A DNA stretch of 64,000 nt from Candidatus Vesicomyosocius okutanii (GTDB lineage: Bacteria; Pseudomonadota; Gammaproteobacteria; PS1; Pseudothioglobaceae): contig NC_009465.1 in NCBI RefSeq assembly GCF_000010405.1, positions 496,001 to 560,000 on the forward strand, in the 5' to 3' direction. A program made the position numbers and the translations under genes. Below the pieces are notes generated by a model. It worked only from the letters and a program-made list of their open reading frames with translations, ran no database searches and was not told where the DNA came from. Every line of letters begins with the position of its first letter. The stretch's first letter is position 1. Below, piece after piece: positions 1-64,000 of this stretch.

Positions 1-91
1 TAATTTTAATGCAAAATATACTATGTCTATTCAAATATATTTATAATCATTTGTACTATTATTTTAATGGTGTTATTTCTTTAAATGGCTA

Positions 92-1972
92 TTAAGGCTG
101 AAATTTAGAAGTCATAGGGTAGCGACGTTCTTTACCAAAGGCATTTGGACTGATTTTAGGTCCTGGTGCACTTTGTCTTCGTTTGTATTCATTGTTAAGT
201 ACCATTTGTGTAATATATTTAACGGTTTGTTCGTTAAATCCTTGTTTAATGATATGTTTAACTGAATATTTTTGTTCTATAAATAGTGTTAATATTGCAT
301 CCAATTCATTATAAGAGGGTAAGGAATCTTGATCAGCTTGATTAGGTGCGAGTTCAGCAGATGGTTTTCTATCGATAACGCGTTCCGGAATGATGGTTGA
401 TATGGTGTTTCTATATTTAGCTAATTGGTAAACTAAAGTCTTGTTAACATCCTTAAGAGGAGCGAAACCACCTGACATATCACCATATAGAGTGGTGTAG
501 CCAACTGCTATTTCAGATTTATTACTTGTGGTAAGTACGATTTTTCCTAATTTATTAGAGATTGCCATGAGCAGTGTACCCCGTATACGTGCTTGTATAT
601 TTTCTTCAGTAGTATCAGTTTCCATACCGATAAATAGAGTATTGAGTTGTGTGTTAAAACTGTCTACTATGATATGAATGTTGATTTCATGATAGTCAAC
701 ATTCATTGTTGTAGCCTGAATTTTAGCATCTTCAAGACTTATGTTTGAAGTATACTTATAAGGCATCATAATGGCTTTAATGTGCTCAGTGCCTATAGCA
801 TCAGCAGCAATAGCAAGGGTAAGTGCAGAATCAATACCACCAGATAAGCCAATTACTACGCCATTAAAAACATCATTTTTTTCAATGTAATCTTTGGTAG
901 CAAGTACCAAGGCATCATAAATAGTTTTCTCAATAGGATCAGTGTCAAATAATGTAATAGGGGAGGTAAAACTAACGCTTTGAACTGCTTCTTTAAATAA
1001 GGGTAATTGCAAAGTGATATTGGCATTTGAATTCATTGCAAAAGATGCGCCATCAAATACTAATTCATCTTGTGCACCAACCATATTAACGTAAATAAAA
1101 TTAGTTTTAGTTTCTAAGACACGTTGTTTAATTTGTTCAATGCGTTGTGAGTGTTTGCCAATCTGGAATGGAGAAGCATTAATGCTAATTATGATTTGCA
1201 CACCTTTATTAGCTGAGATAGAAATGATATCTGATGTCCAAGCATCTTCACATATAACTAGGCTAATTTTTTTTCCTTGACATTCAAAAATAAAAGGCTC
1301 ATTACCTGATTCAAAATAACGTTTTTCATCAAATACACCATAATTTGGTAGATTCTGTTTATGATAAAAATACACTTGCGAATTTTGAATAAGATAGGCA
1401 CTGTTGTATAAAATATCGTCTTTTTTGTATGGCGCTCCAAATATAATAGAAATATTATTAGAGATGGTTTGATTAATTAAAGTTACTTTATCTTGGACTT
1501 GTTGAACAAACCCTTCATGTAGCAGTAAATCTTCAGGAGGGTAGCCAATCAGCGATAATTCTGGAAAAACTAATAAATCACAACCTCGAATATATGCTTC
1601 TTGGGTTAATTTAATAATTTTTTGAGTGTTTCCATTTAAATCACCAACAATAGGATTAATTTGCGCAATGTCAATTTTGATAGATTTTGAGTTATTTGCA
1701 AGTTTTTCTAGTTGATTTTGCAAAAATATGGACTTTGGTTTACTATCAGTAAATTTTGCATGTTCAAGTTTAGTATGGGTGACGACTTTTGCAGGGTTAA
1801 TGTTTAAAATATTAGCAAATAACTGATCGTTGGTTTCAGAAAGGGTAGCTTTTCCTGATTTATATTTACTTAAATTAGATTGATTAATTGAATATTTTTG
1901 TGAGATGTTATAGTCTGAAAGACCAGTTTTTTTGAGTACTTTATTCAAGTAATATTTAGCCCTATTTGTCAT
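92..1972 (-). CDS. nadE: Glutamine-dependent NAD+ synthetase with an N-terminal helix-turn-helix domain
   Basis: Makes NAD+ from deamido-NAD+, ATP and ammonia released from glutamine. The glutaminase (nitrilase-fold) domain begins near residue 99; its likely triad is Glu138 (FPELS), Lys205 (YHKQN) and Cys241 (ICEDAW). The ATP-pyrophosphatase domain carries SGGIDS at about residues 377-382. The protein has 626 residues, whereas NadE of this type is usually about 540. The extra length is at the N terminus: residues 1-75 read as a Cro/C1-like helix-turn-helix (NISQKYSINQSNLSKYKSG), followed by a linker of about 20 residues. No ATG lies near the expected native start and only a TTG (in IFLQNQ) is available, so the long ORF is taken as one protein. 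NadE function is secure; a DNA-binding role for the extra domain is inference. Confidence 0.93.
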   Translation of the reverse strand: MTNRAKYYLNKVLKKTGLSDYNISQKYSINQSNLSKYKSGKATLSETNDQLFANILNINPAKVVTHTKLEHAKFTDSKPKSIFLQNQLEKLANNSKSIKIDIAQINPIVGDLNGNTQKIIKLTQEAYIRGCDLLVFPELSLIGYPPEDLLLHEGFVQQVQDKVTLINQTISNNISIIFGAPYKKDDILYNSAYLIQNSQVYFYHKQNLPNYGVFDEKRYFESGNEPFIFECQGKKISLVICEDAWTSDIISISANKGVQIIISINASPFQIGKHSQRIEQIKQRVLETKTNFIYVNMVGAQDELVFDGASFAMNSNANITLQLPLFKEAVQSVSFTSPITLFDTDPIEKTIYDALVLATKDYIEKNDVFNGVVIGLSGGIDSALTLAIAADAIGTEHIKAIMMPYKYTSNISLEDAKIQATTMNVDYHEINIHIIVDSFNTQLNTLFIGMETDTTEENIQARIRGTLLMAISNKLGKIVLTTSNKSEIAVGYTTLYGDMSGGFAPLKDVNKTLVYQLAKYRNTISTIIPERVIDRKPSAELAPNQADQDSLPSYNELDAILTLFIEQKYSVKHIIKQGFNEQTVKYITQMVLNNEYKRRQSAPGPKISPNAFGKERRYPMTSKFQP

Positions 1973-2451
1973 TATTTATGTCTTAATTTTAAATATAATT
2001 TAACACCTATTATAGTTAATTTTTACCATCCTTATTTGGCAATTAAATTAGTTAAAATATACTAAATATATTATATAAATTATTGATTTATAATTATTTT
2101 TTAAATTTTAAAAAGCAAAGAACAATTAATAGTATTATGCTATAATTTTAATTTTATGCAATAAGCATTAATCAATTCTAGTAATAAAAAATATACAAAA
2201 ATTTGATAAAAATTAAGACGCAATAGTATGTTAAAAAATTTTGCTAAATAGCAAGAAGTTTTATTTTAAGAAAAACCTTAACATAATAATAATTTAGACA
2301 TGTTTAATCCTAAAAAAGGGCTAAGTTTAAACCAAAGTCAGAATCTTGAAACAAATATAAAGATAAAAGTACCTCTGATGAAAATTTTAAATAGAATACA
2401 AAAAAGTAGATTTAAAATATCATTTTTAAATGTATATAAATTTGTTTCAAA
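1973..2451. other. 479-bp AT-rich intergenic region between divergent nadE and hemH
   Basis: Very AT-rich. It should contain the promoters of both flanking genes, but I cannot pick a convincing -35/-10 pair. A perfect short inverted repeat (TTGCTA, 2 bases, TAGCAA) lies at 2241-2254. A 51-codon ORF that reaches hemH is listed separately. No RNA gene is recognisable. Confidence 0.5.
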
Positions 2452-2455
2452 ATGA
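2300..2455 (+). CDS. Possible 51-residue ORF overlapping the hemH start
   Basis: ATG at 2300 opens a 51-codon frame beginning MFNPKKGLSLNQSQNLE. It ends in a TGA that overlaps the hemH start as ATGA, an arrangement typical of translational coupling. No Shine-Dalgarno sequence precedes the ATG and I recognise no homologue. It could be a short leader, a relic of a lost gene, or chance in AT-rich DNA. Confidence 0.25.
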   Translation: MFNPKKGLSLNQSQNLETNIKIKVPLMKILNRIQKSRFKISFLNVYKFVSK

Positions 2456-3435
2456 AAATAGGTATTTTACTAACCAATATTGGTACACCTGATGCCCCTA
2501 CAAAAGCATCTTTAAAGCGATATTTATCTGAATTCTTATCAGATTCTAGAGTGGTTAGCTTTCCTATTAAATTTAAATTCATATGGTGGCTGGTGTTAAA
2601 TGTTGTTATTCTTAATACAAGACCTAAAAAATCAGCAAAAAATTATGCCAAAATTTGGGATAGGATTGGTATTGGTTCTCCATTATTAAGCATTACTAAG
2701 TTACAATTACAAGGCGTTAAAAAAACTTTGCTTGAGCGACATGAAAATTTAGTATTTGAAATGGGTATGCGTTATGGAAATCCTTCTATTTCATCAGTGT
2801 TGAATAAGTTACTTAATCAAGATTGTGAAAAAATTATTGTTTTACCGCTTTATCCTCAGTACTCGAACACAACAACACTCTCAACATTAGATGTTATTAA
2901 TCAAGTACTAAATGACTCTTGGACTAAAAAACCAGAAATAATCTTTATTGAGTATTATTGTTACAATGATGATTATATTCAATCCCTTGCTAATACGGTA
3001 TTAGAACATCAAATTAAACATGGAAAGCCGAATAAATTGATAATTTCATTTCACGGGATCCCTCAACGATATATTGATAGTGGTGATATATATTACGACC
3101 ATTGTGTTGATACAGCTAAATTACTTGCTAAAAAGCTAGATTTGAATAAGAGCGATTATTTGTTTAGCTTTCAGTCTATTTTTGGTCGAGAACCTTGGAC
3201 TAAGCCACAAACCAAAGAAAGATTAGAAACATTAGCTTGTGATGGCGTTGAGCATATTCAAATAATTTGTCCAGGATTTTCATCTGATTGCTTAGAGACT
3301 TTAGAAGAAATTGAGTGTGAAAATAGAAATTATTTTATTCAATCTGGTGGTCTCAAATTTAGTTACATTCCTGCATTAAACTATAGGGATGATCATATTA
3401 AGATGCTTTCTAATTTGATTTCTAATTATTTATAG
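2452..3435 (+). CDS. hemH: Ferrochelatase
   Basis: Inserts Fe2+ into protoporphyrin IX in the last step of haem synthesis. The 327-residue length is normal for the family. The N terminus (GILLTNIGTPDAPT) is the standard ferrochelatase opening, the metal-binding histidine lies in SFHGIPQRY near residue 200, and the acidic site is in CLETLEEI near residue 280. The start overlaps the stop of a small upstream ORF and has no clear ribosome-binding site. Haem supply fits the multihaem cytochrome encoded at 47.5 kb. Confidence 0.95.
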   Translation: MKIGILLTNIGTPDAPTKASLKRYLSEFLSDSRVVSFPIKFKFIWWLVLNVVILNTRPKKSAKNYAKIWDRIGIGSPLLSITKLQLQGVKKTLLERHENLVFEMGMRYGNPSISSVLNKLLNQDCEKIIVLPLYPQYSNTTTLSTLDVINQVLNDSWTKKPEIIFIEYYCYNDDYIQSLANTVLEHQIKHGKPNKLIISFHGIPQRYIDSGDIYYDHCVDTAKLLAKKLDLNKSDYLFSFQSIFGREPWTKPQTKERLETLACDGVEHIQIICPGFSSDCLETLEEIECENRNYFIQSGGLKFSYIPALNYRDDHIKMLSNLISNYL

Positions 3436-3446
3436 TATGTTAAATT

Positions 3447-3509
3447 ATTTTTATCTATAAATAAATTGTAAAATACGCTATTTTTATCTATAAATATATC
3501 GTATTTTAC
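3447..3509 (+). promoter_or_regulatory. Direct and inverted repeats upstream of nrdA
   Basis: Two identical 17-bp copies of ATTTTTATCTATAAATA lie at 3447-3463 and 3480-3496, with starts 33 bp apart. Interleaved with them is a perfect 10-bp inverted repeat, GTAAAATACG (3468-3477) and CGTATTTTAC (3500-3509). They fill most of the gap between hemH and nrdA. Paired boxes about three helical turns apart recall NrdR operators, but the sequence does not closely match the NrdR box as I know it. An operator for the nrd operon is therefore inference. Confidence 0.45.
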
Positions 3510-3542
3510 GAGCATTATTATGTAGTCCTACTAGGAGTATCA

Positions 3543-5819
3543 ATGAATCAAGATATTAAAGTCACTAAGCGTAATGGACAACAAGAGTCTATTGATATGG
3601 AAAAAATTCATCGCGTTGTACATTGGGCTTCACAAGACTTAAAAAGTGTTAGTGTTAGCCAAGTTGAAATCAATGCACAGTTAGCATTTTTTGATGGTAT
3701 TAAGACGGAAGATATTCATGAAACAATTATTAAATCAGCAGCAGATTTAATTTCAACAGACATACCAGATTATCAATATTTAGCGGCACGTTTATCCATT
3801 TTTCATTTACGTAAAAAAGCGTTTAAATCCTTTACCCCGCCACCATTTTTTGAGCACATTAAAAAAATCACAGATTTAGGTATTTATGACAAAGATATTC
3901 TTAATAAATATCTCAAAGAGGAAATTGAAATATTAGGTTCTTATATTGATCATTGGCGTGATATGAATTTTTCCTATGTAGCTGTTAAACAACTGGAAGG
4001 CAAATACTTAGTTCAAAATCGTGTTACTGGCGAAATTTATGAATCTCCACAATTTCTTTATATGTTAGTGGGTATGTGCTTATTTCAAGAATATGAAGTG
4101 AGTAAACGCATGAATACTGTGAAGCGCTTCTATGATGCAGTAAGTTTGTTTAAAATCTCCCTTCCTACACCTATTATGGCTGGGGTTAGAACACCTACAC
4201 GCCAATTTTCGTCTTGTGTATTAATTGAAACAGATGATGATTTAGATTCTATTAGTGCCACTGCTGGGGTTATTGTTAAATATATATCTCAGCGTGCTGG
4301 GATCGGCATTAATGGTGGTAAAATTCGTGCAATTGGTAGCCCTATTCGCGGGGGTGAGGCAACACATACAGGTTGTATTCCTTTTTATAAACATTTCCAT
4401 ACCGCTGTTAAATCTTGCTCACAGGGTGGCGTGCGGGGGGGTGCAGCTACTTTATTTTACCCTTTGTGGCATTTAGAAGTTGAAAATTTATTAGTTCTTA
4501 AAAACAACACAGGAACGGACGAAAATCGTATTCGTCATTTGGACTATGGAGTGCAGTTTAACGGCTTAATGTATCAACGTTTTTTAAAAGATGGCGATAT
4601 TACTTTATTTTCACCACATGATACCCCTGATTTGTACAATGCTTTTTTTGCTGATCAAGAAGAATTTAAACGTTTGTATCATAAATATGAACAAAATACT
4701 TTAATTAGAAAACACACTATTAAAGCCAGAGAATTATTTTCTAAGTTTATACAAGAACGTGCTAATACAGGCCGTATTTATTTACAAAATGTTGATCACT
4801 GCAATACCCATAGTGCATTTAATGCCAAACAAGCACCTATTAAACAATCCAACCTTTGTATGGAAATTACTCTACCAACTAAACCCTTATATTCAATTCA
4901 AGATGAACAAGGCGAGATAGCGCTTTGTACATTATCAGCAGTTAACCTTGGTGCATTAGATTCTTTAAATGAGTTAGAAACGTTAACTGATATCATTGTA
5001 CGCTCATTGGATTGTTTACTTGATTATCAAGATTACCCAATTAAAGCAGCTGAACTTGCTAGTAAAAATCGTCGAACACTCGGTATTGGCGTAACTAATC
5101 TTGCTTATTATTTAGCCAAAAATGGTGCAAAATATTCTGATGGATCAGGTAATCAACTCATTCATACAACCTTTGAGGCATTACAGTATTATTCATTAAA
5201 GGCTTCAAATACGTTAGCAAAAGAATTAGGTGCTTGTCCATTATTTTTTCAAACCCAATATTCACAAGGTATTATGCCTATTGATTCTTATAAAAAAGAT
5301 ATTGATGCGTTTTGTGATTTCAAATTAAAATTTGATTGGGATACACTACGTCAGGATATTACATCTAAAGGTCTTAGAAACTCAACCTTAACAGCACTTA
5401 TGCCATGTGAAAGCTCGTCACAAATCTCTAATTCAACTAATGGGATTGAACCACCTAGAGGGTTTGTATCTATTAAACAGTCTAAAGATGGTATCTTAAA
5501 GCAAATAGTACCTGATTATGAATTATTAAAAAACCAGTATGAGCTACTCTGGGATATTAAAGATAATGAAGGTTATCTACAACTTTGTGGGATTATGCAA
5601 AAATTTGTAGATCAGTCTATTTCTACTAACACACATTACGACCCTTCACAGTTTGAGGGTAATAAAGTGCCAATTAAATTGTTTTTAATGGATTTGTTGA
5701 AAGCATATAAATATGGCATTAAAACGCTTTATTATCATACAACTCGTGATGGTGGCAGCAATGATATGTCAGAAAAAGAAGATGATAACAACTGTACAAA
5801 CGGTATTTGTAAACTATAA
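3543..5819 (+). CDS. nrdA: Ribonucleoside-diphosphate reductase class Ia, alpha subunit
   Basis: Large catalytic subunit that reduces ribonucleoside diphosphates to deoxy forms. It has 758 residues (E. coli has 761), with an N-terminal ATP-cone allosteric domain. Active-site residues are present: the cysteine in RQFSSCVLIE, the thiyl-radical cysteine and its Asn/Glu partners in SNLCMEI, the cysteine in ALCTLSAVN, the radical-transfer tyrosine pair in KTLYYHTTRDGG, and the C-terminal redox pair in CTNGICKL. An AGGAG ribosome-binding site lies about 6 bases before the ATG. First gene of nrdA-nrdB-ferredoxin; nrdB follows after 15 bases. Confidence 0.98.
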   Translation: MNQDIKVTKRNGQQESIDMEKIHRVVHWASQDLKSVSVSQVEINAQLAFFDGIKTEDIHETIIKSAADLISTDIPDYQYLAARLSIFHLRKKAFKSFTPPPFFEHIKKITDLGIYDKDILNKYLKEEIEILGSYIDHWRDMNFSYVAVKQLEGKYLVQNRVTGEIYESPQFLYMLVGMCLFQEYEVSKRMNTVKRFYDAVSLFKISLPTPIMAGVRTPTRQFSSCVLIETDDDLDSISATAGVIVKYISQRAGIGINGGKIRAIGSPIRGGEATHTGCIPFYKHFHTAVKSCSQGGVRGGAATLFYPLWHLEVENLLVLKNNTGTDENRIRHLDYGVQFNGLMYQRFLKDGDITLFSPHDTPDLYNAFFADQEEFKRLYHKYEQNTLIRKHTIKARELFSKFIQERANTGRIYLQNVDHCNTHSAFNAKQAPIKQSNLCMEITLPTKPLYSIQDEQGEIALCTLSAVNLGALDSLNELETLTDIIVRSLDCLLDYQDYPIKAAELASKNRRTLGIGVTNLAYYLAKNGAKYSDGSGNQLIHTTFEALQYYSLKASNTLAKELGACPLFFQTQYSQGIMPIDSYKKDIDAFCDFKLKFDWDTLRQDITSKGLRNSTLTALMPCESSSQISNSTNGIEPPRGFVSIKQSKDGILKQIVPDYELLKNQYELLWDIKDNEGYLQLCGIMQKFVDQSISTNTHYDPSQFEGNKVPIKLFLMDLLKAYKYGIKTLYYHTTRDGGSNDMSEKEDDNNCTNGICKL

Positions 5820-5834
5820 AAGGAGCTTTTTAGT

Positions 5835-6971
5835 ATGTCATATAGTATTTTTACCAAAACAATAAGCAATATACTAATTGAACCAATGTTTTTTGGCAAT
5901 ACAGTTAATGTAGCACGTTTTGATAAGCAAAAATTTGAAATATTTGAAAAGCTCACTGAAAAACAGCTTTCTTTTTTTTGGCGTCCAGAAGAGATTGATG
6001 TTTCTAAAGATAAGATAGATTTTGCTAAATTACTACCCAATGAAAAACATATTTTTATTTCTAATCTTCAATACCAAATCTTGCTAGATTCAGTACAAAG
6101 TCGCTCTCCTAATATTGCTTTTTTGCCGATTGTATCATTGCCAGAGTTAGAAAATTGGATTGAAACTTGGTCATTTTCTGAAACTATTCATTCACGCTCT
6201 TATACACATATTATTCGTGCTATTGTTAATGAACCAGGCATAGTATTCGATGATATTATGAAAATAGATGAAATTATTCAGCGCGCTGAAAGTGTGTCTA
6301 AACACTATAATGAGTTAATTAAATGTACTCAGGCTTATTTATTACACGGTATAGGTAAGTTTAAAGTTCAAGATAAAGAGATATTAATTGACTTGTATTG
6401 TTTAAAAAAACAACTTTATCTTACTATTATGTCAGTTAATATTCTTGAGGCGGTGCAATTTTATGTTAGTTTTGCTTGCTCTTTTGCCTTCGCCGAAAGA
6501 AAGGTTATGGAGGGTAATGCTAAAATTATTAGAATGATTGCTCGTGATGAGGCTCTCCATTTAACAGGTACTCAACATATACTGAATTTGATGAGTGACG
6601 GCAAGGATGATCCTGATATGAAAAAAATAGCAAAAGAGTGTGAAAAAGAAGTAATTACCATGTTCAAAGAAGCTTGTGAACAAGAAAAAGATTGGGCAGA
6701 ATACTTATTCCGTGATGGTTCTATGATCGGTTTAAATGCAAAGATGCTAAAACAATATTTAGAATATATTACCAACGTACGTATGAAGGCTCTAAATTTA
6801 AGTCCTGTATTTGATGAATGTATTAATCCTTTACCTTGGATTAACCATTGGTTAGATTCTGATAACGTTCAAGTTGCACCCCAAGAAACTGAAATTACAT
6901 CTTATTTAGTCAGCGCTATTGATAATACTTTAGATAAACAAGACTTTGATTTTAATAGCTTTAAATTATAG
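5835..6971 (+). CDS. nrdB: Ribonucleoside-diphosphate reductase class Ia, beta subunit
   Basis: Small subunit holding the diiron-tyrosyl radical that starts catalysis in NrdA. It has 378 residues (E. coli 376). Iron ligands and the radical tyrosine are visible in [12 protein letters not shown] (Glu, His, Tyr in the E115/H118/Y122 pattern), the Asp in [10 protein letters not shown], and Glu/His in [14 protein letters not shown] strong AGGAG site precedes the start. The class Ia enzyme is oxygen-dependent, which implies an aerobic or microaerobic cell. Confidence 0.98.
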
Positions 6972-6979
6972 CTGATTAA

Positions 6980-7243
6980 ATGTTTAGGATAGAAATTGAT
7001 AACATCAATGGTAAAACCAAATCATTATATGCTTATGGAGATCACTCCATTCTTATTGAACTTGAACAGCAGAATATACTCATTAATCATTCTTGTCGTC
7101 AAGGACATTGTGGTAGCTGTATATTGCAACTATTATCTGGTGACGTCATCCATCAGGATTCTATAATACACTTATCACAAGGGGAAATTTTAGCTTGTAG
7201 AGCAACACCTGTTACGGATATCAAAATTGCTTCAAGAAATTGA
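6980..7243 (+). CDS. yfaE: Plant-type [2Fe-2S] ferredoxin, YfaE-like
   Basis: An 87-residue ferredoxin with the plant-type cluster motif CRQGHCGSC plus a distal cysteine in ILACRATP. In E. coli the equivalent YfaE, also next to nrdAB, supplies electrons for assembly and repair of the NrdB diiron-tyrosyl cofactor. It starts 8 bases after nrdB, so it is very probably cotranscribed and has the same role. Confidence 0.88.
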   Translation: MFRIEIDNINGKTKSLYAYGDHSILIELEQQNILINHSCRQGHCGSCILQLLSGDVIHQDSIIHLSQGEILACRATPVTDIKIASRN

Positions 7244-7286
7244 ATAAATATTATTAATGTTGTAGTATATTCATCAATTAAAAACC

Positions 7287-7313
7287 AAAATAGAGATTCT
7301 ATAAATCTATTTT
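7287..7313. terminator. Weak hairpin between convergent nrd operon and dUTPase gene
   Basis: AAAATAG (7287-7293) pairs with CTATTTT (7307-7313), extended by ATT/AAT with a two-base bulge, and A/T tracts lie on both sides. The position between convergent genes suggests a bidirectional terminator, but the stem is AT-rich and weak. Confidence 0.3.
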
Positions 7314-7428
7314 TATTGTTCCTGTGTACACATACTTATAATACTACTATCAAATAGCTTACGTCCTGCTTCTATTATATAAATAATAAGTATGATATAC
7401 TTACTTTGATTCTAATAAGTTTTATTGA

Positions 7429-8097
7429 TTATTTATTAAGTAAAAAATTATGAAGGGTGTATTCTTTCTCTAATTCTTTATACAATTGTTCTGGCATTAA
7501 ATCGGAATGTTTTTCCATTATACGAAAGGCAACAACGTTGTCTTCCTCTACGCCCCAAAGTTTAATATAAGTGCCTTTCTTATAACCATGTTTCTGTCTA
7601 AAGATATTAAGTTGATTTTTAACAAGATAGCGTTTATAGAGTTCTGATACATCCATACTCATTGTAGTTAGCGCTTTAAAAAAAAGCCCTGTTATTTCAT
7701 ATAAAGCATTTTGTGATTTATTCACATTAGCACTACTTGCTATGGCTACTAGTTTTTCTAAAATTTCTATTACAAGTTCTGGATTTACTTCCCTTTCTGG
7801 CTTTATATTTTCATAATTATGAGCAAATTGAGTATCACCAAGATGAATAGCTTCAGACATAATAAAATGCCAAATATCCACTAACTCAACTTTAAAATTA
7901 TCTAAATCATGCTCCTTTTTAATATCTTTCCAGTGTTTCCAATTAAACGAATCAATTGCCTCAGTAGCTTCCATATAAATACAACGTAACCAAGAAATAT
8001 AACGTCCGTCTTTTGTTATACCATCAGTCCACTGTACACCATTAGTGTTGTTATTTAACTGCTTTTGTAATTCAAACATTTGCTTAATTTTGCTCAT
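7429..8097 (-). CDS. dut: Dimeric-type dUTP diphosphatase (all-alpha NTP pyrophosphatase)
   Basis: Probably hydrolyses dUTP to dUMP and PPi, keeping uracil out of DNA and feeding dTMP synthesis. The 222-residue protein matches the dimeric, MazG-related dUTPase family rather than the trimeric beta enzyme: an N-terminal FELQKQLN segment, metal-binding acidic helices in EATEAIDSFNWKHWK, and VELVDIWHFIMSEAI. The family assignment rests on these motifs. Located convergently to the nrd operon. A close alternative is another MazG-like house-cleaning pyrophosphatase. Confidence 0.8.
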   Translation of the reverse strand: MSKIKQMFELQKQLNNNTNGVQWTDGITKDGRYISWLRCIYMEATEAIDSFNWKHWKDIKKEHDLDNFKVELVDIWHFIMSEAIHLGDTQFAHNYENIKPEREVNPELVIEILEKLVAIASSANVNKSQNALYEITGLFFKALTTMSMDVSELYKRYLVKNQLNIFRQKHGYKKGTYIKLWGVEEDNVVAFRIMEKHSDLMPEQLYKELEKEYTLHNFLLNK

Positions 8098-8155
8098 TGA
8101 TAAATCCTTGTAATAATATTAAAAATTATTGATGATTATAATGAAAACATTTGGT

Positions 8156-8199
8156 AAGTTAAAAATTAATTAATTGTGACTTAGGAGAGTTTTTAACTT
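8156..8199. repeat. 10-bp inverted repeat upstream of the dUTPase gene
   Basis: AAGTTAAAAA (8156-8165) and TTTTTAACTT (8190-8199) are perfect reverse complements with 24 bases between. They lie in the 272-bp gap between the dUTPase gene and rnt. The element may be a terminator for the upstream rnt operon or an operator. Nothing else recognisable lies in the gap. Confidence 0.3.
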
Positions 8200-8369
8200 C
8201 TAACTCTGATCTTGACTTGTGTAATGAATAATATTTATTACGATAGGGTTGTGTGATGATACAAGCGCAAGCATTTAAGCTTTATCAATAGAGTGCATTT
8301 AATAGTATATTGAAATAAATACAAAAGTTCAATAACGTGTAATTGTTATTCAAGGTACTTGGTTTAACT

Positions 8370-8951
8370 TTATTGTGTATTAAAAACTTTACAAAATAGT
8401 TCAGCTGTTTTTTGTGTATCGTATAGTGCAGAATGTGCACAAGTATCATCCCACTCAATATCAGCCTTACGTATGGCTTTAGCTAATACAGTTTCACCAT
8501 AGCATAAGGCTGATAAACTAACCGTATCTAGGGTTGAGAATTGATGAAAAGGGCTTTTAAGTTTACATCTGTTAGTTGCAGCACGTAAAAAGCCTAAATC
8601 AAAAAAAGCATTATGTCCCACTAAAATAGCACGAGTGCAGTCCTTTTGTTTGAGTTCTGTATATACCTTAGTATAAATTTGCTTAATGGCATCAACCTCT
8701 TTAACTGCCATTCTAAATGGATTATCAACATCAATACTATTAAACTTTATCGCACTAGGCTCTAATATACTTCCTTTAAATGGTTCAATGTGAAAATGTT
8801 GTGGTTTTTTTGGGTATAAATTATTCATTTTATCAATGCCAATTATAATGGTGCAAATTTCTAACATAGCATCAGTTTTCTCGTTAAAACCACCTGTTTC
8901 GATGTCAATAACTACCGGTAAATAACCACGAATTCTATCTTTAATTAACAT
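8370..8951 (-). CDS. rnt: Ribonuclease T
   Basis: 3'-5' exoribonuclease of the DEDDh family that trims the 3' ends of tRNAs and other small stable RNAs. The start is taken as the ATG at 8951 (MLIKDRIRGYLPVVIDIETGG); an upstream in-frame extension to 9017 would add 22 residues with no counterpart in RNase T. Exonuclease motifs are DIETGG near residue 15, the aspartate in GHNAFFDLGFL, and HSALYDTQKTAELF near the C terminus. The start overlaps the end of the upstream acetyltransferase gene by 11 bases, suggesting translational coupling. Confidence 0.9.
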   Translation of the reverse strand: MLIKDRIRGYLPVVIDIETGGFNEKTDAMLEICTIIIGIDKMNNLYPKKPQHFHIEPFKGSILEPSAIKFNSIDVDNPFRMAVKEVDAIKQIYTKVYTELKQKDCTRAILVGHNAFFDLGFLRAATNRCKLKSPFHQFSTLDTVSLSALCYGETVLAKAIRKADIEWDDTCAHSALYDTQKTAELFCKVFNTQ

Positions 8952-9366
8952 TTTTAAAAAAAATTGATGAATTACGTTCTTGATTAAATAAAGCTTGATG
9001 TTTTTGGGGTAAATCAATAATATTCATTTGGATAAAGCCATGTTTAATAAACCAATCTGTGCTATGTTTAGTTAATGCGAAAACCTTGGAAAATTTTTTA
9101 GCTTTTGCTTTAAACATAATTTTTTCAAGTAACTTTAAAGATAGCCCTGTTTTTTGTGCTTTTTTAGATACTGCTAATGAGTAAATTTCTCCCATATTAT
9201 CCTCTTTACAATCTTTAAGTCCTGCACAAGCAATCAATTGATTGTTGTTTGTCAAATAAACAAAATCTCCAATATTTTCATTAATTTGTGCCTCAGTTCT
9301 AATCAATATTTTACCCTCCTCAGAAAAAGGTTTAACTAGAGTTAGAATCTGTTCGGCTTTAATCAA
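8941..9366 (-). CDS. argA: Stand-alone N-acetylglutamate synthase (GNAT domain only)
   Basis: A 141-residue GNAT acetyltransferase that resembles the C-terminal domain of ArgA: it opens with ILTLVKPFSEEGKILIRT, has the acetyl-CoA segment GEIYSLAVSKKAQKTGLSLKLL, then STDWFIKHGF, and ends with QALFNQERNSSIFFKN, close to the typical ArgA C-terminal pattern. The amino-acid-kinase domain of classical ArgA (about 440 residues) is absent, so this is a short-form NAGS, proposed to make N-acetylglutamate from glutamate for arginine synthesis. Loss of the kinase domain should alter arginine feedback. The general GNAT assignment is safe; the substrate is inferred from similarity. Confidence 0.75.
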   Translation of the reverse strand: MIKAEQILTLVKPFSEEGKILIRTEAQINENIGDFVYLTNNNQLIACAGLKDCKEDNMGEIYSLAVSKKAQKTGLSLKLLEKIMFKAKAKKFSKVFALTKHSTDWFIKHGFIQMNIIDLPQKHQALFNQERNSSIFFKNVN

Positions 9367-9442
9367 ACTAAATGGTTAAAATATTAACTAAAAATGTCAA
9401 TTTTAGTCTAAAATTTAATCTTTATTTTTGGATAAAAAAATT

Positions 9443-11107
9443 ATGTGCATCCCAAGAAAATATTCCTCACAAGTTGTTGATGGATTTGAACGCGCACCAA
9501 GTCGTGCTATGCTTTACCCCATTGGTTTTAAAAAAGATGATTTTAGCAAACCCCAGGTTGGTATAGCAAGCACTTGGTCAATGGTAACACCATGTAATAT
9601 GCATATTAATAAATTAGCTGATAAAGCCGAAAAAGGGATAAATAACGCAGGTGGTAAAGGTGTTATCTTTAACACCATTACCATATCAGATGGTATTTCT
9701 ATGGGCTCTGAAGGTATGAAATATTCCTTAGTATCACGCGAAGTCATTGCCGATTCAATTGAAACAGTTGTTGGTTGTCAAGGGTTTGATGGTGTGGTTG
9801 CTATTGGTGGGTGTGATAAAAATATGCCTGGTTGTATTATTGGCTTAGCACGTCTTAATCGCCCTAGTATTTTTGTTTATGGCGGTACTATTCAACCGGG
9901 TAAAAATCGTACAGATGTGGTAAGTGTTTTCGAAGCAGTTGGCCGATTTTCTAACCATGAAATTGATGAAATAGAACTAGAAAATATTGAAAAAACAGCC
10001 GTTACTGGAGCAGGTTCTTGTGGTGGTATGTACACTGCTAATACTATGGCATCAGCAATTGAAGCATTAGGTATGAGTTTACCCAACTCCAGCGCACAAA
10101 ATGCTATATCAGATGATAAAAATAATGATTGTATCCAAGCTGGAGAAGCTATTCTTACTTTATTAAATAAAGACATTAAACCCCGTGATATAATGACTAT
10201 GAAAGCATTCGAAAATGCCATCACTGTAATTATTGCATTGGGTGGCTCAACCAATGCTGTATTGCATTTAATTGCCATGGCAAATGCCGCTGAGGTTAAT
10301 CTCAAAATTGATGATTTTACTCGCATTGGTAAAAAAGTACCTGTTATTGCTGACCTTAAACCATCAGGTAAATATATGATGAGTGAATTGGTTGAAATTG
10401 GGGGTACATTACCACTAATGAAAATGCTACTTGATGCAGGACTATTACATGGGGATTGCATGACAGTAACAGGAAAAACTTTAGCTAAAAATTTAAAAAA
10501 TGTTCAATCATATGCTGATTCCCAAGAAATTATTAGAGCATTAGATAACCCAATAAAGAAAGATTCACACCTTAGAATTTTGCGTGGTAACCTTGCAATT
10601 AATGGTGCTGTGGCAAAGATTACTGGTAAAGAAGGTTCAAGTTTCAAAGGTACAGCTAAATGTTTTTCTCATGAAGAAGGAGCGCTTAAGGCTATTTTAA
10701 ATGACCAAATAAAAGCAGGTAATGTTATCGTTATTCGTTACGAGGGGCCTGTTGGTGGTCCTGGTATGCGTGAAATGCTTGCTCCTACTTCTGCAGTTAT
10801 GGGGAAAGGATTGGGTGGTAAAATTGCACTTATTACTGATGGGCGCTTCTCTGGTGGTACACATGGTTTTGTAGTCGGGCATATCACTCCTGAAGCCTTT
10901 AAAGGTGGAGTGCTAGCAGTGGTTGAAGATGGTGATGAAATTATAATTGATGCACAAAATAACGTTTTAGAACTATTAGTTGATCAAGCTATTATTGATA
11001 AACGCTTATCTAAATGGACGCAACCTAAACCAAACTACACTAAAGGTGTATTAGCAAAATTTGCAAAACTAGCTAAATCTGCTTCTGAAGGTGCAGTTAC
11101 TGATTAA
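9443..11107 (+). CDS. ilvD: Dihydroxy-acid dehydratase
   Basis: Dehydrates 2,3-dihydroxy-isovalerate and the isoleucine analogue in branched-chain amino acid synthesis. The ATG at 9443 ([14 protein letters not shown], 554 residues) is preferred over a TTG at 9428. Fe-S ligand cysteines are in [15 protein letters not shown] and [12 protein letters not shown], and the C-terminal [12 protein letters not shown] motif of the family is present. It is transcribed divergently from the argA-like gene across 76 bases and converges on rnr. Confidence 0.97.
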
Positions 11108-11172
11108 CTAATACTTATCTTTTGTTTTTTATGAATAAAAGAAGGTTTTATAGAAATTTTAGTATTATTCTC

Positions 11173-13290
11173 TTATTCTATAGGAGAAAATATTATTTGT
11201 CTATTGTCAAGATTAACAGAGGTAACTTGGATTTTAATAGTATTTCCTAATTGATAAACTTTACCAGTAGGTTCTCCTTTGAGCTGATGATTAATGTTGT
11301 CAAAAATATAATAATCATCTTTCATATCACACAAGGCAATCATACCTTCGACAAATATATCAGTAAGTTCAATGAAGATGCCAAAACTAGCAATACCAGA
11401 AATAACACCATTAAATCGATTTCCTACTTTATTAAGCATATATTCACACTTTAACCACTGTTCAACATCACGCGAAGCATCATCTGCACGACGTTCAGTC
11501 ATAGATAGATGTGTACCAATTTCAAGCATTTTTTTACTTGGTTTTTTACCTTTTTTGTTTAAAACACGTTTAATAGCGCGATGTACTAGAAGATCAGGGT
11601 AACGTCTAATTGGGGATGTAAAGTGGGTGTAGTCTTTAAATGCTAAGCCAAAGTGACCTTCATTGTTAGGAGTGTAAACAGCTTGTTTCATTGTACGTAA
11701 CACAATAGTTTTGATTATATTTTCATCATTTCTACCTTTAGAATATTCAAGAATTTTAGCAAAATCTTTAGATTCTGGCTGTATACCACCTTCAAGTGTT
11801 AAACCAATAGTAGTTAAAAATTGGCGAGTAACCTCTACTTTTTCAACTGTAGGTTTTGGATGAATTCGATATAAAAAATCTTCATTGTGATGATTTAAAA
11901 ATTTTGCTGTTGCTTGATTAGCCATTAGCATACACTCTTCAATTAGTTTATGAGCATCATTACGAGAACAATCAACAATATTAGAAATTTTACCATTATT
12001 ATTAAACAAAATTTTTGATTCAATACGATCAAAATCCATTACCCCACGTTTAATTCTGGAAGTTCTAAGTGATTTGTATAAGTTATATAATGCATTTAAA
12101 TTATCCATTACTGGTGCATAGTACTTGGTTAAATCAGTATCATGATGCTTTAAAATTTGATTAACTTTAGTATATGTTAATCGAGCATGTGATAACATAA
12201 CAGCAGGATAAAACTTATAATCTAATAGATTACCATGAGTATCAATATTCATCTCACAAGTCACACATAATCGTTCAACACCAGGATTGATTGAACATAA
12301 GCCATTTGATAAAATTTCAGGTAACATTGGTACAACACGACGTGGAAAATACACCGAATTACCACGATCAAGAGCATCTTTATCTAAATCTGATCCTTCT
12401 TTTACATAATGTGATACATCAGCAATAGCAACAATTAGTTTCCAACCTTTACTGGTAACCTCTGCATATACAGCATCATCAAAATCACGAGAATCTTCAC
12501 CATCAATAGTAACTAGCTTTATTTTAGTGATATCAATTCGGCCTATTTTGTCAGAATCAGTAACTACAGTTGGTAATTTAGAAATTTGTTCAAATGCTCC
12601 TAGTGAAAAATCAACAGGAATACTATTTCGATAAAGAGCAGAATCTGTTTCCATGCCTTTATCCATGTAGATACCTAAGATTTGAATAATTTCACCTATT
12701 GCTAGACTTTTCAAAGTTGGGGATCTAATAATTTTAACAATCACAATTTGTTTATCATGATGTTCTTTATTAATCTTTAGAATACTGATATTATTCTTAA
12801 TACGTTTATCATCAACTACAACATAAGCATATTTTTTTTCAAGATGTAGACGCCCTACTACAGTTTTAATGCTTTTGATAACTTTGATAATTTGTGCATC
12901 ACCCCGTTGATTAAGTAATCGCGCTTCTACTTTATCGCCATGAAAGACTAATTGCATTTGTTTTAATGAGAGTCTTAAGTCTTTACCACCTTTGTCTAAT
13001 GCAATAAAACCAAAACCTTTAGGATTGGCAATTACCTTTCCAGTTATCACACCATTTTTAGCACTAAATTTATGGTACACACCATGTTGATCGAAATTAA
13101 GTTGTTGATCACGAACCATGGCTTTAAGACGATGTGATAGAGGTTTTTTTTGATGATAATCAATAGTTAATAAATCATATAATTCATGTAGTGTACGTGA
13201 TTTTTTTTCAAAAAAACTAAGGATATATTTCCTTGAAGGAATTGAGTTGTCGTACTTTTTTGATTCTTTTTTATAATGAAAATCTGACAT
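11173..13290 (-). CDS. rnr: Ribonuclease R
   Basis: Processive 3'-5' exoribonuclease that degrades structured RNA. Order of domains: N-terminal winged helix (residues ~20-75), two cold-shock domains, the RNB catalytic domain with the acidic motif DGEDSRDFDDAV near residue 260, and an S1 domain at the end (GVISGIASFGIFIEL). At 705 residues it is about 100 shorter than the E. coli enzyme; it stops just after S1 and lacks the lysine-rich tail. It follows purA by 3 bases and is the last gene of hflK-hflC-hisZ-purA-rnr. Confidence 0.95.
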   Translation of the reverse strand: MSDFHYKKESKKYDNSIPSRKYILSFFEKKSRTLHELYDLLTIDYHQKKPLSHRLKAMVRDQQLNFDQHGVYHKFSAKNGVITGKVIANPKGFGFIALDKGGKDLRLSLKQMQLVFHGDKVEARLLNQRGDAQIIKVIKSIKTVVGRLHLEKKYAYVVVDDKRIKNNISILKINKEHHDKQIVIVKIIRSPTLKSLAIGEIIQILGIYMDKGMETDSALYRNSIPVDFSLGAFEQISKLPTVVTDSDKIGRIDITKIKLVTIDGEDSRDFDDAVYAEVTSKGWKLIVAIADVSHYVKEGSDLDKDALDRGNSVYFPRRVVPMLPEILSNGLCSINPGVERLCVTCEMNIDTHGNLLDYKFYPAVMLSHARLTYTKVNQILKHHDTDLTKYYAPVMDNLNALYNLYKSLRTSRIKRGVMDFDRIESKILFNNNGKISNIVDCSRNDAHKLIEECMLMANQATAKFLNHHNEDFLYRIHPKPTVEKVEVTRQFLTTIGLTLEGGIQPESKDFAKILEYSKGRNDENIIKTIVLRTMKQAVYTPNNEGHFGLAFKDYTHFTSPIRRYPDLLVHRAIKRVLNKKGKKPSKKMLEIGTHLSMTERRADDASRDVEQWLKCEYMLNKVGNRFNGVISGIASFGIFIELTDIFVEGMIALCDMKDDYYIFDNINHQLKGEPTGKVYQLGNTIKIQVTSVNLDNRQIIFSPIE

Positions 13291-13293
13291 TAA

Positions 13294-14622
<1,329 letters not shown>

Positions 14623-14636
14623 CTATTTAATATTGT

Positions 14637-15587
14637 TTAAAAATGACTTTGAGATAAGAATTTCAAATCAAATGAAAAGCCAGTAGCTGCTCTTGATTTT
14701 CCAAAAGACTTACCAATGTCGTTATAACGACCTCCTTGCGCCAAAGCTTTAGAATAATTTTTATTATAAGCTGAAAACACAACACCTGTATGGTATTCAT
14801 AGGCCTGTAATTCGCTAAGATCAAAAATAGCTTTAATACCCTTTTCAAGGAGCTGTTTGTCAATGATAATTAAATCTTCAATAGCTATTCTAGCTTGTTC
14901 AAAATGGCCAAATATTATCAATGCCTTATCTAGAATATCAGAATCCCCCTCTAGTTTTATCAAATGGATAAATAAATCAGCATTTTTAAGCGTGTTATTA
15001 TTTAAGAATACAGCTAAATCTGGCATTGATCGACGTGAGAAAATAGCTCTCAAATGTGCTACTGCTTGTATTGATATATTCTCTTGTTCTGTTAAAGAAT
15101 CAAAAATAGCAACATTACCCAAGATAAGTATGACTGAATCAATTGATAATAGCTTTAAACTTTCCAACATTAATTCGATTACCTCAACATCAGATTCAGT
15201 GGCATCTGAACCATAAAGCTCAGCTCCTGCCTGAATAGGAGAGCGTGATGCGTAGAAATCATCTGCTTTGGTTTTTAAAATTGAATTAATGTAGCAATAT
15301 TTTTCAACCGAATCGCTACCACGTTTAGCATCAATACGTGCAATTTGTGGGGTAATATCAGCATGAACTCCTAGCATTTTACCACTATTAGGATCTAAAA
15401 ACTTGAATGTTTTTTCATCAACAACATCATTAGTTAATAAGAGTGAATTAACATGTTCAACCATTGGGGGAATAACTAAACCGAAACCTTTATCAGCATA
15501 TAAATCTAAAAGATGACGGCGCAAGGACTCAAAAACCAAGGCTTGATCATTAGTAAGCTCCTCTATACTTTCAGGCAATTGCCACAC
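14637..15587 (-). CDS. hisZ: ATP phosphoribosyltransferase regulatory subunit
   Basis: HisRS-like protein without aminoacylation activity; it pairs with short-form HisG for the first step of histidine synthesis. Class II synthetase features are visible: KTFKFLDPNSGKML, the motif 2-like DITPQIARIDAKRG, and the C-terminal GGRYNDIGKSFG and AATGFSFDLKFL. It is 316 residues long, shorter than the roughly 390 of many HisZ proteins, with the missing part at the C terminus. It sits between hflC and purA, the usual place. HisG is not in the window. Confidence 0.92.
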   Translation of the reverse strand: MWQLPESIEELTNDQALVFESLRRHLLDLYADKGFGLVIPPMVEHVNSLLLTNDVVDEKTFKFLDPNSGKMLGVHADITPQIARIDAKRGSDSVEKYCYINSILKTKADDFYASRSPIQAGAELYGSDATESDVEVIELMLESLKLLSIDSVILILGNVAIFDSLTEQENISIQAVAHLRAIFSRRSMPDLAVFLNNNTLKNADLFIHLIKLEGDSDILDKALIIFGHFEQARIAIEDLIIIDKQLLEKGIKAIFDLSELQAYEYHTGVVFSAYNKNYSKALAQGGRYNDIGKSFGKSRAATGFSFDLKFLSQSHF

Positions 15588-15599
15588 TCCCGTATCTAA

Positions 15600-16457
15600 T
15601 TATTTAATTTGTGGATTAAAGTAACGGAAGAATTCCGTGTTTGGATTAAGAACTAAAATATTATTTTGATTAGAAAATGACTTTTTGTACGACTCTAATG
15701 AACGATAAAAAACATAAAAATCTGAATTCTTACTATAGGCTTTTGCGTAGTTATTTGCACTAACAGCATCACCCTCACCTCTAATTTTCTCAGAATCTCG
15801 ATAAGCATTTGCCAAAATAATAGTACGTTCTTTGTCAGCTGCTGCCTTAATTATTTCAGCTTTCTCTGCTCCCTTAGATCTAAACTCTTTAGCTACTCTT
15901 TGTCGTTCTGCCTGCATACGACGATAAACTGAATTAGATACCTCTTGTGATAAATCAATTCGTTTAATGCGAACATCAATAATCTTAATACCAAATTGAG
16001 CAATGTCCTTTTTTGCAAGTCTGGCAATGTTTGCCATAATTTCACTACGTTCACCAGAAACAACGTCAGCAATAGTACGTTTTGAAAATTCACTTTTAAG
16101 CCCAGTTTTAATAATTTGGGCTAGGCGATTATTAGTTCTAGCTATGTTACCACCTGTTGATTTATAAAACTGCTCAGCATCTTCAATTCTCCATTTAACA
16201 TAAGAATCGACAATCACATTTTTTTTCTCGCCTGTTAAAAATCGTTCAGATGGTGCATCTAAAGTTTGAATACGATGGTCAAATTTTACAATATTATTAA
16301 CAAATGGCATTTTGAATTTAAGACCTGGAACTTTCTCAACGCTTACAATTTCACCTAAACGTAATTTAATGGCTGTTTGTGTTTCATTGACTGTATAGAC
16401 TACTGAACTTAATACTAAAAATAAAACAGCAATTAGAGCTAAACCTATTTTTTGCAT
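15600..16457 (-). CDS. hflC: HflC, modulator of FtsH protease
   Basis: SPFH/prohibitin-family membrane protein that with HflK forms a cage around FtsH. An N-terminal transmembrane segment (residues ~4-22) is followed by the band-7 domain (VNETQTAIKLRLGEIV onward) and a helical region near EFRSKGAEKAEIIKAAADKE. The 285-residue length is normal. Its start overlaps the hflK stop by one base, which indicates coupled translation. Confidence 0.95.
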   Translation of the reverse strand: MQKIGLALIAVLFLVLSSVVYTVNETQTAIKLRLGEIVSVEKVPGLKFKMPFVNNIVKFDHRIQTLDAPSERFLTGEKKNVIVDSYVKWRIEDAEQFYKSTGGNIARTNNRLAQIIKTGLKSEFSKRTIADVVSGERSEIMANIARLAKKDIAQFGIKIIDVRIKRIDLSQEVSNSVYRRMQAERQRVAKEFRSKGAEKAEIIKAAADKERTIILANAYRDSEKIRGEGDAVSANNYAKAYSKNSDFYVFYRSLESYKKSFSNQNNILVLNPNTEFFRYFNPQIK

Positions 16458-17626
16458 TATCTACCTCCTCTATTTCGGAAAATATCTCTAACATTACTAC
16501 TACCTTGATTGTTTTGTTTTATTGATGATTCTTGAATAGTAACTTGTGCATTTGCTTGCTTAGCATTAATGAGTTTATCAATAGGTAAGTACATCATGTT
16601 ATTAGTCTTAGAGTCAACCATAACCTTGCTGGTAGTAGCCAGTACGTTTTCCATAGTTTCTCGATATAAACGCTCTTTAGTAACTTTGGGTGCTTTTTCA
16701 TATTCAGCTAAAATTTGTTTAAAGCGTGAGGTTTCACCTTCTGATTTAGAAACTATTTCAGATTTGTAAGCTTTTGACTCCTCAAGCATACGTACAGCCT
16801 TACCACGAGATTTTGGTAAGATATCATTAGCATAAGTTTGTGCTTCGTTAATTAAGCGTTGCTTATCTTCTCGAGCTTTAACTGCATCAGAAAAAGCAGA
16901 TTGTACTTGTTCTGGTGGTTGAGCATCTTGCATATTAACTGTGGTTATTAATAAACCAGTTTTGTATTTATCAAGCAAACTTTGAGATTTTATTTTAATA
17001 TCATCAGCAATATTAACTCGCCCTTCAGTTAAAATATAATCCATGGTATTTTGACCAACAATTTGTCGAATAGCGCTTTCAGAGACGTGACGAAGTGTTG
17101 TGTCTGGTTTGACAACATTAAATAAATAATCTTGAACATTGTTTATTTTGTATTGAACTGCAAATTTAGCTTCAATCATATTTTCATCTTTAGTTAACAT
17201 TAATGATTCAGATGAAACATTACTACCAAAACGTCGATTATTATTAACCGTATTACGATAACCAATTTCAGACGTTCTAATTTGTTCAACATTAATTCTA
17301 TTTAAAGTTTCAATTGGATAAGGAATATGCCAATGAGGTCCTTGAGAAGTTTCTTCTTGGAATGCCCCAAAACGCAGTATAACTCCTTTTTCAGCAGGGT
17401 CAATAATATAAATACCTGATAATAACCAAATAAATAAAATCAAAATTAATATATATTTCAAATTACCATTTGAAGGTATTTTAGGTGTAATTGTATTTGA
17501 TGATTTCTTACCATTTAAAAAACCATCAAATTTATTTTTCATATCTTTGATTACTTTCTCTAATTCCGGTGGAGTTTGATTATTGCCATTCCAAGGATTT
17601 TTATTGTTGTTGTCATTCCAAGCCAT
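16457..17626 (-). CDS. hflK: HflK, modulator of FtsH protease
   Basis: Partner of HflC. The N terminus is rich in Asn/Gly/Pro (MAWNDNNNKNPWNGNNQ), as is typical of HflK. One membrane helix (residues ~56-75, ILILILFIWLLSGIYII) precedes the band-7 domain (DPAEKGVILRFGAF) and coiled-coil region. 389 residues. First gene of a five-gene minus-strand run; 143 bases separate it from the divergent lptD. Confidence 0.95.
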   Translation of the reverse strand: MAWNDNNNKNPWNGNNQTPPELEKVIKDMKNKFDGFLNGKKSSNTITPKIPSNGNLKYILILILFIWLLSGIYIIDPAEKGVILRFGAFQEETSQGPHWHIPYPIETLNRINVEQIRTSEIGYRNTVNNNRRFGSNVSSESLMLTKDENMIEAKFAVQYKINNVQDYLFNVVKPDTTLRHVSESAIRQIVGQNTMDYILTEGRVNIADDIKIKSQSLLDKYKTGLLITTVNMQDAQPPEQVQSAFSDAVKAREDKQRLINEAQTYANDILPKSRGKAVRMLEESKAYKSEIVSKSEGETSRFKQILAEYEKAPKVTKERLYRETMENVLATTSKVMVDSKTNNMMYLPIDKLINAKQANAQVTIQESSIKQNNQGSSNVRDIFRNRGGR

Positions 17627-17769
17627 TTTAATTTATGTGTCCAAATATATAGTTAAAATCTGGAGTTATTTTACCCAAACTAAAGCAAGCTTATGCAACT
17701 AATAGGGCAATCTATTATTATGGTTATATGATGTTAAAATAACAACATTTGAGAGAATATACAATTATC

Positions 17770-19980
17770 ATGCAAAAACAATTAGCTCTTTGTTTATTAC
17801 TTGCTTTTTTATCTAACACTATTAGTGCTGGAAGTTTAATACTAAACTGTAAAAATAACGTTTTACTTTTCCCAGAACAAATACTCTCAACTGAAACTAA
17901 AGATCTTAATATTCAAGCAAATTATAGTGAAATTTACAAAGGTGATAGTTATTTTTTAAAAGGCAATGTTTCACTAAATTCAAGCACTTATTTTCTAGGC
18001 GCTGATGAAATCAGTATTAACAAACCTAGCAAAATATCAACAGCTACTGGCTATGTTAAATTTCAAAACAACGAACTTATGCTAACTGGTGATAAAGCTA
18101 TGATTAAAAAACAAGGTGAAATGATTTATACAACTTTAAATCAAGTAAAATTCTACTATCCAAACTTAAAAATAAAGGGTCGTGCACAATTTGTAACTCA
18201 TGATGGTACTGAACAAATATTTAACTCAGGTAGCTACAGTTTATGCCCACTAGGTAATTCTGATTGGCAAATGAAGGCTGATAAAATCATATTGAATTCA
18301 ACGACCAATAAAGGTATAGCAAAAAATGTTACGATTGAATTTTTAGGGATAACTATTTTTTATTCCCCTTATCAAGAATGGGTATTGAAAGGTCGTAGTT
18401 CTGGATTTTTAGCGCCAATATTTGGTAGTTATAATGAATTAGGTGTTAGTGGAGGTAGCAACTACCAAGTTAAAATTCCTTATTATTTTAATATTGCTCC
18501 TGATCGTGACTTTTTCTTAATTTTGAACCAATTATCAAGTCGTGGTAGTGTATTTGAAGGTAAATATCGTCAACTTATCACTGACAATAATTATTTAGGT
18601 AATGGGCGTTCTGAGATTGAAGGTCATTATTTATTAAATAAAGATAAAATTACTAATAGCAGACGTTGGCTATTAAATTCAAAATTAGACTTATCACTAA
18701 ACGCTAAAACTGATTTAAGTATTGTCACTAGTCGAGTATCAGATTCGGATTACTTTAAAGAAATTGCTCATAGTAATACTTCGGATTCAAAATTACGATC
18801 TTATGTTAATTTATCCTACAAAAACCAGAAAAAAAATTTAACTATGTCTTTTTTTATTGAATCAGAACAACTTATTAACAACGGAAGTGCTTCGTACACA
18901 CGTGTACCAGAGTTATCTATTAATAAAAAATATAAAGGTTTAGATGGACGTAATGTTGTTTTCTCATTAATTAGTACAAAATTTACGCACAAAAACTCAA
19001 ATACTACAACCAATAAAACCGGGATTCGAACTCATGCGCAGACAAAATTTAGTCGCTCATTAAAAACTAATAACTATTCAATTACCCCAAGTTTGAAATT
19101 ATCAACAACTAATTATACAATGGATGATGCTGTTCATCAAGAACGAAATATTGTTAGTTTTGGTTTTGATTCTAAATTTTTCTTAGAAAGGAGGGTGTTC
19201 TTATTTGGTACACATTTAACTCAAACCTTAACCCCAAGGTTAGGATACAATTACACACCTAAAAAAGACCAAAGTACATTGCCTAATTTTGATTCTGATG
19301 ATAAAAATAATTTATACGAAAGTTTGTTTTCTGGACAAAAATTTACAGGTATCGATAGGATTGCTAGTGCTAATGATCTTATTTTTGGTCTTGAGTCAGA
19401 CTTTATTAATGAAGAAACAGGTGGTACCTATTTAAGTTTAAAAATAGCCCAGGCATATCAATTTGATGACATGAGTATGAACAGAAATGGCACTTTAGTT
19501 AGTCAAAAAAAATATTCCAATGTTGCCATGTCGGCTAATTTAACGATGCGTGATTTTTCTTTTAATAATTCACTACAGTATAATTCAAGAACTAATAAAA
19601 TAAGTAAGCGTAATAGTTCAATTAGTTTTATTATAAATTCTAGAAAGTTTTTAACTTTGGCACATTATGTTGATAATGGCAATAATTCAGTTGAATTATA
19701 TAGCGCTTATCCATTAACACAACAAACACATGTGTTTGCTGGTATTAATGGATCTATTAGTAACTCAATTATTAATAAAGAAACCATAGGTATTGCTTAT
19801 GAATCTTGTTGTTGGGCGGTACGTTTAGCGTATTTTAAAGAGTATTTAAATGAAAACAATTATGATTATGTGGCTAAATTTGAGCTAGTACTAAAAGGAT
19901 TAGCTACCACTTCCTCAAATTTATATAAACGTTTAAAGGAAGATATACCTAATTATTCAGTCAATCTTAATGATTTTTAA
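17770..19980 (+). CDS. lptD: LPS assembly outer-membrane protein LptD
   Basis: Outer-membrane beta barrel that inserts lipopolysaccharide into the outer leaflet. The ATG at 17770 gives a clean signal peptide (MQKQLALCLLLAFLSNTISA); a TTG at 17749 would only lengthen it. The mature part has the N-terminal OstA-like domain (residues ~45-180) and then the barrel. The four cysteines used for the two disulfides are present: one in LNCKNN, one in YSLCPLGN and the adjacent pair in YESCCWAVR. 736 residues versus 784 in E. coli. Followed by surA, as in many gammaproteobacteria. Confidence 0.93.
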   Translation: MQKQLALCLLLAFLSNTISAGSLILNCKNNVLLFPEQILSTETKDLNIQANYSEIYKGDSYFLKGNVSLNSSTYFLGADEISINKPSKISTATGYVKFQNNELMLTGDKAMIKKQGEMIYTTLNQVKFYYPNLKIKGRAQFVTHDGTEQIFNSGSYSLCPLGNSDWQMKADKIILNSTTNKGIAKNVTIEFLGITIFYSPYQEWVLKGRSSGFLAPIFGSYNELGVSGGSNYQVKIPYYFNIAPDRDFFLILNQLSSRGSVFEGKYRQLITDNNYLGNGRSEIEGHYLLNKDKITNSRRWLLNSKLDLSLNAKTDLSIVTSRVSDSDYFKEIAHSNTSDSKLRSYVNLSYKNQKKNLTMSFFIESEQLINNGSASYTRVPELSINKKYKGLDGRNVVFSLISTKFTHKNSNTTTNKTGIRTHAQTKFSRSLKTNNYSITPSLKLSTTNYTMDDAVHQERNIVSFGFDSKFFLERRVFLFGTHLTQTLTPRLGYNYTPKKDQSTLPNFDSDDKNNLYESLFSGQKFTGIDRIASANDLIFGLESDFINEETGGTYLSLKIAQAYQFDDMSMNRNGTLVSQKKYSNVAMSANLTMRDFSFNNSLQYNSRTNKISKRNSSISFIINSRKFLTLAHYVDNGNNSVELYSAYPLTQQTHVFAGINGSISNSIINKETIGIAYESCCWAVRLAYFKEYLNENNYDYVAKFELVLKGLATTSSNLYKRLKEDIPNYSVNLNDF

Positions 19981-19981
19981 A

Positions 19982-20863
19982 ATGAACAAAACTTTATTAT
20001 TAATTTGTGTATTTTCATTTAATATATTTGCTATACCTAATAGTATTGTTGCTATTGTTAATGATGATTTGATTACTTTTGACCAGATTAGTATTGATAT
20101 TAAACCCAACTATACTAAAGCACAAAAGTTGACTTTAGTTAATCAACAAATAGATTTAATCTTGCAATTACAAAAAATTAAACAACTAAGTATTGTTCCA
20201 AAAGAGAATGTGATTAATAGCATGTTAGGTAATATTGCTTTAAATAATGATTTGAGCTTAATACAATTGCAATCTTTGCCTCAATTTGATAAAGTTATTA
20301 ACCATGTGAAACAGAATTTATCATTAGAAGGTCTTAAACATTTTATTATTGAAAATCTTAATATTGAACTTACTGATGTTGAAATAAGTAAGCAATTATC
20401 TAAAACCCCTAATCATTTAAACAAGTTAGAGAAGCAAATAAGAATAGCGCAAATCACCATTAACTCTACTAACCAAGTAGATTCAAATCGTTTAATTAAG
20501 GATCGATTGATTGATTTAAGTGAGAAAATTAATAAAGGTGATTCATTTTCTATTTTAAAAAAAATTTATTCGCAAGATAATTTTTATAAAAATGACAGTG
20601 AATCTATTTGGCTTAATTTATCAAAATTACCAAAAGCTTTTCAACAGAGTTTAAAAGGCCTTTTAGTAGGTGAGATATCACAGCCATTTAAAATAGGACA
20701 AGTTTGGAGGATTGTTAAAATTATTGATAAACGTAGTGTTGACAATTATCTAGTCGAACTTAAAGCTAAATTAATACGCCAAAAAGAAGATACTTACTTC
20801 TATAATTGGGTTAAGAAAATAAGGAAAGAAGCTTATATTAAGATTTTTGACAATAAGTTATAA
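19982..20863 (+). CDS. surA: SurA-like periplasmic chaperone, shortened
   Basis: Periplasmic chaperone for outer-membrane proteins. The start at 19982 (MNKTLLLICVFSFNIFAIP) gives a signal peptide; an ATG four codons earlier lies inside lptD. The N-terminal chaperone region (AIVNDDLITFDQI) is typical. Only one, divergent, parvulin-like segment can be seen (residues ~150-255, with SIWLNLSKLPKAFQQSLKGL). At 293 residues it is far shorter than the roughly 430 of E. coli SurA, which has two. Identity rests on the lptD neighbourhood plus these features. Confidence 0.82.
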   Translation: MNKTLLLICVFSFNIFAIPNSIVAIVNDDLITFDQISIDIKPNYTKAQKLTLVNQQIDLILQLQKIKQLSIVPKENVINSMLGNIALNNDLSLIQLQSLPQFDKVINHVKQNLSLEGLKHFIIENLNIELTDVEISKQLSKTPNHLNKLEKQIRIAQITINSTNQVDSNRLIKDRLIDLSEKINKGDSFSILKKIYSQDNFYKNDSESIWLNLSKLPKAFQQSLKGLLVGEISQPFKIGQVWRIVKIIDKRSVDNYLVELKAKLIRQKEDTYFYNWVKKIRKEAYIKIFDNKL

Positions 20864-21607
20864 ATGTCTAAATCAATCATCATTACTGGATTTCACGCTA
20901 TTCAAGCACAGTTAAAATTTAACCCTAAATATTTAATTAAGATTTTCATACTAAATAAACGATGTGATAAGCGTTTAAATACTCTTATCCTTGAGATTAA
21001 TAATTTTGATATTAACATTCAACAGTGTACCAAAGTACAACTAGATAAATTAAGTAATTATCAGACTCATCAAGGTATTGCAGCTGAAATATTATTACCT
21101 ATCCTACCTAACCAATGTGAACTAATTACTTACGTGTCTAAATTAGATAATGCTAGTTTAATCTTAATACTTGATTCTATTCAAGATCCTAGGAATTTAG
21201 GCGCTTGTTTGCGTAGTGCTAATGCAGCTGGGGTTGATTGCGTAATAATTAATAAAGATGGTTCAGCGTCTATTAGTGCATTAGTACACAAAACTTCTGC
21301 AGGTGCGATTAATCAAATAAAAATTTTCCAAGTAACCAATCTGTCGCGTACTATTAAAGCATTACAACAACAAAATATTTGGGTAATTGGTTTAGATAGT
21401 TCTGCCAATACTCTGATTTATCAAATAGATTTAACCACACCAAATGCTATTATTATGGGATCTGAAGGCTTTGGACTTAAAAGATTAACCAAACAATCTT
21501 GCGACCAACTGGCTAAAATTCCTATGCAAGGGAAAGTAGAAAGTTTAAACGTTTCTGTTGCTACAGGGATAACACTTTTTGAGATAAATAGACAACGCTT
21601 TCTATAG
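20864..21607 (+). CDS. rlmB: 23S rRNA (guanosine-2'-O-)-methyltransferase RlmB
   Basis: SpoU-family methyltransferase that 2'-O-methylates G2251 in the peptidyl-transferase region of 23S rRNA. 247 residues. The N-terminal L30e-like substrate-binding domain (ITGFHAIQAQL) precedes the knotted SPOUT domain with motifs DSIQDPRNLGACLRSANAAG, IMGSEGFGLKRLT and VESLNVSVATGI. The ATG directly follows the surA stop. Confidence 0.96.
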   Translation: MSKSIIITGFHAIQAQLKFNPKYLIKIFILNKRCDKRLNTLILEINNFDINIQQCTKVQLDKLSNYQTHQGIAAEILLPILPNQCELITYVSKLDNASLILILDSIQDPRNLGACLRSANAAGVDCVIINKDGSASISALVHKTSAGAINQIKIFQVTNLSRTIKALQQQNIWVIGLDSSANTLIYQIDLTTPNAIIMGSEGFGLKRLTKQSCDQLAKIPMQGKVESLNVSVATGITLFEINRQRFL

Positions 21608-21649
21608 TTTTAGGCATGTAAATATTGCACTTATATTTAATTTAGCAAT

Positions 21650-21667
21650 GACAAAATTAATTTTGTC
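21650..21667. terminator. 18-bp perfect palindrome downstream of rlmB
   Basis: GACAAAATTAATTTTGTC is a perfect palindrome 43 bases after the rlmB stop, followed by TTACTG rather than a long T-run. It may be a weak terminator or a binding site. The remainder of the 220-bp gap before the convergent minus-strand gene shows nothing recognisable. Confidence 0.35.
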
Positions 21668-21827
21668 TTACTGTCGTTAAAATAGCTAATAGGATATAAT
21701 ACAACACTCAATGAAATGACTATTATAAAAAGTAATTTCACCTTATCAAAATAATATTGATCACACTCCCGTTTGTTATGTTTGAAATGTGCCTTTAAAC
21801 CTAGATTGGGAAATATTCTTCATATTA

Positions 21828-23018
21828 TTAATTTAATTGAATACGATGTCCCCATGGTACATTTTTATTTCCTTTAATAAGCCACATTACTGGATAGATT
21901 GGTTCATATTTTGGAAATTTTCCTTTAGCATCAGTAAAGTAAATTAACACGCTAGAAGCAATTTCTTGCGTGTTAACATGATCAAATACAGGATTAAAAT
22001 TAGTACCTTTGCCACCACCCACCAATGATACTGGAAATATTAACTCATCCCAAACTTCAAAACGCCATATCAGTTCTTTACTGACTTTTTCATCACAAGC
22101 AATTAATGTAATTGTAGCGCGTATATTACTTTTAATGGCATTAATTTCTATTATAAACTCGTTAATCTCATTTTGAGAAATTGAGCCAGAAGTATCAATA
22201 GCAACAGTAATATTAATTTGGCTAGATCTAAGTGATGGCAATATGGCATTGCCACTACGACGTGATGGTCTAGCATAGGAAAAATCATCACGTACAAAAC
22301 TAAACATATATTGTGACAATAAAGATTGCCAAGAAAACTGAGGCTGAAGGAAAAAATTAATTAATTTAATAAATTCACCATTTAATTTTCCTGCTTGTTG
22401 TGCAAGTTGTATACTTGAAGCAAGATTTTTCTGCCATTTACCACTTAATTGTTGAATTTCAACAGGTGTTAAAGGGTTAGGCTTATTTGCCAAGTAAAAA
22501 GAATTTGAATTATTATTACTATTGTCTTGTAAATTATTCTTTGGACTATCATCATATAAATGTTGATCCATAGGTTTAGTATCAATACTATCATCAACCA
22601 TTGGGTAAATTTCTTCTGCAATCATACCTTGATATTTATGGAAAATAGACAGTCCAGGTGGGGGATGAAATCCTTCTTTTACCAAAAGCGGATTAATGGC
22701 AAAATCACAAGCTAAATCCCATTTATGTTTAAGCCGATTACCACGACGAGAAAAGTGCATTAGTGCACAATGTAGGACTTCATGAATAAGAATAAACTTA
22801 GTTTGATGATGATCAAGCTGGTTAATAAAATTTGGATTGTAGTAAAAACTTTTAGCATCGGTTGCACTAGTTTTACACCAAGATCCAGCAGCTTTAAGTG
22901 GCAATCTAAGCACTAAATTACCTAGAAAAGGTTGGTCAAGAATAAGTTGTGTTCGAGCTTTAGTCAATTTTGCTTTAACTACTTGTAAATCAAGCTTATT
23001 AATATTATTCTCAATCAT
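21828..23018 (-). CDS. VWA-like / putative metallopeptidase protein (DUF2201 type)
   Basis: A 396-residue protein with two recognisable parts. The N-terminal half has a zinc-peptidase-like helix, HEVLHCALMH near residue 80, followed by WDLACDFAINPLL. The C-terminal third is a VWA-like domain whose MIDAS pattern is DTSGS (in ITVAIDTSGSIS), followed by GGGKGTNF. The middle is rich in Asn and Ser. It lies just downstream of a MoxR-type AAA ATPase, a pairing known for chaperone-like systems that load metal or remodel a partner. The substrate is unknown. Confidence 0.75.
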   Translation of the reverse strand: MIENNINKLDLQVVKAKLTKARTQLILDQPFLGNLVLRLPLKAAGSWCKTSATDAKSFYYNPNFINQLDHHQTKFILIHEVLHCALMHFSRRGNRLKHKWDLACDFAINPLLVKEGFHPPPGLSIFHKYQGMIAEEIYPMVDDSIDTKPMDQHLYDDSPKNNLQDNSNNNSNSFYLANKPNPLTPVEIQQLSGKWQKNLASSIQLAQQAGKLNGEFIKLINFFLQPQFSWQSLLSQYMFSFVRDDFSYARPSRRSGNAILPSLRSSQINITVAIDTSGSISQNEINEFIIEINAIKSNIRATITLIACDEKVSKELIWRFEVWDELIFPVSLVGGGKGTNFNPVFDHVNTQEIASSVLIYFTDAKGKFPKYEPIYPVMWLIKGNKNVPWGHRIQLN

Positions 23019-23092
23019 AATATCTTCATTAATAACTGTTCCTTGTGATACACACTAAATGTCACTACTTTTACAAATTAAATTATCAAATA

Positions 23093-24133
23093 TTAGTCAA
23101 GCATAACATTAGAAATTGTATTTGCCCAATCGGCAAATTCAGGGATAGTAAAAATATCTTCACCAATGGCTCGTTGCATGTCTAATACTAGCATAACACC
23201 TAACTCATTTCGAGGAAAGTTTTTAGCAAAATTAAGAATATTACCCCATGCTTTTTTAGCATGATTACTACCTTTAAGACTGGTTGCTCTACCTACTAGT
23301 GCTGCACAAATTACATATTGCAAATCAAGTTCTTCTGGAATTGAAACACTTTCGCCGTTAATGATAGAATCAAGATTAGGAAAATCAGATATGTGTTTAA
23401 TAAACGTGGTAATTTCAACTCCTGCTATTTTTCCAACGCAAGCACTAGCAGCTTGCTTAAATAAAGACAAATCAGTACCAAATTTTTTCAGGGCTCTATG
23501 TACAAACTCCCAAGTCCTTGGCGAAGGAAAGGCAGTTGGATTGTGTTTAGAATTAAACTCAAACAAATATTCAGGGCGATAACGTAAAAAGCCAATAATA
23601 CGTTCATCAATGTTATTTTTATATGCCCATGTCACCCAATCATCCAAATTAACATCCAGTTCGAAATGCGAAAATCGATTTGCCAAAGGTGCAGGCATTG
23701 AATAAGTAATACCTCTATCACCTTGACGATTACCTGCAGCAAATATTACCCAACCTTTAGGTACAGTATAATCACCTAAACAACGATCAAGAATGAGTTG
23801 ATAAGCTGCTGCTGATACGGTTGGGGGGGCTGAGGTAATTTCATCAAGGAATAAAATACCTTGCTCGCCATGACGCTTTGAATCGGGTAATAATGAAGGC
23901 ACTGACCAGTCAACTAAATTGCCATTTTTAAACGGTATACCCCGAAGGTCACTAGGTTCCATTTGTGATAAGCGAATATCAATAATATTAACTTTATTGT
24001 TACTTGCTATTTGAAAGATAATTTGAGACTTACCAATCCCTGGTGAACCCCATAACATAACAGGTGTATGATAACCTTGAATTACTGATGTTAACTCTTT
24101 ATTGAGAATTTCACTTACTTCTTTAGGACGCAT
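23093..24133 (-). CDS. MoxR-type AAA+ ATPase
   Basis: A 346-residue AAA+ ATPase. Walker A is GSPGIGKSQ near residue 30, Walker B is GILFLDEI, sensor 1 lies in WVIFAAGNRQGDRG, and PSPRTWEFV lies in the lid region. It precedes the VWA/metallopeptidase-like gene by 74 bases on the same strand; the two probably act together, with the ATPase remodelling a target selected by the VWA partner. No obvious target gene is adjacent, since the other neighbours are lipoate and ribosome-modification genes. Confidence 0.82.
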   Translation of the reverse strand: MRPKEVSEILNKELTSVIQGYHTPVMLWGSPGIGKSQIIFQIASNNKVNIIDIRLSQMEPSDLRGIPFKNGNLVDWSVPSLLPDSKRHGEQGILFLDEITSAPPTVSAAAYQLILDRCLGDYTVPKGWVIFAAGNRQGDRGITYSMPAPLANRFSHFELDVNLDDWVTWAYKNNIDERIIGFLRYRPEYLFEFNSKHNPTAFPSPRTWEFVHRALKKFGTDLSLFKQAASACVGKIAGVEITTFIKHISDFPNLDSIINGESVSIPEELDLQYVICAALVGRATSLKGSNHAKKAWGNILNFAKNFPRNELGVMLVLDMQRAIGEDIFTIPEFADWANTISNVMLD

Positions 24134-24196
24134 GAATACTTATAAATTATCCAAAAAACTTCCATTTTACAGTAATAAAAGATAAAATTACTTGAT

Positions 24197-24475
24197 ATGA
24201 TTACCGTTAACTCTACTTCAGAAACTTTATTTAATTTTCCTTGTGACTATTCTATTAAAATATTTGGTAAAAATTGTGAAAAGTTTCAGAATACAATTTG
24301 CACTATTGTTGAACGTCACACTCACAAATTAAATCCCAATAAAATAACAAAGAAGCACAGTTCTAAAGGTAATTATGTGTCTTTCAGCATTCGTATTATT
24401 GCCAACAGTAGAATTCAATTAGATTCCATTAATCAAGATTTAAAAAACTGTAATTTAGTGTCTTATGTTCTATAA
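24197..24475 (+). CDS. ybeD: YbeD family protein (DUF493)
   Basis: A 92-residue protein with the ferredoxin-like fold expected of YbeD/DUF493: FNFPCDYSIKIFGKN at the start and VSFSIRIIANSRIQLDSINQDL near the end. In E. coli ybeD sits just upstream of lipB, and here it ends 6 bases before lipB, so the order is conserved. Its molecular role is not known; the fold suggests a small regulatory domain. Confidence 0.85.
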   Translation: MITVNSTSETLFNFPCDYSIKIFGKNCEKFQNTICTIVERHTHKLNPNKITKKHSSKGNYVSFSIRIIANSRIQLDSINQDLKNCNLVSYVL

Positions 24476-24481
24476 ATTATT

Positions 24482-25096
24482 ATGCGTGTTATCAATTTAG
24501 GGCGTCAAGACTATTTAAACATCTGGGATAAGATGAAAACATTTACTAATACTCGTGATAAAAATACCAAAGATGAATTATGGATTGTAGAACACAATCC
24601 TGTATTTACACAAGGGGTTTCTAGTAAACCAGAACATATTTTATCCAATACTGATATTCCTATCGTTCAAACTGATCGTGGAGGACAAGTTACTTATCAT
24701 GGCCCTGGGCAAGTGATTATTTATTGTCTATTTGACCTTAAACGTCTTGGCATGGGAGTTAAAAGAATTATTGAAATTATTGAAAATTCAATAATTGACT
24801 TATTGAGAACTTACACCATTAAAGCACATCTAAAATCCGGAGCACCTGGTGTATATATTGATAATGCTAAAATTGCAGCACTTGGTTTAAGGATTAAACA
24901 ATCAAGAATTTATCATGGGCTGAGTCTTAATATAGATATGGATTTATCTCCATTTATCCAAATTAATCCTTGTGGATATCAAAACCTGAAAGTAACACAA
25001 CTTTGTGATTTAACGGATAGTAGAGATACTTTAAATATTATTGCTAAAAAACTTAGCCAAATACTTATTAATTATGTTTCAAGAAATAGACATTAA
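24482..25096 (+). CDS. lipB: Octanoyl-[ACP]:protein N-octanoyltransferase
   Basis: Transfers octanoate from acyl carrier protein to lipoyl domains, the first step of lipoate assembly. 204 residues. Family motifs are [13 protein letters not shown] near residue 65, [19 protein letters not shown] with the catalytic lysine, and the acyl-accepting cysteine in INPCGYQ. Its 3' end overlaps lipA by 23 bases. The acyl donor ACP is encoded at 51.5 kb. Confidence 0.97.
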
Positions 25097-26021
25097 AAGT
25101 TTAAAAGGAAAATCTAAAGTGGCACGCTTAAGAATTAAACCTGATGTTAATAGAACAGTTATTAGAAAACCAAAATGGATACGGACCAAGCATATTTTTG
25201 GTTCAAAAGTTGATCAACTAAAAAGCACGCTTCGGGCGCAGAAATTATTTACAGTCTGTGAAGAAGCTCAATGCCCAAATTTAGTTGAATGTTTTAATCA
25301 TGGTACTGCTACTTTTATGATTATGGGACAAATCTGTACACGTCGTTGCCCATTTTGTGATGTCGCTCATGGTAAACCCAGAACGCTTGATATAGATGAG
25401 CCTAAACATTTAGCTGATACCATCAAAAAGATGCGACTTAAGTATGTAGTGATTACTTCAGTAGATAGGGACGATTTACATGATGGAGGTGTTCAACATT
25501 TCAAAATGTGTATTGATAATATCAGATTAAGTACACCAAAAGTTAAGATTGAAATCTTAACTCCAGATTTCAAAGGTAGGATTGATAAAGCACTTAAGGT
25601 TTTTAAATCTTGTCCGCCTGATGTCTTTAATCATAATCTGGAGACAGTGCCAAGCTTATACCCAAAAGTTCGACCTGGTGCAAATTATGAGTATTCATTA
25701 AAATTACTTCAAAAATTTAAACAACAACACCCTCTTGTTATTAGTAAATCAGGATTAATGCTAGGGGTTGGTGAAAGTGAAAAACAAGTTATCAATGTGT
25801 TAAAGGATTTACGCAGACATAATGTAGATATGCTTACTATAGGTCAATATTTACAACCAAGTAAATATCATTTAGCTGTTGAAACATATATTCATCCGAA
25901 TCAATTTGATAAGTATAGAAAAATTGCACTTAAATTAGGTTTTATTAGAGTCGCTAGTGGACCCATGGTACGTTCTTCTTATCATGCTAATTTACAAATT
26001 AAAGGTAAATTAATAATTTAG
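25074..26021 (+). CDS. lipA: Lipoyl synthase
   Basis: Radical-SAM enzyme that inserts two sulfurs into protein-bound octanoate. The ATG at 25074 ([12 protein letters not shown]) is chosen over one at 25041 deeper in lipB. The auxiliary cluster cysteines are in [12 protein letters not shown], the radical-SAM cysteines in [10 protein letters not shown], and the serine ligand in [10 protein letters not shown] near the C terminus. About 315 residues. It depends on the Isc machinery encoded at 58-64 kb. Confidence 0.97.
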
Positions 26022-26031
26022 TGATTATAAA

Positions 26032-26060
26032 AAGAATAATTTATATCATAAATTATTCTT
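26032..26060. terminator. Hairpin at the convergent lipA / RND permease junction
   Basis: AAGAATAATTTAT (26032-26044) and ATAAATTATTCTT (26048-26060) are perfect reverse complements with a 3-base loop. The right arm includes the stop region of the permease gene. The location between converging genes suggests a shared terminator; the stem is almost pure A/T and there is no T-run beyond it. Confidence 0.45.
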
Positions 26061-29000
26061 ATCTGTTTTCTTTACTAGCTTATTAATACCTAATTCCTCA
26101 CTACTAAGTTTAACCTTATTTTTTCTACCAAGAACTGTTTTTATCCATTCTTTAGGGTCTTTATTTTCCTTTTCAGATTTTGGCTCTTCAACATTGTATT
26201 TCGAATCTGCATCTTTATTTTCAGGAAGAAGACCCATATTAACCGCAATATTTCTACAAGTAGCTTCGCCAGCAGATAAAGTTCCTAACGGGATTACAAT
26301 TAGCGTTAGTATAGTAGAAATTAGTACACCAAATAATAATGAAATTGCCATACCTTGGAATATAGGATCTGATAAGATAACACTAGAACCACCAACCAAT
26401 GCAAATGCAGTAATCATAATAGGCCGTGTTCTTGAAGAGCATGAATTAATTATTGCATCAAAAAACGGTATACCTTTAGCATATTCTTGAACAGTAAAAT
26501 CAACTAATAAAATTGAATTTCGTACAATAATTCCTGCTAATGCAATCCAACCAATCATTGAAGTGGCTGTAAATTCTGCATCTAATAACCAATGACCTGG
26601 GACAATACCCAATAATGTTAATGGAATTGGTGCCATAATAACAGCTGGAATAATAAAGCTACCAAACTGCCACACAACCAACATATAAATTACAACTAAC
26701 GCTATAGCAAATGTGCTACCCATGTCTCGAAAAGTCTCATAAGTAACTGTCCATTCACCTGTCCATTCAAAACTTGGAATGGTTTGATCTTTAGGTGGTC
26801 CCAGATATTCACCTTGTAATTGTTTGCCATCAATCGTTTGATATTTAAGTAGCAAGTCATCTACACCTAACATTGCATAAATTGGTGCACTTAGGCGACC
26901 TTTAGGTTCGCCTAATACATATTCAATATCTGCTAAATCTTTATGAAAAATTAAATCATCTTGCTTTTTATAACTAAATGAACCTAATTCTGAAATTGGA
27001 ATCAATCCACCATGCTGAGAAGGTACAGGCAATTGAGTCAAATAAGATAATTGAGAGCGTTTAGATAGCGGTATTTGTAAACAAATACGTGAAGGTTCAA
27101 GTGCATTTTTTAATCTAATTGTACCTACATTAAAACTACTCATAGCCATTGAAAGTGTTTCTTTAATAGTCATAACACTAACACCAAATCGAGAAGCTTT
27201 TGCTGTATCTACTTGAAAGTCAATAACAGGATACTTATCACGTATAAGATTATCAACATCTGTCATTGTACCCGATTCTTTGAATAATTCTGTTAAGTCA
27301 TTTGCTAATTTACGACGAGTCTCCTTATCTGGCCCGTACACTTCAGCAACAACAGGACTTAATACTGGAGGACCAGGTGGCATTTCAATAACAGCATAAT
27401 TAGCACCTACATCTTCTACAATCTGTTTAATCAATGTTCTTGCTTCTAAGGCAATTTCATGACTAGAACGAGCTCTCTCTGATTTTTCAACCAACTGAAT
27501 TTGCAATTCACCTTCTGAAGGAGATTGTCTTAAATAATAATGTCTTACTAGTCCGTTAAAATCAAAAGGCTTGGCAGTTCCTGAATAGGATTGAATAGCA
27601 ACGACTTCTGGTACATTGCGCAATACTTGCGCCATTTTATGTAAAGTTGAAGCTGTATTTGCTAGTGCTGTACCATCAGGCATATTTAAAATTACACCAA
27701 ATTCAGACTTATTATCCAGAGGCAACATTTTTACAGGAACTAAAGTAGTATAGAACATTGATATTGACATAAAAAAAGCAACAATCAATCCAATCAAAAA
27801 ACCCCAACCATATATTTTTATATTGAATAATTTAGAGATGGTTGAATGAAAAAATGTAAACATAACTTTTGCTTCTTTTTCTTCTTTTTTATGCATTTTG
27901 TGTAGCACATTCAAAGGCGGTACAAATATCATTATAAAATAAGGGGTAAAAACGAACGCTGCAAACAATGAAAACATCATTGCAACCGAGCCTAATATAG
28001 GAATTGGAGCCATATATGGCCCCATCATTCCACTAACTGCTGCCATAGGCACTAGAGCCGCGACTACAGTAAAGGTTGCTAAAATTGTTGGGTTACCAAC
28101 TTCACGCACTGCGTCAATCGCGGTACCAATAGTAATTTTATTATCAATCAACCATCTCCTATAGATATTTTCGGTGACAACAATAGCATCATCCACTAGA
28201 ATACCAATTGAGAAAATCAAAGCAAATAAACTAACCCTATCAATGGTCATGCCTAAAATCCACGCAGAAAAAATGGTCATCAATAATACAACTGGAATGA
28301 CTAACGTTACTACAATAGCTGGACGAATACCCAAGGCAAACCATACAAGCAGAGTCACTGCACCTGTAGCAATAAATAATTTCTTAATTAAAACATTTAC
28401 CTTATCTTTTGCAGATTTTCCATAATCTCTGGTGACACTAATTTCTACGTTATCAGGGATAAGTTTGCCTTTTAATTCTTCAACTTTAGCAAGAATATTT
28501 TCAGCTACTTCTACGCCATTAGTACCATATTTTTTTGCAATAGCAATTGTTATTGCCTGTTCAGCAGTAGCTTTTTTTTCTGTTTTATTTGCCTTTCCTG
28601 TATAATAATTAACCATATGTTCAGCATCTTCTGGTGCATAATACACATCAGCTACATCACGCACATAAATTGGTTTACCATCATTTACTGTAATTACCAA
28701 GTTTTCAATATCTTCCACTTTACTAAAGAAATCACCTGAATAAACCTCCATCTTTAATCCATTTAGTTCAATATTTCCTGTGTGTCCTCGTACATTAGCA
28801 TTACCAATAGTACTAGCAATTTGCTGAATAGAAATATCATGTCCAGCTAAACGCCCTGGATAAGCATCAATATGAAAAATTTCCTTACGCCCGCCAACAA
28901 CAAAGCCATTATTAGTATCTTTAACTTTTGCAAGCTGCTGTAACAGTTCTAGGCCTAAAGAACGTAACTGTCCGTCATCAAGTGATTTTGACCAAAGTGT

Positions 29001-29492
29001 TAAATTTATGATTGGTACATCATCAATTTCTTTAGGTTTAATGAGTGGTTGCTTAGCACCCGGGGGCATAAATTCAAGATTTGACAACATTTTGTCACGT
29101 ACTTTGATAATAGAGGTATTCATTTCTTGACCCACATCAAACTCTACAGTAATAACACCTTTGCTCTTATCACTAACAGAATAAACATGCTTAACACCTA
29201 AAATATTTGACATTAAACGTTCTAAAGGCTTAATAATAATATTTGACACTTCCTTAGAAGAAGCGCCTGGATATTCAACAAATAAGTCAATAAGTGGTAC
29301 AGAAATTTGAGGATCTTCTTGCCTTGGGGTTGAAATTAAACCAATAATACCTGCGCCTAACATAGCAAAAAATATGATAATAGACAGTGAAGAGGTAATA
29401 AAAGCTTTAGTAAGCTTTCCAGCAATACCCATCTCAAACTTTCTATTCACCTTATCGATCTTTACCTGATCAACATGACTTTTGTTTGTCAT
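26046..29492 (-). CDS. RND-family efflux permease
   Basis: Inner-membrane proton-driven pump of the AcrB/CusA superfamily. It has 1148 residues, longer than AcrB because of a charged cytoplasmic N-terminal extension (residues ~1-25) and a Lys/Glu-rich tail of about 70 residues. Twelve membrane helices in two repeats are evident; the proton-relay aspartates lie in FSIGILVDDAIVVTENI near residue 435. Two large periplasmic loops follow helices 1 and 7. It follows its adaptor by 6 bases. Substrate cannot be read from sequence, and no TolC-type outer-membrane channel is in the window. Confidence 0.92.
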   Translation of the reverse strand: MTNKSHVDQVKIDKVNRKFEMGIAGKLTKAFITSSLSIIIFFAMLGAGIIGLISTPRQEDPQISVPLIDLFVEYPGASSKEVSNIIIKPLERLMSNILGVKHVYSVSDKSKGVITVEFDVGQEMNTSIIKVRDKMLSNLEFMPPGAKQPLIKPKEIDDVPIINLTLWSKSLDDGQLRSLGLELLQQLAKVKDTNNGFVVGGRKEIFHIDAYPGRLAGHDISIQQIASTIGNANVRGHTGNIELNGLKMEVYSGDFFSKVEDIENLVITVNDGKPIYVRDVADVYYAPEDAEHMVNYYTGKANKTEKKATAEQAITIAIAKKYGTNGVEVAENILAKVEELKGKLIPDNVEISVTRDYGKSAKDKVNVLIKKLFIATGAVTLLVWFALGIRPAIVVTLVIPVVLLMTIFSAWILGMTIDRVSLFALIFSIGILVDDAIVVTENIYRRWLIDNKITIGTAIDAVREVGNPTILATFTVVAALVPMAAVSGMMGPYMAPIPILGSVAMMFSLFAAFVFTPYFIMIFVPPLNVLHKMHKKEEKEAKVMFTFFHSTISKLFNIKIYGWGFLIGLIVAFFMSISMFYTTLVPVKMLPLDNKSEFGVILNMPDGTALANTASTLHKMAQVLRNVPEVVAIQSYSGTAKPFDFNGLVRHYYLRQSPSEGELQIQLVEKSERARSSHEIALEARTLIKQIVEDVGANYAVIEMPPGPPVLSPVVAEVYGPDKETRRKLANDLTELFKESGTMTDVDNLIRDKYPVIDFQVDTAKASRFGVSVMTIKETLSMAMSSFNVGTIRLKNALEPSRICLQIPLSKRSQLSYLTQLPVPSQHGGLIPISELGSFSYKKQDDLIFHKDLADIEYVLGEPKGRLSAPIYAMLGVDDLLLKYQTIDGKQLQGEYLGPPKDQTIPSFEWTGEWTVTYETFRDMGSTFAIALVVIYMLVVWQFGSFIIPAVIMAPIPLTLLGIVPGHWLLDAEFTATSMIGWIALAGIIVRNSILLVDFTVQEYAKGIPFFDAIINSCSSRTRPIMITAFALVGGSSVILSDPIFQGMAISLLFGVLISTILTLIVIPLGTLSAGEATCRNIAVNMGLLPENKDADSKYNVEEPKSEKENKDPKEWIKTVLGRKNKVKLSSEELGINKLVKKTDKNNL

Positions 29493-29498
29493 AATGTG

Positions 29499-30674
29499 TT
29501 AAATACCCATACCTGAAACCATTAGAATGTTTGGATTAGAAACAATTCTTTCACCAATTTTTAAACCTGATAGAACGCTTTTTTTATTCTTTCCAACTTG
29601 TTCTCCTAAACGTATAAATCTTAACTCTGTTTTATTGGTTAATGAATTAACAACAAACACACTTGGTAATGAAGATCGCCACATAATAGCAATTTCAGGA
29701 ATGACTGGCGTTAATACGCCAGAATCTGTTTCAAAAATTTCTACTTCTGCATATGCTCCTGATAATACTGGAACATTAGCCGGTAAATCAAACTTAACCT
29801 TAACACTATGTTTAACATTATCTGCAATAGGATAAATTTGTGAAAGTTTAGCATCAACTACAATATTAGCAATATCTAATTTAATACGATATGTTTTGTT
29901 AAGTTTAAGACTTCTAACTAACCTTGAAGGCACATTCACTTCTACTTGAAGATTTTTAATATTAGCAAATTTTATCAAAATTTGACCAGGTTGGACAACA
30001 TCCCCCTTATTAATATTTTTAGCCACAATAACACCATCAAATGGCGCACTCACATTAGCATCTTTTAAGCGTGATTCAGCTTGCTTTAAATGTAATTCAG
30101 CTTGCTTAAGTTTATTCTTAGCCTGCTGATAGTTTGTGTATCTAGAGGTTCTATTAGCAAACTTGTCAAAATCTGGATTACCTTGACCTGATATTTTTAA
30201 CATAGGGTCAGTAAACATTGAAAACATACCTGGTACACTACCAAACATACCACCTGAGTTTGGCGATACAATTGATTGTGAATATTGGACCCCTGCATTT
30301 CTAAGCGCCTCACTAGCTGAAGCAATTGCTGCATAGGCTGAATCTCTTTGTGCTTGAATGGACTCTTGTTCTAATGTGACTAAAATTGCACCTTTTTTAA
30401 ACATATCCCCCTCTTGACCCTTAATGTTTAATACATCGCCAGATACCTGAGCAACCAAATTAACACGCGAAGAAGAAATAACTGAACCACCTAAAAGCGC
30501 TCTCTTATCTAGTGATATACCCCTTACAGCTTGAATGTTATAAACAGATTCAAAATTGTTAATATTTTGTTTTGTACTTCCTTTTAAAGACATATTAAGG
30601 GAAGTAATTTGTGCTTTAGAAGGTAATGAAGACATCAATACAATCGATGTGAATAATAAGATTAATGTATGCAT
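29499..30674 (-). CDS. RND efflux periplasmic adaptor (membrane fusion protein)
   Basis: Links the RND pump to an outer-membrane channel. The ATG at 30674 opens a signal peptide (MHTLILLFTSIVLMSSLPSKA); a GTG two codons earlier is possible. The biotinyl-lipoyl-like half motif (VNLVAQVSGDVLNIKGQEGDMFKKGAIL) is followed by an alpha-hairpin with a Gly/Pro/Met-rich insert (GGMFGSVPGMFSMF), the second lipoyl half (ANVSAPFDGVIVAKNINKGDVV) and beta-barrel regions. About 391 residues; first gene of the two-gene pump operon. Confidence 0.9.
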   Translation of the reverse strand: MHTLILLFTSIVLMSSLPSKAQITSLNMSLKGSTKQNINNFESVYNIQAVRGISLDKRALLGGSVISSSRVNLVAQVSGDVLNIKGQEGDMFKKGAILVTLEQESIQAQRDSAYAAIASASEALRNAGVQYSQSIVSPNSGGMFGSVPGMFSMFTDPMLKISGQGNPDFDKFANRTSRYTNYQQAKNKLKQAELHLKQAESRLKDANVSAPFDGVIVAKNINKGDVVQPGQILIKFANIKNLQVEVNVPSRLVRSLKLNKTYRIKLDIANIVVDAKLSQIYPIADNVKHSVKVKFDLPANVPVLSGAYAEVEIFETDSGVLTPVIPEIAIMWRSSLPSVFVVNSLTNKTELRFIRLGEQVGKNKKSVLSGLKIGERIVSNPNILMVSGMGI

Positions 30675-30874
30675 AGTCACCCTGTTTTTAAAAAGTAAAA
30701 AAATAAACTTTATCGAAGATTTTATATGATTAAAATATACTATATCTATTATTTTCCATTTATAAAATGGGTAATATAATTATATCTTATTAATACGAGT
30801 ATTTATTTTTAAATAACTTTATTTACTTTAATGAATAAATTTTACTTACATAAAAACCTCACAATATTTATTTA

Positions 30875-31873
30875 ATGACAACTATTGCTTTCACCGTTGG
30901 AGAACCATCTGGTATTGGACCTGATTTAGCTGTTATTTACGCTCAAATAAAATCAAATAAAAATCTTTTGTTATTTACAGATCCAGATGTTTTATTAAAT
31001 CGTGCAAAACAACTTAACTTAAACATAAAAATTATTGAAGCTGAACAAGCTGGTTCAAATTATGAACTGGCTGTCTATCCAATTAAAGTTAATACCCATG
31101 TAGAGTGCGGTATTTTGAATAAAGATAATGCACAATATGTGTTAAATACACTTGATTGTGCAACTGAGTATTGTCTTAATTCACGATGTGATGCCTTAGT
31201 TACTGGTCCCATACATAAAGGTATTATTAACCAAGCAGGAATAAATTTTACAGGTCATACTGAATATTTAGCTAACTTGTCTAATATTGATAAAACAGTA
31301 ATGATGTTGGCAACAAATGGCTTGAGAGTTGCACTAGCAACTACACATATGCCACTTTCAGATGTGCCTCAAAATATTACCACGCAATCTTTGAAGAAAA
31401 CCATTAGCATTATTCACCAATTCTTGTTAAATAATGGTGTCAACACACCTAAAATTGTTGTATGTGGTTTAAATCCGCATGCGGGAGAAAATGGTTATTT
31501 AGGTATGGAAGAGATTGAAATTATCAATCCTTTAATTAAAGAACTAAATAGTCAAGGATACAATCTTGTTGGTAGTATACCTGCTGATACAGCCTTTACA
31601 CCTAATTCACTAACTGGTGTTGATTGTGTATTGAGTATGTATCACGATCAAGGTTTACCGGTTCTAAAAACATTAGGATTTAAAAAAGCAGTCAATATTA
31701 CACTAGGCTTACCTTTTATACGAACTTCGGTAGATCATGGTAGCGCGCTTAATCTTGCTGGTACTGGGAATATTAGCCTTGGTAGTTTGAATACTGCTAT
31801 AAATTATGCACAAATGCTAGTCATCAATCATAAAAAATTTAAACCAACAAAAGTTGTATCTCTTGATACATAA
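30875..31873 (+). CDS. pdxA: 4-hydroxythreonine-4-phosphate dehydrogenase
   Basis: Oxidises 4-phosphohydroxy-threonine in de novo pyridoxal 5'-phosphate synthesis. 332 residues. Family motifs: TVGEPSGIGPDL at the N terminus, metal-binding histidines in FTGHTEYLA and GLNPHAGENG, and SMYHDQGLPVLKT plus RTSVDHGSALNLAGTG near the C terminus. First gene of pdxA-rsmA-apaG-apaH, the E. coli order, but separated from lptD-surA by about 9 kb here. Confidence 0.97.
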   Translation: MTTIAFTVGEPSGIGPDLAVIYAQIKSNKNLLLFTDPDVLLNRAKQLNLNIKIIEAEQAGSNYELAVYPIKVNTHVECGILNKDNAQYVLNTLDCATEYCLNSRCDALVTGPIHKGIINQAGINFTGHTEYLANLSNIDKTVMMLATNGLRVALATTHMPLSDVPQNITTQSLKKTISIIHQFLLNNGVNTPKIVVCGLNPHAGENGYLGMEEIEIINPLIKELNSQGYNLVGSIPADTAFTPNSLTGVDCVLSMYHDQGLPVLKTLGFKKAVNITLGLPFIRTSVDHGSALNLAGTGNISLGSLNTAINYAQMLVINHKKFKPTKVVSLDT

Positions 31874-32618
31874 AGCTCGTAAGCGTTTTGGGCAAAACTT
31901 TCTTATTGATAACAGAATTATTGACCGTATTATCGCCACTATCTCCCCAAAGCGTAATGATAATTTATTAGAAATTGGTCCTGGACAAGGAGCCATAACA
32001 ATACCTTTATTAAATTATGTTAACCAATTGAACGTTATTGAAATTGATCTAAATTTGATTTCAATTCTAGAATCACTTGAATACTCTCATTTAATAATTT
32101 ATCAAGGTGATGTGCTTAAATTTGATTTAAATATCTTGCCTATGCCAATTAGGATAATTGGTAATTTACCTTACAATATTTCTTCTTCTATCCTTTTTCA
32201 TTTGATTGAAAATTTAGATAAAATACAAGACATAACTGTCATGTTACAAAAAGAAGTTGTAGAAAGGATGGGGGCAAACAGTGGCTCTAAAGTATATGGA
32301 CGTTTAAGCGTCATGATGCAAACATTTTTTAATATTAATATGATTTTTACTGTACCACCAGAATCATTCAATCCTGTACCAAGAGTAGATTCTGCCATTG
32401 TATATTTAAAACCTCTAGCACAACCAAAAACCAAAAATATTAAGGTATTTGAAAAAGTTGTAAAATTAGCATTTTCACAACGAAGAAAAATGTTAAGAAA
32501 TAGCTTAAAATATGTATTAACCCAAAAACAAACTGACATTGACTTATCCCGGCGTGCTGAAATGCTAACAGTTGATGATTTTATCACCTTAACGCAAGAC
32601 TATGAAAAACAACATTGA
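31863..32618 (+). CDS. rsmA: 16S rRNA dimethyladenosine transferase (RsmA/KsgA)
   Basis: Dimethylates A1518 and A1519 at the 3' end of 16S rRNA. The SAM site (NLLEIGPGQGAIT) and catalytic motif IV (IGNLPYNISSSILFHL) are clear; the C-terminal helical domain includes FSQRRKMLRNSLK. There is no ATG near the expected start. TTG at 31863 gives MIHKARKRFGQNFL, matching the family's N terminus, and TTG at 31854 is the alternative. Both lie inside the pdxA 3' end, so the gene overlaps pdxA and probably depends on its translation. Confidence 0.93.
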   Translation: MIHKARKRFGQNFLIDNRIIDRIIATISPKRNDNLLEIGPGQGAITIPLLNYVNQLNVIEIDLNLISILESLEYSHLIIYQGDVLKFDLNILPMPIRIIGNLPYNISSSILFHLIENLDKIQDITVMLQKEVVERMGANSGSKVYGRLSVMMQTFFNINMIFTVPPESFNPVPRVDSAIVYLKPLAQPKTKNIKVFEKVVKLAFSQRRKMLRNSLKYVLTQKQTDIDLSRRAEMLTVDDFITLTQDYEKQH

Positions 32619-32973
32619 AATAAAGATTAAAGTAACTTATTTAGAGAGCCAATCAGATATTTATGCAAATCAATATATCTATACTTACACCATTACAATT
32701 ACTAATAGGGGTAACGTTGGTGTACAACTTTTAACACGTCATTGGCGCATTAAAGATGAAACTGGGCATACTGAAGATGTGATTGGAAAAGGGGTAATTG
32801 GTCAACAACCTCACTTATCGCCAAAAGAATCTTTTCAATACTCATCAGGTTCTATTATTAAAACCCAAACTGGCTCTATGAAAGGTTCTTATGGTATGAT
32901 TAATGATCGTGGAGAGCGTTTTAATGTGAAGATTCCTGAATTTATACTTAGCAAACCTTACACTTTACACTAA
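32602..32973 (+). CDS. apaG: ApaG domain protein (CorD)
   Basis: A 123-residue immunoglobulin-like fold protein. Typical segments are YTITITNRGNVGVQLLTRHWRI, DVIGKGVIGQQPHLSPKESFQYSSG (here abbreviated by eye as the GxG-containing loop) and GSMKGSYGMI. Its biochemical role is poorly defined; it is nearly always next to apaH. The start overlaps rsmA by 17 bases and the stop overlaps the apaH ATG by one base. Confidence 0.93.
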   Translation: MKNNIEIKIKVTYLESQSDIYANQYIYTYTITITNRGNVGVQLLTRHWRIKDETGHTEDVIGKGVIGQQPHLSPKESFQYSSGSIIKTQTGSMKGSYGMINDRGERFNVKIPEFILSKPYTLH

Positions 32974-33770
32974 TGTCAGACTATTTAATAGGAGATGTTC
33001 AAGGTTGTTTTGACTCTTTGCAAACTTTGTTAAAAAAAATTAAATTCTCAAGCGATAAAGATCGATTGTTTTTTTTAGGAGATGTGGTTAATAGAGGTAA
33101 ACAATCTTTAGCTACATTGCGGTTTATTAAAGACTTAAAAAGTAATGCTTTAATGGTTTTAGGTAATCATGATTTTCATCTATTAGCCTGCACATTAGGT
33201 CGTAAAAATCCTAATAAAAAAGACACATTCACTGATATTATTAATGCTCATGATGCAAACTTATTGCTTGATTTTTTGAAGAATCAGCCATTAGCAATTA
33301 AGCACAAAGGTGTTCTTATGATTCATGCTGGCGTGCCACCAAGTTGGGATATTGATAGAACTCTTAAACAATCTAGACAGGTTCAAAAACATCTTCAAAG
33401 TGTTAATGTTTCACAGTTTTTAAACAAAATGTATGGCAACAAACCTAATATCTGGTCAAAAGATTTAACTGAACTAGAACAGTGTAAATACACTATTAAT
33501 GCTTTAATGCGACTACGCTTTTGTAAATCCAATGATCAGCTAGAATTTAGCCATAAAATGAATTATACACATCCGCCAAAAGGTTTTAAAGCCTGGTTTA
33601 TGCATAAAAATAGATTATTAAAAAATACCGATATTTTTTTTGGTCACTGGTCTAGTTTATCAGGTGTTAATCAAACACATATTTATTCGATGGATCATGG
33701 TTGTATCTGGCATGGACATTTAAGTGCTATTAGGCTAAAGGATAAAAGAATTTTCTCTGTTAGTTGTTAA
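32973..33770 (+). CDS. apaH: Bis(5'-nucleosyl)-tetraphosphatase, symmetrical
   Basis: Hydrolyses Ap4A to two ADP and can remove Np4 caps from RNA. 265 residues, calcineurin-like phosphoesterase. Metal-site motifs: [11 protein letters not shown] at the start, [22 protein letters not shown], and histidines in [10 protein letters not shown] and FFGHWSSL. Last gene of the pdxA operon; it converges on dapF and overlaps its 3' end by four bases. Confidence 0.96.
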
Positions 33771-34582
33771 ATCTCTACTTGACCTTCAAACACAAATTGT
33801 GCAGGACCTGATAAAAATATATGCCCACCTTGCGTGTATTCAATTAAAGCATCACCCCCACTTAAGTGAACAACAACATTTTTTTTTAATAAACCTTGTT
33901 CAACACCATAAGCTACTGCTGCACAAGCTCCAGAACCACAAGCTAAAGTTTCCTCAGAGCCACGTTCATAAACACGTAGGTTAATTTCATGAGTATTCAA
34001 AATTTGCATAAAACCAATATTAGCTTGATTGGGCAACAATTCACTTTGTTGAATTTTAAGTGCAATAGTATTAACGTCAATAGTATTAACATCTTTAACT
34101 AACATAACACAATGAGGATTACCAATTGAGATAGCGCCTAAGTCAAATCCTTCAATCTGATAATATTCACTTTGTTGCGGTACTAGAAGTGGTATATCAG
34201 CTGGATTAAAACTTGGTTTTCCCATATCAACACACACTGTGTTATCGTCATTTAGATGTAAACTAATGATATTAGAACGAGTTTTGACAGTAATTGGATT
34301 ACTATGAGTTAGATTCTTATAATTAACAAAACGAGCAAAACAACGTGCGCCATTGCCACATTGTTCTACTTCTGAACCGTTAGAATTATAAATAACATAA
34401 CGAAAATCAACACCTCTTATATTACTCGTTTCAACTACCAATAGTTGGTCAAAGCCAATCCCAAAAGCCCGATTAGCTAAATTTGTTATTTTCTTAGCAT
34501 TAAAGGTAATATCACCAGCAAGATTATCAACCACCATAAAGTCGTTGCCCAACCCATGCATTTTTGTAAAATTAATTAACAT
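33767..34582 (-). CDS. dapF: Diaminopimelate epimerase
   Basis: Converts LL- to meso-diaminopimelate for lysine and peptidoglycan. 271 residues. The two catalytic cysteines are in [13 protein letters not shown] (residue ~75) and [15 protein letters not shown] (residue ~220); the N terminus [16 protein letters not shown] is the family signature. Its upstream (start) side faces the phage relic, so the relic lies between dapF and rseP. Confidence 0.97.
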
Positions 34583-34640
34583 ATTTTATATATTATCCAC
34601 TTATAATTTTCAAGGTTAAAAAAAATTAAGTTCTAATTAA

Positions 34641-34750
34641 ATGTTATTTGATGTAACTGGTCTAGGTGACACCAATCAAGAAAAATAATAAATTTTGATG
34701 AAGAAATTTATCAAGAAAAAGTTATTATGGATAAAAATATAAATGCGTAA
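34641..34750 (+). pseudogene. Unidentified ORF fragments at the left end of the phage relic
   Basis: ATG at 34641 opens MLFDVTGLGDTNQEK before a stop; a second frame from 34697 reads DEEIYQEKVIMDKNINA and stops at 34748-34750, overlapping the J-like start. Together they could be the end of one broken gene. I recognise no homologue, and chance cannot be ruled out. Confidence 0.3.
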
Positions 34751-34872
34751 GCTGTTTAAAATGAAGTTAAGGCGTTCTAAACGTCTCTTTGCTAAATATG
34801 CTAAAAAAACACATCGTAAGAATTCAACTTTTGAATTCTCACACTTGTCGAGGGGGTGGTATAAAACTTTAA
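34743..34872 (+). pseudogene. J-like basic DNA-packaging protein remnant (frameshifted)
   Basis: The frame from ATG 34743 starts MRKLFKMKLRRSKRLFAKYA and continues KKTHRKN, a strongly basic sequence. After a frame change the other frame reads CRGGGIKL then stop at 34870-34872. Small arginine/lysine-rich proteins ending in a MRGGIRL-like motif sit just upstream of VP1 in gokushoviruses, so the fit is good. Without the shift the frame runs to 34910 as an unrelated tail. Confidence 0.6.
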
Positions 34873-34909
34873 CGATATATTCTGTTCCAGATATGATTGA
34901 TCATTTTTA

Positions 34910-35451
34910 ATGATAGGTATTATTCTTTCTGGTCTACTCGGGGTTCTACTGTTGGTGGATAATGTCCATCAGGCTTCTAGAAATCGTAGTTTTCAATCTT
35001 ATATGTCTGATAATGCTCATCAACGAGAGGTTAATGACCTTCGTAAAGCTGGTCTAAATCCTATACTATCTTCTACTAGAGGTGCTGGTGCTTCTACTCC
35101 TTCTGGGAGCTATTACTACTGTAGATAGTCCTACTAATTTTGTTGTCTCTGCTAATGAAAATAGTACTGAAATGCTACTACTGTCTAGTCAAAGCTGATC
35201 TAGTCGGTTCTCAAACTAAAAAAGACAAATACCGAAGTGACTTACTCCAACAACAAATACCTGAAGCCATAGCTAATAGTGCAATGTGGTCAAGTCAATA
35301 AGCAAAAACAATGAAATAAGTATAATATGGCATAGGTCTGGTTGGAGGGCTTGTTCCTAGTATTGGTCTAATTATGAATCGAGTACGTCCTAAACCTAAA
35401 AAACCTGTTCTTGATAAATATTTTAAAAAATATCGTAATAACTTTAAATAA
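34910..35451 (+). pseudogene. Microvirus DNA pilot protein VP2 remnant
   Basis: VP2 (the H-like minor spike/pilot protein) escorts viral DNA into the host. The first frame (34910-35128, 72 residues) has a hydrophobic N terminus and then the hallmark FQSYMSDNAHQREVNDL followed by RKAGLNPILSS and GAGASTPSGS, which closely follows gokushovirus VP2. The gene then shifts to frame 35109-35198 (TTVDSPTNFVVSANENS), then to 35188-35301 (QTKKDKYRSDLLQQQIPEAI), and after three in-frame stops resumes as YGIGLVGGLVPSIG to a stop at 35449-35451. So the full-length gene is present but broken. Confidence 0.87.
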
Positions 35452-35500
35452 ACAGTCGCTCTGCTCTTTAATATAATTCCCCCAAAAAAAGCTGGGAGGG

Positions 35501-35548
35501 TTTGAAAAAATTTCAACCTCGCCCCTAATGGGGTAGAGTTTTTTCAAA
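35501..35548 (+). terminator. Nested hairpin inside the phage relic
   Basis: Outer arms TTTGAAAAAA (35501-35510) and TTTTTTCAAA (35539-35548) are perfect reverse complements. Inside, CTC/GAG and CCCC-TAAT-GGGG (35522-35533) make a GC stem followed by TAGAG and six T. This reads as an intrinsic terminator. It lies between VP2 and VP3, where an intergenic signal of the phage would be expected. Confidence 0.6.
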
Positions 35549-35573
35549 TCTCTATATGCTTTAGCATACTATC

Positions 35574-35916
35574 ATGTATACTTCTTTCATGAAAAATACA
35601 AAAATAATCTACTCAATGAAGTTGTTTCGTTAATAAAACAAAGTTTTAAAGATGAGTGTGATATTAACAATATACTCTCTCGTTATGATTTATCTGGATC
35701 TTTACCAGATCCTAATCCTAAACAACCTCAATATAGCGACTTTACTGATGTGAACTTTCAAGGTTCTGCTAATTTAGTCGCTGAAATGCAAATCTACTTG
35801 GGAGAATTTGCCTTTGGCATCTCGTGAAAAATATGATTCTTTTGATGATAGAGAAATCTGAAGAGAAACCCGCTTCTGACGATGATGTTGGAAGCAAAGC
35901 CCAGTTATATACTTGA
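35574..35916 (+). pseudogene. Microvirus internal scaffolding protein VP3 remnant
   Basis: VP3 guides capsid assembly. The clearest piece, in a frame that is open from 35561 to 35827, reads KQSFKDECDINNILSRYDLS then GSLPDPNPKQPQYSDFTDV; KQSFKDECDINNI followed by PQY(G/S)DF is the signature of gokushovirus VP3. An ATG at 35574 in another frame may be the original start. After a shift near 35802 it reads LPLASREKYDSFDD, matching the family's LPxxxRxxF region, and after another shift KPASDDDVGSKAQ, an acidic C-terminal end, with stop TGA at 35914-35916. Confidence 0.87.
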
Positions 35917-36094
35917 TGTCCATTGTCAAGAAAACCAACAAAAATATCAACCAATATTATCCTAAAGAAAGAAAAACTTTACAACTATTACCTTTAATGA
36001 GATTGACTATCTACTTAGTTCTAAATATTTAAGAATTTATCATGAATATTTACAAAAACCAAAAGACGTTAGACATACCTACTTACAGTTATAG
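35916..36094 (+). pseudogene. Unidentified ORF coupled to VP3, frameshifted
   Basis: The VP3 stop overlaps an ATG as TGATG (35914-35918), a coupling typical of compact phages. This frame reads MSIVKKTNKNINQYYPKERK and soon becomes meaningless. Another frame, open from 35966 to 36094, reads FNEIDYLLSSKYLRIYHEYL and ends seven bases before rseP. They may be one broken phage gene. I do not recognise it. Confidence 0.35.
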
Positions 36095-36100
36095 ATTCTA

Positions 36101-37438
36101 ATGGTGTTTATTTATGCTTTGGGATTTTTCTTAATTACTACTAGTATTTTAACAACTGTTCATGAATTAGGTCATTTTTTAGTCGCTAAAAAGTTTAATG
36201 TCAAAGTATTACGTTTTTCTATTGGGTTTGGCAAAATTTTGACATCATTTAAGTATGGCGAAACACAATACACCTTATGCGCACTCCCTTTAGGTGGCTT
36301 TATTAAGATGCTTGATGAAAACGAAACTTCAGTAGAGAGATCAGAAAAACATCGTGCATTTAATCAGCAAAACGTTTATATACGTATCATGATTATTGTG
36401 GCTGGACCAATTGCTAATTTTATTTTAGCTATTATTCTTTATACCGTCGTTTTTGCTATCGGTGTTACTGGTGTTAAGCCTATTGTTGGTACACTTGAAA
36501 CCCCTAGTATTGCCCAACAATCAGGCATTAAAAAAGGTGATCAACTATTGAGTATTAATGGTATTTCAACACCAACTATTAGTGAATTCTCAATGAGTTT
36601 TATTCAATCACTAAATAAGACCCCTCTTTATATTAATGTTATTTCTGATACTTCAAATCTCAGAAAATTAAAACTTAATCTATCTGGTGATTTTTTATCT
36701 AATCCAGAACAAGGTATTGATCGTTACTTAGGATTTAAATTTGCTATGCCTAAACTTGAGGCAATTATTGACCAAATCATGCCTAATTCAGCTGCCTCAA
36801 TAGCAGGTCTACAAATAAACGATAAAATTTTAAGTGAAAATCATACTCATATTGACTCATGGAGTGATTTTGTTAACACTGTTCAAAACAATCCCAACAA
36901 AAAGATTAATCTACGAGTTGAGCGTGATGATAATATTATAAATATAACATTAATACCAAAAATTGAGAATGGTTTAGTCAAAGCAGGTGTTAACGTTTTA
37001 ATACCTAATAACTATTTAGATGAGTGGCTTGTATTAGTTAAAAAAAATATATTTGATGCTTTTATAGAGGCTAATAATAAGGTTTATCAACTTATCTTAC
37101 TCAACTTAAGAATGATTAAAAAAATGATTATAGGTAATGTATCACTTGATCAAATTAATGGCCCTATTAGTATTGCTAACTATGCTGGTAAAAGTGCCCA
37201 AGTTGGTTTTGTGACATTCTTATCTTTTTTAGCCATTATTAGCATTGGGCTAGGTTTGCTTAATTTATTACCTATTCCATTATTAGATGGGGGACACTTA
37301 TTTTTCTATTTAATAGAACTTATTAAAGGCTCAGCTGTTAGTCGATCGTTTCAACAAGTTTTAACAAGATTTGGCTTGTTTGTTATTATATTAATAACAG
37401 TTGTTGCTCTGTATAATGATCTGTCACGTTTATTGTAA
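36101..37438 (+). CDS. rseP: RseP site-2 zinc metalloprotease
   Basis: Intramembrane protease that cleaves anti-sigma factors and leftover signal peptides. 445 residues. Zinc site HELGHF in the first membrane helix (residue ~22) and LLPIPLLDGGHLF in the third; two PDZ domains lie between (around residues 130-280). It starts seven bases after the phage relic and precedes bamA, the usual neighbour. The gene normally upstream (cdsA or dxr) is not adjacent, so the local promoter may lie in phage-derived DNA. Confidence 0.95.
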   Translation: MVFIYALGFFLITTSILTTVHELGHFLVAKKFNVKVLRFSIGFGKILTSFKYGETQYTLCALPLGGFIKMLDENETSVERSEKHRAFNQQNVYIRIMIIVAGPIANFILAIILYTVVFAIGVTGVKPIVGTLETPSIAQQSGIKKGDQLLSINGISTPTISEFSMSFIQSLNKTPLYINVISDTSNLRKLKLNLSGDFLSNPEQGIDRYLGFKFAMPKLEAIIDQIMPNSAASIAGLQINDKILSENHTHIDSWSDFVNTVQNNPNKKINLRVERDDNIINITLIPKIENGLVKAGVNVLIPNNYLDEWLVLVKKNIFDAFIEANNKVYQLILLNLRMIKKMIIGNVSLDQINGPISIANYAGKSAQVGFVTFLSFLAIISIGLGLLNLLPIPLLDGGHLFFYLIELIKGSAVSRSFQQVLTRFGLFVIILITVVALYNDLSRLL

Positions 37439-37453
37439 TTTATCAAAGAAGAT

Positions 37454-39745
37454 ATGAGAAAAATCATTACCAAGCTTATCCTAGTAGCAAGCATCTTGGT
37501 CTGTTCGATTGCATCAGCAACATCTATCAAAAGTATTGAAATTTTAGGCCTTAATGTTATTTCTAGAGATTCTGTCTTAAGTTATCTTCCAGTTGAAATA
37601 GGTGATGATTATAATAGCCAAGTATCAAATCAAATTATTCGATCCTTGTACAAAACTAATTTTTTTAAAGACATTGAAGTTTCTCAAGAAGCTAAAATTT
37701 TAAAAATTAAGTTAACAGAGAATCCACATATTAAATACATTAATGTAACTAACCATTCAAATAAAGTGATTGAAGAAAAACCATTAAATAAAATTTTAAA
37801 AAATATGGGATTTTCTCAAGGCAAGATTTTTAATAAAAGACAATTTGATAAATTAATAACCCAGCTAAAGGATACATACATATCAAAAGGATATTATGGT
37901 ATTAATATTGACAAAAATATTGATATTGATACACAAAATAGAGTAAGTATTAAACTTGATATAAATGAAGGTAAAGTAGCAAAAATTAGTTCCATGAAAA
38001 TTATTGGTAATCATGTTTTTAACGAAATCGATTTATTGAACTTATTTGAAATTGGTCAGTCTGATTTTTTTATTATCAATTTTTTTACTGAAAAAGACCA
38101 TCATTCTAAAATAGCGTTAGATGTTGGTATTGAATCTATGAAATCATTATATACTAATGCTGGATATTTTAATTTTAAAATTGATAAAATCAAAACAAAT
38201 TTATCAGAAAATAAACAAAATATTGACATTACTATTCAAATCAGTGAAGGTTCTAAATATAAAATTGGCAGCATAAAATTTACAGGCAATTTACTTAGCC
38301 ATCCCATTGAAAAACTTAGGAAATTATTAAGTTTTAATAAAAATGACATATTTAACCACAAAAAAATGATGCAGGGCTTACAAAATATCAATAATGTATT
38401 TACCAACCAAGGCTATGCTTTTTCTGATGTCAAAGTTAGAATATCAGAAAACACAAGCACACATACTATTGATCTAAATATTGACATAACCCCAAATAGA
38501 AAAGTTTATATTAACCGTATCACTATTATCGGTAACACCCGTACTAAAGATGAGGTTATTCGTCGGGAAATTGGCATTTATGAGGGTAGCTTATACTCTA
38601 GTACAGAGCTTAATGAATCTATTAAAAAAATCAAACGTTTAGGCTTCTTTTCTGAAGTAAAAATTCAAGTTTCAAAACTTAAAGACATTGAAGATAAAAT
38701 TAACCTATATTTTAGCGTTGTAGAAACTCAAACTGGTACTTTTTCAATTGGATTTTCACATTCTAATAACACAGGTGCGTCGCTTAATTTAGGTGTACAA
38801 GAAAGAAATTTTTTAGGTACAGGAAATACATTAAGCCTTTCCTTGTCTAATTCTAAAGCAACAAGAGATGTTAGTTTTTATTTTTCTAACCCATATTTCA
38901 CTCAAAATAAACACAGTATTAGTTATGGCATATTTTCTAAAAAATTAGACGCATCTGAGCTAGAATTAGATGAATATAAGATTGACGAAAATGGGTTTAG
39001 TTTAGGCTATAGTGTACCAATAACAAAAGCAACAAGAATTGGTGCTAACTTAAGAGCTTCAAAGCGTTATATTACTTGTGGATTGACCTTTTCTGACAAT
39101 GATCACGAACCAACTCAATGTGCTAAAAAAGACAAAACTGAACTAAAATTAGGCTTAAATTGGAGCAACAACACACTTAATGACTTTAACTTTCCAACTA
39201 AAGGTCAACAAAGTAATTTAAATTTTAGTTTAACTTTACCTATTGCAGATTTTCGTTATTATAAGTTAGATGCTTCTCATAAAAGCTACTATCCACTAAA
39301 AAATGATTTAACTTTTTCTTTAAGAGGGAATCTCGGCTTTGCTCAAGGTTATGATGGTAAAGAGTTTCCTTTTTTTAAACGCTATTATGGTGGTGGATCT
39401 TCATCAGTACGCGGGTTTGACTTTAACTCTTTAGGTGTAAAGTATTTAAATAGTAATAAAGCTAAGGGTGGTGAACTTTCTTTCCTAACTAGTGCATCAA
39501 TTATTTTACCAATAAAACTTATTGACAATAATAAGAACATGCGTATCAGTGTCTTTGTTGATTTAGGTTCTGTTAGCGAAAAAGCTTCCAATTTTGACTT
39601 GGAAGAATTACGTCTTTCAACAGGCATTGCATTCTCTTGGTTAACACCTATTGGCCCGTTAGGGTTTTATGCTGCTAGGCCTTTAATTAAAAAATTAGGT
39701 GATAAGACCAAAACATTTGATTTTACATTAGGTACTAGTTTCTAA
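37454..39745 (+). CDS. bamA: BamA outer-membrane protein assembly factor
   Basis: Central barrel of the BAM machine that inserts outer-membrane proteins. 763 residues: signal peptide (residues 1-22, ending SIASA), five POTRA repeats (to about residue 415), then the 16-strand barrel. The conserved loop-6 motif is present as SSVRGFDFNSLG. Works with the SurA-like chaperone and builds LptD, both encoded at 18-21 kb. Confidence 0.97.
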   Translation: MRKIITKLILVASILVCSIASATSIKSIEILGLNVISRDSVLSYLPVEIGDDYNSQVSNQIIRSLYKTNFFKDIEVSQEAKILKIKLTENPHIKYINVTNHSNKVIEEKPLNKILKNMGFSQGKIFNKRQFDKLITQLKDTYISKGYYGINIDKNIDIDTQNRVSIKLDINEGKVAKISSMKIIGNHVFNEIDLLNLFEIGQSDFFIINFFTEKDHHSKIALDVGIESMKSLYTNAGYFNFKIDKIKTNLSENKQNIDITIQISEGSKYKIGSIKFTGNLLSHPIEKLRKLLSFNKNDIFNHKKMMQGLQNINNVFTNQGYAFSDVKVRISENTSTHTIDLNIDITPNRKVYINRITIIGNTRTKDEVIRREIGIYEGSLYSSTELNESIKKIKRLGFFSEVKIQVSKLKDIEDKINLYFSVVETQTGTFSIGFSHSNNTGASLNLGVQERNFLGTGNTLSLSLSNSKATRDVSFYFSNPYFTQNKHSISYGIFSKKLDASELELDEYKIDENGFSLGYSVPITKATRIGANLRASKRYITCGLTFSDNDHEPTQCAKKDKTELKLGLNWSNNTLNDFNFPTKGQQSNLNFSLTLPIADFRYYKLDASHKSYYPLKNDLTFSLRGNLGFAQGYDGKEFPFFKRYYGGGSSSVRGFDFNSLGVKYLNSNKAKGGELSFLTSASIILPIKLIDNNKNMRISVFVDLGSVSEKASNFDLEELRLSTGIAFSWLTPIGPLGFYAARPLIKKLGDKTKTFDFTLGTSF

Positions 39746-39783
39746 AACCTAAACATAATTGTCTTTTTAGCTTAATTTTAATA

Positions 39784-40782
39784 ATGCATACACTGGGTGA
39801 TATTGCTAAAACCATTAACGCTAAGCTTGTGGGTGATTCTAATGTTGAAATTACAGGTGTTGCTTCAAGTTTATATGCCAATCAAACACAACTAACTTAT
39901 ATTATTAATAGTAAATACAAACAAACATTAATTCACTCTAAAGCTGGTGTTGTTATTCTTAATAAAGATTTATTAAGAATTTGCCCTACTAATGCTCTAG
40001 TAGTTGACAATGTTTATTTAGCATTTGCAAAAGCTACACATTTGTTTAAAAAACAAAATGTATGTTATCAGGGTATCCATCCAAGTGCCAAAATTAACAA
40101 TGCAAAAATAGCACCAAACTGTATTATTGGTAGAAATGTTTCTATTGGTAATCACTGCATAATTGCCTCAAATGTTGTTATTGAAGATAACGTCACTATT
40201 GGCAATTATGCTTTAATTCAACCAAATGTGAGTATTTTACAAGGATGTTCAATTGGTGATAATATTGTTATATCTCCTGGTGTAGTTATTGGTTCAGAAG
40301 GATTTGGTAATGCTCAAGACCAACAAAAACACTGGCATAGTATTGCGCACCTTGGTTATGTTGTTATTGGTAACAATGTGAGTATTGGTGCGAATACAAC
40401 TATTGATCGAGGCACGATTGAAGATACTCAAATTCACAATGGTGTACGAATTGATAACTTAGTACATATTGCGCATAATGTTATTATTGAACAAGATTCA
40501 GCTATTGCTGCTACAGTAACTATTGGCGGTAGTTGTAAACTAGGAAAAAGATGTATGGTAGGTGGGGGTGCAACTATTACTAGTCATGTTAATTTAGCAG
40601 ATGATATTATCATCACAGGTGCTAGCACTGTTGATAAAAATTTATCTGAACAGGGGCATTATACAGGTTTTACCTCTATCAGTAAACATCAAAAATGGAA
40701 GAAAATACAAGTATGGCTATTAAATCTTGATAAAATCGTTCATTATTTAAATATTAAACTTAAGAAATTAAAGGAAAAATAG
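39784..40782 (+). CDS. lpxD: UDP-3-O-acylglucosamine N-acyltransferase
   Basis: Adds the N-linked hydroxyacyl chain in lipid A synthesis. 332 residues. N-terminal uridine-binding domain, then a left-handed beta helix of hexapeptide repeats ([19 protein letters not shown] and similar), the catalytic histidine in [12 protein letters not shown], and a C-terminal helix. Followed by fabZ after one base and by lpxA, the conserved lipid A cluster. Confidence 0.97.
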
Positions 40783-40783
40783 C

Positions 40784-41227
40784 ATGGAAATGAATATTCA
40801 AGATGTCAAAAACTATCTACCCCATCGTTATCCTTTTTTACTTATTGATAGAGTTCTGGAGCTGGAAGTTGGCAAATCAATCGTAGCATTAAAAAATGTT
40901 ACCTTTAATGAGCCTCAATTTATTGGACACTTCCCAGATCAGCCAATTATGCCTGGTGTTATGATTGTTGAGGCTTTAGCGCAAGCTACAGGTATTCTAG
41001 CTTTTAAAGCTGAAGTTAGCAAGCCGACTAATGGGCAGATATATATGCTTGTCGGTATTGATAAGGTTAGATTTAAACGCATGGTTGAACCTGGAGATCA
41101 ATTACGTTTAGAGGTAGGAATTGTAACAGTTAAACGGGGTATTTGGAAGTTTAAATGCAAAGCAACTGTAGATAGCCAAACTATTACAAGTGCTGAGCTT
41201 ATGTGTACTCAAAAAGCAACAGATTAA
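40784..41227 (+). CDS. fabZ: 3-hydroxyacyl-[ACP] dehydratase FabZ
   Basis: Dehydrates 3-hydroxyacyl-ACP in fatty-acid elongation and competes with LpxA and LpxD for hydroxyacyl-ACP. 147 residues, hot-dog fold. Catalytic His in [14 protein letters not shown] and Glu in [11 protein letters not shown]. The start [20 protein letters not shown] is typical, preceded by GGAAA. Confidence 0.97.
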
Positions 41228-41252
41228 TTGAAATTTCTTTAAGGAGCGTAAG

Positions 41253-42044
41253 ATGACGATAGATTCCAGTGCAATCGTTGATCCCAGTGCAAAAATTCAT
41301 AAAAATGCTGAAATATATGCTTATGTCATTATTGGTGCTAATGTAGAAATTGACTCTGGCACAATTGTTGAGGCGCATACCGTTATTCAAGGTCCAACCA
41401 GGATTGGAAAAAATAACCATATTTATTCTTTTGCCTCAATAGGCGGAGATCCACAAGATATTACTTATGCAGAGGGTCAAGAATCTAGTTTAATTATTGG
41501 GAATGATAATCTTATTCGTGAGTTTTGTACCATTAACCGTGGTACAGAAAAAGAAAACTCTATCACTCGAGTGGGTTCTAACAATATGTTGATGGCTTAT
41601 GTTCATATTGCACATGATTGCCAGGTAGGTAATCATATTATTATGTCTAATAATGCCTCTCTTGCAGGTCATGTTAGAATCTATGATTGGGCGATTTTAG
41701 GTGGTTTTACTCTAGCTAAACAATTCTGTATGATCGGTATGCATACTTATGTTGGTATGGGATGTCAAATTAACAAAGACATTCCTGCTTATATGGTCGC
41801 CTCCGGCGTGCAAACCAGAGTTAGAAGTATTAATTCTGAAGGTATGAGACGAAGAGGCTTTAGTCCTAATGCAATTGCTGCCATTAAACGTGCTTTTAAA
41901 GCAGTTTATCGTGAATCTGGATTATTAGATCAATCCCTTAAAGAATTAGAACAATCAGAATCTGACCATCCAGAAGTGGTGCAATTTGTTAACTGTATTC
42001 GTAGTTCTAAAGTTGGTATTATGCGTGGACCAACTGAGGAGTAA
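41253..42044 (+). CDS. lpxA: UDP-N-acetylglucosamine acyltransferase
   Basis: First step of lipid A synthesis: O-acylation of UDP-GlcNAc. 263 residues, left-handed beta helix. The catalytic histidine is in MAYVHIAHDCQVGNH; FASIGGDPQDI and FCTINRGT are family motifs. A good AAGGAG site precedes the ATG. Helical C-terminal domain follows GMRRRGFSP. Confidence 0.97.
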   Translation: MTIDSSAIVDPSAKIHKNAEIYAYVIIGANVEIDSGTIVEAHTVIQGPTRIGKNNHIYSFASIGGDPQDITYAEGQESSLIIGNDNLIREFCTINRGTEKENSITRVGSNNMLMAYVHIAHDCQVGNHIIMSNNASLAGHVRIYDWAILGGFTLAKQFCMIGMHTYVGMGCQINKDIPAYMVASGVQTRVRSINSEGMRRRGFSPNAIAAIKRAFKAVYRESGLLDQSLKELEQSESDHPEVVQFVNCIRSSKVGIMRGPTEE

Positions 42045-42061
42045 TACTCTAAGAGTGTTCT

Positions 42062-43588
42062 TTGGATAAGTCTTTTTTAAAGTCTAGTGGCATTATCATT
42101 GCTATGACTTTTCTTTCACGAATACTAGGTTTAGTACGTGATTATTTTATTGCTCGATACTTTGGTGCTAGTGGTTTAACTGATGCTTTTTGGGTAGCTT
42201 TTAGAATTCCTAATTTTCTTAGACGTTTATTTGGCGAGGGCGCTCTTTCACAAGCTTTTATGCCTATTTTAGCTGATGCTAAAGCCAATAATACACAGAT
42301 TGAAGTTCAGAATATTATTAATCATATTGCTACCAAATTACTTTTTGTGTTAATTGCAATCACACTCATTACAGTTATTATTTCTCCTATTATTATTTTT
42401 ATGTTTGCCTGGGGATTTTATTTTTCTCCTGATCTAATACAATTTAATCTAGCGTCAGATATGTTAAGAATTACATTTCCTTATTTACTATTCATCTCTT
42501 TAACAGCTCTTTCTGGTGCTATTTTAAACATTTATAATCATTTTGCAGTACCTGCATTTACACCAGTTTTACTCAATATTTCTATAATTTTAAGTTCCAT
42601 ATATTTATCTAAACATCTAAATACCCCTATTATGGCATTAGCATGGGGAGTATTTTTTGGTGGTGTTGCACAACTTTTATTTCAAATACCTTTTTTAATT
42701 AAAATAAAAAAACTACCTAAATTAGTACTTGGTAATCATCAAGCAGTCGAAACTTTAAAAAAACATATGTTACCAGCTCTATTTAGCGTTTCAGTATCGC
42801 AAATTAATTTATTAGTTGATACTATGATTGCCTCACTTTTAGTTAGTGGTAGTATCTCGTGGCTATATTATTCAGATAGACTATTAGAGTTACCCCTAGC
42901 ACTTATTGGTATTACTTTGGCAACTGTCTCTTTGGCAAAACTAAGTCATCATTTTACTGATAAGAACCATGAAAAATTTCTACAAACAATTGACAATGCC
43001 TTAACAATTGGATTGTTACTTGGGCTACCAGCCTGTGTTGGTTTAATATTACTTGCTAAACCTTTAATTATCACTTTATTTCAATATGATCAATTTGACG
43101 CATTTGCTGCATTACAGTCATCGCTTAGTTTAATGGCCTATGGTTCAGGATTAATGGCTTTTATTTTTGTTAAAGTTTTAGCTCCTATTTTTTTATCCAT
43201 AGGAGACACTAAAACACCAGTTAAGGCCGGTATTATTGCTATGGTTTCTAATATTTTCTTAAACATTATTTTAGGTTTTTACTTTGCCCATGTAGGTTTG
43301 GCAATAGCTACTTCCATTTCTGCTTTAATCAATGCTAGTTTGCTATATTTTTATCTGAACAAACAATCTATCTTCAATATTTCTAAGAACTTATATCAAA
43401 CTTTCTTTAAAGCCTTAGTTTCAAGCTTTATAATGGCTATCTTTATTCTGATTTTTAAATCAGAAGCTGAACTCTATTTAAGAGCTAGTGTTAATTCAAG
43501 AATAATATTATTAGGAACAACTATTGTACTTTCAAGCATTATATATTTTTCCAGCTTAAAATTGTTAAACATAGGAGTACAAAAATAA
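42062..43588 (+). CDS. murJ: Lipid II flippase MurJ
   Basis: Moves lipid II across the inner membrane for peptidoglycan synthesis. 508 residues with about 14 membrane helices. N-terminal SRILGLVRDYFIARYFGAS and FRIPNFLRRLFGEGALSQAF carry the conserved arginines. The start is a TTG (MDKSFLKSSGI), preceded by AAGAG; no ATG or GTG is available in frame just upstream. The stop overlaps the yggX ATG by one base. Confidence 0.96.
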   Translation: MDKSFLKSSGIIIAMTFLSRILGLVRDYFIARYFGASGLTDAFWVAFRIPNFLRRLFGEGALSQAFMPILADAKANNTQIEVQNIINHIATKLLFVLIAITLITVIISPIIIFMFAWGFYFSPDLIQFNLASDMLRITFPYLLFISLTALSGAILNIYNHFAVPAFTPVLLNISIILSSIYLSKHLNTPIMALAWGVFFGGVAQLLFQIPFLIKIKKLPKLVLGNHQAVETLKKHMLPALFSVSVSQINLLVDTMIASLLVSGSISWLYYSDRLLELPLALIGITLATVSLAKLSHHFTDKNHEKFLQTIDNALTIGLLLGLPACVGLILLAKPLIITLFQYDQFDAFAALQSSLSLMAYGSGLMAFIFVKVLAPIFLSIGDTKTPVKAGIIAMVSNIFLNIILGFYFAHVGLAIATSISALINASLLYFYLNKQSIFNISKNLYQTFFKALVSSFIMAIFILIFKSEAELYLRASVNSRIILLGTTIVLSSIIYFSSLKLLNIGVQK

Positions 43589-43857
43589 TGAATATTGTAA
43601 AATGTATTAAATTAAACCAAAAGCTTGAAGCTTTAGATAGAGCGCCCTACCCTGGAGAATTAGGTAAAAAAATATTGAATAATATATCTAAACAAGGATG
43701 GAAACTTTGGCTTGAACATCAAACTATGTTAATCAATGAAAATAATTTAAATTTAATGGATTCAAACGCACAGAATTACCTTAAAGAACAAATGGAAAAA
43801 TTTTTCTTCTCAAAAGAAGGTGCAGATAAAATAAAAGGTTATAGTCCAGATGAATAA
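43588..43857 (+). CDS. yggX: YggX-like Fe(II) trafficking protein
   Basis: An 89-residue protein linked in other gammaproteobacteria to protection of Fe-S enzymes from oxidation. It keeps the conserved cysteine in VKCIKLNQK, the LDRAPYPGELGKKI motif and the C-terminal KIKGYSPDE. Overlaps murJ by one base and gmk by eight bases, so it is likely cotranslated with both. Confidence 0.92.
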   Translation: MNIVKCIKLNQKLEALDRAPYPGELGKKILNNISKQGWKLWLEHQTMLINENNLNLMDSNAQNYLKEQMEKFFFSKEGADKIKGYSPDE

Positions 43858-44461
43858 TGGAGTACTATTCATTATTTCTGCTCCTTCAGGATGTGGAAAG
43901 ACTTCATTAGTTAAAGCTCTCATTAAAAAAGTTGAGAATTTATGTGTTTCAATTTCACATACTACTAGACAACCCCGTTCAGGTGAAATACAAGGTAAAA
44001 ACTATTTTTTTGTTTCTAAAGACGAGTTTAATAAAATGAAAAGTAGTAACAATTTTATTGAATCTACCCAAGTATTTGATAATAATTATGGCAGCTCTAA
44101 ACAATCAGTTCAAGATTTATTAAATAGTGGATTTGATGTTATTTTAGAGATTGATTGGCGAGGTTTTAGGCAGATTAAACAAACTTTTAGTCATTCAGTC
44201 GGAATCTTTATTCTCCCGCCTTCTAAAGTGGCATTAGAAGAACGTTTAACTAACAGAGGACAAGATAATAAAGGCATCATTAATAGAAGAATGCATGATG
44301 CAGTAAGTGAGATGCAACACTTTAATGAATTTAACTATTTGGTTATTAATGATAACTTTGATGTAGCTCTAAATAATTTATCAACCATCGTACACGCCGA
44401 ACGCCTGACGTTAGCACAACAATCAAACAAATACCAAAATTTACTTAAAACATTAATTTAA
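43850..44461 (+). CDS. gmk: Guanylate kinase
   Basis: Phosphorylates GMP to GDP. 203 residues. P-loop SAPSGCGKTS near residue 10, GMP-binding SHTTRQPRSGE and YFFVSKDEF, and IDWRGFRQIK. Starts inside the end of yggX with an eight-base overlap. Confidence 0.97.
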   Translation: MNNGVLFIISAPSGCGKTSLVKALIKKVENLCVSISHTTRQPRSGEIQGKNYFFVSKDEFNKMKSSNNFIESTQVFDNNYGSSKQSVQDLLNSGFDVILEIDWRGFRQIKQTFSHSVGIFILPPSKVALEERLTNRGQDNKGIINRRMHDAVSEMQHFNEFNYLVINDNFDVALNNLSTIVHAERLTLAQQSNKYQNLLKTLI

Positions 44462-44510
44462 CCTAGAATACCAAACCTTACTAATATTTATTAGTAGTTA
44501 TCTAATTAAA

Positions 44511-45344
44511 ATGAATCAAGAATTTGCATTATCATCTACTCAAAAAACTTCAAGTTTAGAGGTTCAAAAATACCCACCTATTTTAAGCAGTGAGGAAGAA
44601 CATGAATTAGCAGTTCAATTATATGAAAACCATAATTTAAGTGCAGCTAGAAAATTAGTATTATCACATATGCGTTTTGTAGCTTTTATTGCTCATAGTT
44701 ATAAAGGTTATGGCCTTGAACAAGCTGATCTTGTACAGGAAGGTACTATTGGATTAATGAAGGCGGTTAAACGTTTTAATCCACATAGAAATGTACGTCT
44801 TGCCTCATTCGCAGTGTATTGGATTCGCGCTGAAATTCATGAATTTATTTTCAAAAATTGGAAAATAGTTAAAGTTGCTACAACGAAAGCACAGCGTAAA
44901 CTATTTTTTAAACTTAAACAAGCTAAAGCACATATTTACAATTCATTAAACGAAGAACAAGCAGATAAAATTGCCAAAGATTTGGGCGTACGTCGTAAAG
45001 ATGTCTTAGAAATGGAATCACGCTTACAATTTAGCGATGTCACATTTGAAGTGTTTGATGAGGAGGATTCTCATGCACCAGAACAATATTTAACCAATGA
45101 AAATATCCAAACACCTGAACAATTGTTGTTAACAGACGATTCAAAAAAAACCCAACAACAACGACTTTATAAGGCTTTATCATCGCTAGATGAAAGAAGT
45201 TTGGATATTTTACAATCCAGATACTTGAAAGAAGAAAAAACAACCCTATATACTTTAGCAGACAAGTATAGCATTTCAAAAGAAAGAGTGCGTCAACTTG
45301 AGACTAAAGCCATGCAAAAGCTTAAATCAAACTTACAAGAGTAA
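44511..45344 (+). CDS. rpoH: Heat-shock sigma factor RpoH (sigma-32)
   Basis: Directs RNA polymerase to heat-shock promoters. 277 residues. Region 2 contains GLEQADLVQEGTIGLMKAVKRF and the sigma-32-specific RpoH-box-like segment AQRKLFFKLKQAK; region 4 ends with YSISKERVRQLETKAMQKL. It lies directly upstream of groES-groEL, an unusual and suggestive placement, because groESL is a classical sigma-32 target. Confidence 0.96.
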   Translation: MNQEFALSSTQKTSSLEVQKYPPILSSEEEHELAVQLYENHNLSAARKLVLSHMRFVAFIAHSYKGYGLEQADLVQEGTIGLMKAVKRFNPHRNVRLASFAVYWIRAEIHEFIFKNWKIVKVATTKAQRKLFFKLKQAKAHIYNSLNEEQADKIAKDLGVRRKDVLEMESRLQFSDVTFEVFDEEDSHAPEQYLTNENIQTPEQLLLTDDSKKTQQQRLYKALSSLDERSLDILQSRYLKEEKTTLYTLADKYSISKERVRQLETKAMQKLKSNLQE

Positions 45345-45360
45345 ACTCTTTGAAAGATAA

Positions 45361-45387
45361 ATTTAAACTTATGCATCAAGCTTAAAT
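45361..45387. promoter_or_regulatory. Imperfect hairpin between rpoH and groES
   Basis: ATTTAAACTT (45361-45370) and AAGCTTAAAT (45378-45387) pair with one mismatch around a 7-base loop. It lies in the 66-bp gap and 24 bases before the groES ATG. It could attenuate rpoH readthrough or act in the groES leader. I find no convincing sigma-32 promoter or CIRCE element. Confidence 0.3.
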
Positions 45388-45410
45388 AATTTTATTAACT
45401 AGGAGAAAAA

Positions 45411-45698
45411 ATGAATATTCGCCCCCTTCACGACCGTGTGGTCGTTCGTAGAGTAGAAGAAAAGAAAACCACTTCCAGTGGTTTAATTATTCCTGATTCA
45501 GCAACTGAAAAGCCTTCAGAAGGTGTTGTTGTTGCAGTAGGTAATGGTAAAAAAAATGACAATGGCGATACCATTGCATTAGACGTAACAATCGGCAATA
45601 AAGTATTGTTTGCTCAATATGCTGGTACTGAAATTAAAGTAGATGGTAAAAAACTACTGATAATGAAAGAAGGCGATATTGTCGCAGTTATTAAATAA
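45411..45698 (+). CDS. groS: Co-chaperonin GroES
   Basis: Lid of the GroEL chamber. 95 residues. Opening [18 protein letters not shown] and the mobile loop region ([19 protein letters not shown]) are standard; the end is [15 protein letters not shown] ribosome-binding site six bases before the ATG. groEL follows after 12 bases with GGAG. Confidence 0.99.
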
Positions 45699-47354
<1,656 letters not shown>

Positions 47355-47360
47355 ATCAAC

Positions 47361-47418
47361 ATTGCTCTATTATAAAAAAAGCCCCATCTTTATGGGGCTT
47401 TTTTTATAATAGAGCAAT
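47361..47418. terminator. Long bidirectional terminator after groEL
   Basis: Two 27-base arms (47361-47387 and 47392-47418) are perfect reverse complements around a 4-base loop. The core GCCCCAT/ATGGGGC is flanked by A7 and T7, so it works as an intrinsic terminator on either strand; a further ten base pairs (ATTGCTCTAT arm) extend the base of the stem. Confidence 0.93.
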
Positions 47419-47490
47419 CTCCCAATGGAGAGTAACATAGTTTAATAATTTAAATTATTAAACTATCTAAAAGATTTTAAAGGGGAATCA

Positions 47491-48732
47491 ATGCAACATA
47501 AATTAATTATTTTAATAATATCTTTTTTGGGATTACAAGTACAAGCAAATTTACAATCTTTCGTAAATTCAAAAACTAATATCATAATACCTCCTACTAA
47601 AATCGACAATATTTCACATTCAAATATTGATAATTTATCTTCAAAAGAATGTAGTGTATGTCATTATGATATTTATAAACAATGGACAAATTCAATGCAT
47701 GCTAAAAGCACAGCATTAAAAGACCCTATTCATGGTCTTTTTTATGGCGTGGTTGTAGGTAATCCTAAAGTTGAGGGTATTAAAACAGGAAAGGATAAAG
47801 ATAAATATCCAGTTTGTCTAGAATGTCACTCTCCTGCAGCAGCAAAAGAAAAAAAAACAAAACTTAATGCTAAAAACTCCTTCTCTGAAGGAGTTAACTG
47901 TATCGCTTGCCATTCTTTAACTAAATACAAAAGAATAAAGAAAAAAAATGATAGAGTAAAACTAGGCATAAAAGCTTATAAATACTCATCCCATCAAATA
48001 CAAGGTCCTAATGGTACTAATAAAAAACATAAAAGATTTGGTGAAGGTGGGGTTGCAAATAATCCAGGCTTATTTAAAACCTCTAAGGCATGCCTAGGTT
48101 GTCATAATCAACGTAACAATTCTAAAGAAGTACCACTCTGTCAAACTGGTGGAGAAATTATATCTGCAGGGGGTTCTACTACTTGTCAGTCTTGTCATAT
48201 GCCAGTAATTGAAGGTATTAGCAATCACACAATGATAGGTGGACATTCTGTTGAAATGGTAAGTAAAGGCCTGGTCATGACAATCAAAACTAAAAAGGTT
48301 TCTGATATGTTGTATATTAGCGTCAATGCAACTAACTTATTGCCTCATAATTTCCCAACAGGAGCACCATTTAGAAATTTTTATATTACTGTTACTGCGC
48401 AAGATTACAATGATAATATTTTGTGGCAAAGTTCAAAGACTCATCCTATGATAGATGATAAAAAAGCTATGTTTATGTACATAATTGGTGATGACAATAA
48501 CAAACCAACATCACCACCTAAAGCAACCAAAATTTTAGGAGATACTCGTTTAAAACCAAATGAAACTCGCATATTAAATTATAAGATTCCATCAAATGAT
48601 GTTTCCATAGTTACGGCAAAAGCTTATTATGATTTGTTATTAGTACCAATGAAAAATAAATTTAGCTCAAAATTACCTAAGCGTTTATTAGAGTCTAAAG
48701 AAATAGCAAAAGCTATCGTAGTTATTAGGTAG
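47491..48732 (+). CDS. Periplasmic pentahaem c-type cytochrome
   Basis: A 413-residue exported protein with a signal peptide (MQHKLIILIISFLGLQVQA) and five CxxCH haem sites: CSVCH (residue ~56), CLECH (~111), CIACH (~137), CLGCH (~205) and CQSCH (~232). The haem part resembles cytochrome c554-like multihaem proteins. The C-terminal third has no haem sites and looks like a beta-sandwich (LLPHNFPTGAPFRNFYITV). Candidate roles are periplasmic electron transfer in nitrogen or sulfur metabolism; the partner is unknown. It has an AAAGGGG ribosome-binding site and its own terminator, so it is a monocistronic unit. Confidence 0.88.
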   Translation: MQHKLIILIISFLGLQVQANLQSFVNSKTNIIIPPTKIDNISHSNIDNLSSKECSVCHYDIYKQWTNSMHAKSTALKDPIHGLFYGVVVGNPKVEGIKTGKDKDKYPVCLECHSPAAAKEKKTKLNAKNSFSEGVNCIACHSLTKYKRIKKKNDRVKLGIKAYKYSSHQIQGPNGTNKKHKRFGEGGVANNPGLFKTSKACLGCHNQRNNSKEVPLCQTGGEIISAGGSTTCQSCHMPVIEGISNHTMIGGHSVEMVSKGLVMTIKTKKVSDMLYISVNATNLLPHNFPTGAPFRNFYITVTAQDYNDNILWQSSKTHPMIDDKKAMFMYIIGDDNNKPTSPPKATKILGDTRLKPNETRILNYKIPSNDVSIVTAKAYYDLLLVPMKNKFSSKLPKRLLESKEIAKAIVVIR

Positions 48733-48747
48733 TTTTTGTTAAAAAAT

Positions 48748-48777
48748 AAAAAATCCTCGTCTTTTCGAGGATTTTTT
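48748..48777 (+). terminator. Intrinsic terminator after the cytochrome gene
   Basis: AAAAAATCCTCG (48748-48759) pairs perfectly with CGAGGATTTTTT (48766-48777) around loop TCTTTT. A GC core with a six-T tail makes a standard intrinsic terminator, 15 bases after the stop codon. Confidence 0.9.
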
Positions 48778-48812
48778 GGTATGATACTTGATAAATTCTC
48801 ATATTCAAACAT

Positions 48813-50693
48813 ATGAATAGCTACGACTCTTCCTCTATTGAAGTTTTAACAGGTCTTGAACCAGTACGTAAACATCCAGGCATGTACACCGAAACTGAAT
48901 GTCCAAATCACCTTGCTCAAGAAGTTATTGATAATAGTGTTGATGAGGCAATTGCAGGATTTGCTTCAAAAATTAACGTTGTTTTATATAAAAATAATTC
49001 ATTATCTGTTGAAGATGATGGTCGAGGTATGCCTGTAGATATTCACCCTAAAGAAGGTAAATCAGGTGTTGAGGTGATCCTAACAAAACTTCATGCAGGT
49101 GGAAAATTTTCAAATGACTTATACCAATTTTCAGGAGGACTACATGGGGTAGGTATTTCAGTGGTTAACGCCCTATCTACCTTAGTAGAAATTTGGATCA
49201 AAAGAGATGCTAAAGAGCATCACATAACATTCTCAAATGGATCTAAGAAAACAGAACTTAAAGTAACTCGTAAGGTAAGTAAATATAACACAGGTACTAT
49301 CGTTAAATTTAAACCTGATGCGCGATTTTTTGACAATATTAAATTCTCAGCAACTAAACTACATAATAATCTACGTTCTAAAGCAGTTTTATGCCCAGAT
49401 TTAGAGATTAATTTTTATAATGAAATAAACGAAAAAACAGATAAATGGATTTACAAGGAAGGCTTAAAAGATTATCTATCCAAATCTTTAGATGGTTTAG
49501 ATTGTCTACCAACAGATCCTTTTGTTGTTAATTATAAAACTAACGAACAACAACTTAATTGTTCAGTTACATGGACACAGTATAACACTAATATTATAGC
49601 TGAAAGCTACGTTAATCTTATCCCAACAATTAGCGGTACACATGTTAATGGATTAAGGTCAGGACTTACCGAAGCTTTAAAAGAATTTTGCGAGTTTAGA
49701 AATTTAATCCCGAAAAATATTAAACTCACTCCTGATGACGTTTGGCAAAAAATTTCTTATGTGTTATCCATTAAGATAATGGATCCACAATTTTCTGGAC
49801 AAACTAAAAAAAGACTTTCTTCTAGAGAATGTGCTAGTTTTGTTGCAAATATAGTTAAAGACACTTTTAGTATTTGGTTAAATCAACATACTAGCATGGC
49901 AAAAGAAATTGCTCAACTAGCTATTATCAATGCGCAAATAAAACTTAAAACTAACAAAAAAGTTATTCGTAAAAAAATATTTAGCGGTCCTATCCTACCT
50001 GGAAAATTATCAGACTGTATCAGCACTGACCTCAATCAAACAGAAGTATTTCTAGTTGAAGGTGATTCTGCAGGTGGTTCTGCTAAGCAAGCAAGAAATA
50101 AAGAGTACCAAGCTATTTTACCCCTACGGGGTAAAATTTTAAATACTTGGGAAATTAATTCTGAACAAATACTTGCTAATAAAGAGATTCATGACATTAG
50201 CATTGCAATTGGTCTTGAACCTAATAGTGAAGATTTATCTAATTTAAGATATGGTAAAATTTGTATTCTTGCCGATGCAGATTCAGATGGTGCACATATC
50301 GCTACATTAATTTGTACTTTGTTTATGAAACATTTTCCAAAACTTGTTCAAGAGGGTCATATTTTTGTTGCAATGCCCCCTTTATATCGTATAGATGCAG
50401 GAAAACAAGTTTACTATGCCCTTAATAATAATGAACGAGACACCATTATTAGAAAGGTAAAAAACGAAAATAAACGTGTTAAAATTCAAGTTCAACGGTT
50501 TAAGGGGTTGGGTGAAATGAACCCTTCTCAATTAAGAGAAACTACCATGCTATCCAATACTAGACATTTAATCCAACTTACATCAAATAACCCATTACAA
50601 ATTTTTAAAACCATGGATATGTTGTTAAGTAAAAAACGCGCAGCTGATCGAAAAAAGTGGTTAGAAGAAAATGGAAATTTAGATAATGCTTAA
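48813..50693 (+). CDS. parE: DNA topoisomerase IV subunit B
   Basis: ATPase subunit of the type IIA enzyme that unlinks daughter chromosomes. 626 residues, the length of ParE rather than the roughly 800 of gammaproteobacterial GyrB. GHKL ATPase motifs EVIDNSVDEAIAGF, DDGRGMPVDIHP and GGLHGVGISVVNALS; TOPRIM motifs VEGDSAGGSAKQ and LADADSDGAHI. ParC is not in the window. Overlaps queC by eight bases. Confidence 0.95.
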   Translation: MNSYDSSSIEVLTGLEPVRKHPGMYTETECPNHLAQEVIDNSVDEAIAGFASKINVVLYKNNSLSVEDDGRGMPVDIHPKEGKSGVEVILTKLHAGGKFSNDLYQFSGGLHGVGISVVNALSTLVEIWIKRDAKEHHITFSNGSKKTELKVTRKVSKYNTGTIVKFKPDARFFDNIKFSATKLHNNLRSKAVLCPDLEINFYNEINEKTDKWIYKEGLKDYLSKSLDGLDCLPTDPFVVNYKTNEQQLNCSVTWTQYNTNIIAESYVNLIPTISGTHVNGLRSGLTEALKEFCEFRNLIPKNIKLTPDDVWQKISYVLSIKIMDPQFSGQTKKRLSSRECASFVANIVKDTFSIWLNQHTSMAKEIAQLAIINAQIKLKTNKKVIRKKIFSGPILPGKLSDCISTDLNQTEVFLVEGDSAGGSAKQARNKEYQAILPLRGKILNTWEINSEQILANKEIHDISIAIGLEPNSEDLSNLRYGKICILADADSDGAHIATLICTLFMKHFPKLVQEGHIFVAMPPLYRIDAGKQVYYALNNNERDTIIRKVKNENKRVKIQVQRFKGLGEMNPSQLRETTMLSNTRHLIQLTSNNPLQIFKTMDMLLSKKRAADRKKWLEENGNLDNA

Positions 50694-51378
50694 TGCTAAA
50701 CATAAAATCAAAGCGGTTATTCTTTTATCTGGTGGATTAGATTCTACTACTACTTTAGCCATTGCTAAATCAAAAAAATTTGAATGCTATAGTCTAAGTT
50801 TTGATTATGGTCAAAAACAAGAATCAGAGTTACAATCCGCTAAAAATATCGCTAAAATTTTTATCACCTCTGAACACAGAGTAGTAAAAATATCATTATC
50901 TGGTATTAGTAAATCTGCTCTAACTAATGATAACATTGACGTACCAAAATTCTCTCAAAGCAATAAAATCCCAATTACTTATGTACCTGCTCGCAATACT
51001 ATTTTTCTATCTTATGCACTAGCATGGTCAGAAGTATTAAATTGTCAACATATATTTATTGGGGTTAATGAACTAGATTACTCAGGTTATCCTGATTGTA
51101 GAAAATCTTATATTAAAGCATTCGAAATAATGGCTAATCTTGCTACCAAACAAGGTATTGAAGGACAAAAATTAACCATTCACACCCCACTAATTCATTT
51201 GAATAAAGCACAAATTATCAAAAAAGGACTTTCTTTAGGTATTGATTACACGCTTACAACAACGTGTTATCAAGCAGATAAAAATGGAAAAGCCTGTGGC
51301 ATTTGTGATGCTTGCGAATATAGGAAGTTAGGCTTTAAAGAGGCAAAAGTGCCAGATCAAACTCGATATCAAACCTAG
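50686..51378 (+). CDS. queC: 7-cyano-7-deazaguanine synthase
   Basis: Makes preQ0 from 7-carboxy-7-deazaguanine and ammonia on the way to queuosine in tRNA. 230 residues. PP-loop ATPase motif LLSGGLDSTTTLA near residue 13, SFDYGQKQESEL, and the zinc cysteines in CYQADKNGKACGICDAC. Its ATG lies inside the end of parE. Confidence 0.97.
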   Translation: MLNAKHKIKAVILLSGGLDSTTTLAIAKSKKFECYSLSFDYGQKQESELQSAKNIAKIFITSEHRVVKISLSGISKSALTNDNIDVPKFSQSNKIPITYVPARNTIFLSYALAWSEVLNCQHIFIGVNELDYSGYPDCRKSYIKAFEIMANLATKQGIEGQKLTIHTPLIHLNKAQIIKKGLSLGIDYTLTTTCYQADKNGKACGICDACEYRKLGFKEAKVPDQTRYQT

Positions 51379-51486
51379 CATTATTTGTACAGAATATTCT
51401 AATAAAAAATTTTGTAATTTAGTCTTATATACTTCTTTTTTGACGATAAAATAATAATTTTTTGTAAATAGTTAAGGAAATGACAA

Positions 51487-51711
51487 ATGAGTATTGAACA
51501 AAGAGTAAAAAAAGTTGTAGCTGAACAATTGGATGTAAGCGGTGATGTTGATAACAACGCCTCTTTTGTTGATGATTTAGGCGCAGATTCTTTAGATACT
51601 GTTGAATTAGTCATGTCTCTTGAAGATGAATTTGAATGTGAAATTCCTGATGATCAAGCAGAAAACATTACTAACGTTCAACAAGCAATTGATTACGTTA
51701 GTAATTTGTAA
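51487..51711 (+). CDS. acpP: Acyl carrier protein
   Basis: Carries growing acyl chains on 4'-phosphopantetheine. 74 residues, acidic. The attachment serine is in [13 protein letters not shown]. Followed by its own terminator, then fabF. The usual upstream genes (plsX, fabH, fabD, fabG) are not adjacent; queC precedes it. Confidence 0.98.
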
Positions 51712-51731
51712 TTCTATTTATCAACTTAACA

Positions 51732-51768
51732 AATAAGGCGCTTATTTCTTTGAAATAAGCGCCTTATT
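51732..51768. terminator. Terminator between acpP and fabF
   Basis: Two 17-base arms (51732-51748 and 51752-51768) are perfect reverse complements around loop TTT, with core AAGGCGCTTATTTC. It may terminate most acpP transcripts and so keep acpP expressed above fabF. Confidence 0.88.
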
Positions 51769-51789
51769 ATATTTTCCAACAAAAATAAT

Positions 51790-53031
51790 ATGAGTAAAAG
51801 AAGGGTTGTTATTACAGGTATGGGTATAATTTGCCCAGTTGGTTTAAGTGTTAGCGAGTCTTGGGATAATATTCTTAAAGGCTACTCTGGTATTGCTTCA
51901 CTTACTAACATTAATACCAAAGGTCAATCAGTTACCTTTGGTGGCTCAGTTAAAAATTTTGAAGTAACTGATTATCTAAGACCTAAAGATGCTAAAAAAA
52001 TGGACACCTTTATTCACTATGGTATGGCTGCTAGCATTCAAGCTATTGAAGACAGTGGTATTGAAGTTACTGAGAAAAATGCTTGTCGTATTGGGGTTGC
52101 CATTGGAGCTGGTATTGGCGGGCTAGGTACAATTGAAAGAACCGCAGATTTATTTAGAGAAAAAGGTGCAGGACGTATTTCACCTTTTTTTGTTCCTTCT
52201 TCTATTATCAATATGATTTCTGGCAATCTTTCTATTAAATACGGCTTAAAAGGACCTAATTTTGCCATTACTACTGCTTGTACTACAGGTACTCATAATA
52301 TTGGTAATGCTTCTCGTTTAATTGAATATAACGATGCTGATGTGATGATTGCTGGTGGTGCTGAAATGTCAACCACCAATTGTGGGTTAGGTGGGTTTGC
52401 TGCAGCACGTGCATTATCTACTCGCAATGATGACCCAATAAGCGCTTCTCGTCCCTGGGATAAAGATAGAGATGGTTTTGTACTTGGTGATGGTGCAGGT
52501 ATTATAGTATTGGAAGAGTTTGAACACGCGAAGGCTCGTGGTGCAAAAATCTATGCACAAGTATCAGGTTATGGTATGAGTGGAGATGCTTATCATATAA
52601 CATTACCTTCAAAAGGGGGCGAAGGTGCGGCTAGATGCATGCAAAATGCTATGAATAACTCAGGTATTAATGTTGATGAGATTAATTATATTAACGCACA
52701 TGGAACTTCCACATTAGTAGGTGATCAAGCAGAAACAGATGCTGTTAAATTAGCCTTTAGAGAACAGCACGCTTATAATATTGTAATAAGCTCAACTAAA
52801 TCAATGACTGGACACTTATTAGGTGCTTCTGGTGGTATTGAAGCTATCTTTACCACACTCGCAATTCAAGATCAAGTGGTACCACCAACCATTAATATTA
52901 TCAATCAAGATCCAAATTGTGATTTAGATTATTGCGCTAATGAAGCAAGAGAAATGACAATTAACCATGCTATTTCTAATTCATTCGGATTTGGTGGCAC
53001 TAATGGTTCAATTGTATTGAGCAGAATTTAA
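51790..53031 (+). CDS. fabF: 3-oxoacyl-[ACP] synthase II
   Basis: Elongating condensing enzyme of fatty-acid synthesis. 413 residues, thiolase fold. The Cys-His-His triad lies in TTACTTGTHNIG, NYINAHGTST and KSMTGHLLGASGG. The ATG lies 21 bases after the acpP terminator without a clear ribosome-binding site. Confidence 0.97.
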   Translation: MSKRRVVITGMGIICPVGLSVSESWDNILKGYSGIASLTNINTKGQSVTFGGSVKNFEVTDYLRPKDAKKMDTFIHYGMAASIQAIEDSGIEVTEKNACRIGVAIGAGIGGLGTIERTADLFREKGAGRISPFFVPSSIINMISGNLSIKYGLKGPNFAITTACTTGTHNIGNASRLIEYNDADVMIAGGAEMSTTNCGLGGFAAARALSTRNDDPISASRPWDKDRDGFVLGDGAGIIVLEEFEHAKARGAKIYAQVSGYGMSGDAYHITLPSKGGEGAARCMQNAMNNSGINVDEINYINAHGTSTLVGDQAETDAVKLAFREQHAYNIVISSTKSMTGHLLGASGGIEAIFTTLAIQDQVVPPTINIINQDPNCDLDYCANEAREMTINHAISNSFGFGGTNGSIVLSRI

Positions 53032-53088
53032 TATCTTTTATACAAACCTTCATACAAAGCAGAAATCTAAAACTACCTAAAGTATTGA

Positions 53089-53301
53089 TCATTTTATGGT
53101 TGAGTCAACAATTTTAATTTTATTAGCATCAGATATTAATGCTTCAATAAATTCATAAATTGCAATTGCACCATTCTGTACACTACTAAGTGCAACCCCT
53201 TTATTCATAACCAAAGACCAGCTTTCTTCAGTTGCAACAAACTTTATAGCACCACCAATCAATGCCAAAATAATAATAATACTGAGAATAAATTTAATCA
53301 T
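53089..53301 (-). CDS. Small single-pass membrane protein of unknown function
   Basis: 70 residues from the ATG at 53301 (MIKFILSIIIILALIGGAIKF), which is preceded by a strong AAGGAGA ribosome-binding site; a longer frame to 53331 lacks one. One N-terminal membrane helix (residues ~3-20) is followed by a short soluble tail of about 45 residues. The start overlaps the prlC end by eight bases, so it is probably coupled to that peptidase. No family recognised. Confidence 0.7.
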   Translation of the reverse strand: MIKFILSIIIILALIGGAIKFVATEESWSLVMNKGVALSSVQNGAIAIYEFIEALISDANKIKIVDSTIK

Positions 53302-55228
53302 GTCTCTCCTTAGTTGAATGAATAATACCATTTGCTTTTAATAAAGCATTAACTGAGGGGTTCTCACCCCTAAACTTTATATATTGTTGCATAAAATCTA
53401 GACTACCTCCTATTTCCAAAATATTATACAAGAAATCTCTAGAAGCATCAGAGCCAATACCACCTTTCTTTTGCACATAATAATAAGCATCAGCCGCCAA
53501 AACTTCTGCCCATTTATAACTAAAATATCCTGCTGCATAGCCACCACTGAAAATATGTTCAAAAGTATTTAAAAAACGATTTTCATTTATCATTGGCATT
53601 AGAGAAGTTTTTCTTTGAACTTGTTTTAATATTGTGTAACTATCTCTAGTAGACATGTGTGTTTTAAGATCCCACAATGCAAACTCACACTGTCGTAACA
53701 TACTCAATGCTGAATTAAAGTTTTTAGAAGCAATAAGCTTGTTATACAATTCATCAGGTAAAGGCTTCCTAGTTTTATAATGACTTGAGATAAGAGAAAT
53801 CACTTGTTTTTCAAACACATAAAATTCCATATACTGACTAGGTAATTCAACACCATCCCACGGCACACCAGATATCCCACTAGCACAAGGGTATTTAACT
53901 TTGGTTAACAAGTGATGTAACACATGCCCAAATTCATGGAATAGAGTAACAATCTCATCAAATTCAAATAAAGCTGGCTTATCTTTAGTAGGAGAGTTAA
54001 AGTTACAAACCACAAAAGCAACTGGTTTTTGATTATTAATTAAAGGTTGATAATCTGTCATCCACGCACCAGAACGTTTGTTTTCTCTAGCATATAAATC
54101 AAGATAAATTCTACCAATAACTCCACTTTCATTATTAACATCTAAAACTTTAACATCAGTATGGTAGCTATTTTGTTGTATTTGCTTAATCTTAATTTGA
54201 TACAAATTTTCAATAGTTAAGAATAATCCTTTTAATACGCTATTCTCTGGAAAGTATGGTGTTAAATCAGATTTCTTGAATCCAAATTTTTGTTCTTTAA
54301 GTTTTTCACTATAAAATTCTAAATCCCAAGGCTTTAAATCAATACCTGAAAAAATCTTTAATTCTTCCAATTCTAATTGTGCTTGAGATTTGGAATATTC
54401 TACCAAGTCAGATAAAAACTGAACTACTTCATCGACAGTATTAACCATTTTAGATGTAATCGATAATTGTGCATAATGCTCAAAACCTAAAATATTAGCC
54501 ATTTCAGAACGTAATAATAAAATCTCATCCATAATTGGCTTATTATTATAATTAGTTGCAGTAATACCCAAATCTGATGCCCTTGATATGTAGGCTATAT
54601 AGACCTCTTCTCTTAAGTCTCTATTATCTAAATAAGTCATAACATCCATATAAACAGGAGTTTGTAAGCTTAACTCATAATCCTTATCGATTTTAATTTT
54701 TACCAGTTCATTATCACTATAACCTTTTAACTCATGTTTACTAACAATTTTTTTCCACTCATTGGTAGACTTTAAAATATTTTTAGAAAATTCATTACTA
54801 AGTAGACTAAGTTTTTCTTTGATGACTTTAAACCTATCTGCATTTTTACCTTCTAAACCCACACCTGAAAGTTCAAAACCTTTTATGACATCTTTAACAA
54901 TATGTTGCTGTTGTTTGTTAAGATTTACCCCTCTAAGTGAGTTGTAAGCTTGATATAAGTCTTTGTTAGTAGACACATCAGAATAAAAATTAGTAATAAT
55001 TGGTAGTGTTTCTTCATATTTTTGATTAAATTCATCACTAAACATCACTGCATTTAAATGCGAATTAACACTGATGTGCTTTTCCAGCTCAAATTTCATT
55101 TGGTCAATAGGCATAACTACACTCTCCCAATTGGTACCAAAGCTTGCTTTCTTTACTATCTTAAGTCCATTTCTAGTTAGTCTTTCAATAGTTTTAACAA
55201 TATTTTTAGGTTGAAAGTTTGGTTTCAT
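53294..55228 (-). CDS. prlC: Oligopeptidase A (M3 zinc peptidase)
   Basis: Cytoplasmic zinc metallopeptidase that clears signal peptides and oligopeptides. 644 residues (E. coli 680). Zinc motif in TLFHEFGHVLHHLL near residue 430, with GVPWDGVELPSQYMEFY providing the third ligand. The end carries the M3 FSGGYAAGYFSYKWAEV segment. Last gene before tRNA-Ser on this strand. Confidence 0.95.
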   Translation of the reverse strand: MKPNFQPKNIVKTIERLTRNGLKIVKKASFGTNWESVVMPIDQMKFELEKHISVNSHLNAVMFSDEFNQKYEETLPIITNFYSDVSTNKDLYQAYNSLRGVNLNKQQQHIVKDVIKGFELSGVGLEGKNADRFKVIKEKLSLLSNEFSKNILKSTNEWKKIVSKHELKGYSDNELVKIKIDKDYELSLQTPVYMDVMTYLDNRDLREEVYIAYISRASDLGITATNYNNKPIMDEILLLRSEMANILGFEHYAQLSITSKMVNTVDEVVQFLSDLVEYSKSQAQLELEELKIFSGIDLKPWDLEFYSEKLKEQKFGFKKSDLTPYFPENSVLKGLFLTIENLYQIKIKQIQQNSYHTDVKVLDVNNESGVIGRIYLDLYARENKRSGAWMTDYQPLINNQKPVAFVVCNFNSPTKDKPALFEFDEIVTLFHEFGHVLHHLLTKVKYPCASGISGVPWDGVELPSQYMEFYVFEKQVISLISSHYKTRKPLPDELYNKLIASKNFNSALSMLRQCEFALWDLKTHMSTRDSYTILKQVQRKTSLMPMINENRFLNTFEHIFSGGYAAGYFSYKWAEVLAADAYYYVQKKGGIGSDASRDFLYNILEIGGSLDFMQQYIKFRGENPSVNALLKANGIIHSTKERHD

Positions 55229-55240
55229 AGTATACTAATA

Positions 55241-55329
55241 TGGTGGAAGGAGTGGGATTCGAACCCACGATACCAAAAGGTATAACACACTTTCCAAGCA
55301 TGCTCATTAATCCTCTCTGACATCCTTCC
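55241..55329 (-). tRNA. tRNA-Ser(GGA)
   Basis: On the minus strand the acceptor arm GGAAGGA pairs with TCCTTCC; anticodon loop TTGGAAA gives anticodon GGA (codons UCC/UCU). The long variable arm (ATACC-TTTT-GGTAT) is the class II hallmark of tRNA-Ser. The T arm is GTGGG-TTCGAAT-CCCAC and CCA is encoded. The discriminator base reads A, whereas bacterial tRNA-Ser normally has G. Confidence 0.93.
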
Positions 55330-55338
55330 AAAATTATA

Positions 55339-55515
55339 TTAATCAATAATTTCTGCAAATATATTTCGCATTTCTTCTTTTCTAATATCTAGTATTAGAT
55401 GCAATAATTTATGAGTATCATCTACATTTTTAACTCTGATAATTTTAGTAATCCGTAAATCAATCTAAATCATATCAATATTTTTAAGCTTATCCTGTAT
55501 AACAACTTGTATATC
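55339..55515 (-). pseudogene. Degraded ORF between metG and tRNA-Ser
   Basis: The frame following metG on the minus strand reads DIQVVIQDKLKNIDMI, is cut by a TAG at 55465-55467, and continues in the same frame as IDLRITKIIRVKNVDDTHKL then RKEEMRNIFAEIID to a TAA at 55339-55341. The composition looks coding on both sides of the stop. I recognise no family. Likely a decaying gene, possibly with a 42-codon downstream piece, but chance is possible. Confidence 0.4.
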
Positions 55516-55516
55516 T

Positions 55517-57154
55517 TTATTTTGAAGCTTCAATAATTCGCTCAATTTGATCATCTTCAATGCGTAACATTAGGGGTTTAAATGTATTAATTTGATGCTT
55601 GATTAAAGGGTATTTTAAATCCTGCCAATGAAGTTCATCTATGTTTAAAAATTTTTCAACCTGTTTTGCCATAATAGGTAATACTGGCTTAAGATAAGTC
55701 ATCAATACTCTAAACAAATTAATGGCTAGCGAAGTTACGTCATGCACTTGTGTTTGTTGATTTGGTTTTTTTATCAACTGCCAAGGCTTATGCTTATCGA
55801 TATATTGATTGGCTTTATTGGCTAATTTTATAATAACACGCATAGCTTGGTTATAATTACGTGCTTCGTAGTGTTTAGCAATGATATCCCCACAATCAAA
55901 AAATTCTTGATAAAACTTAGATTCAATAGTATAAGAAGATAATGTTTTGTTGAATTTCTTAACAATAAATCCTGCACTACGTGAGGCAATATTAACTACC
56001 TTACCAACTAAATCTGAATTAATACGTTGCTTAAAATCGATCAAATTGAGATCTATATCATCAATTTTAGAAGACAGCTTATAGGCGTAATAATAACGCA
56101 AATATTCAGGGTTTAAATAATTAAGATAAGTTCTAGCCTGAATAAACGTACCACGAGATTTACTCATTTTTTGACCATTTATAGTTAGAAACCCATGTGC
56201 AAAGATTGCACTTGGTGTACGATAATTCGAACCAATTAACATGGCTGGCCAAAAAAGCGCATGAAAATAAATAATATCTTTGCCAATAAAATGATAAAGT
56301 TCTGTATTTGAGTCTTTGTTGAAGTACTCATTAAAATCAATATTTTGTTCATCGCATAATTTTTTAAAACTTGCCATATAACCAATTGGTGCATCTAACC
56401 AAACATAAAAATATTTACCTTCTACCGCAGGAATCTGAAAACCAAAATACGGCGCATCACGAGAAATGTCCCATTGTTGCAAACCTTCTTTAAACCATTC
56501 AGATAGTTTATTACTAATTGCATCTTGCAAATGTCCTGCTTTAGTCCATTCTTTAAGTTGTACTTCAAATTGAGGCAAGTCAAAGAAATAATGTTCTGAA
56601 TCTTTTGTAATTGGGGTTACGCCTGAAATAACAGATTTAGCATTTTTAAGTTCTATTGACGAATAAGTTGCGCCACAAACCTCACAATTATCACCATATT
56701 GTTCATTAGAACCACATTTAGGACAATCACCTTTAATAAAACGATCAGCCAAAAACATTTGTTTTAAAGGGTCAAAAGCTTGTGAAATCACACGAGTCTT
56801 AATAAATCCAGCAACATTTAGCTTGTTATAAATATTAGTAGAAATATCTTTATTTTCCTGACTATGAGTTGAGTGATATTGACTAAAATCAATTGAAAAT
56901 GATTGAAAATCTATCTGATGTTTATTGCTCATATTTTTAATTAATACCTCAGGAGTAATATCAAGCTCATCTGCCTTAAGCATAATAGCTGTACCATGCG
57001 CATCATCTGCACAAACATAATGACATTCGTTACCCATCATTTTCTGAAAACGCACCCAAATATCAGTTTGAATATATTCTAGCAAATGTCCTAGATGAAT
57101 TTCACCATTAGCATAAGGCAGTGCTGAGGTAACTAGAATTTTTCGCGATGTCAT
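55517..57154 (-). CDS. metG: Methionyl-tRNA synthetase (short form)
   Basis: Charges initiator and elongator tRNA-Met. 545 residues; the C-terminal tRNA-binding/dimerisation domain of E. coli MetG (677 residues) is absent. Class I signatures: HLGH in [12 protein letters not shown] near residue 20 and KMSKSRG near residue 335. A four-cysteine zinc knuckle is seen in [17 protein letters not shown]. Divergent from apbC across 81 bases. Confidence 0.97.
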
Positions 57155-57235
57155 AATAAGATGATTAATATCAAGTGTGGCTTATGTCATTATACGATAA
57201 AATATCGTTCTATTTCTTAATAGAATACAATAAAA

Positions 57236-58309
57236 ATGGTAAATTTAACGAACAAAAAGATTAAAATAATTCTATCCAAGATAGTTGATATTTATACTGA
57301 ACAAAATATTATCTCTTCGAACAATATTAATATTGATGGTGATAAAGTTCAAATTAACATCGAACTTAATTACCCTGCTAACAGCTATCATACTACCTTA
57401 TCTAATACTATTACTGATGCATTAACAAAAAATGGTATTAACAATCATAGTGTTGATATTAAAACCAAGATTGTTAAGTATACAACCCAAAAAGGCGTTG
57501 ATACTTTGCCAGAGGTTAAAAATATTATTGCCATTGCCTCGGGTAAGGGTGGTGTAGGAAAATCAACTACTGCGGTCAATTTAGCGTTAGCCTTACAAGC
57601 AGAAGGTGCTAAAGTTGCTATTCTAGATGCTGATATTTATGGTCCTTCTCAACCTAGAATGCTAGGAGTAAGTAAGATAAAACCAGAATCTAGCACTGAA
57701 GGTAAATTATTACCTATTTTAGGCCATGGTATACAAAGTATGTCAATCGGTTATTTAGTTAAGGAAGACAACCCTATGATTTGGCGTGGTCCAATGATTA
57801 CTCAAGCCCTAGAACAAATGCTAAGAGACACTTTATGGCGTGGTATTGATTATATGATCATTGATTTACCGCCAGGAACAGGCGATACACAACTTACTTT
57901 ATCACAAAAAATACCAGTTAGTGGTTCTATAATTGTGACAACCCCCCAAGATATTGCACTAATTGATGCTAAAAAAGGTTTAAAAATGTTTGAAAAAGTT
58001 AACATACCTATTTTAGGTATTGTTGAAAATATGTCTTTACATATTTGTTCTAAATGTGGATACGAAGAAGCTATTTTCGGCACAGGTGGTGGTAAAGCTA
58101 TGGCTATTAACGAAGGTATTGAATTTTTAGGCTCACTTCCCTTAAAAATGGACATTCAAACAGACGTTGACGAAGGTACACCAACCGTTACCAAAGACCC
58201 AGAAGGAAAAATAGCTAAAATTTATAAAGAAATTGCTAAAAAGGTCAGTGCCAAATTAACCCAACAATCTCGTGTAACCAATGCCTTCCCAAGTATTACC
58301 ATCGAATAA
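57236..58309 (+). CDS. apbC: Iron-sulfur cluster carrier ApbC/Mrp
   Basis: P-loop ATPase that carries and transfers Fe-S clusters. 357 residues. The N-terminal MIP18-like domain (residues 1-80) is followed by the deviant Walker A GKGGVGKSTTAVNLALAL (near residue 103) and the cluster-binding CSKCGYEE pair near residue 268. It lies 250 bases from the convergent isc operon that supplies clusters. Confidence 0.95.
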   Translation: MVNLTNKKIKIILSKIVDIYTEQNIISSNNINIDGDKVQINIELNYPANSYHTTLSNTITDALTKNGINNHSVDIKTKIVKYTTQKGVDTLPEVKNIIAIASGKGGVGKSTTAVNLALALQAEGAKVAILDADIYGPSQPRMLGVSKIKPESSTEGKLLPILGHGIQSMSIGYLVKEDNPMIWRGPMITQALEQMLRDTLWRGIDYMIIDLPPGTGDTQLTLSQKIPVSGSIIVTTPQDIALIDAKKGLKMFEKVNIPILGIVENMSLHICSKCGYEEAIFGTGGGKAMAINEGIEFLGSLPLKMDIQTDVDEGTPTVTKDPEGKIAKIYKEIAKKVSAKLTQQSRVTNAFPSITIE

Positions 58310-58559
58310 CACTAAATAGGCAAATATAGAAAGATTTCTTAGAATAATACAATAAAGAGGAGAGGGTATTGTGTGCTAATGTTAATTATTCAAATTTAAC
58401 TGATTGATAAAATCAATTTAATCTTCATGCTTAAAATATTGACTACTTTAGAATACTAAAAGTAAGGTTTCTTCAGGTTTTTTTATATGATAATAGGTGG
58501 TTAACACTAGGTAACAAAACACTATAAGTTTCTGCTATTATTGTTAACATTATATATTC

Positions 58560-58898
58560 TTAGTGGTTTTCGGAGACTTGGTTGATGGTGTATTTTGGTA
58601 TTTCAATTACCAAGTCAGTATTACCCATAATTGTTTGACAAGATAAACGAGAATCTGGTTCTAAACCCCAAGCTTTGTCCAATAAATCATCTTCAATTTC
58701 ATCTGACTCTTCTACTGAATCAAACCCCTCACGCAGGTAAACATGACAAGTTGTGCAAGCGCTTGACATTTCACAGGCATGCTCAATTTCAACATCATCA
58801 GCAAGTAGCGCATCACAAATACTAACACCTGATTGGATATTAATAATAATTCCTTCTGGACATAATTCATGATGAGGTAATACAATAATTTGAGGCAT
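58560..58898 (-). CDS. fdx: Isc-type [2Fe-2S] ferredoxin
   Basis: Electron donor for Fe-S assembly on IscU. 112 residues. Adrenodoxin-type motif CEMSSACTTCHVYLREGF plus the distal cysteine in RLSCQTI. Last gene of the isc operon; no iscX follows. 250 bases of intergenic DNA with only a short ATTGAT/ATCAAT inverted repeat (58403-58417) separate it from apbC. Confidence 0.96.
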   Translation of the reverse strand: MPQIIVLPHHELCPEGIIINIQSGVSICDALLADDVEIEHACEMSSACTTCHVYLREGFDSVEESDEIEDDLLDKAWGLEPDSRLSCQTIMGNTDLVIEIPKYTINQVSENH

Positions 58899-58920
58899 AT
58901 GAGATTCCTAAATATTTTTC

Positions 58921-60765
58921 CTAAAATTCATCAATATTACGACCTTGTATGGCTTTCATAACAGAACTGTTCATACGCATCTCAACAAATTTTAAACAAC
59001 TATTCTCAAGATTTTCAATAGCAATTGAAATAGCTTTTTCATCATCAGAATGAACAATATCGAACAATGTATTTCTGGCATTTAAGATATTATTAAGCAT
59101 TTTATCATCAAGCATATTCTTGTCTTTTTTAATTGCTGAATCTATTGCTTCAATGGTTCTGTTTGCTTCTACTTGTGTTTCATGAAGCTTTCTAGTTTGA
59201 ATGTCAGTTTTAGCAAAAAGAAAAGAATCTTTAAGCATTTTTTCTTTTTGCACATCAGTTAGTCCGTAAGATGGCTTGATACTAATATTTGTTTTAACAC
59301 CTGATATTTGTTCAACTGCACTCACGGATAATAAGCCATCAACATCTACTTGGAATTCTATACGGATGCGAGCATTTCCTGCCACCATTGCTGGAATACC
59401 ATATAAATCAAATTTAGCTAACGAGCGACAATCTCTCACTAACTCTCTTTCACCTTGCAGTACATGAATACTCATAGCTGTCTGCCCATCTTTAAAGGTG
59501 GTAAATTCTTGTGCACGAATAATAGGAATTGTAGTATTTCGATGAATTATTTTTTCCACCAATCCACCCATTGTTTCAAGTCCAAGTGACAATGGCAAAA
59601 CATCTAATAACAATATGTCATTTTGTGATTTAATACCAGCTAAAATATTAGCCTGTATTGCTGCGCCCTTAGCAACAACTTCATCCGGATTAATAGAACA
59701 TAAAACTGGTTTATTAAATAAATCACTCACCATAGAGCAAACTAATGGTATACGTGTAGAACCACCTACCATAATAATATTTTTAATGTTTTTAACATCA
59801 ACTTGTGCATCTCTAATAGCTTGTTTAGTTAACAATAAAGTGCGTTTAATAAGTACTTTAGCTAGAGTTTCAAATTTTTTCTTAGTAATACAATAAGGTC
59901 TTTTAATACAGTCAAATTCTGAAAATTCATAATTACTTAAAGTTTCTTTAGCAATACGTGAAAATTGCTTAATTTCTTGCATTTGAGCAGGTGTAAGTTC
60001 ATTAATACTTAACTGCTCAATACAATCATTAATAATTAGTTCGTCAAAATCATCTCCGCCTAAAGTAGCATCCCCCCCTATTGCTAACACTTTGAACACG
60101 CCTTTACTAAAATTTAAAATCGAAATATCAAACGTGCCACCACCTAAATCATAAATAGCATGTACACCCTCTTCACCTGATTCCAAACCATAAGCAACTG
60201 CTGCTGCTGTTGGTTCATTAAGCAAGCGTAAAGTTTTAAGTCCAGCCAAAGTTGCTGCATCTTTAGTTGCTTGACGTTGTGCATCATTGAAATAAGCTGG
60301 TGTAGTAATTACTGCACCAGATAACACGCCACCTAGTGAATTTTCAGCTCTTTGTTTAAGTGAAGATAAAATACTAGCAGAAATTTCAACTGCAGATAAA
60401 TTTCCCATAGAGGTGTGAAATAATACATTATTTCCATCTTTAATTAATTGATAAGGACAATTTTTAAACGTACTAACTTCTTCATAGCTCATACCCATAA
60501 AACGTTTGATTGAAATAATAGTATTAGTTGGGTCAGTTTTTGCATAAGGATAAGCATCACAACCAACCGTTAATTTGTTATGCTTACCACAATGTATAAT
60601 TGAGGGTAAAACAGCTTCGTTATTCTCATCCATAATGACTTTACTTTGACCATTTATCACAGATGCAACTAATGAATTTGTTGTACCTAAGTCAATACCA
60701 ATCACTAATTTATGCTGATGTGGTTTTGACACTTGACTAGGTTCTGATATTTGTAATAAAGTCAT
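58921..60765 (-). CDS. hscA: Fe-S assembly chaperone HscA
   Basis: Specialised Hsp70 that releases clusters from IscU with HscB. 614 residues. ATPase motifs [27 protein letters not shown] and [13 protein letters not shown]; substrate-binding domain from about residue 390. Gene order iscA-hscB-hscA-fdx identifies it as HscA rather than DnaK. Confidence 0.97.
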
Positions 60766-60780
60766 TATTAATATTAATTA

Positions 60781-61296
60781 CTATAGCCACTCATTCATTA
60801 ATTGTTTTGCATGAGTATTTAAATGTTCATAGAATTTTAATTCTCTAACTAAATTTTTAATTTCGTTAAATGTTTTTGTGTTGGTAAATAAGAGTCTAAT
60901 ATTATCCACATTATGTTTAATATTTAAATCATTTTTTTCAATAAAATCATATAGTCTTATCTCATCTTTACTGATTCTAATTAACTCTAAATTCTCTCTT
61001 AATTCAATTTGATTCATTAAAAACTTAACATCCATTTGAGTGTATTTTTCATCAAATGCATCAATACCATTTAATTCTAATAAATAATTAGCACGATTAA
61101 GTGGAGATTTTAAAGTATCAAATGCTGTGTTAATTAATGATGTATTTTGCAATGCTAAAACTCTTTCTTTAGCGCTACTAGTGATAAATCTATCAGGATG
61201 AAATTTCACGATTTGTTTCTGATATTCAGCGTTAAGATTAATAATACTTATATTAAAATCAGGTTTTATTGAAAATAATTCAAAATAGTTTTCCAT
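60781..61296 (-). CDS. hscB: Fe-S assembly co-chaperone HscB
   Basis: J-domain protein that delivers IscU to HscA. The ATG at 61296 (MENYFELFSIKPDF) is preferred over a TTG at 61308. HPD motif in IVKFHPDRF near residue 35. About 171 residues, the normal length; the C-terminal domain is a helical bundle. Confidence 0.94.
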   Translation of the reverse strand: MENYFELFSIKPDFNISIINLNAEYQKQIVKFHPDRFITSSAKERVLALQNTSLINTAFDTLKSPLNRANYLLELNGIDAFDEKYTQMDVKFLMNQIELRENLELIRISKDEIRLYDFIEKNDLNIKHNVDNIRLLFTNTKTFNEIKNLVRELKFYEHLNTHAKQLMNEWL

Positions 61297-61308
61297 TTTT
61301 TTAAACAA

Positions 61309-61632
61309 CTAAACCGTAAAAGATTCACCACAGCCACATTCAGCTTTAGCATTTGGATTGTTAAATTCAAAACCTTCATTTAAACCCTTCTTAACGTAAT
61401 CAACTTGTGTGCCATCTAAATAAATTAAACTCTTTGCATCAACAATAATTTTAACACCATTATCTTCAAATACAGTGTCATCATCAAAAGTATAATCAAC
61501 AAACTCCATGTTATAACCAAGACCAGAACAGCCTGTAGTTTGTACTCTAAGGCGAATACCTATGCCAGAACCACGATTGGTTAGAAACTCAACAATTCGC
61601 TCTACCGCATGTTCAGTTAAAGTAACTGCCAT
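61309..61632 (-). CDS. iscA: Iron-sulfur assembly protein IscA
   Basis: A-type carrier of the Isc system. 107 residues. The three cluster cysteines are in TTGCSGLGY and AECGCGESF. Located between iscU and hscB, six bases after iscU. Confidence 0.96.
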
Positions 61633-61638
61633 TATTAA

Positions 61639-62016
61639 TTAAATTTTGCTTTTAATGTCATTAATAGCTGCTTTAATAGCATCTTCAGCTAAAACTGAAC
61701 AGTGTATCTTAACAGGCGGTAGAGATAACTCTTCTGCAATGTCAGAATTTTTAATTTTTGTTGCTTCATCTAATGTTTTTCCCTTAACCCATTGCGTTAA
61801 TAATGAACTTGATGCAATAGCAGAACCACAACCATAAGTTTTAAATTTAGCATCTTCAATCACACCGTTATCATCAATCTTAATTTGCAAACGCATCACA
61901 TCACCACATGCAGGTGCACCTACCATACCTGTACCAACGTTTTTAGCATTTTTATCTAAAACACCTACATTTCGTGGATTTTCATAATGATCCATCACTT
62001 TTTTACCATATGCCAT
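61639..62016 (-). CDS. iscU: Iron-sulfur scaffold IscU
   Basis: Scaffold on which clusters are built. 125 residues. The three cysteines are in GAPACGDVM, TYGCGSAIASSS and KIHCSVLAEDA; the HscA-recognition motif LPPVK is present. A strong AAAGGGG-type site precedes the ATG. Confidence 0.97.
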   Translation of the reverse strand: MAYGKKVMDHYENPRNVGVLDKNAKNVGTGMVGAPACGDVMRLQIKIDDNGVIEDAKFKTYGCGSAIASSSLLTQWVKGKTLDEATKIKNSDIAEELSLPPVKIHCSVLAEDAIKAAINDIKSKI

Positions 62017-62083
62017 CTCTTTTCCCCTTTTAGTGCTTATTGTTATTGTAAACCTCTAATCCTATATATTTATTACAATTATT

Positions 62084-63298
62084 TTAATGTGCCGACCATT
62101 CAACTTTACTAATATCAACACCATCTTTGAACATATCCCAAAGTGGTGATAAATCACGTAATTTATCAACTTTAGCACGTACTAAATCTATAGCTTTATC
62201 AATTTGTGCTTCAGTAGTATAACGTCCAATAGTGAATCTAATTGATGAGTGGGCTAATTCATCGTTTAAACCCAGAGCACGTAAAACATACGAAGGTTCA
62301 AGACTTAAACTAGTACAAGCTGAACCTGAAGATACAGCAATATCGTTAATAGCCATCATTAATGATTCTCCTTCAACATAATTAAAACTGATATTTAGGT
62401 TACCGGGAATACGACTTTCCATATCGCCATTTACCACAACCTCTTCCATATCAATAAAACCTACCAATAAACGGTCACGTAATTGTCTAATTTTTGTATT
62501 TTCTTCTCTCATTTCAGCTTGTGCAATCGCAAAAGCCTCGCCCATGCCAACAATTTGATGTGTGGCTAAAGTGCCTGAACGCATACCTCTTTCATGTCCA
62601 CCACCATGCATTTGCGCCTCAATCCGTACACGTGGCTTACGACGCACATAAAGAGCACCCATACCTTTAGGCCCATAAATTTTATGGGCTGAAAAACTCA
62701 TTAAATCAACGGATAATTCTGATAAACTAATCGCTACTTTTCCTGCTGATTGTGCCGCATCAACATGAAAGAAAATATTATTCTGATGGCAAAGATTACC
62801 AATAGATTCAATATCTTGAATCACACCAATTTCGTTATTAACATGCATGATTGATACCAATATAGTATCTTCACGCATAGCGTCTCTTAAGATATTTAGG
62901 TCTAATAAACCATTTGACATTGGATCTAAATACGTCACCTCAAAACCTTCACGCTCTAATTGTCGACAAGTATCTAACACAGACTTATGTTCAGTTTTTA
63001 AAGTGATAATATGCTTGCCTTTTTTATGATAAAAATGTGCAACACCTTTAATGGCTAGGTTATTAGACTCAGTTGCACCAGAAGTCCAAACAATTTCTTT
63101 TGGATCAGCGTCTATCAAATTAGCCACCTGTTGTCTGGCTTTTTTAACAGCTTCATCGGCTTGCCAGCCATAATAATGAGAATTTGATGCAGAATTGCCA
63201 AAATTACCATCCTTTGTTAAAAATTGTATCATTTTCTGAGCAACACGTTCATCAACAGGGGTTGTTGCTGAATAATCCATATAAGTAGGTATTGACAT
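62084..63298 (-). CDS. iscS: Cysteine desulfurase IscS
   Basis: PLP enzyme that takes sulfur from cysteine for IscU and for tRNA thiolation. 404 residues. PLP lysine in [13 protein letters not shown] and persulfide cysteine in [15 protein letters not shown]-terminal [11 protein letters not shown] is typical. Two bases downstream of iscR. Confidence 0.98.
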
Positions 63299-63300
63299 AT

Positions 63301-63720
63301 TTATACTCCTTTGTTTGAATTATGATCGTCAATTACCATTTGCAAGGTCTTGCCGTTCAAAAATGTTCTAATTTGTTCACTAACCTCGCACCACAATTGA
63401 TGAGAAATACATTGACGTCCATTGTTACATACTTTAATGCCTTTACAACGACGTAAATCAATATTTTCATCTACTGCTTCAATAATTTGGGTTAAATTAA
63501 TATCACAAGCTTTAGCATCAAGCAAATAACCACCACCTGGTCCGCGCACACTTTTAACCAATTCAGCACGACGTAATTTGGCAAATAATTGTTCCAAGTA
63601 AGACAATGAAATATTTTGTCTTTGTGAAATAATATCTAGAGTAATAGGTTTTCCAGTGTCATTAGATGCCAAATCTAATATTGCAGTTACTGCGTAACGA
63701 CCTTTGGTTGTTAATTGCAT
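63301..63720 (-). CDS. iscR: Fe-S-responsive transcription regulator IscR
   Basis: Rrf2-family repressor that binds a [2Fe-2S] cluster and represses its own operon when clusters are sufficient. 139 residues. Winged helix at residues 1-80 ([19 protein letters not shown]); the cluster ligands follow the pattern C-x5-C-x5-C-x2-H in [18 protein letters not shown]. First gene of the isc operon. Confidence 0.97.
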
Positions 63721-63748
63721 ATCGGTCCTAATTCTAATAATAACAATA

Positions 63749-63782
63749 ATTATACACTTAACCTAGTTATTTAGTCAAGTAA
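63749..63782 (-). promoter_or_regulatory. isc operon promoter with overlapping IscR-type site
   Basis: On the minus strand TTGACT (63773-63778) and TATAAT (63749-63754) are 18 bases apart, a near-consensus sigma-70 promoter 28 bases before the iscR ATG. The 25 bases at 63758-63782 (core CTTGACTAAATAACTAGGTTA) match most positions of the type 1 IscR site as I recall it and cover the -35, which fits autorepression. Confidence 0.72.
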
Positions 63783-63802
63783 AGAACCTTAACATCAAAT
63801 AG

Positions 63803-64000
63803 TTATTTACTTTCAATCTCCAAATCATTCATAGAAGCTCCTTGCTGGTCTTTAATGTTCAATTTCTTTGAAATCTTATGCAATTGGAAATCCACATCGT
63901 GTAAATGTAGCAAAATAAAATTAATAGCCTCAACAGTAGGATCATCAACATTATTACCCACAGCATAAGAATCAAAATGATTTGATTGAATTTTATTATT
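63803..64000 (-). CDS. C-terminal end of an unidentified protein (partial)
   Basis: The minus strand is open from the window edge to a TAA at 63803-63805, giving the last 65 residues of a protein, including DDPTVEAINFILLHLHDVDF and the end NDLEIESK. It is helical and charged. I do not recognise the family. It lies upstream of and in the same direction as iscR. Confidence 0.55.
   Translation of the reverse strand, partial: NNKIQSNHFDSYAVGNNVDDPTVEAINFILLHLHDVDFQLHKISKKLNIKDQQGASMNDLEIESK

Follow-up and report, generated by a model that had tools for sequence, protein, structure and literature searches.

A decayed gokushovirus in a clam symbiont chromosome ends at its predicted replication nick, suggesting a transposon-like insertion

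Introduction

Integration of microviruses into bacterial chromosomes has so far been explained by the hijacking of host XerC/XerD at dif. The enterogokushovirus prophages, EC6098 and its relatives in E. coli, are chromosomal gokushoviruses that carry no integrase gene; they are bounded by dif, need the host XerC/XerD (PMC7062461), and keep their origin intact and internal. The Bacteroidetes microvirus proviruses (BMV, Alpavirinae) belong to another subfamily, are likewise integrated without an integrase, and use dif-like attachment sites (PMC3091885). HUH enzymes cut single-stranded DNA, stay attached to its 5' end, and are able to pass this end on to a different 3'-OH; the IS91-family and Helitron transposons, which encode a two-tyrosine HUH enzyme, transpose in this way and insert adjoining a short target (PMC4778049). 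In AAV integration at AAVS1, the viral Rep acts on the viral nick site and on a similar host site (PMC2944168).

The genome of Candidatus Vesicomyosocius okutanii comprises 1.02 Mb with 31.6% G+C, and the okutanii and magnifica symbiont genomes have been described as being without phage and mobile elements (PMC3202245). Here, we analyzed a window of 64,000 nucleotides of this chromosome (NC_009465.1, positions 496,001 to 560,000; 31.9% G+C), which is a single contig of 1,022,154 bp (hereafter G000). The window contains a relic that resembles the free Gokushovirinae (origin GACCAGT...CTTG^ATG...ACTGGTC; for example, IMG/VR L114 and L236) in the sequences of VP2, VP3, J, and the VP1 tail, in the order VP1-VP2-VP3-origin-J(-VP4), which is kept except for a deletion, and in the origin loop with a TGACACC box. 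It differs from them in lacking VP4, VP5, and most of VP1, in its broken frames, and in being chromosomal. With the enterogokushovirus prophages it shares the chromosomal location, the lack of an integrase gene, and the type of origin hairpin, whereas its origin is split and forms its ends, and its host has no Xer. Unlike IS91 and Helitrons, it derives from a virion-forming phage, whose replication protein would have served as the transposase. The AAV parallel is more distant, as AAV is an unrelated animal parvovirus with a linear genome. No earlier report of such relics or of ends at the origin nick was found in the literature searched, whose coverage excluded most subscription journals.

Results and discussion

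A gokushovirus relic lies between dapF and rseP

A preliminary description of this DNA had proposed a gokushovirus relic in a reduced bivalve-symbiont genome and suggested comparing the dapF-rseP interval in relatives. The sister genomes G004, G005, and G008 have the dapF-rseP locus without the insert, and alignment to these empty sites delimits an insert of 1,265 bp at positions 34651-35915. The features of the locus, all on the + strand, are as follows.

34648..34654, +, left junction TTG/ATGT (host/phage), placed by empty-site alignment with G005 (TTGTTTG/ATGTCC), G004, and G008
34651..34673, +, 3' half of the putative rolling-circle origin, ATGTAACTGGTCTAGGTGACACC, its first base directly following the predicted nick
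34743..34872, +, small, basic, J/VP8-like DNA-binding protein, frameshifted ahead of the RGGGIKL-stop end
about 34872..34910, +, remnant of the VP1 (major capsid) C-terminus, YSVPDMIDHF-stop; intact phages read RPMPLYSVPGMIDHF
34910..35451, +, VP2 (DNA pilot protein), N-terminal part clear, the rest frameshifted and broken
35589..35916, +, VP3 (internal scaffolding protein), interrupted by frameshifts; the stop codon overlaps the origin half
35899..35915, +, 5' half of the putative rolling-circle origin, GCCCAGTTATATACTTG, its last base directly preceding the predicted nick
35916..36094, +, host DNA, remnant of a GBBH-like_N (DUF971) gene, from empty-site alignment and an intact ORF in G006

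Phage pieces with VP2 and VP3 signatures, clustered on one strand, had been reported from the letters alone, and profile searches bore this out. The VP2 segment at 34910-35128 matches phrog_5158 of PHROG at E 5.2e-24, together with many families named "pilot protein for DNA ejection", and is 70-74% identical to gokushovirus VP2 over 46-50 aa; its C-terminal part was placed by position alone (best match E 0.04). The VP3 segment (about 35615-35826; G000:531615-531791 in the genome-wide profile scan) matches PF09675 Chlamy_scaf at E 3.8e-16 and 59.9 bits (cut-off 25), as well as phrog_1642 (E 8.6e-16). A profile check of the J family, also suggested beforehand, yielded a match at 34743, although a weaker one (phrog_10695, E 4.8e-4); this protein is 68% identical over 22 aa to one in IMG/VR L244, and its position and ending are those of the L114 J. 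Only the final ~12 codons of VP1 are left, and the PF02305 (Phage_F) profile has no match anywhere in the genome. Nor was an intact capsid or Rep found elsewhere in G000.

From left to right, the insert reads half-origin, J, VP1 tail, VP2, VP3, and the other half-origin. The circular order in the free phage L114 is VP1-VP2-VP3-origin-J-VP4-VP5, and VP1 is followed by VP2 in L114 and L237 as in the relic. Immediately 5' of the VP1 remnant, VP4, VP5, and nearly all of VP1 have been deleted. The relic thus reads as an L114-type circle that was opened at the origin and from which VP4 through most of VP1 was deleted, which makes it a remnant and not a phage.

Given the profile matches, the gene order, the phage origin, and the empty sites in relatives, it is practically certain from these comparisons that the insert is a decayed gokushovirus. 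That a decayed cellular gene or intergenic sequence resembles a phage by chance has a negligible probability: two independent profile families match at E <1e-15, the order is that of phages, origin halves stand at both ends, and the sites are empty in sister genomes. One part of the interval first described (34641-36094) does fit such an origin, since its last 180 bp are a cellular pseudogene; the phage attribution holds for 34651-35915. Retention of the relic for a function, such as immunity to related phages, is very unlikely. Circular EC6098 DNA does give superinfection immunity in E. coli (PMC7062461), but here J, VP2, and VP3 are frameshifted or broken, VP4 is gone, and the sister genomes lack the insert.

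The host DNA beside the insert belongs to a DUF971 gene, which is intact adjoining dapF in G006 (117-aa ORF, PF06155 E 2.1e-22). Assignments of 35916-36094 as a VP3 tail or as a separate ORF (ORF5) were therefore rejected. The gene is broken in G000 and also in G004, which has no insert at this locus, so the phage probably landed in a gene that was already decaying. A further copy of the segment was seen at G000:C1:639509-640060 (L020, L025), near hisS, where an intact DUF971/GBBH-like gene adjoins a decayed 5' part of dapF. It represents a duplicated dapF-DUF971 segment from each copy of which a different gene has been lost.

The gokushovirus origin and its predicted nick

Exact copies of the sequence TAACTGGTCTAGNTGACACC are found in 95 IMG/VR stretches, nearly all of them 4.1-4.9 kb long, the size of a microvirus. 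Aligned stretches have the form GACCAGT-(loop)-ACTTGATG-TAACTGGTC-TAG-GTGACACC. The origin was then surveyed in 79 gokushoviruses gathered by VP4 similarity and not by the origin motif. A CTTGA hairpin is present in 50 of the 79; its loop is CTTG^AT in 49 of these 50, and the stem sequence covaries on both sides. In 46/50 the hairpin precedes the PCGxC motif of VP4 by 215-500 nt, and in 43/50 it is followed downstream by TGACACC or a similar sequence. In a slightly larger set, a [C/T]TTGA hairpin was found in 66/94 real genomes and 7/94 shuffled ones. phiX174 reads CAACTTG^ATATT at its annotated origin (position 4306). On the basis of the conservation of the gokushovirus hairpin and the match to the phiX174 nick, we conclude that the hairpin with loop CTTG^ATG is the likely rolling-circle origin, with the nick predicted between G and A.

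A CRISPR array of Natronospirillum operosum (NZ_SRMF01000001.1, about 3536-3569; L251) holds a spacer, tacttgatgtaactggtctaggtgacaccaacac, that matches the gokushovirus origin exactly and is flanked by the repeats GTCGCGCCCCACGCGGGCGCGCGGATAGAAAC. It points to gokushovirus exposure of this species and to an immune target under strong constraint.

Two independent relics end at the nick

In the relic of the window, the origin hairpin is split at the predicted nick and its halves form both ends. The chromosome reads TTATTTG/ATGTAACTGG...CCCAGTTATATACTTG/ATGTCCATTG, and the insert-free G005 reads TTGTTTG/ATGTCCATTG (beginning ATGTCC). The 5' origin half at 35899..35915 corresponds to GACCAGTTATATACTTG^ATG of L098, L146, and similar phages.

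A second relic was found in G004 at a different locus, between two genes that, from the encoded proteins, we take to be rpsF and tsaB; its remnants are J, pieces of VP4, and the VP3 end. It reads GTTACTTG/ATGTAACTGGGC...GACCAGTTACCTATTTG/ATTTTACTT, whereas at the empty locus G005 has TTACTTG/GTTTTACTT and G000 has TTACCTTGG. Its ends are likewise origin halves split at CTTG^A. Each relic is absent from the locus of the other, and the two insertions are therefore independent. Only these two relics are clean at both ends. As judged from the empty loci, insertion occurred 3' of TTTG in the window and 3' of CTTG in G004.

When the two halves are placed end to end, the origin hairpin forms again, and neither junction alone folds in this way; compared with shuffles, refolding is 4.8 s.d. 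better for the G004 pair and only 2 s.d. better for the window pair. If a circle of ~4.4 kb is assumed, random opening within the 7-bp ambiguity has a probability of about 0.002 per event and ~3e-6 for both. It is very likely, from the position of these ends, that the phage genome was opened at its replication nick.

Host recombination background

G000, G004, G005, and G008 group as a single clade (support 100/100), which we infer to be "clade I" of PMC3202245. In a profile search, none of the four contains a PF00589 tyrosine recombinase (XerC/XerD), whereas matches were obtained in each of the 14 control genomes and in the eight remaining members of the genus. Loss of recA in the clade has been reported (PMC3202245). 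Since each relic is private to one genome, parsimony places the insertions after the Xer and recA losses. The losses could also post-date the insertions, but a single older loss is simpler. If they are older, the Xer and RecA routes were unavailable, which leaves a phage enzyme or illegitimate joining.

Integration by XerC/XerD at a dif-like site is the known route of gokushoviruses (PMC7062461) and of Bacteroidetes microviruses (PMC3091885), and by eye the motif at the left end is weakly dif-like, matching 8/11 positions in a XerD arm. For the present relic we consider this route highly improbable. Apart from the missing recombinases, the degenerate dif-like site of the host lies at G000:C1:707385-707410 (707 kb), ~177 kb from the insert (531 kb). 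Moreover, the left-end motif is the conserved gokushovirus origin, present in ~95 free phages and intact inside dif-flanked prophages, and it was rejected as a dif or att site. The host dif-like site and its orthologues are degenerate in the clade that has lost tyrosine recombinases, with TTCTCATAATCACCACTATGTTTAAT compared with TTCGCATAATTTATATTATGTTAAAT in relatives.

Proposed mechanism of insertion

We propose that a unit-length gokushovirus genome, opened at the nick, was inserted by VP4 in the manner of IS91/Helitron transposition and then decayed; we give this reading a probability of roughly 0.66. A linear phage molecule opened at CTTG^ATG would have become part of the chromosome of a clam symbiont whose genome was already reduced. 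VP4, the two-tyrosine HUH endonuclease, would cut the phage origin and remain on the 5' ATG... end. It would then pass this end to the 3' side of a TTTG or CTTG in the host, which equals or approaches its own recognition tetranucleotide, so that a host (C/T)TTG^A would serve as a surrogate origin. The 3' ...CTTG end of the phage would subsequently be joined to the opposite side. Decay would later have removed VP4, VP5, and the greater part of VP1 and shifted the reading frames of the remainder. That VP4 was the catalyst, and in which order and on which strand the ends were joined, are inferred. IS91 inserts adjoining CTTG or GTTC. In both of our insertions, the element ends at the predicted HUH nick, placed by comparison with phiX174, and adjoins a short (T/C)TTG target.

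Two observations count against a role of VP4: the gene is deleted from the window relic, and 7 bp of the left junction (34648..34654) are common to the host target and the phage nick site, which also fits microhomology joining by the host. The main rival accordingly holds that the phage was linearized at its origin, by VP4 or by breakage, and that RecA-independent host repair captured the ends through the TTGATGT microhomology; the origin would account for the phage end, and not for the choice of target or the joining. The TTGATGT shared at the window junction fits this course, as does the absence of RecA from the host (PMC3202245), and partners would be common, with TTGAT occurring about every 314 bp on one strand. 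In G004, however, host and phage have only about ACTTG in common, with perhaps one or two further bases, and still the break is at the same phosphodiester position, and host joining is less natural there (about five to seven bp shared) than in the window. Both relics are also intact to the base at both ends, which end joining usually trims. We therefore regard capture by host repair as possible but rather unlikely, and VP4-driven, transposon-like insertion, argued by analogy with IS91 and Helitrons, as the likelier of the two. That VP4, acting as a rolling-circle transposase, offers gokushoviruses a third route, into chromosomes 3' of CTTG-like sites and next to a purely lytic life and the hijacking of Xer/dif, seems on the whole probable, though with a little less assurance than the proposal for this relic.

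If this proposal is true, ssDNA phages that are supposed to be strictly lytic can leave insertions without an integrase, even where the host lacks RecA and Xer, and the relics point to a self-sufficient route in place of hijacked XerC/XerD. The origin hairpin split at CTTG^ATG is a simple signature for which any genome can be screened. The relics further show that ssDNA phages reached reduced intracellular clam symbionts after genome shrinkage, in genomes described as phage-free, and phage exposure of these symbionts is now directly testable. The preliminary view of the lineage as sheltered from phages needs qualifying: gokushoviruses are known to infect its free-living SUP05 relatives (Roux 2014, PMC4164917), and two more symbiont genomes of the same genus contain relics.

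Other relics and integrated gokushoviruses

The second of these genomes, G010, belongs to a lineage that retains tyrosine recombinases and carries two further gokushovirus remnants. One (L023, G010:C1:869344-870926) is a VP2'-VP3-origin'-J-VP4 fragment that is younger, with VP3 open. Its VP4 is broken by two stops (TAA) but present (phrog_942, E 4.6e-119), and the HUH (RPHYH) and two-tyrosine (YVTPY) motifs are readable. The fragment reads ...CAA/ATGTAACTGG directly after VP3, lacks the 5' arm of the origin, and has outer ends that do not coincide with the nick. The other (L022) is a ~100-bp fragment whose left edge is uncertain. The two remnants neither support nor break the model of insertion at the nick.

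A scan of GTDB for the insertion pattern gave only one match, a CRISPR spacer, and the VP4 profile run over 369 genomes of the class found no further insertion. Near matches of the origin motif in G080 and G007 were discarded, as the surrounding sequence has no phage genes. Long IMG/VR contigs were considered as proviruses; those examined were mostly terminal repeats or two-phage chimeras, and only L237 was provirus-like.

As controls, nine integrated gokushoviruses were compared, and the hairpin is intact and internal in all of them. Six are E. coli enterogokushovirus chromosomes with a near-perfect dif on one side and a diverged dif-like copy on the other. L237 adjoins a host xerC-like gene and has 18-bp flanking repeats, a plasmid prophage of Pusillibacter (L300) lies beside xerC, and a Citrobacter copy (L299) is flanked by IS elements. 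Integrated gokushoviruses therefore do not, as a rule, have a split origin. The Pusillibacter prophage (Pusillibacter faecalis plasmid pMM59_01, 233-238 kb) looks complete and is carried by a 504-kb replicon in a species of Clostridia. The Citrobacter copy, on an IncF plasmid of Citrobacter sp. TSA-1, lies between two identical ISNCY transposase copies.
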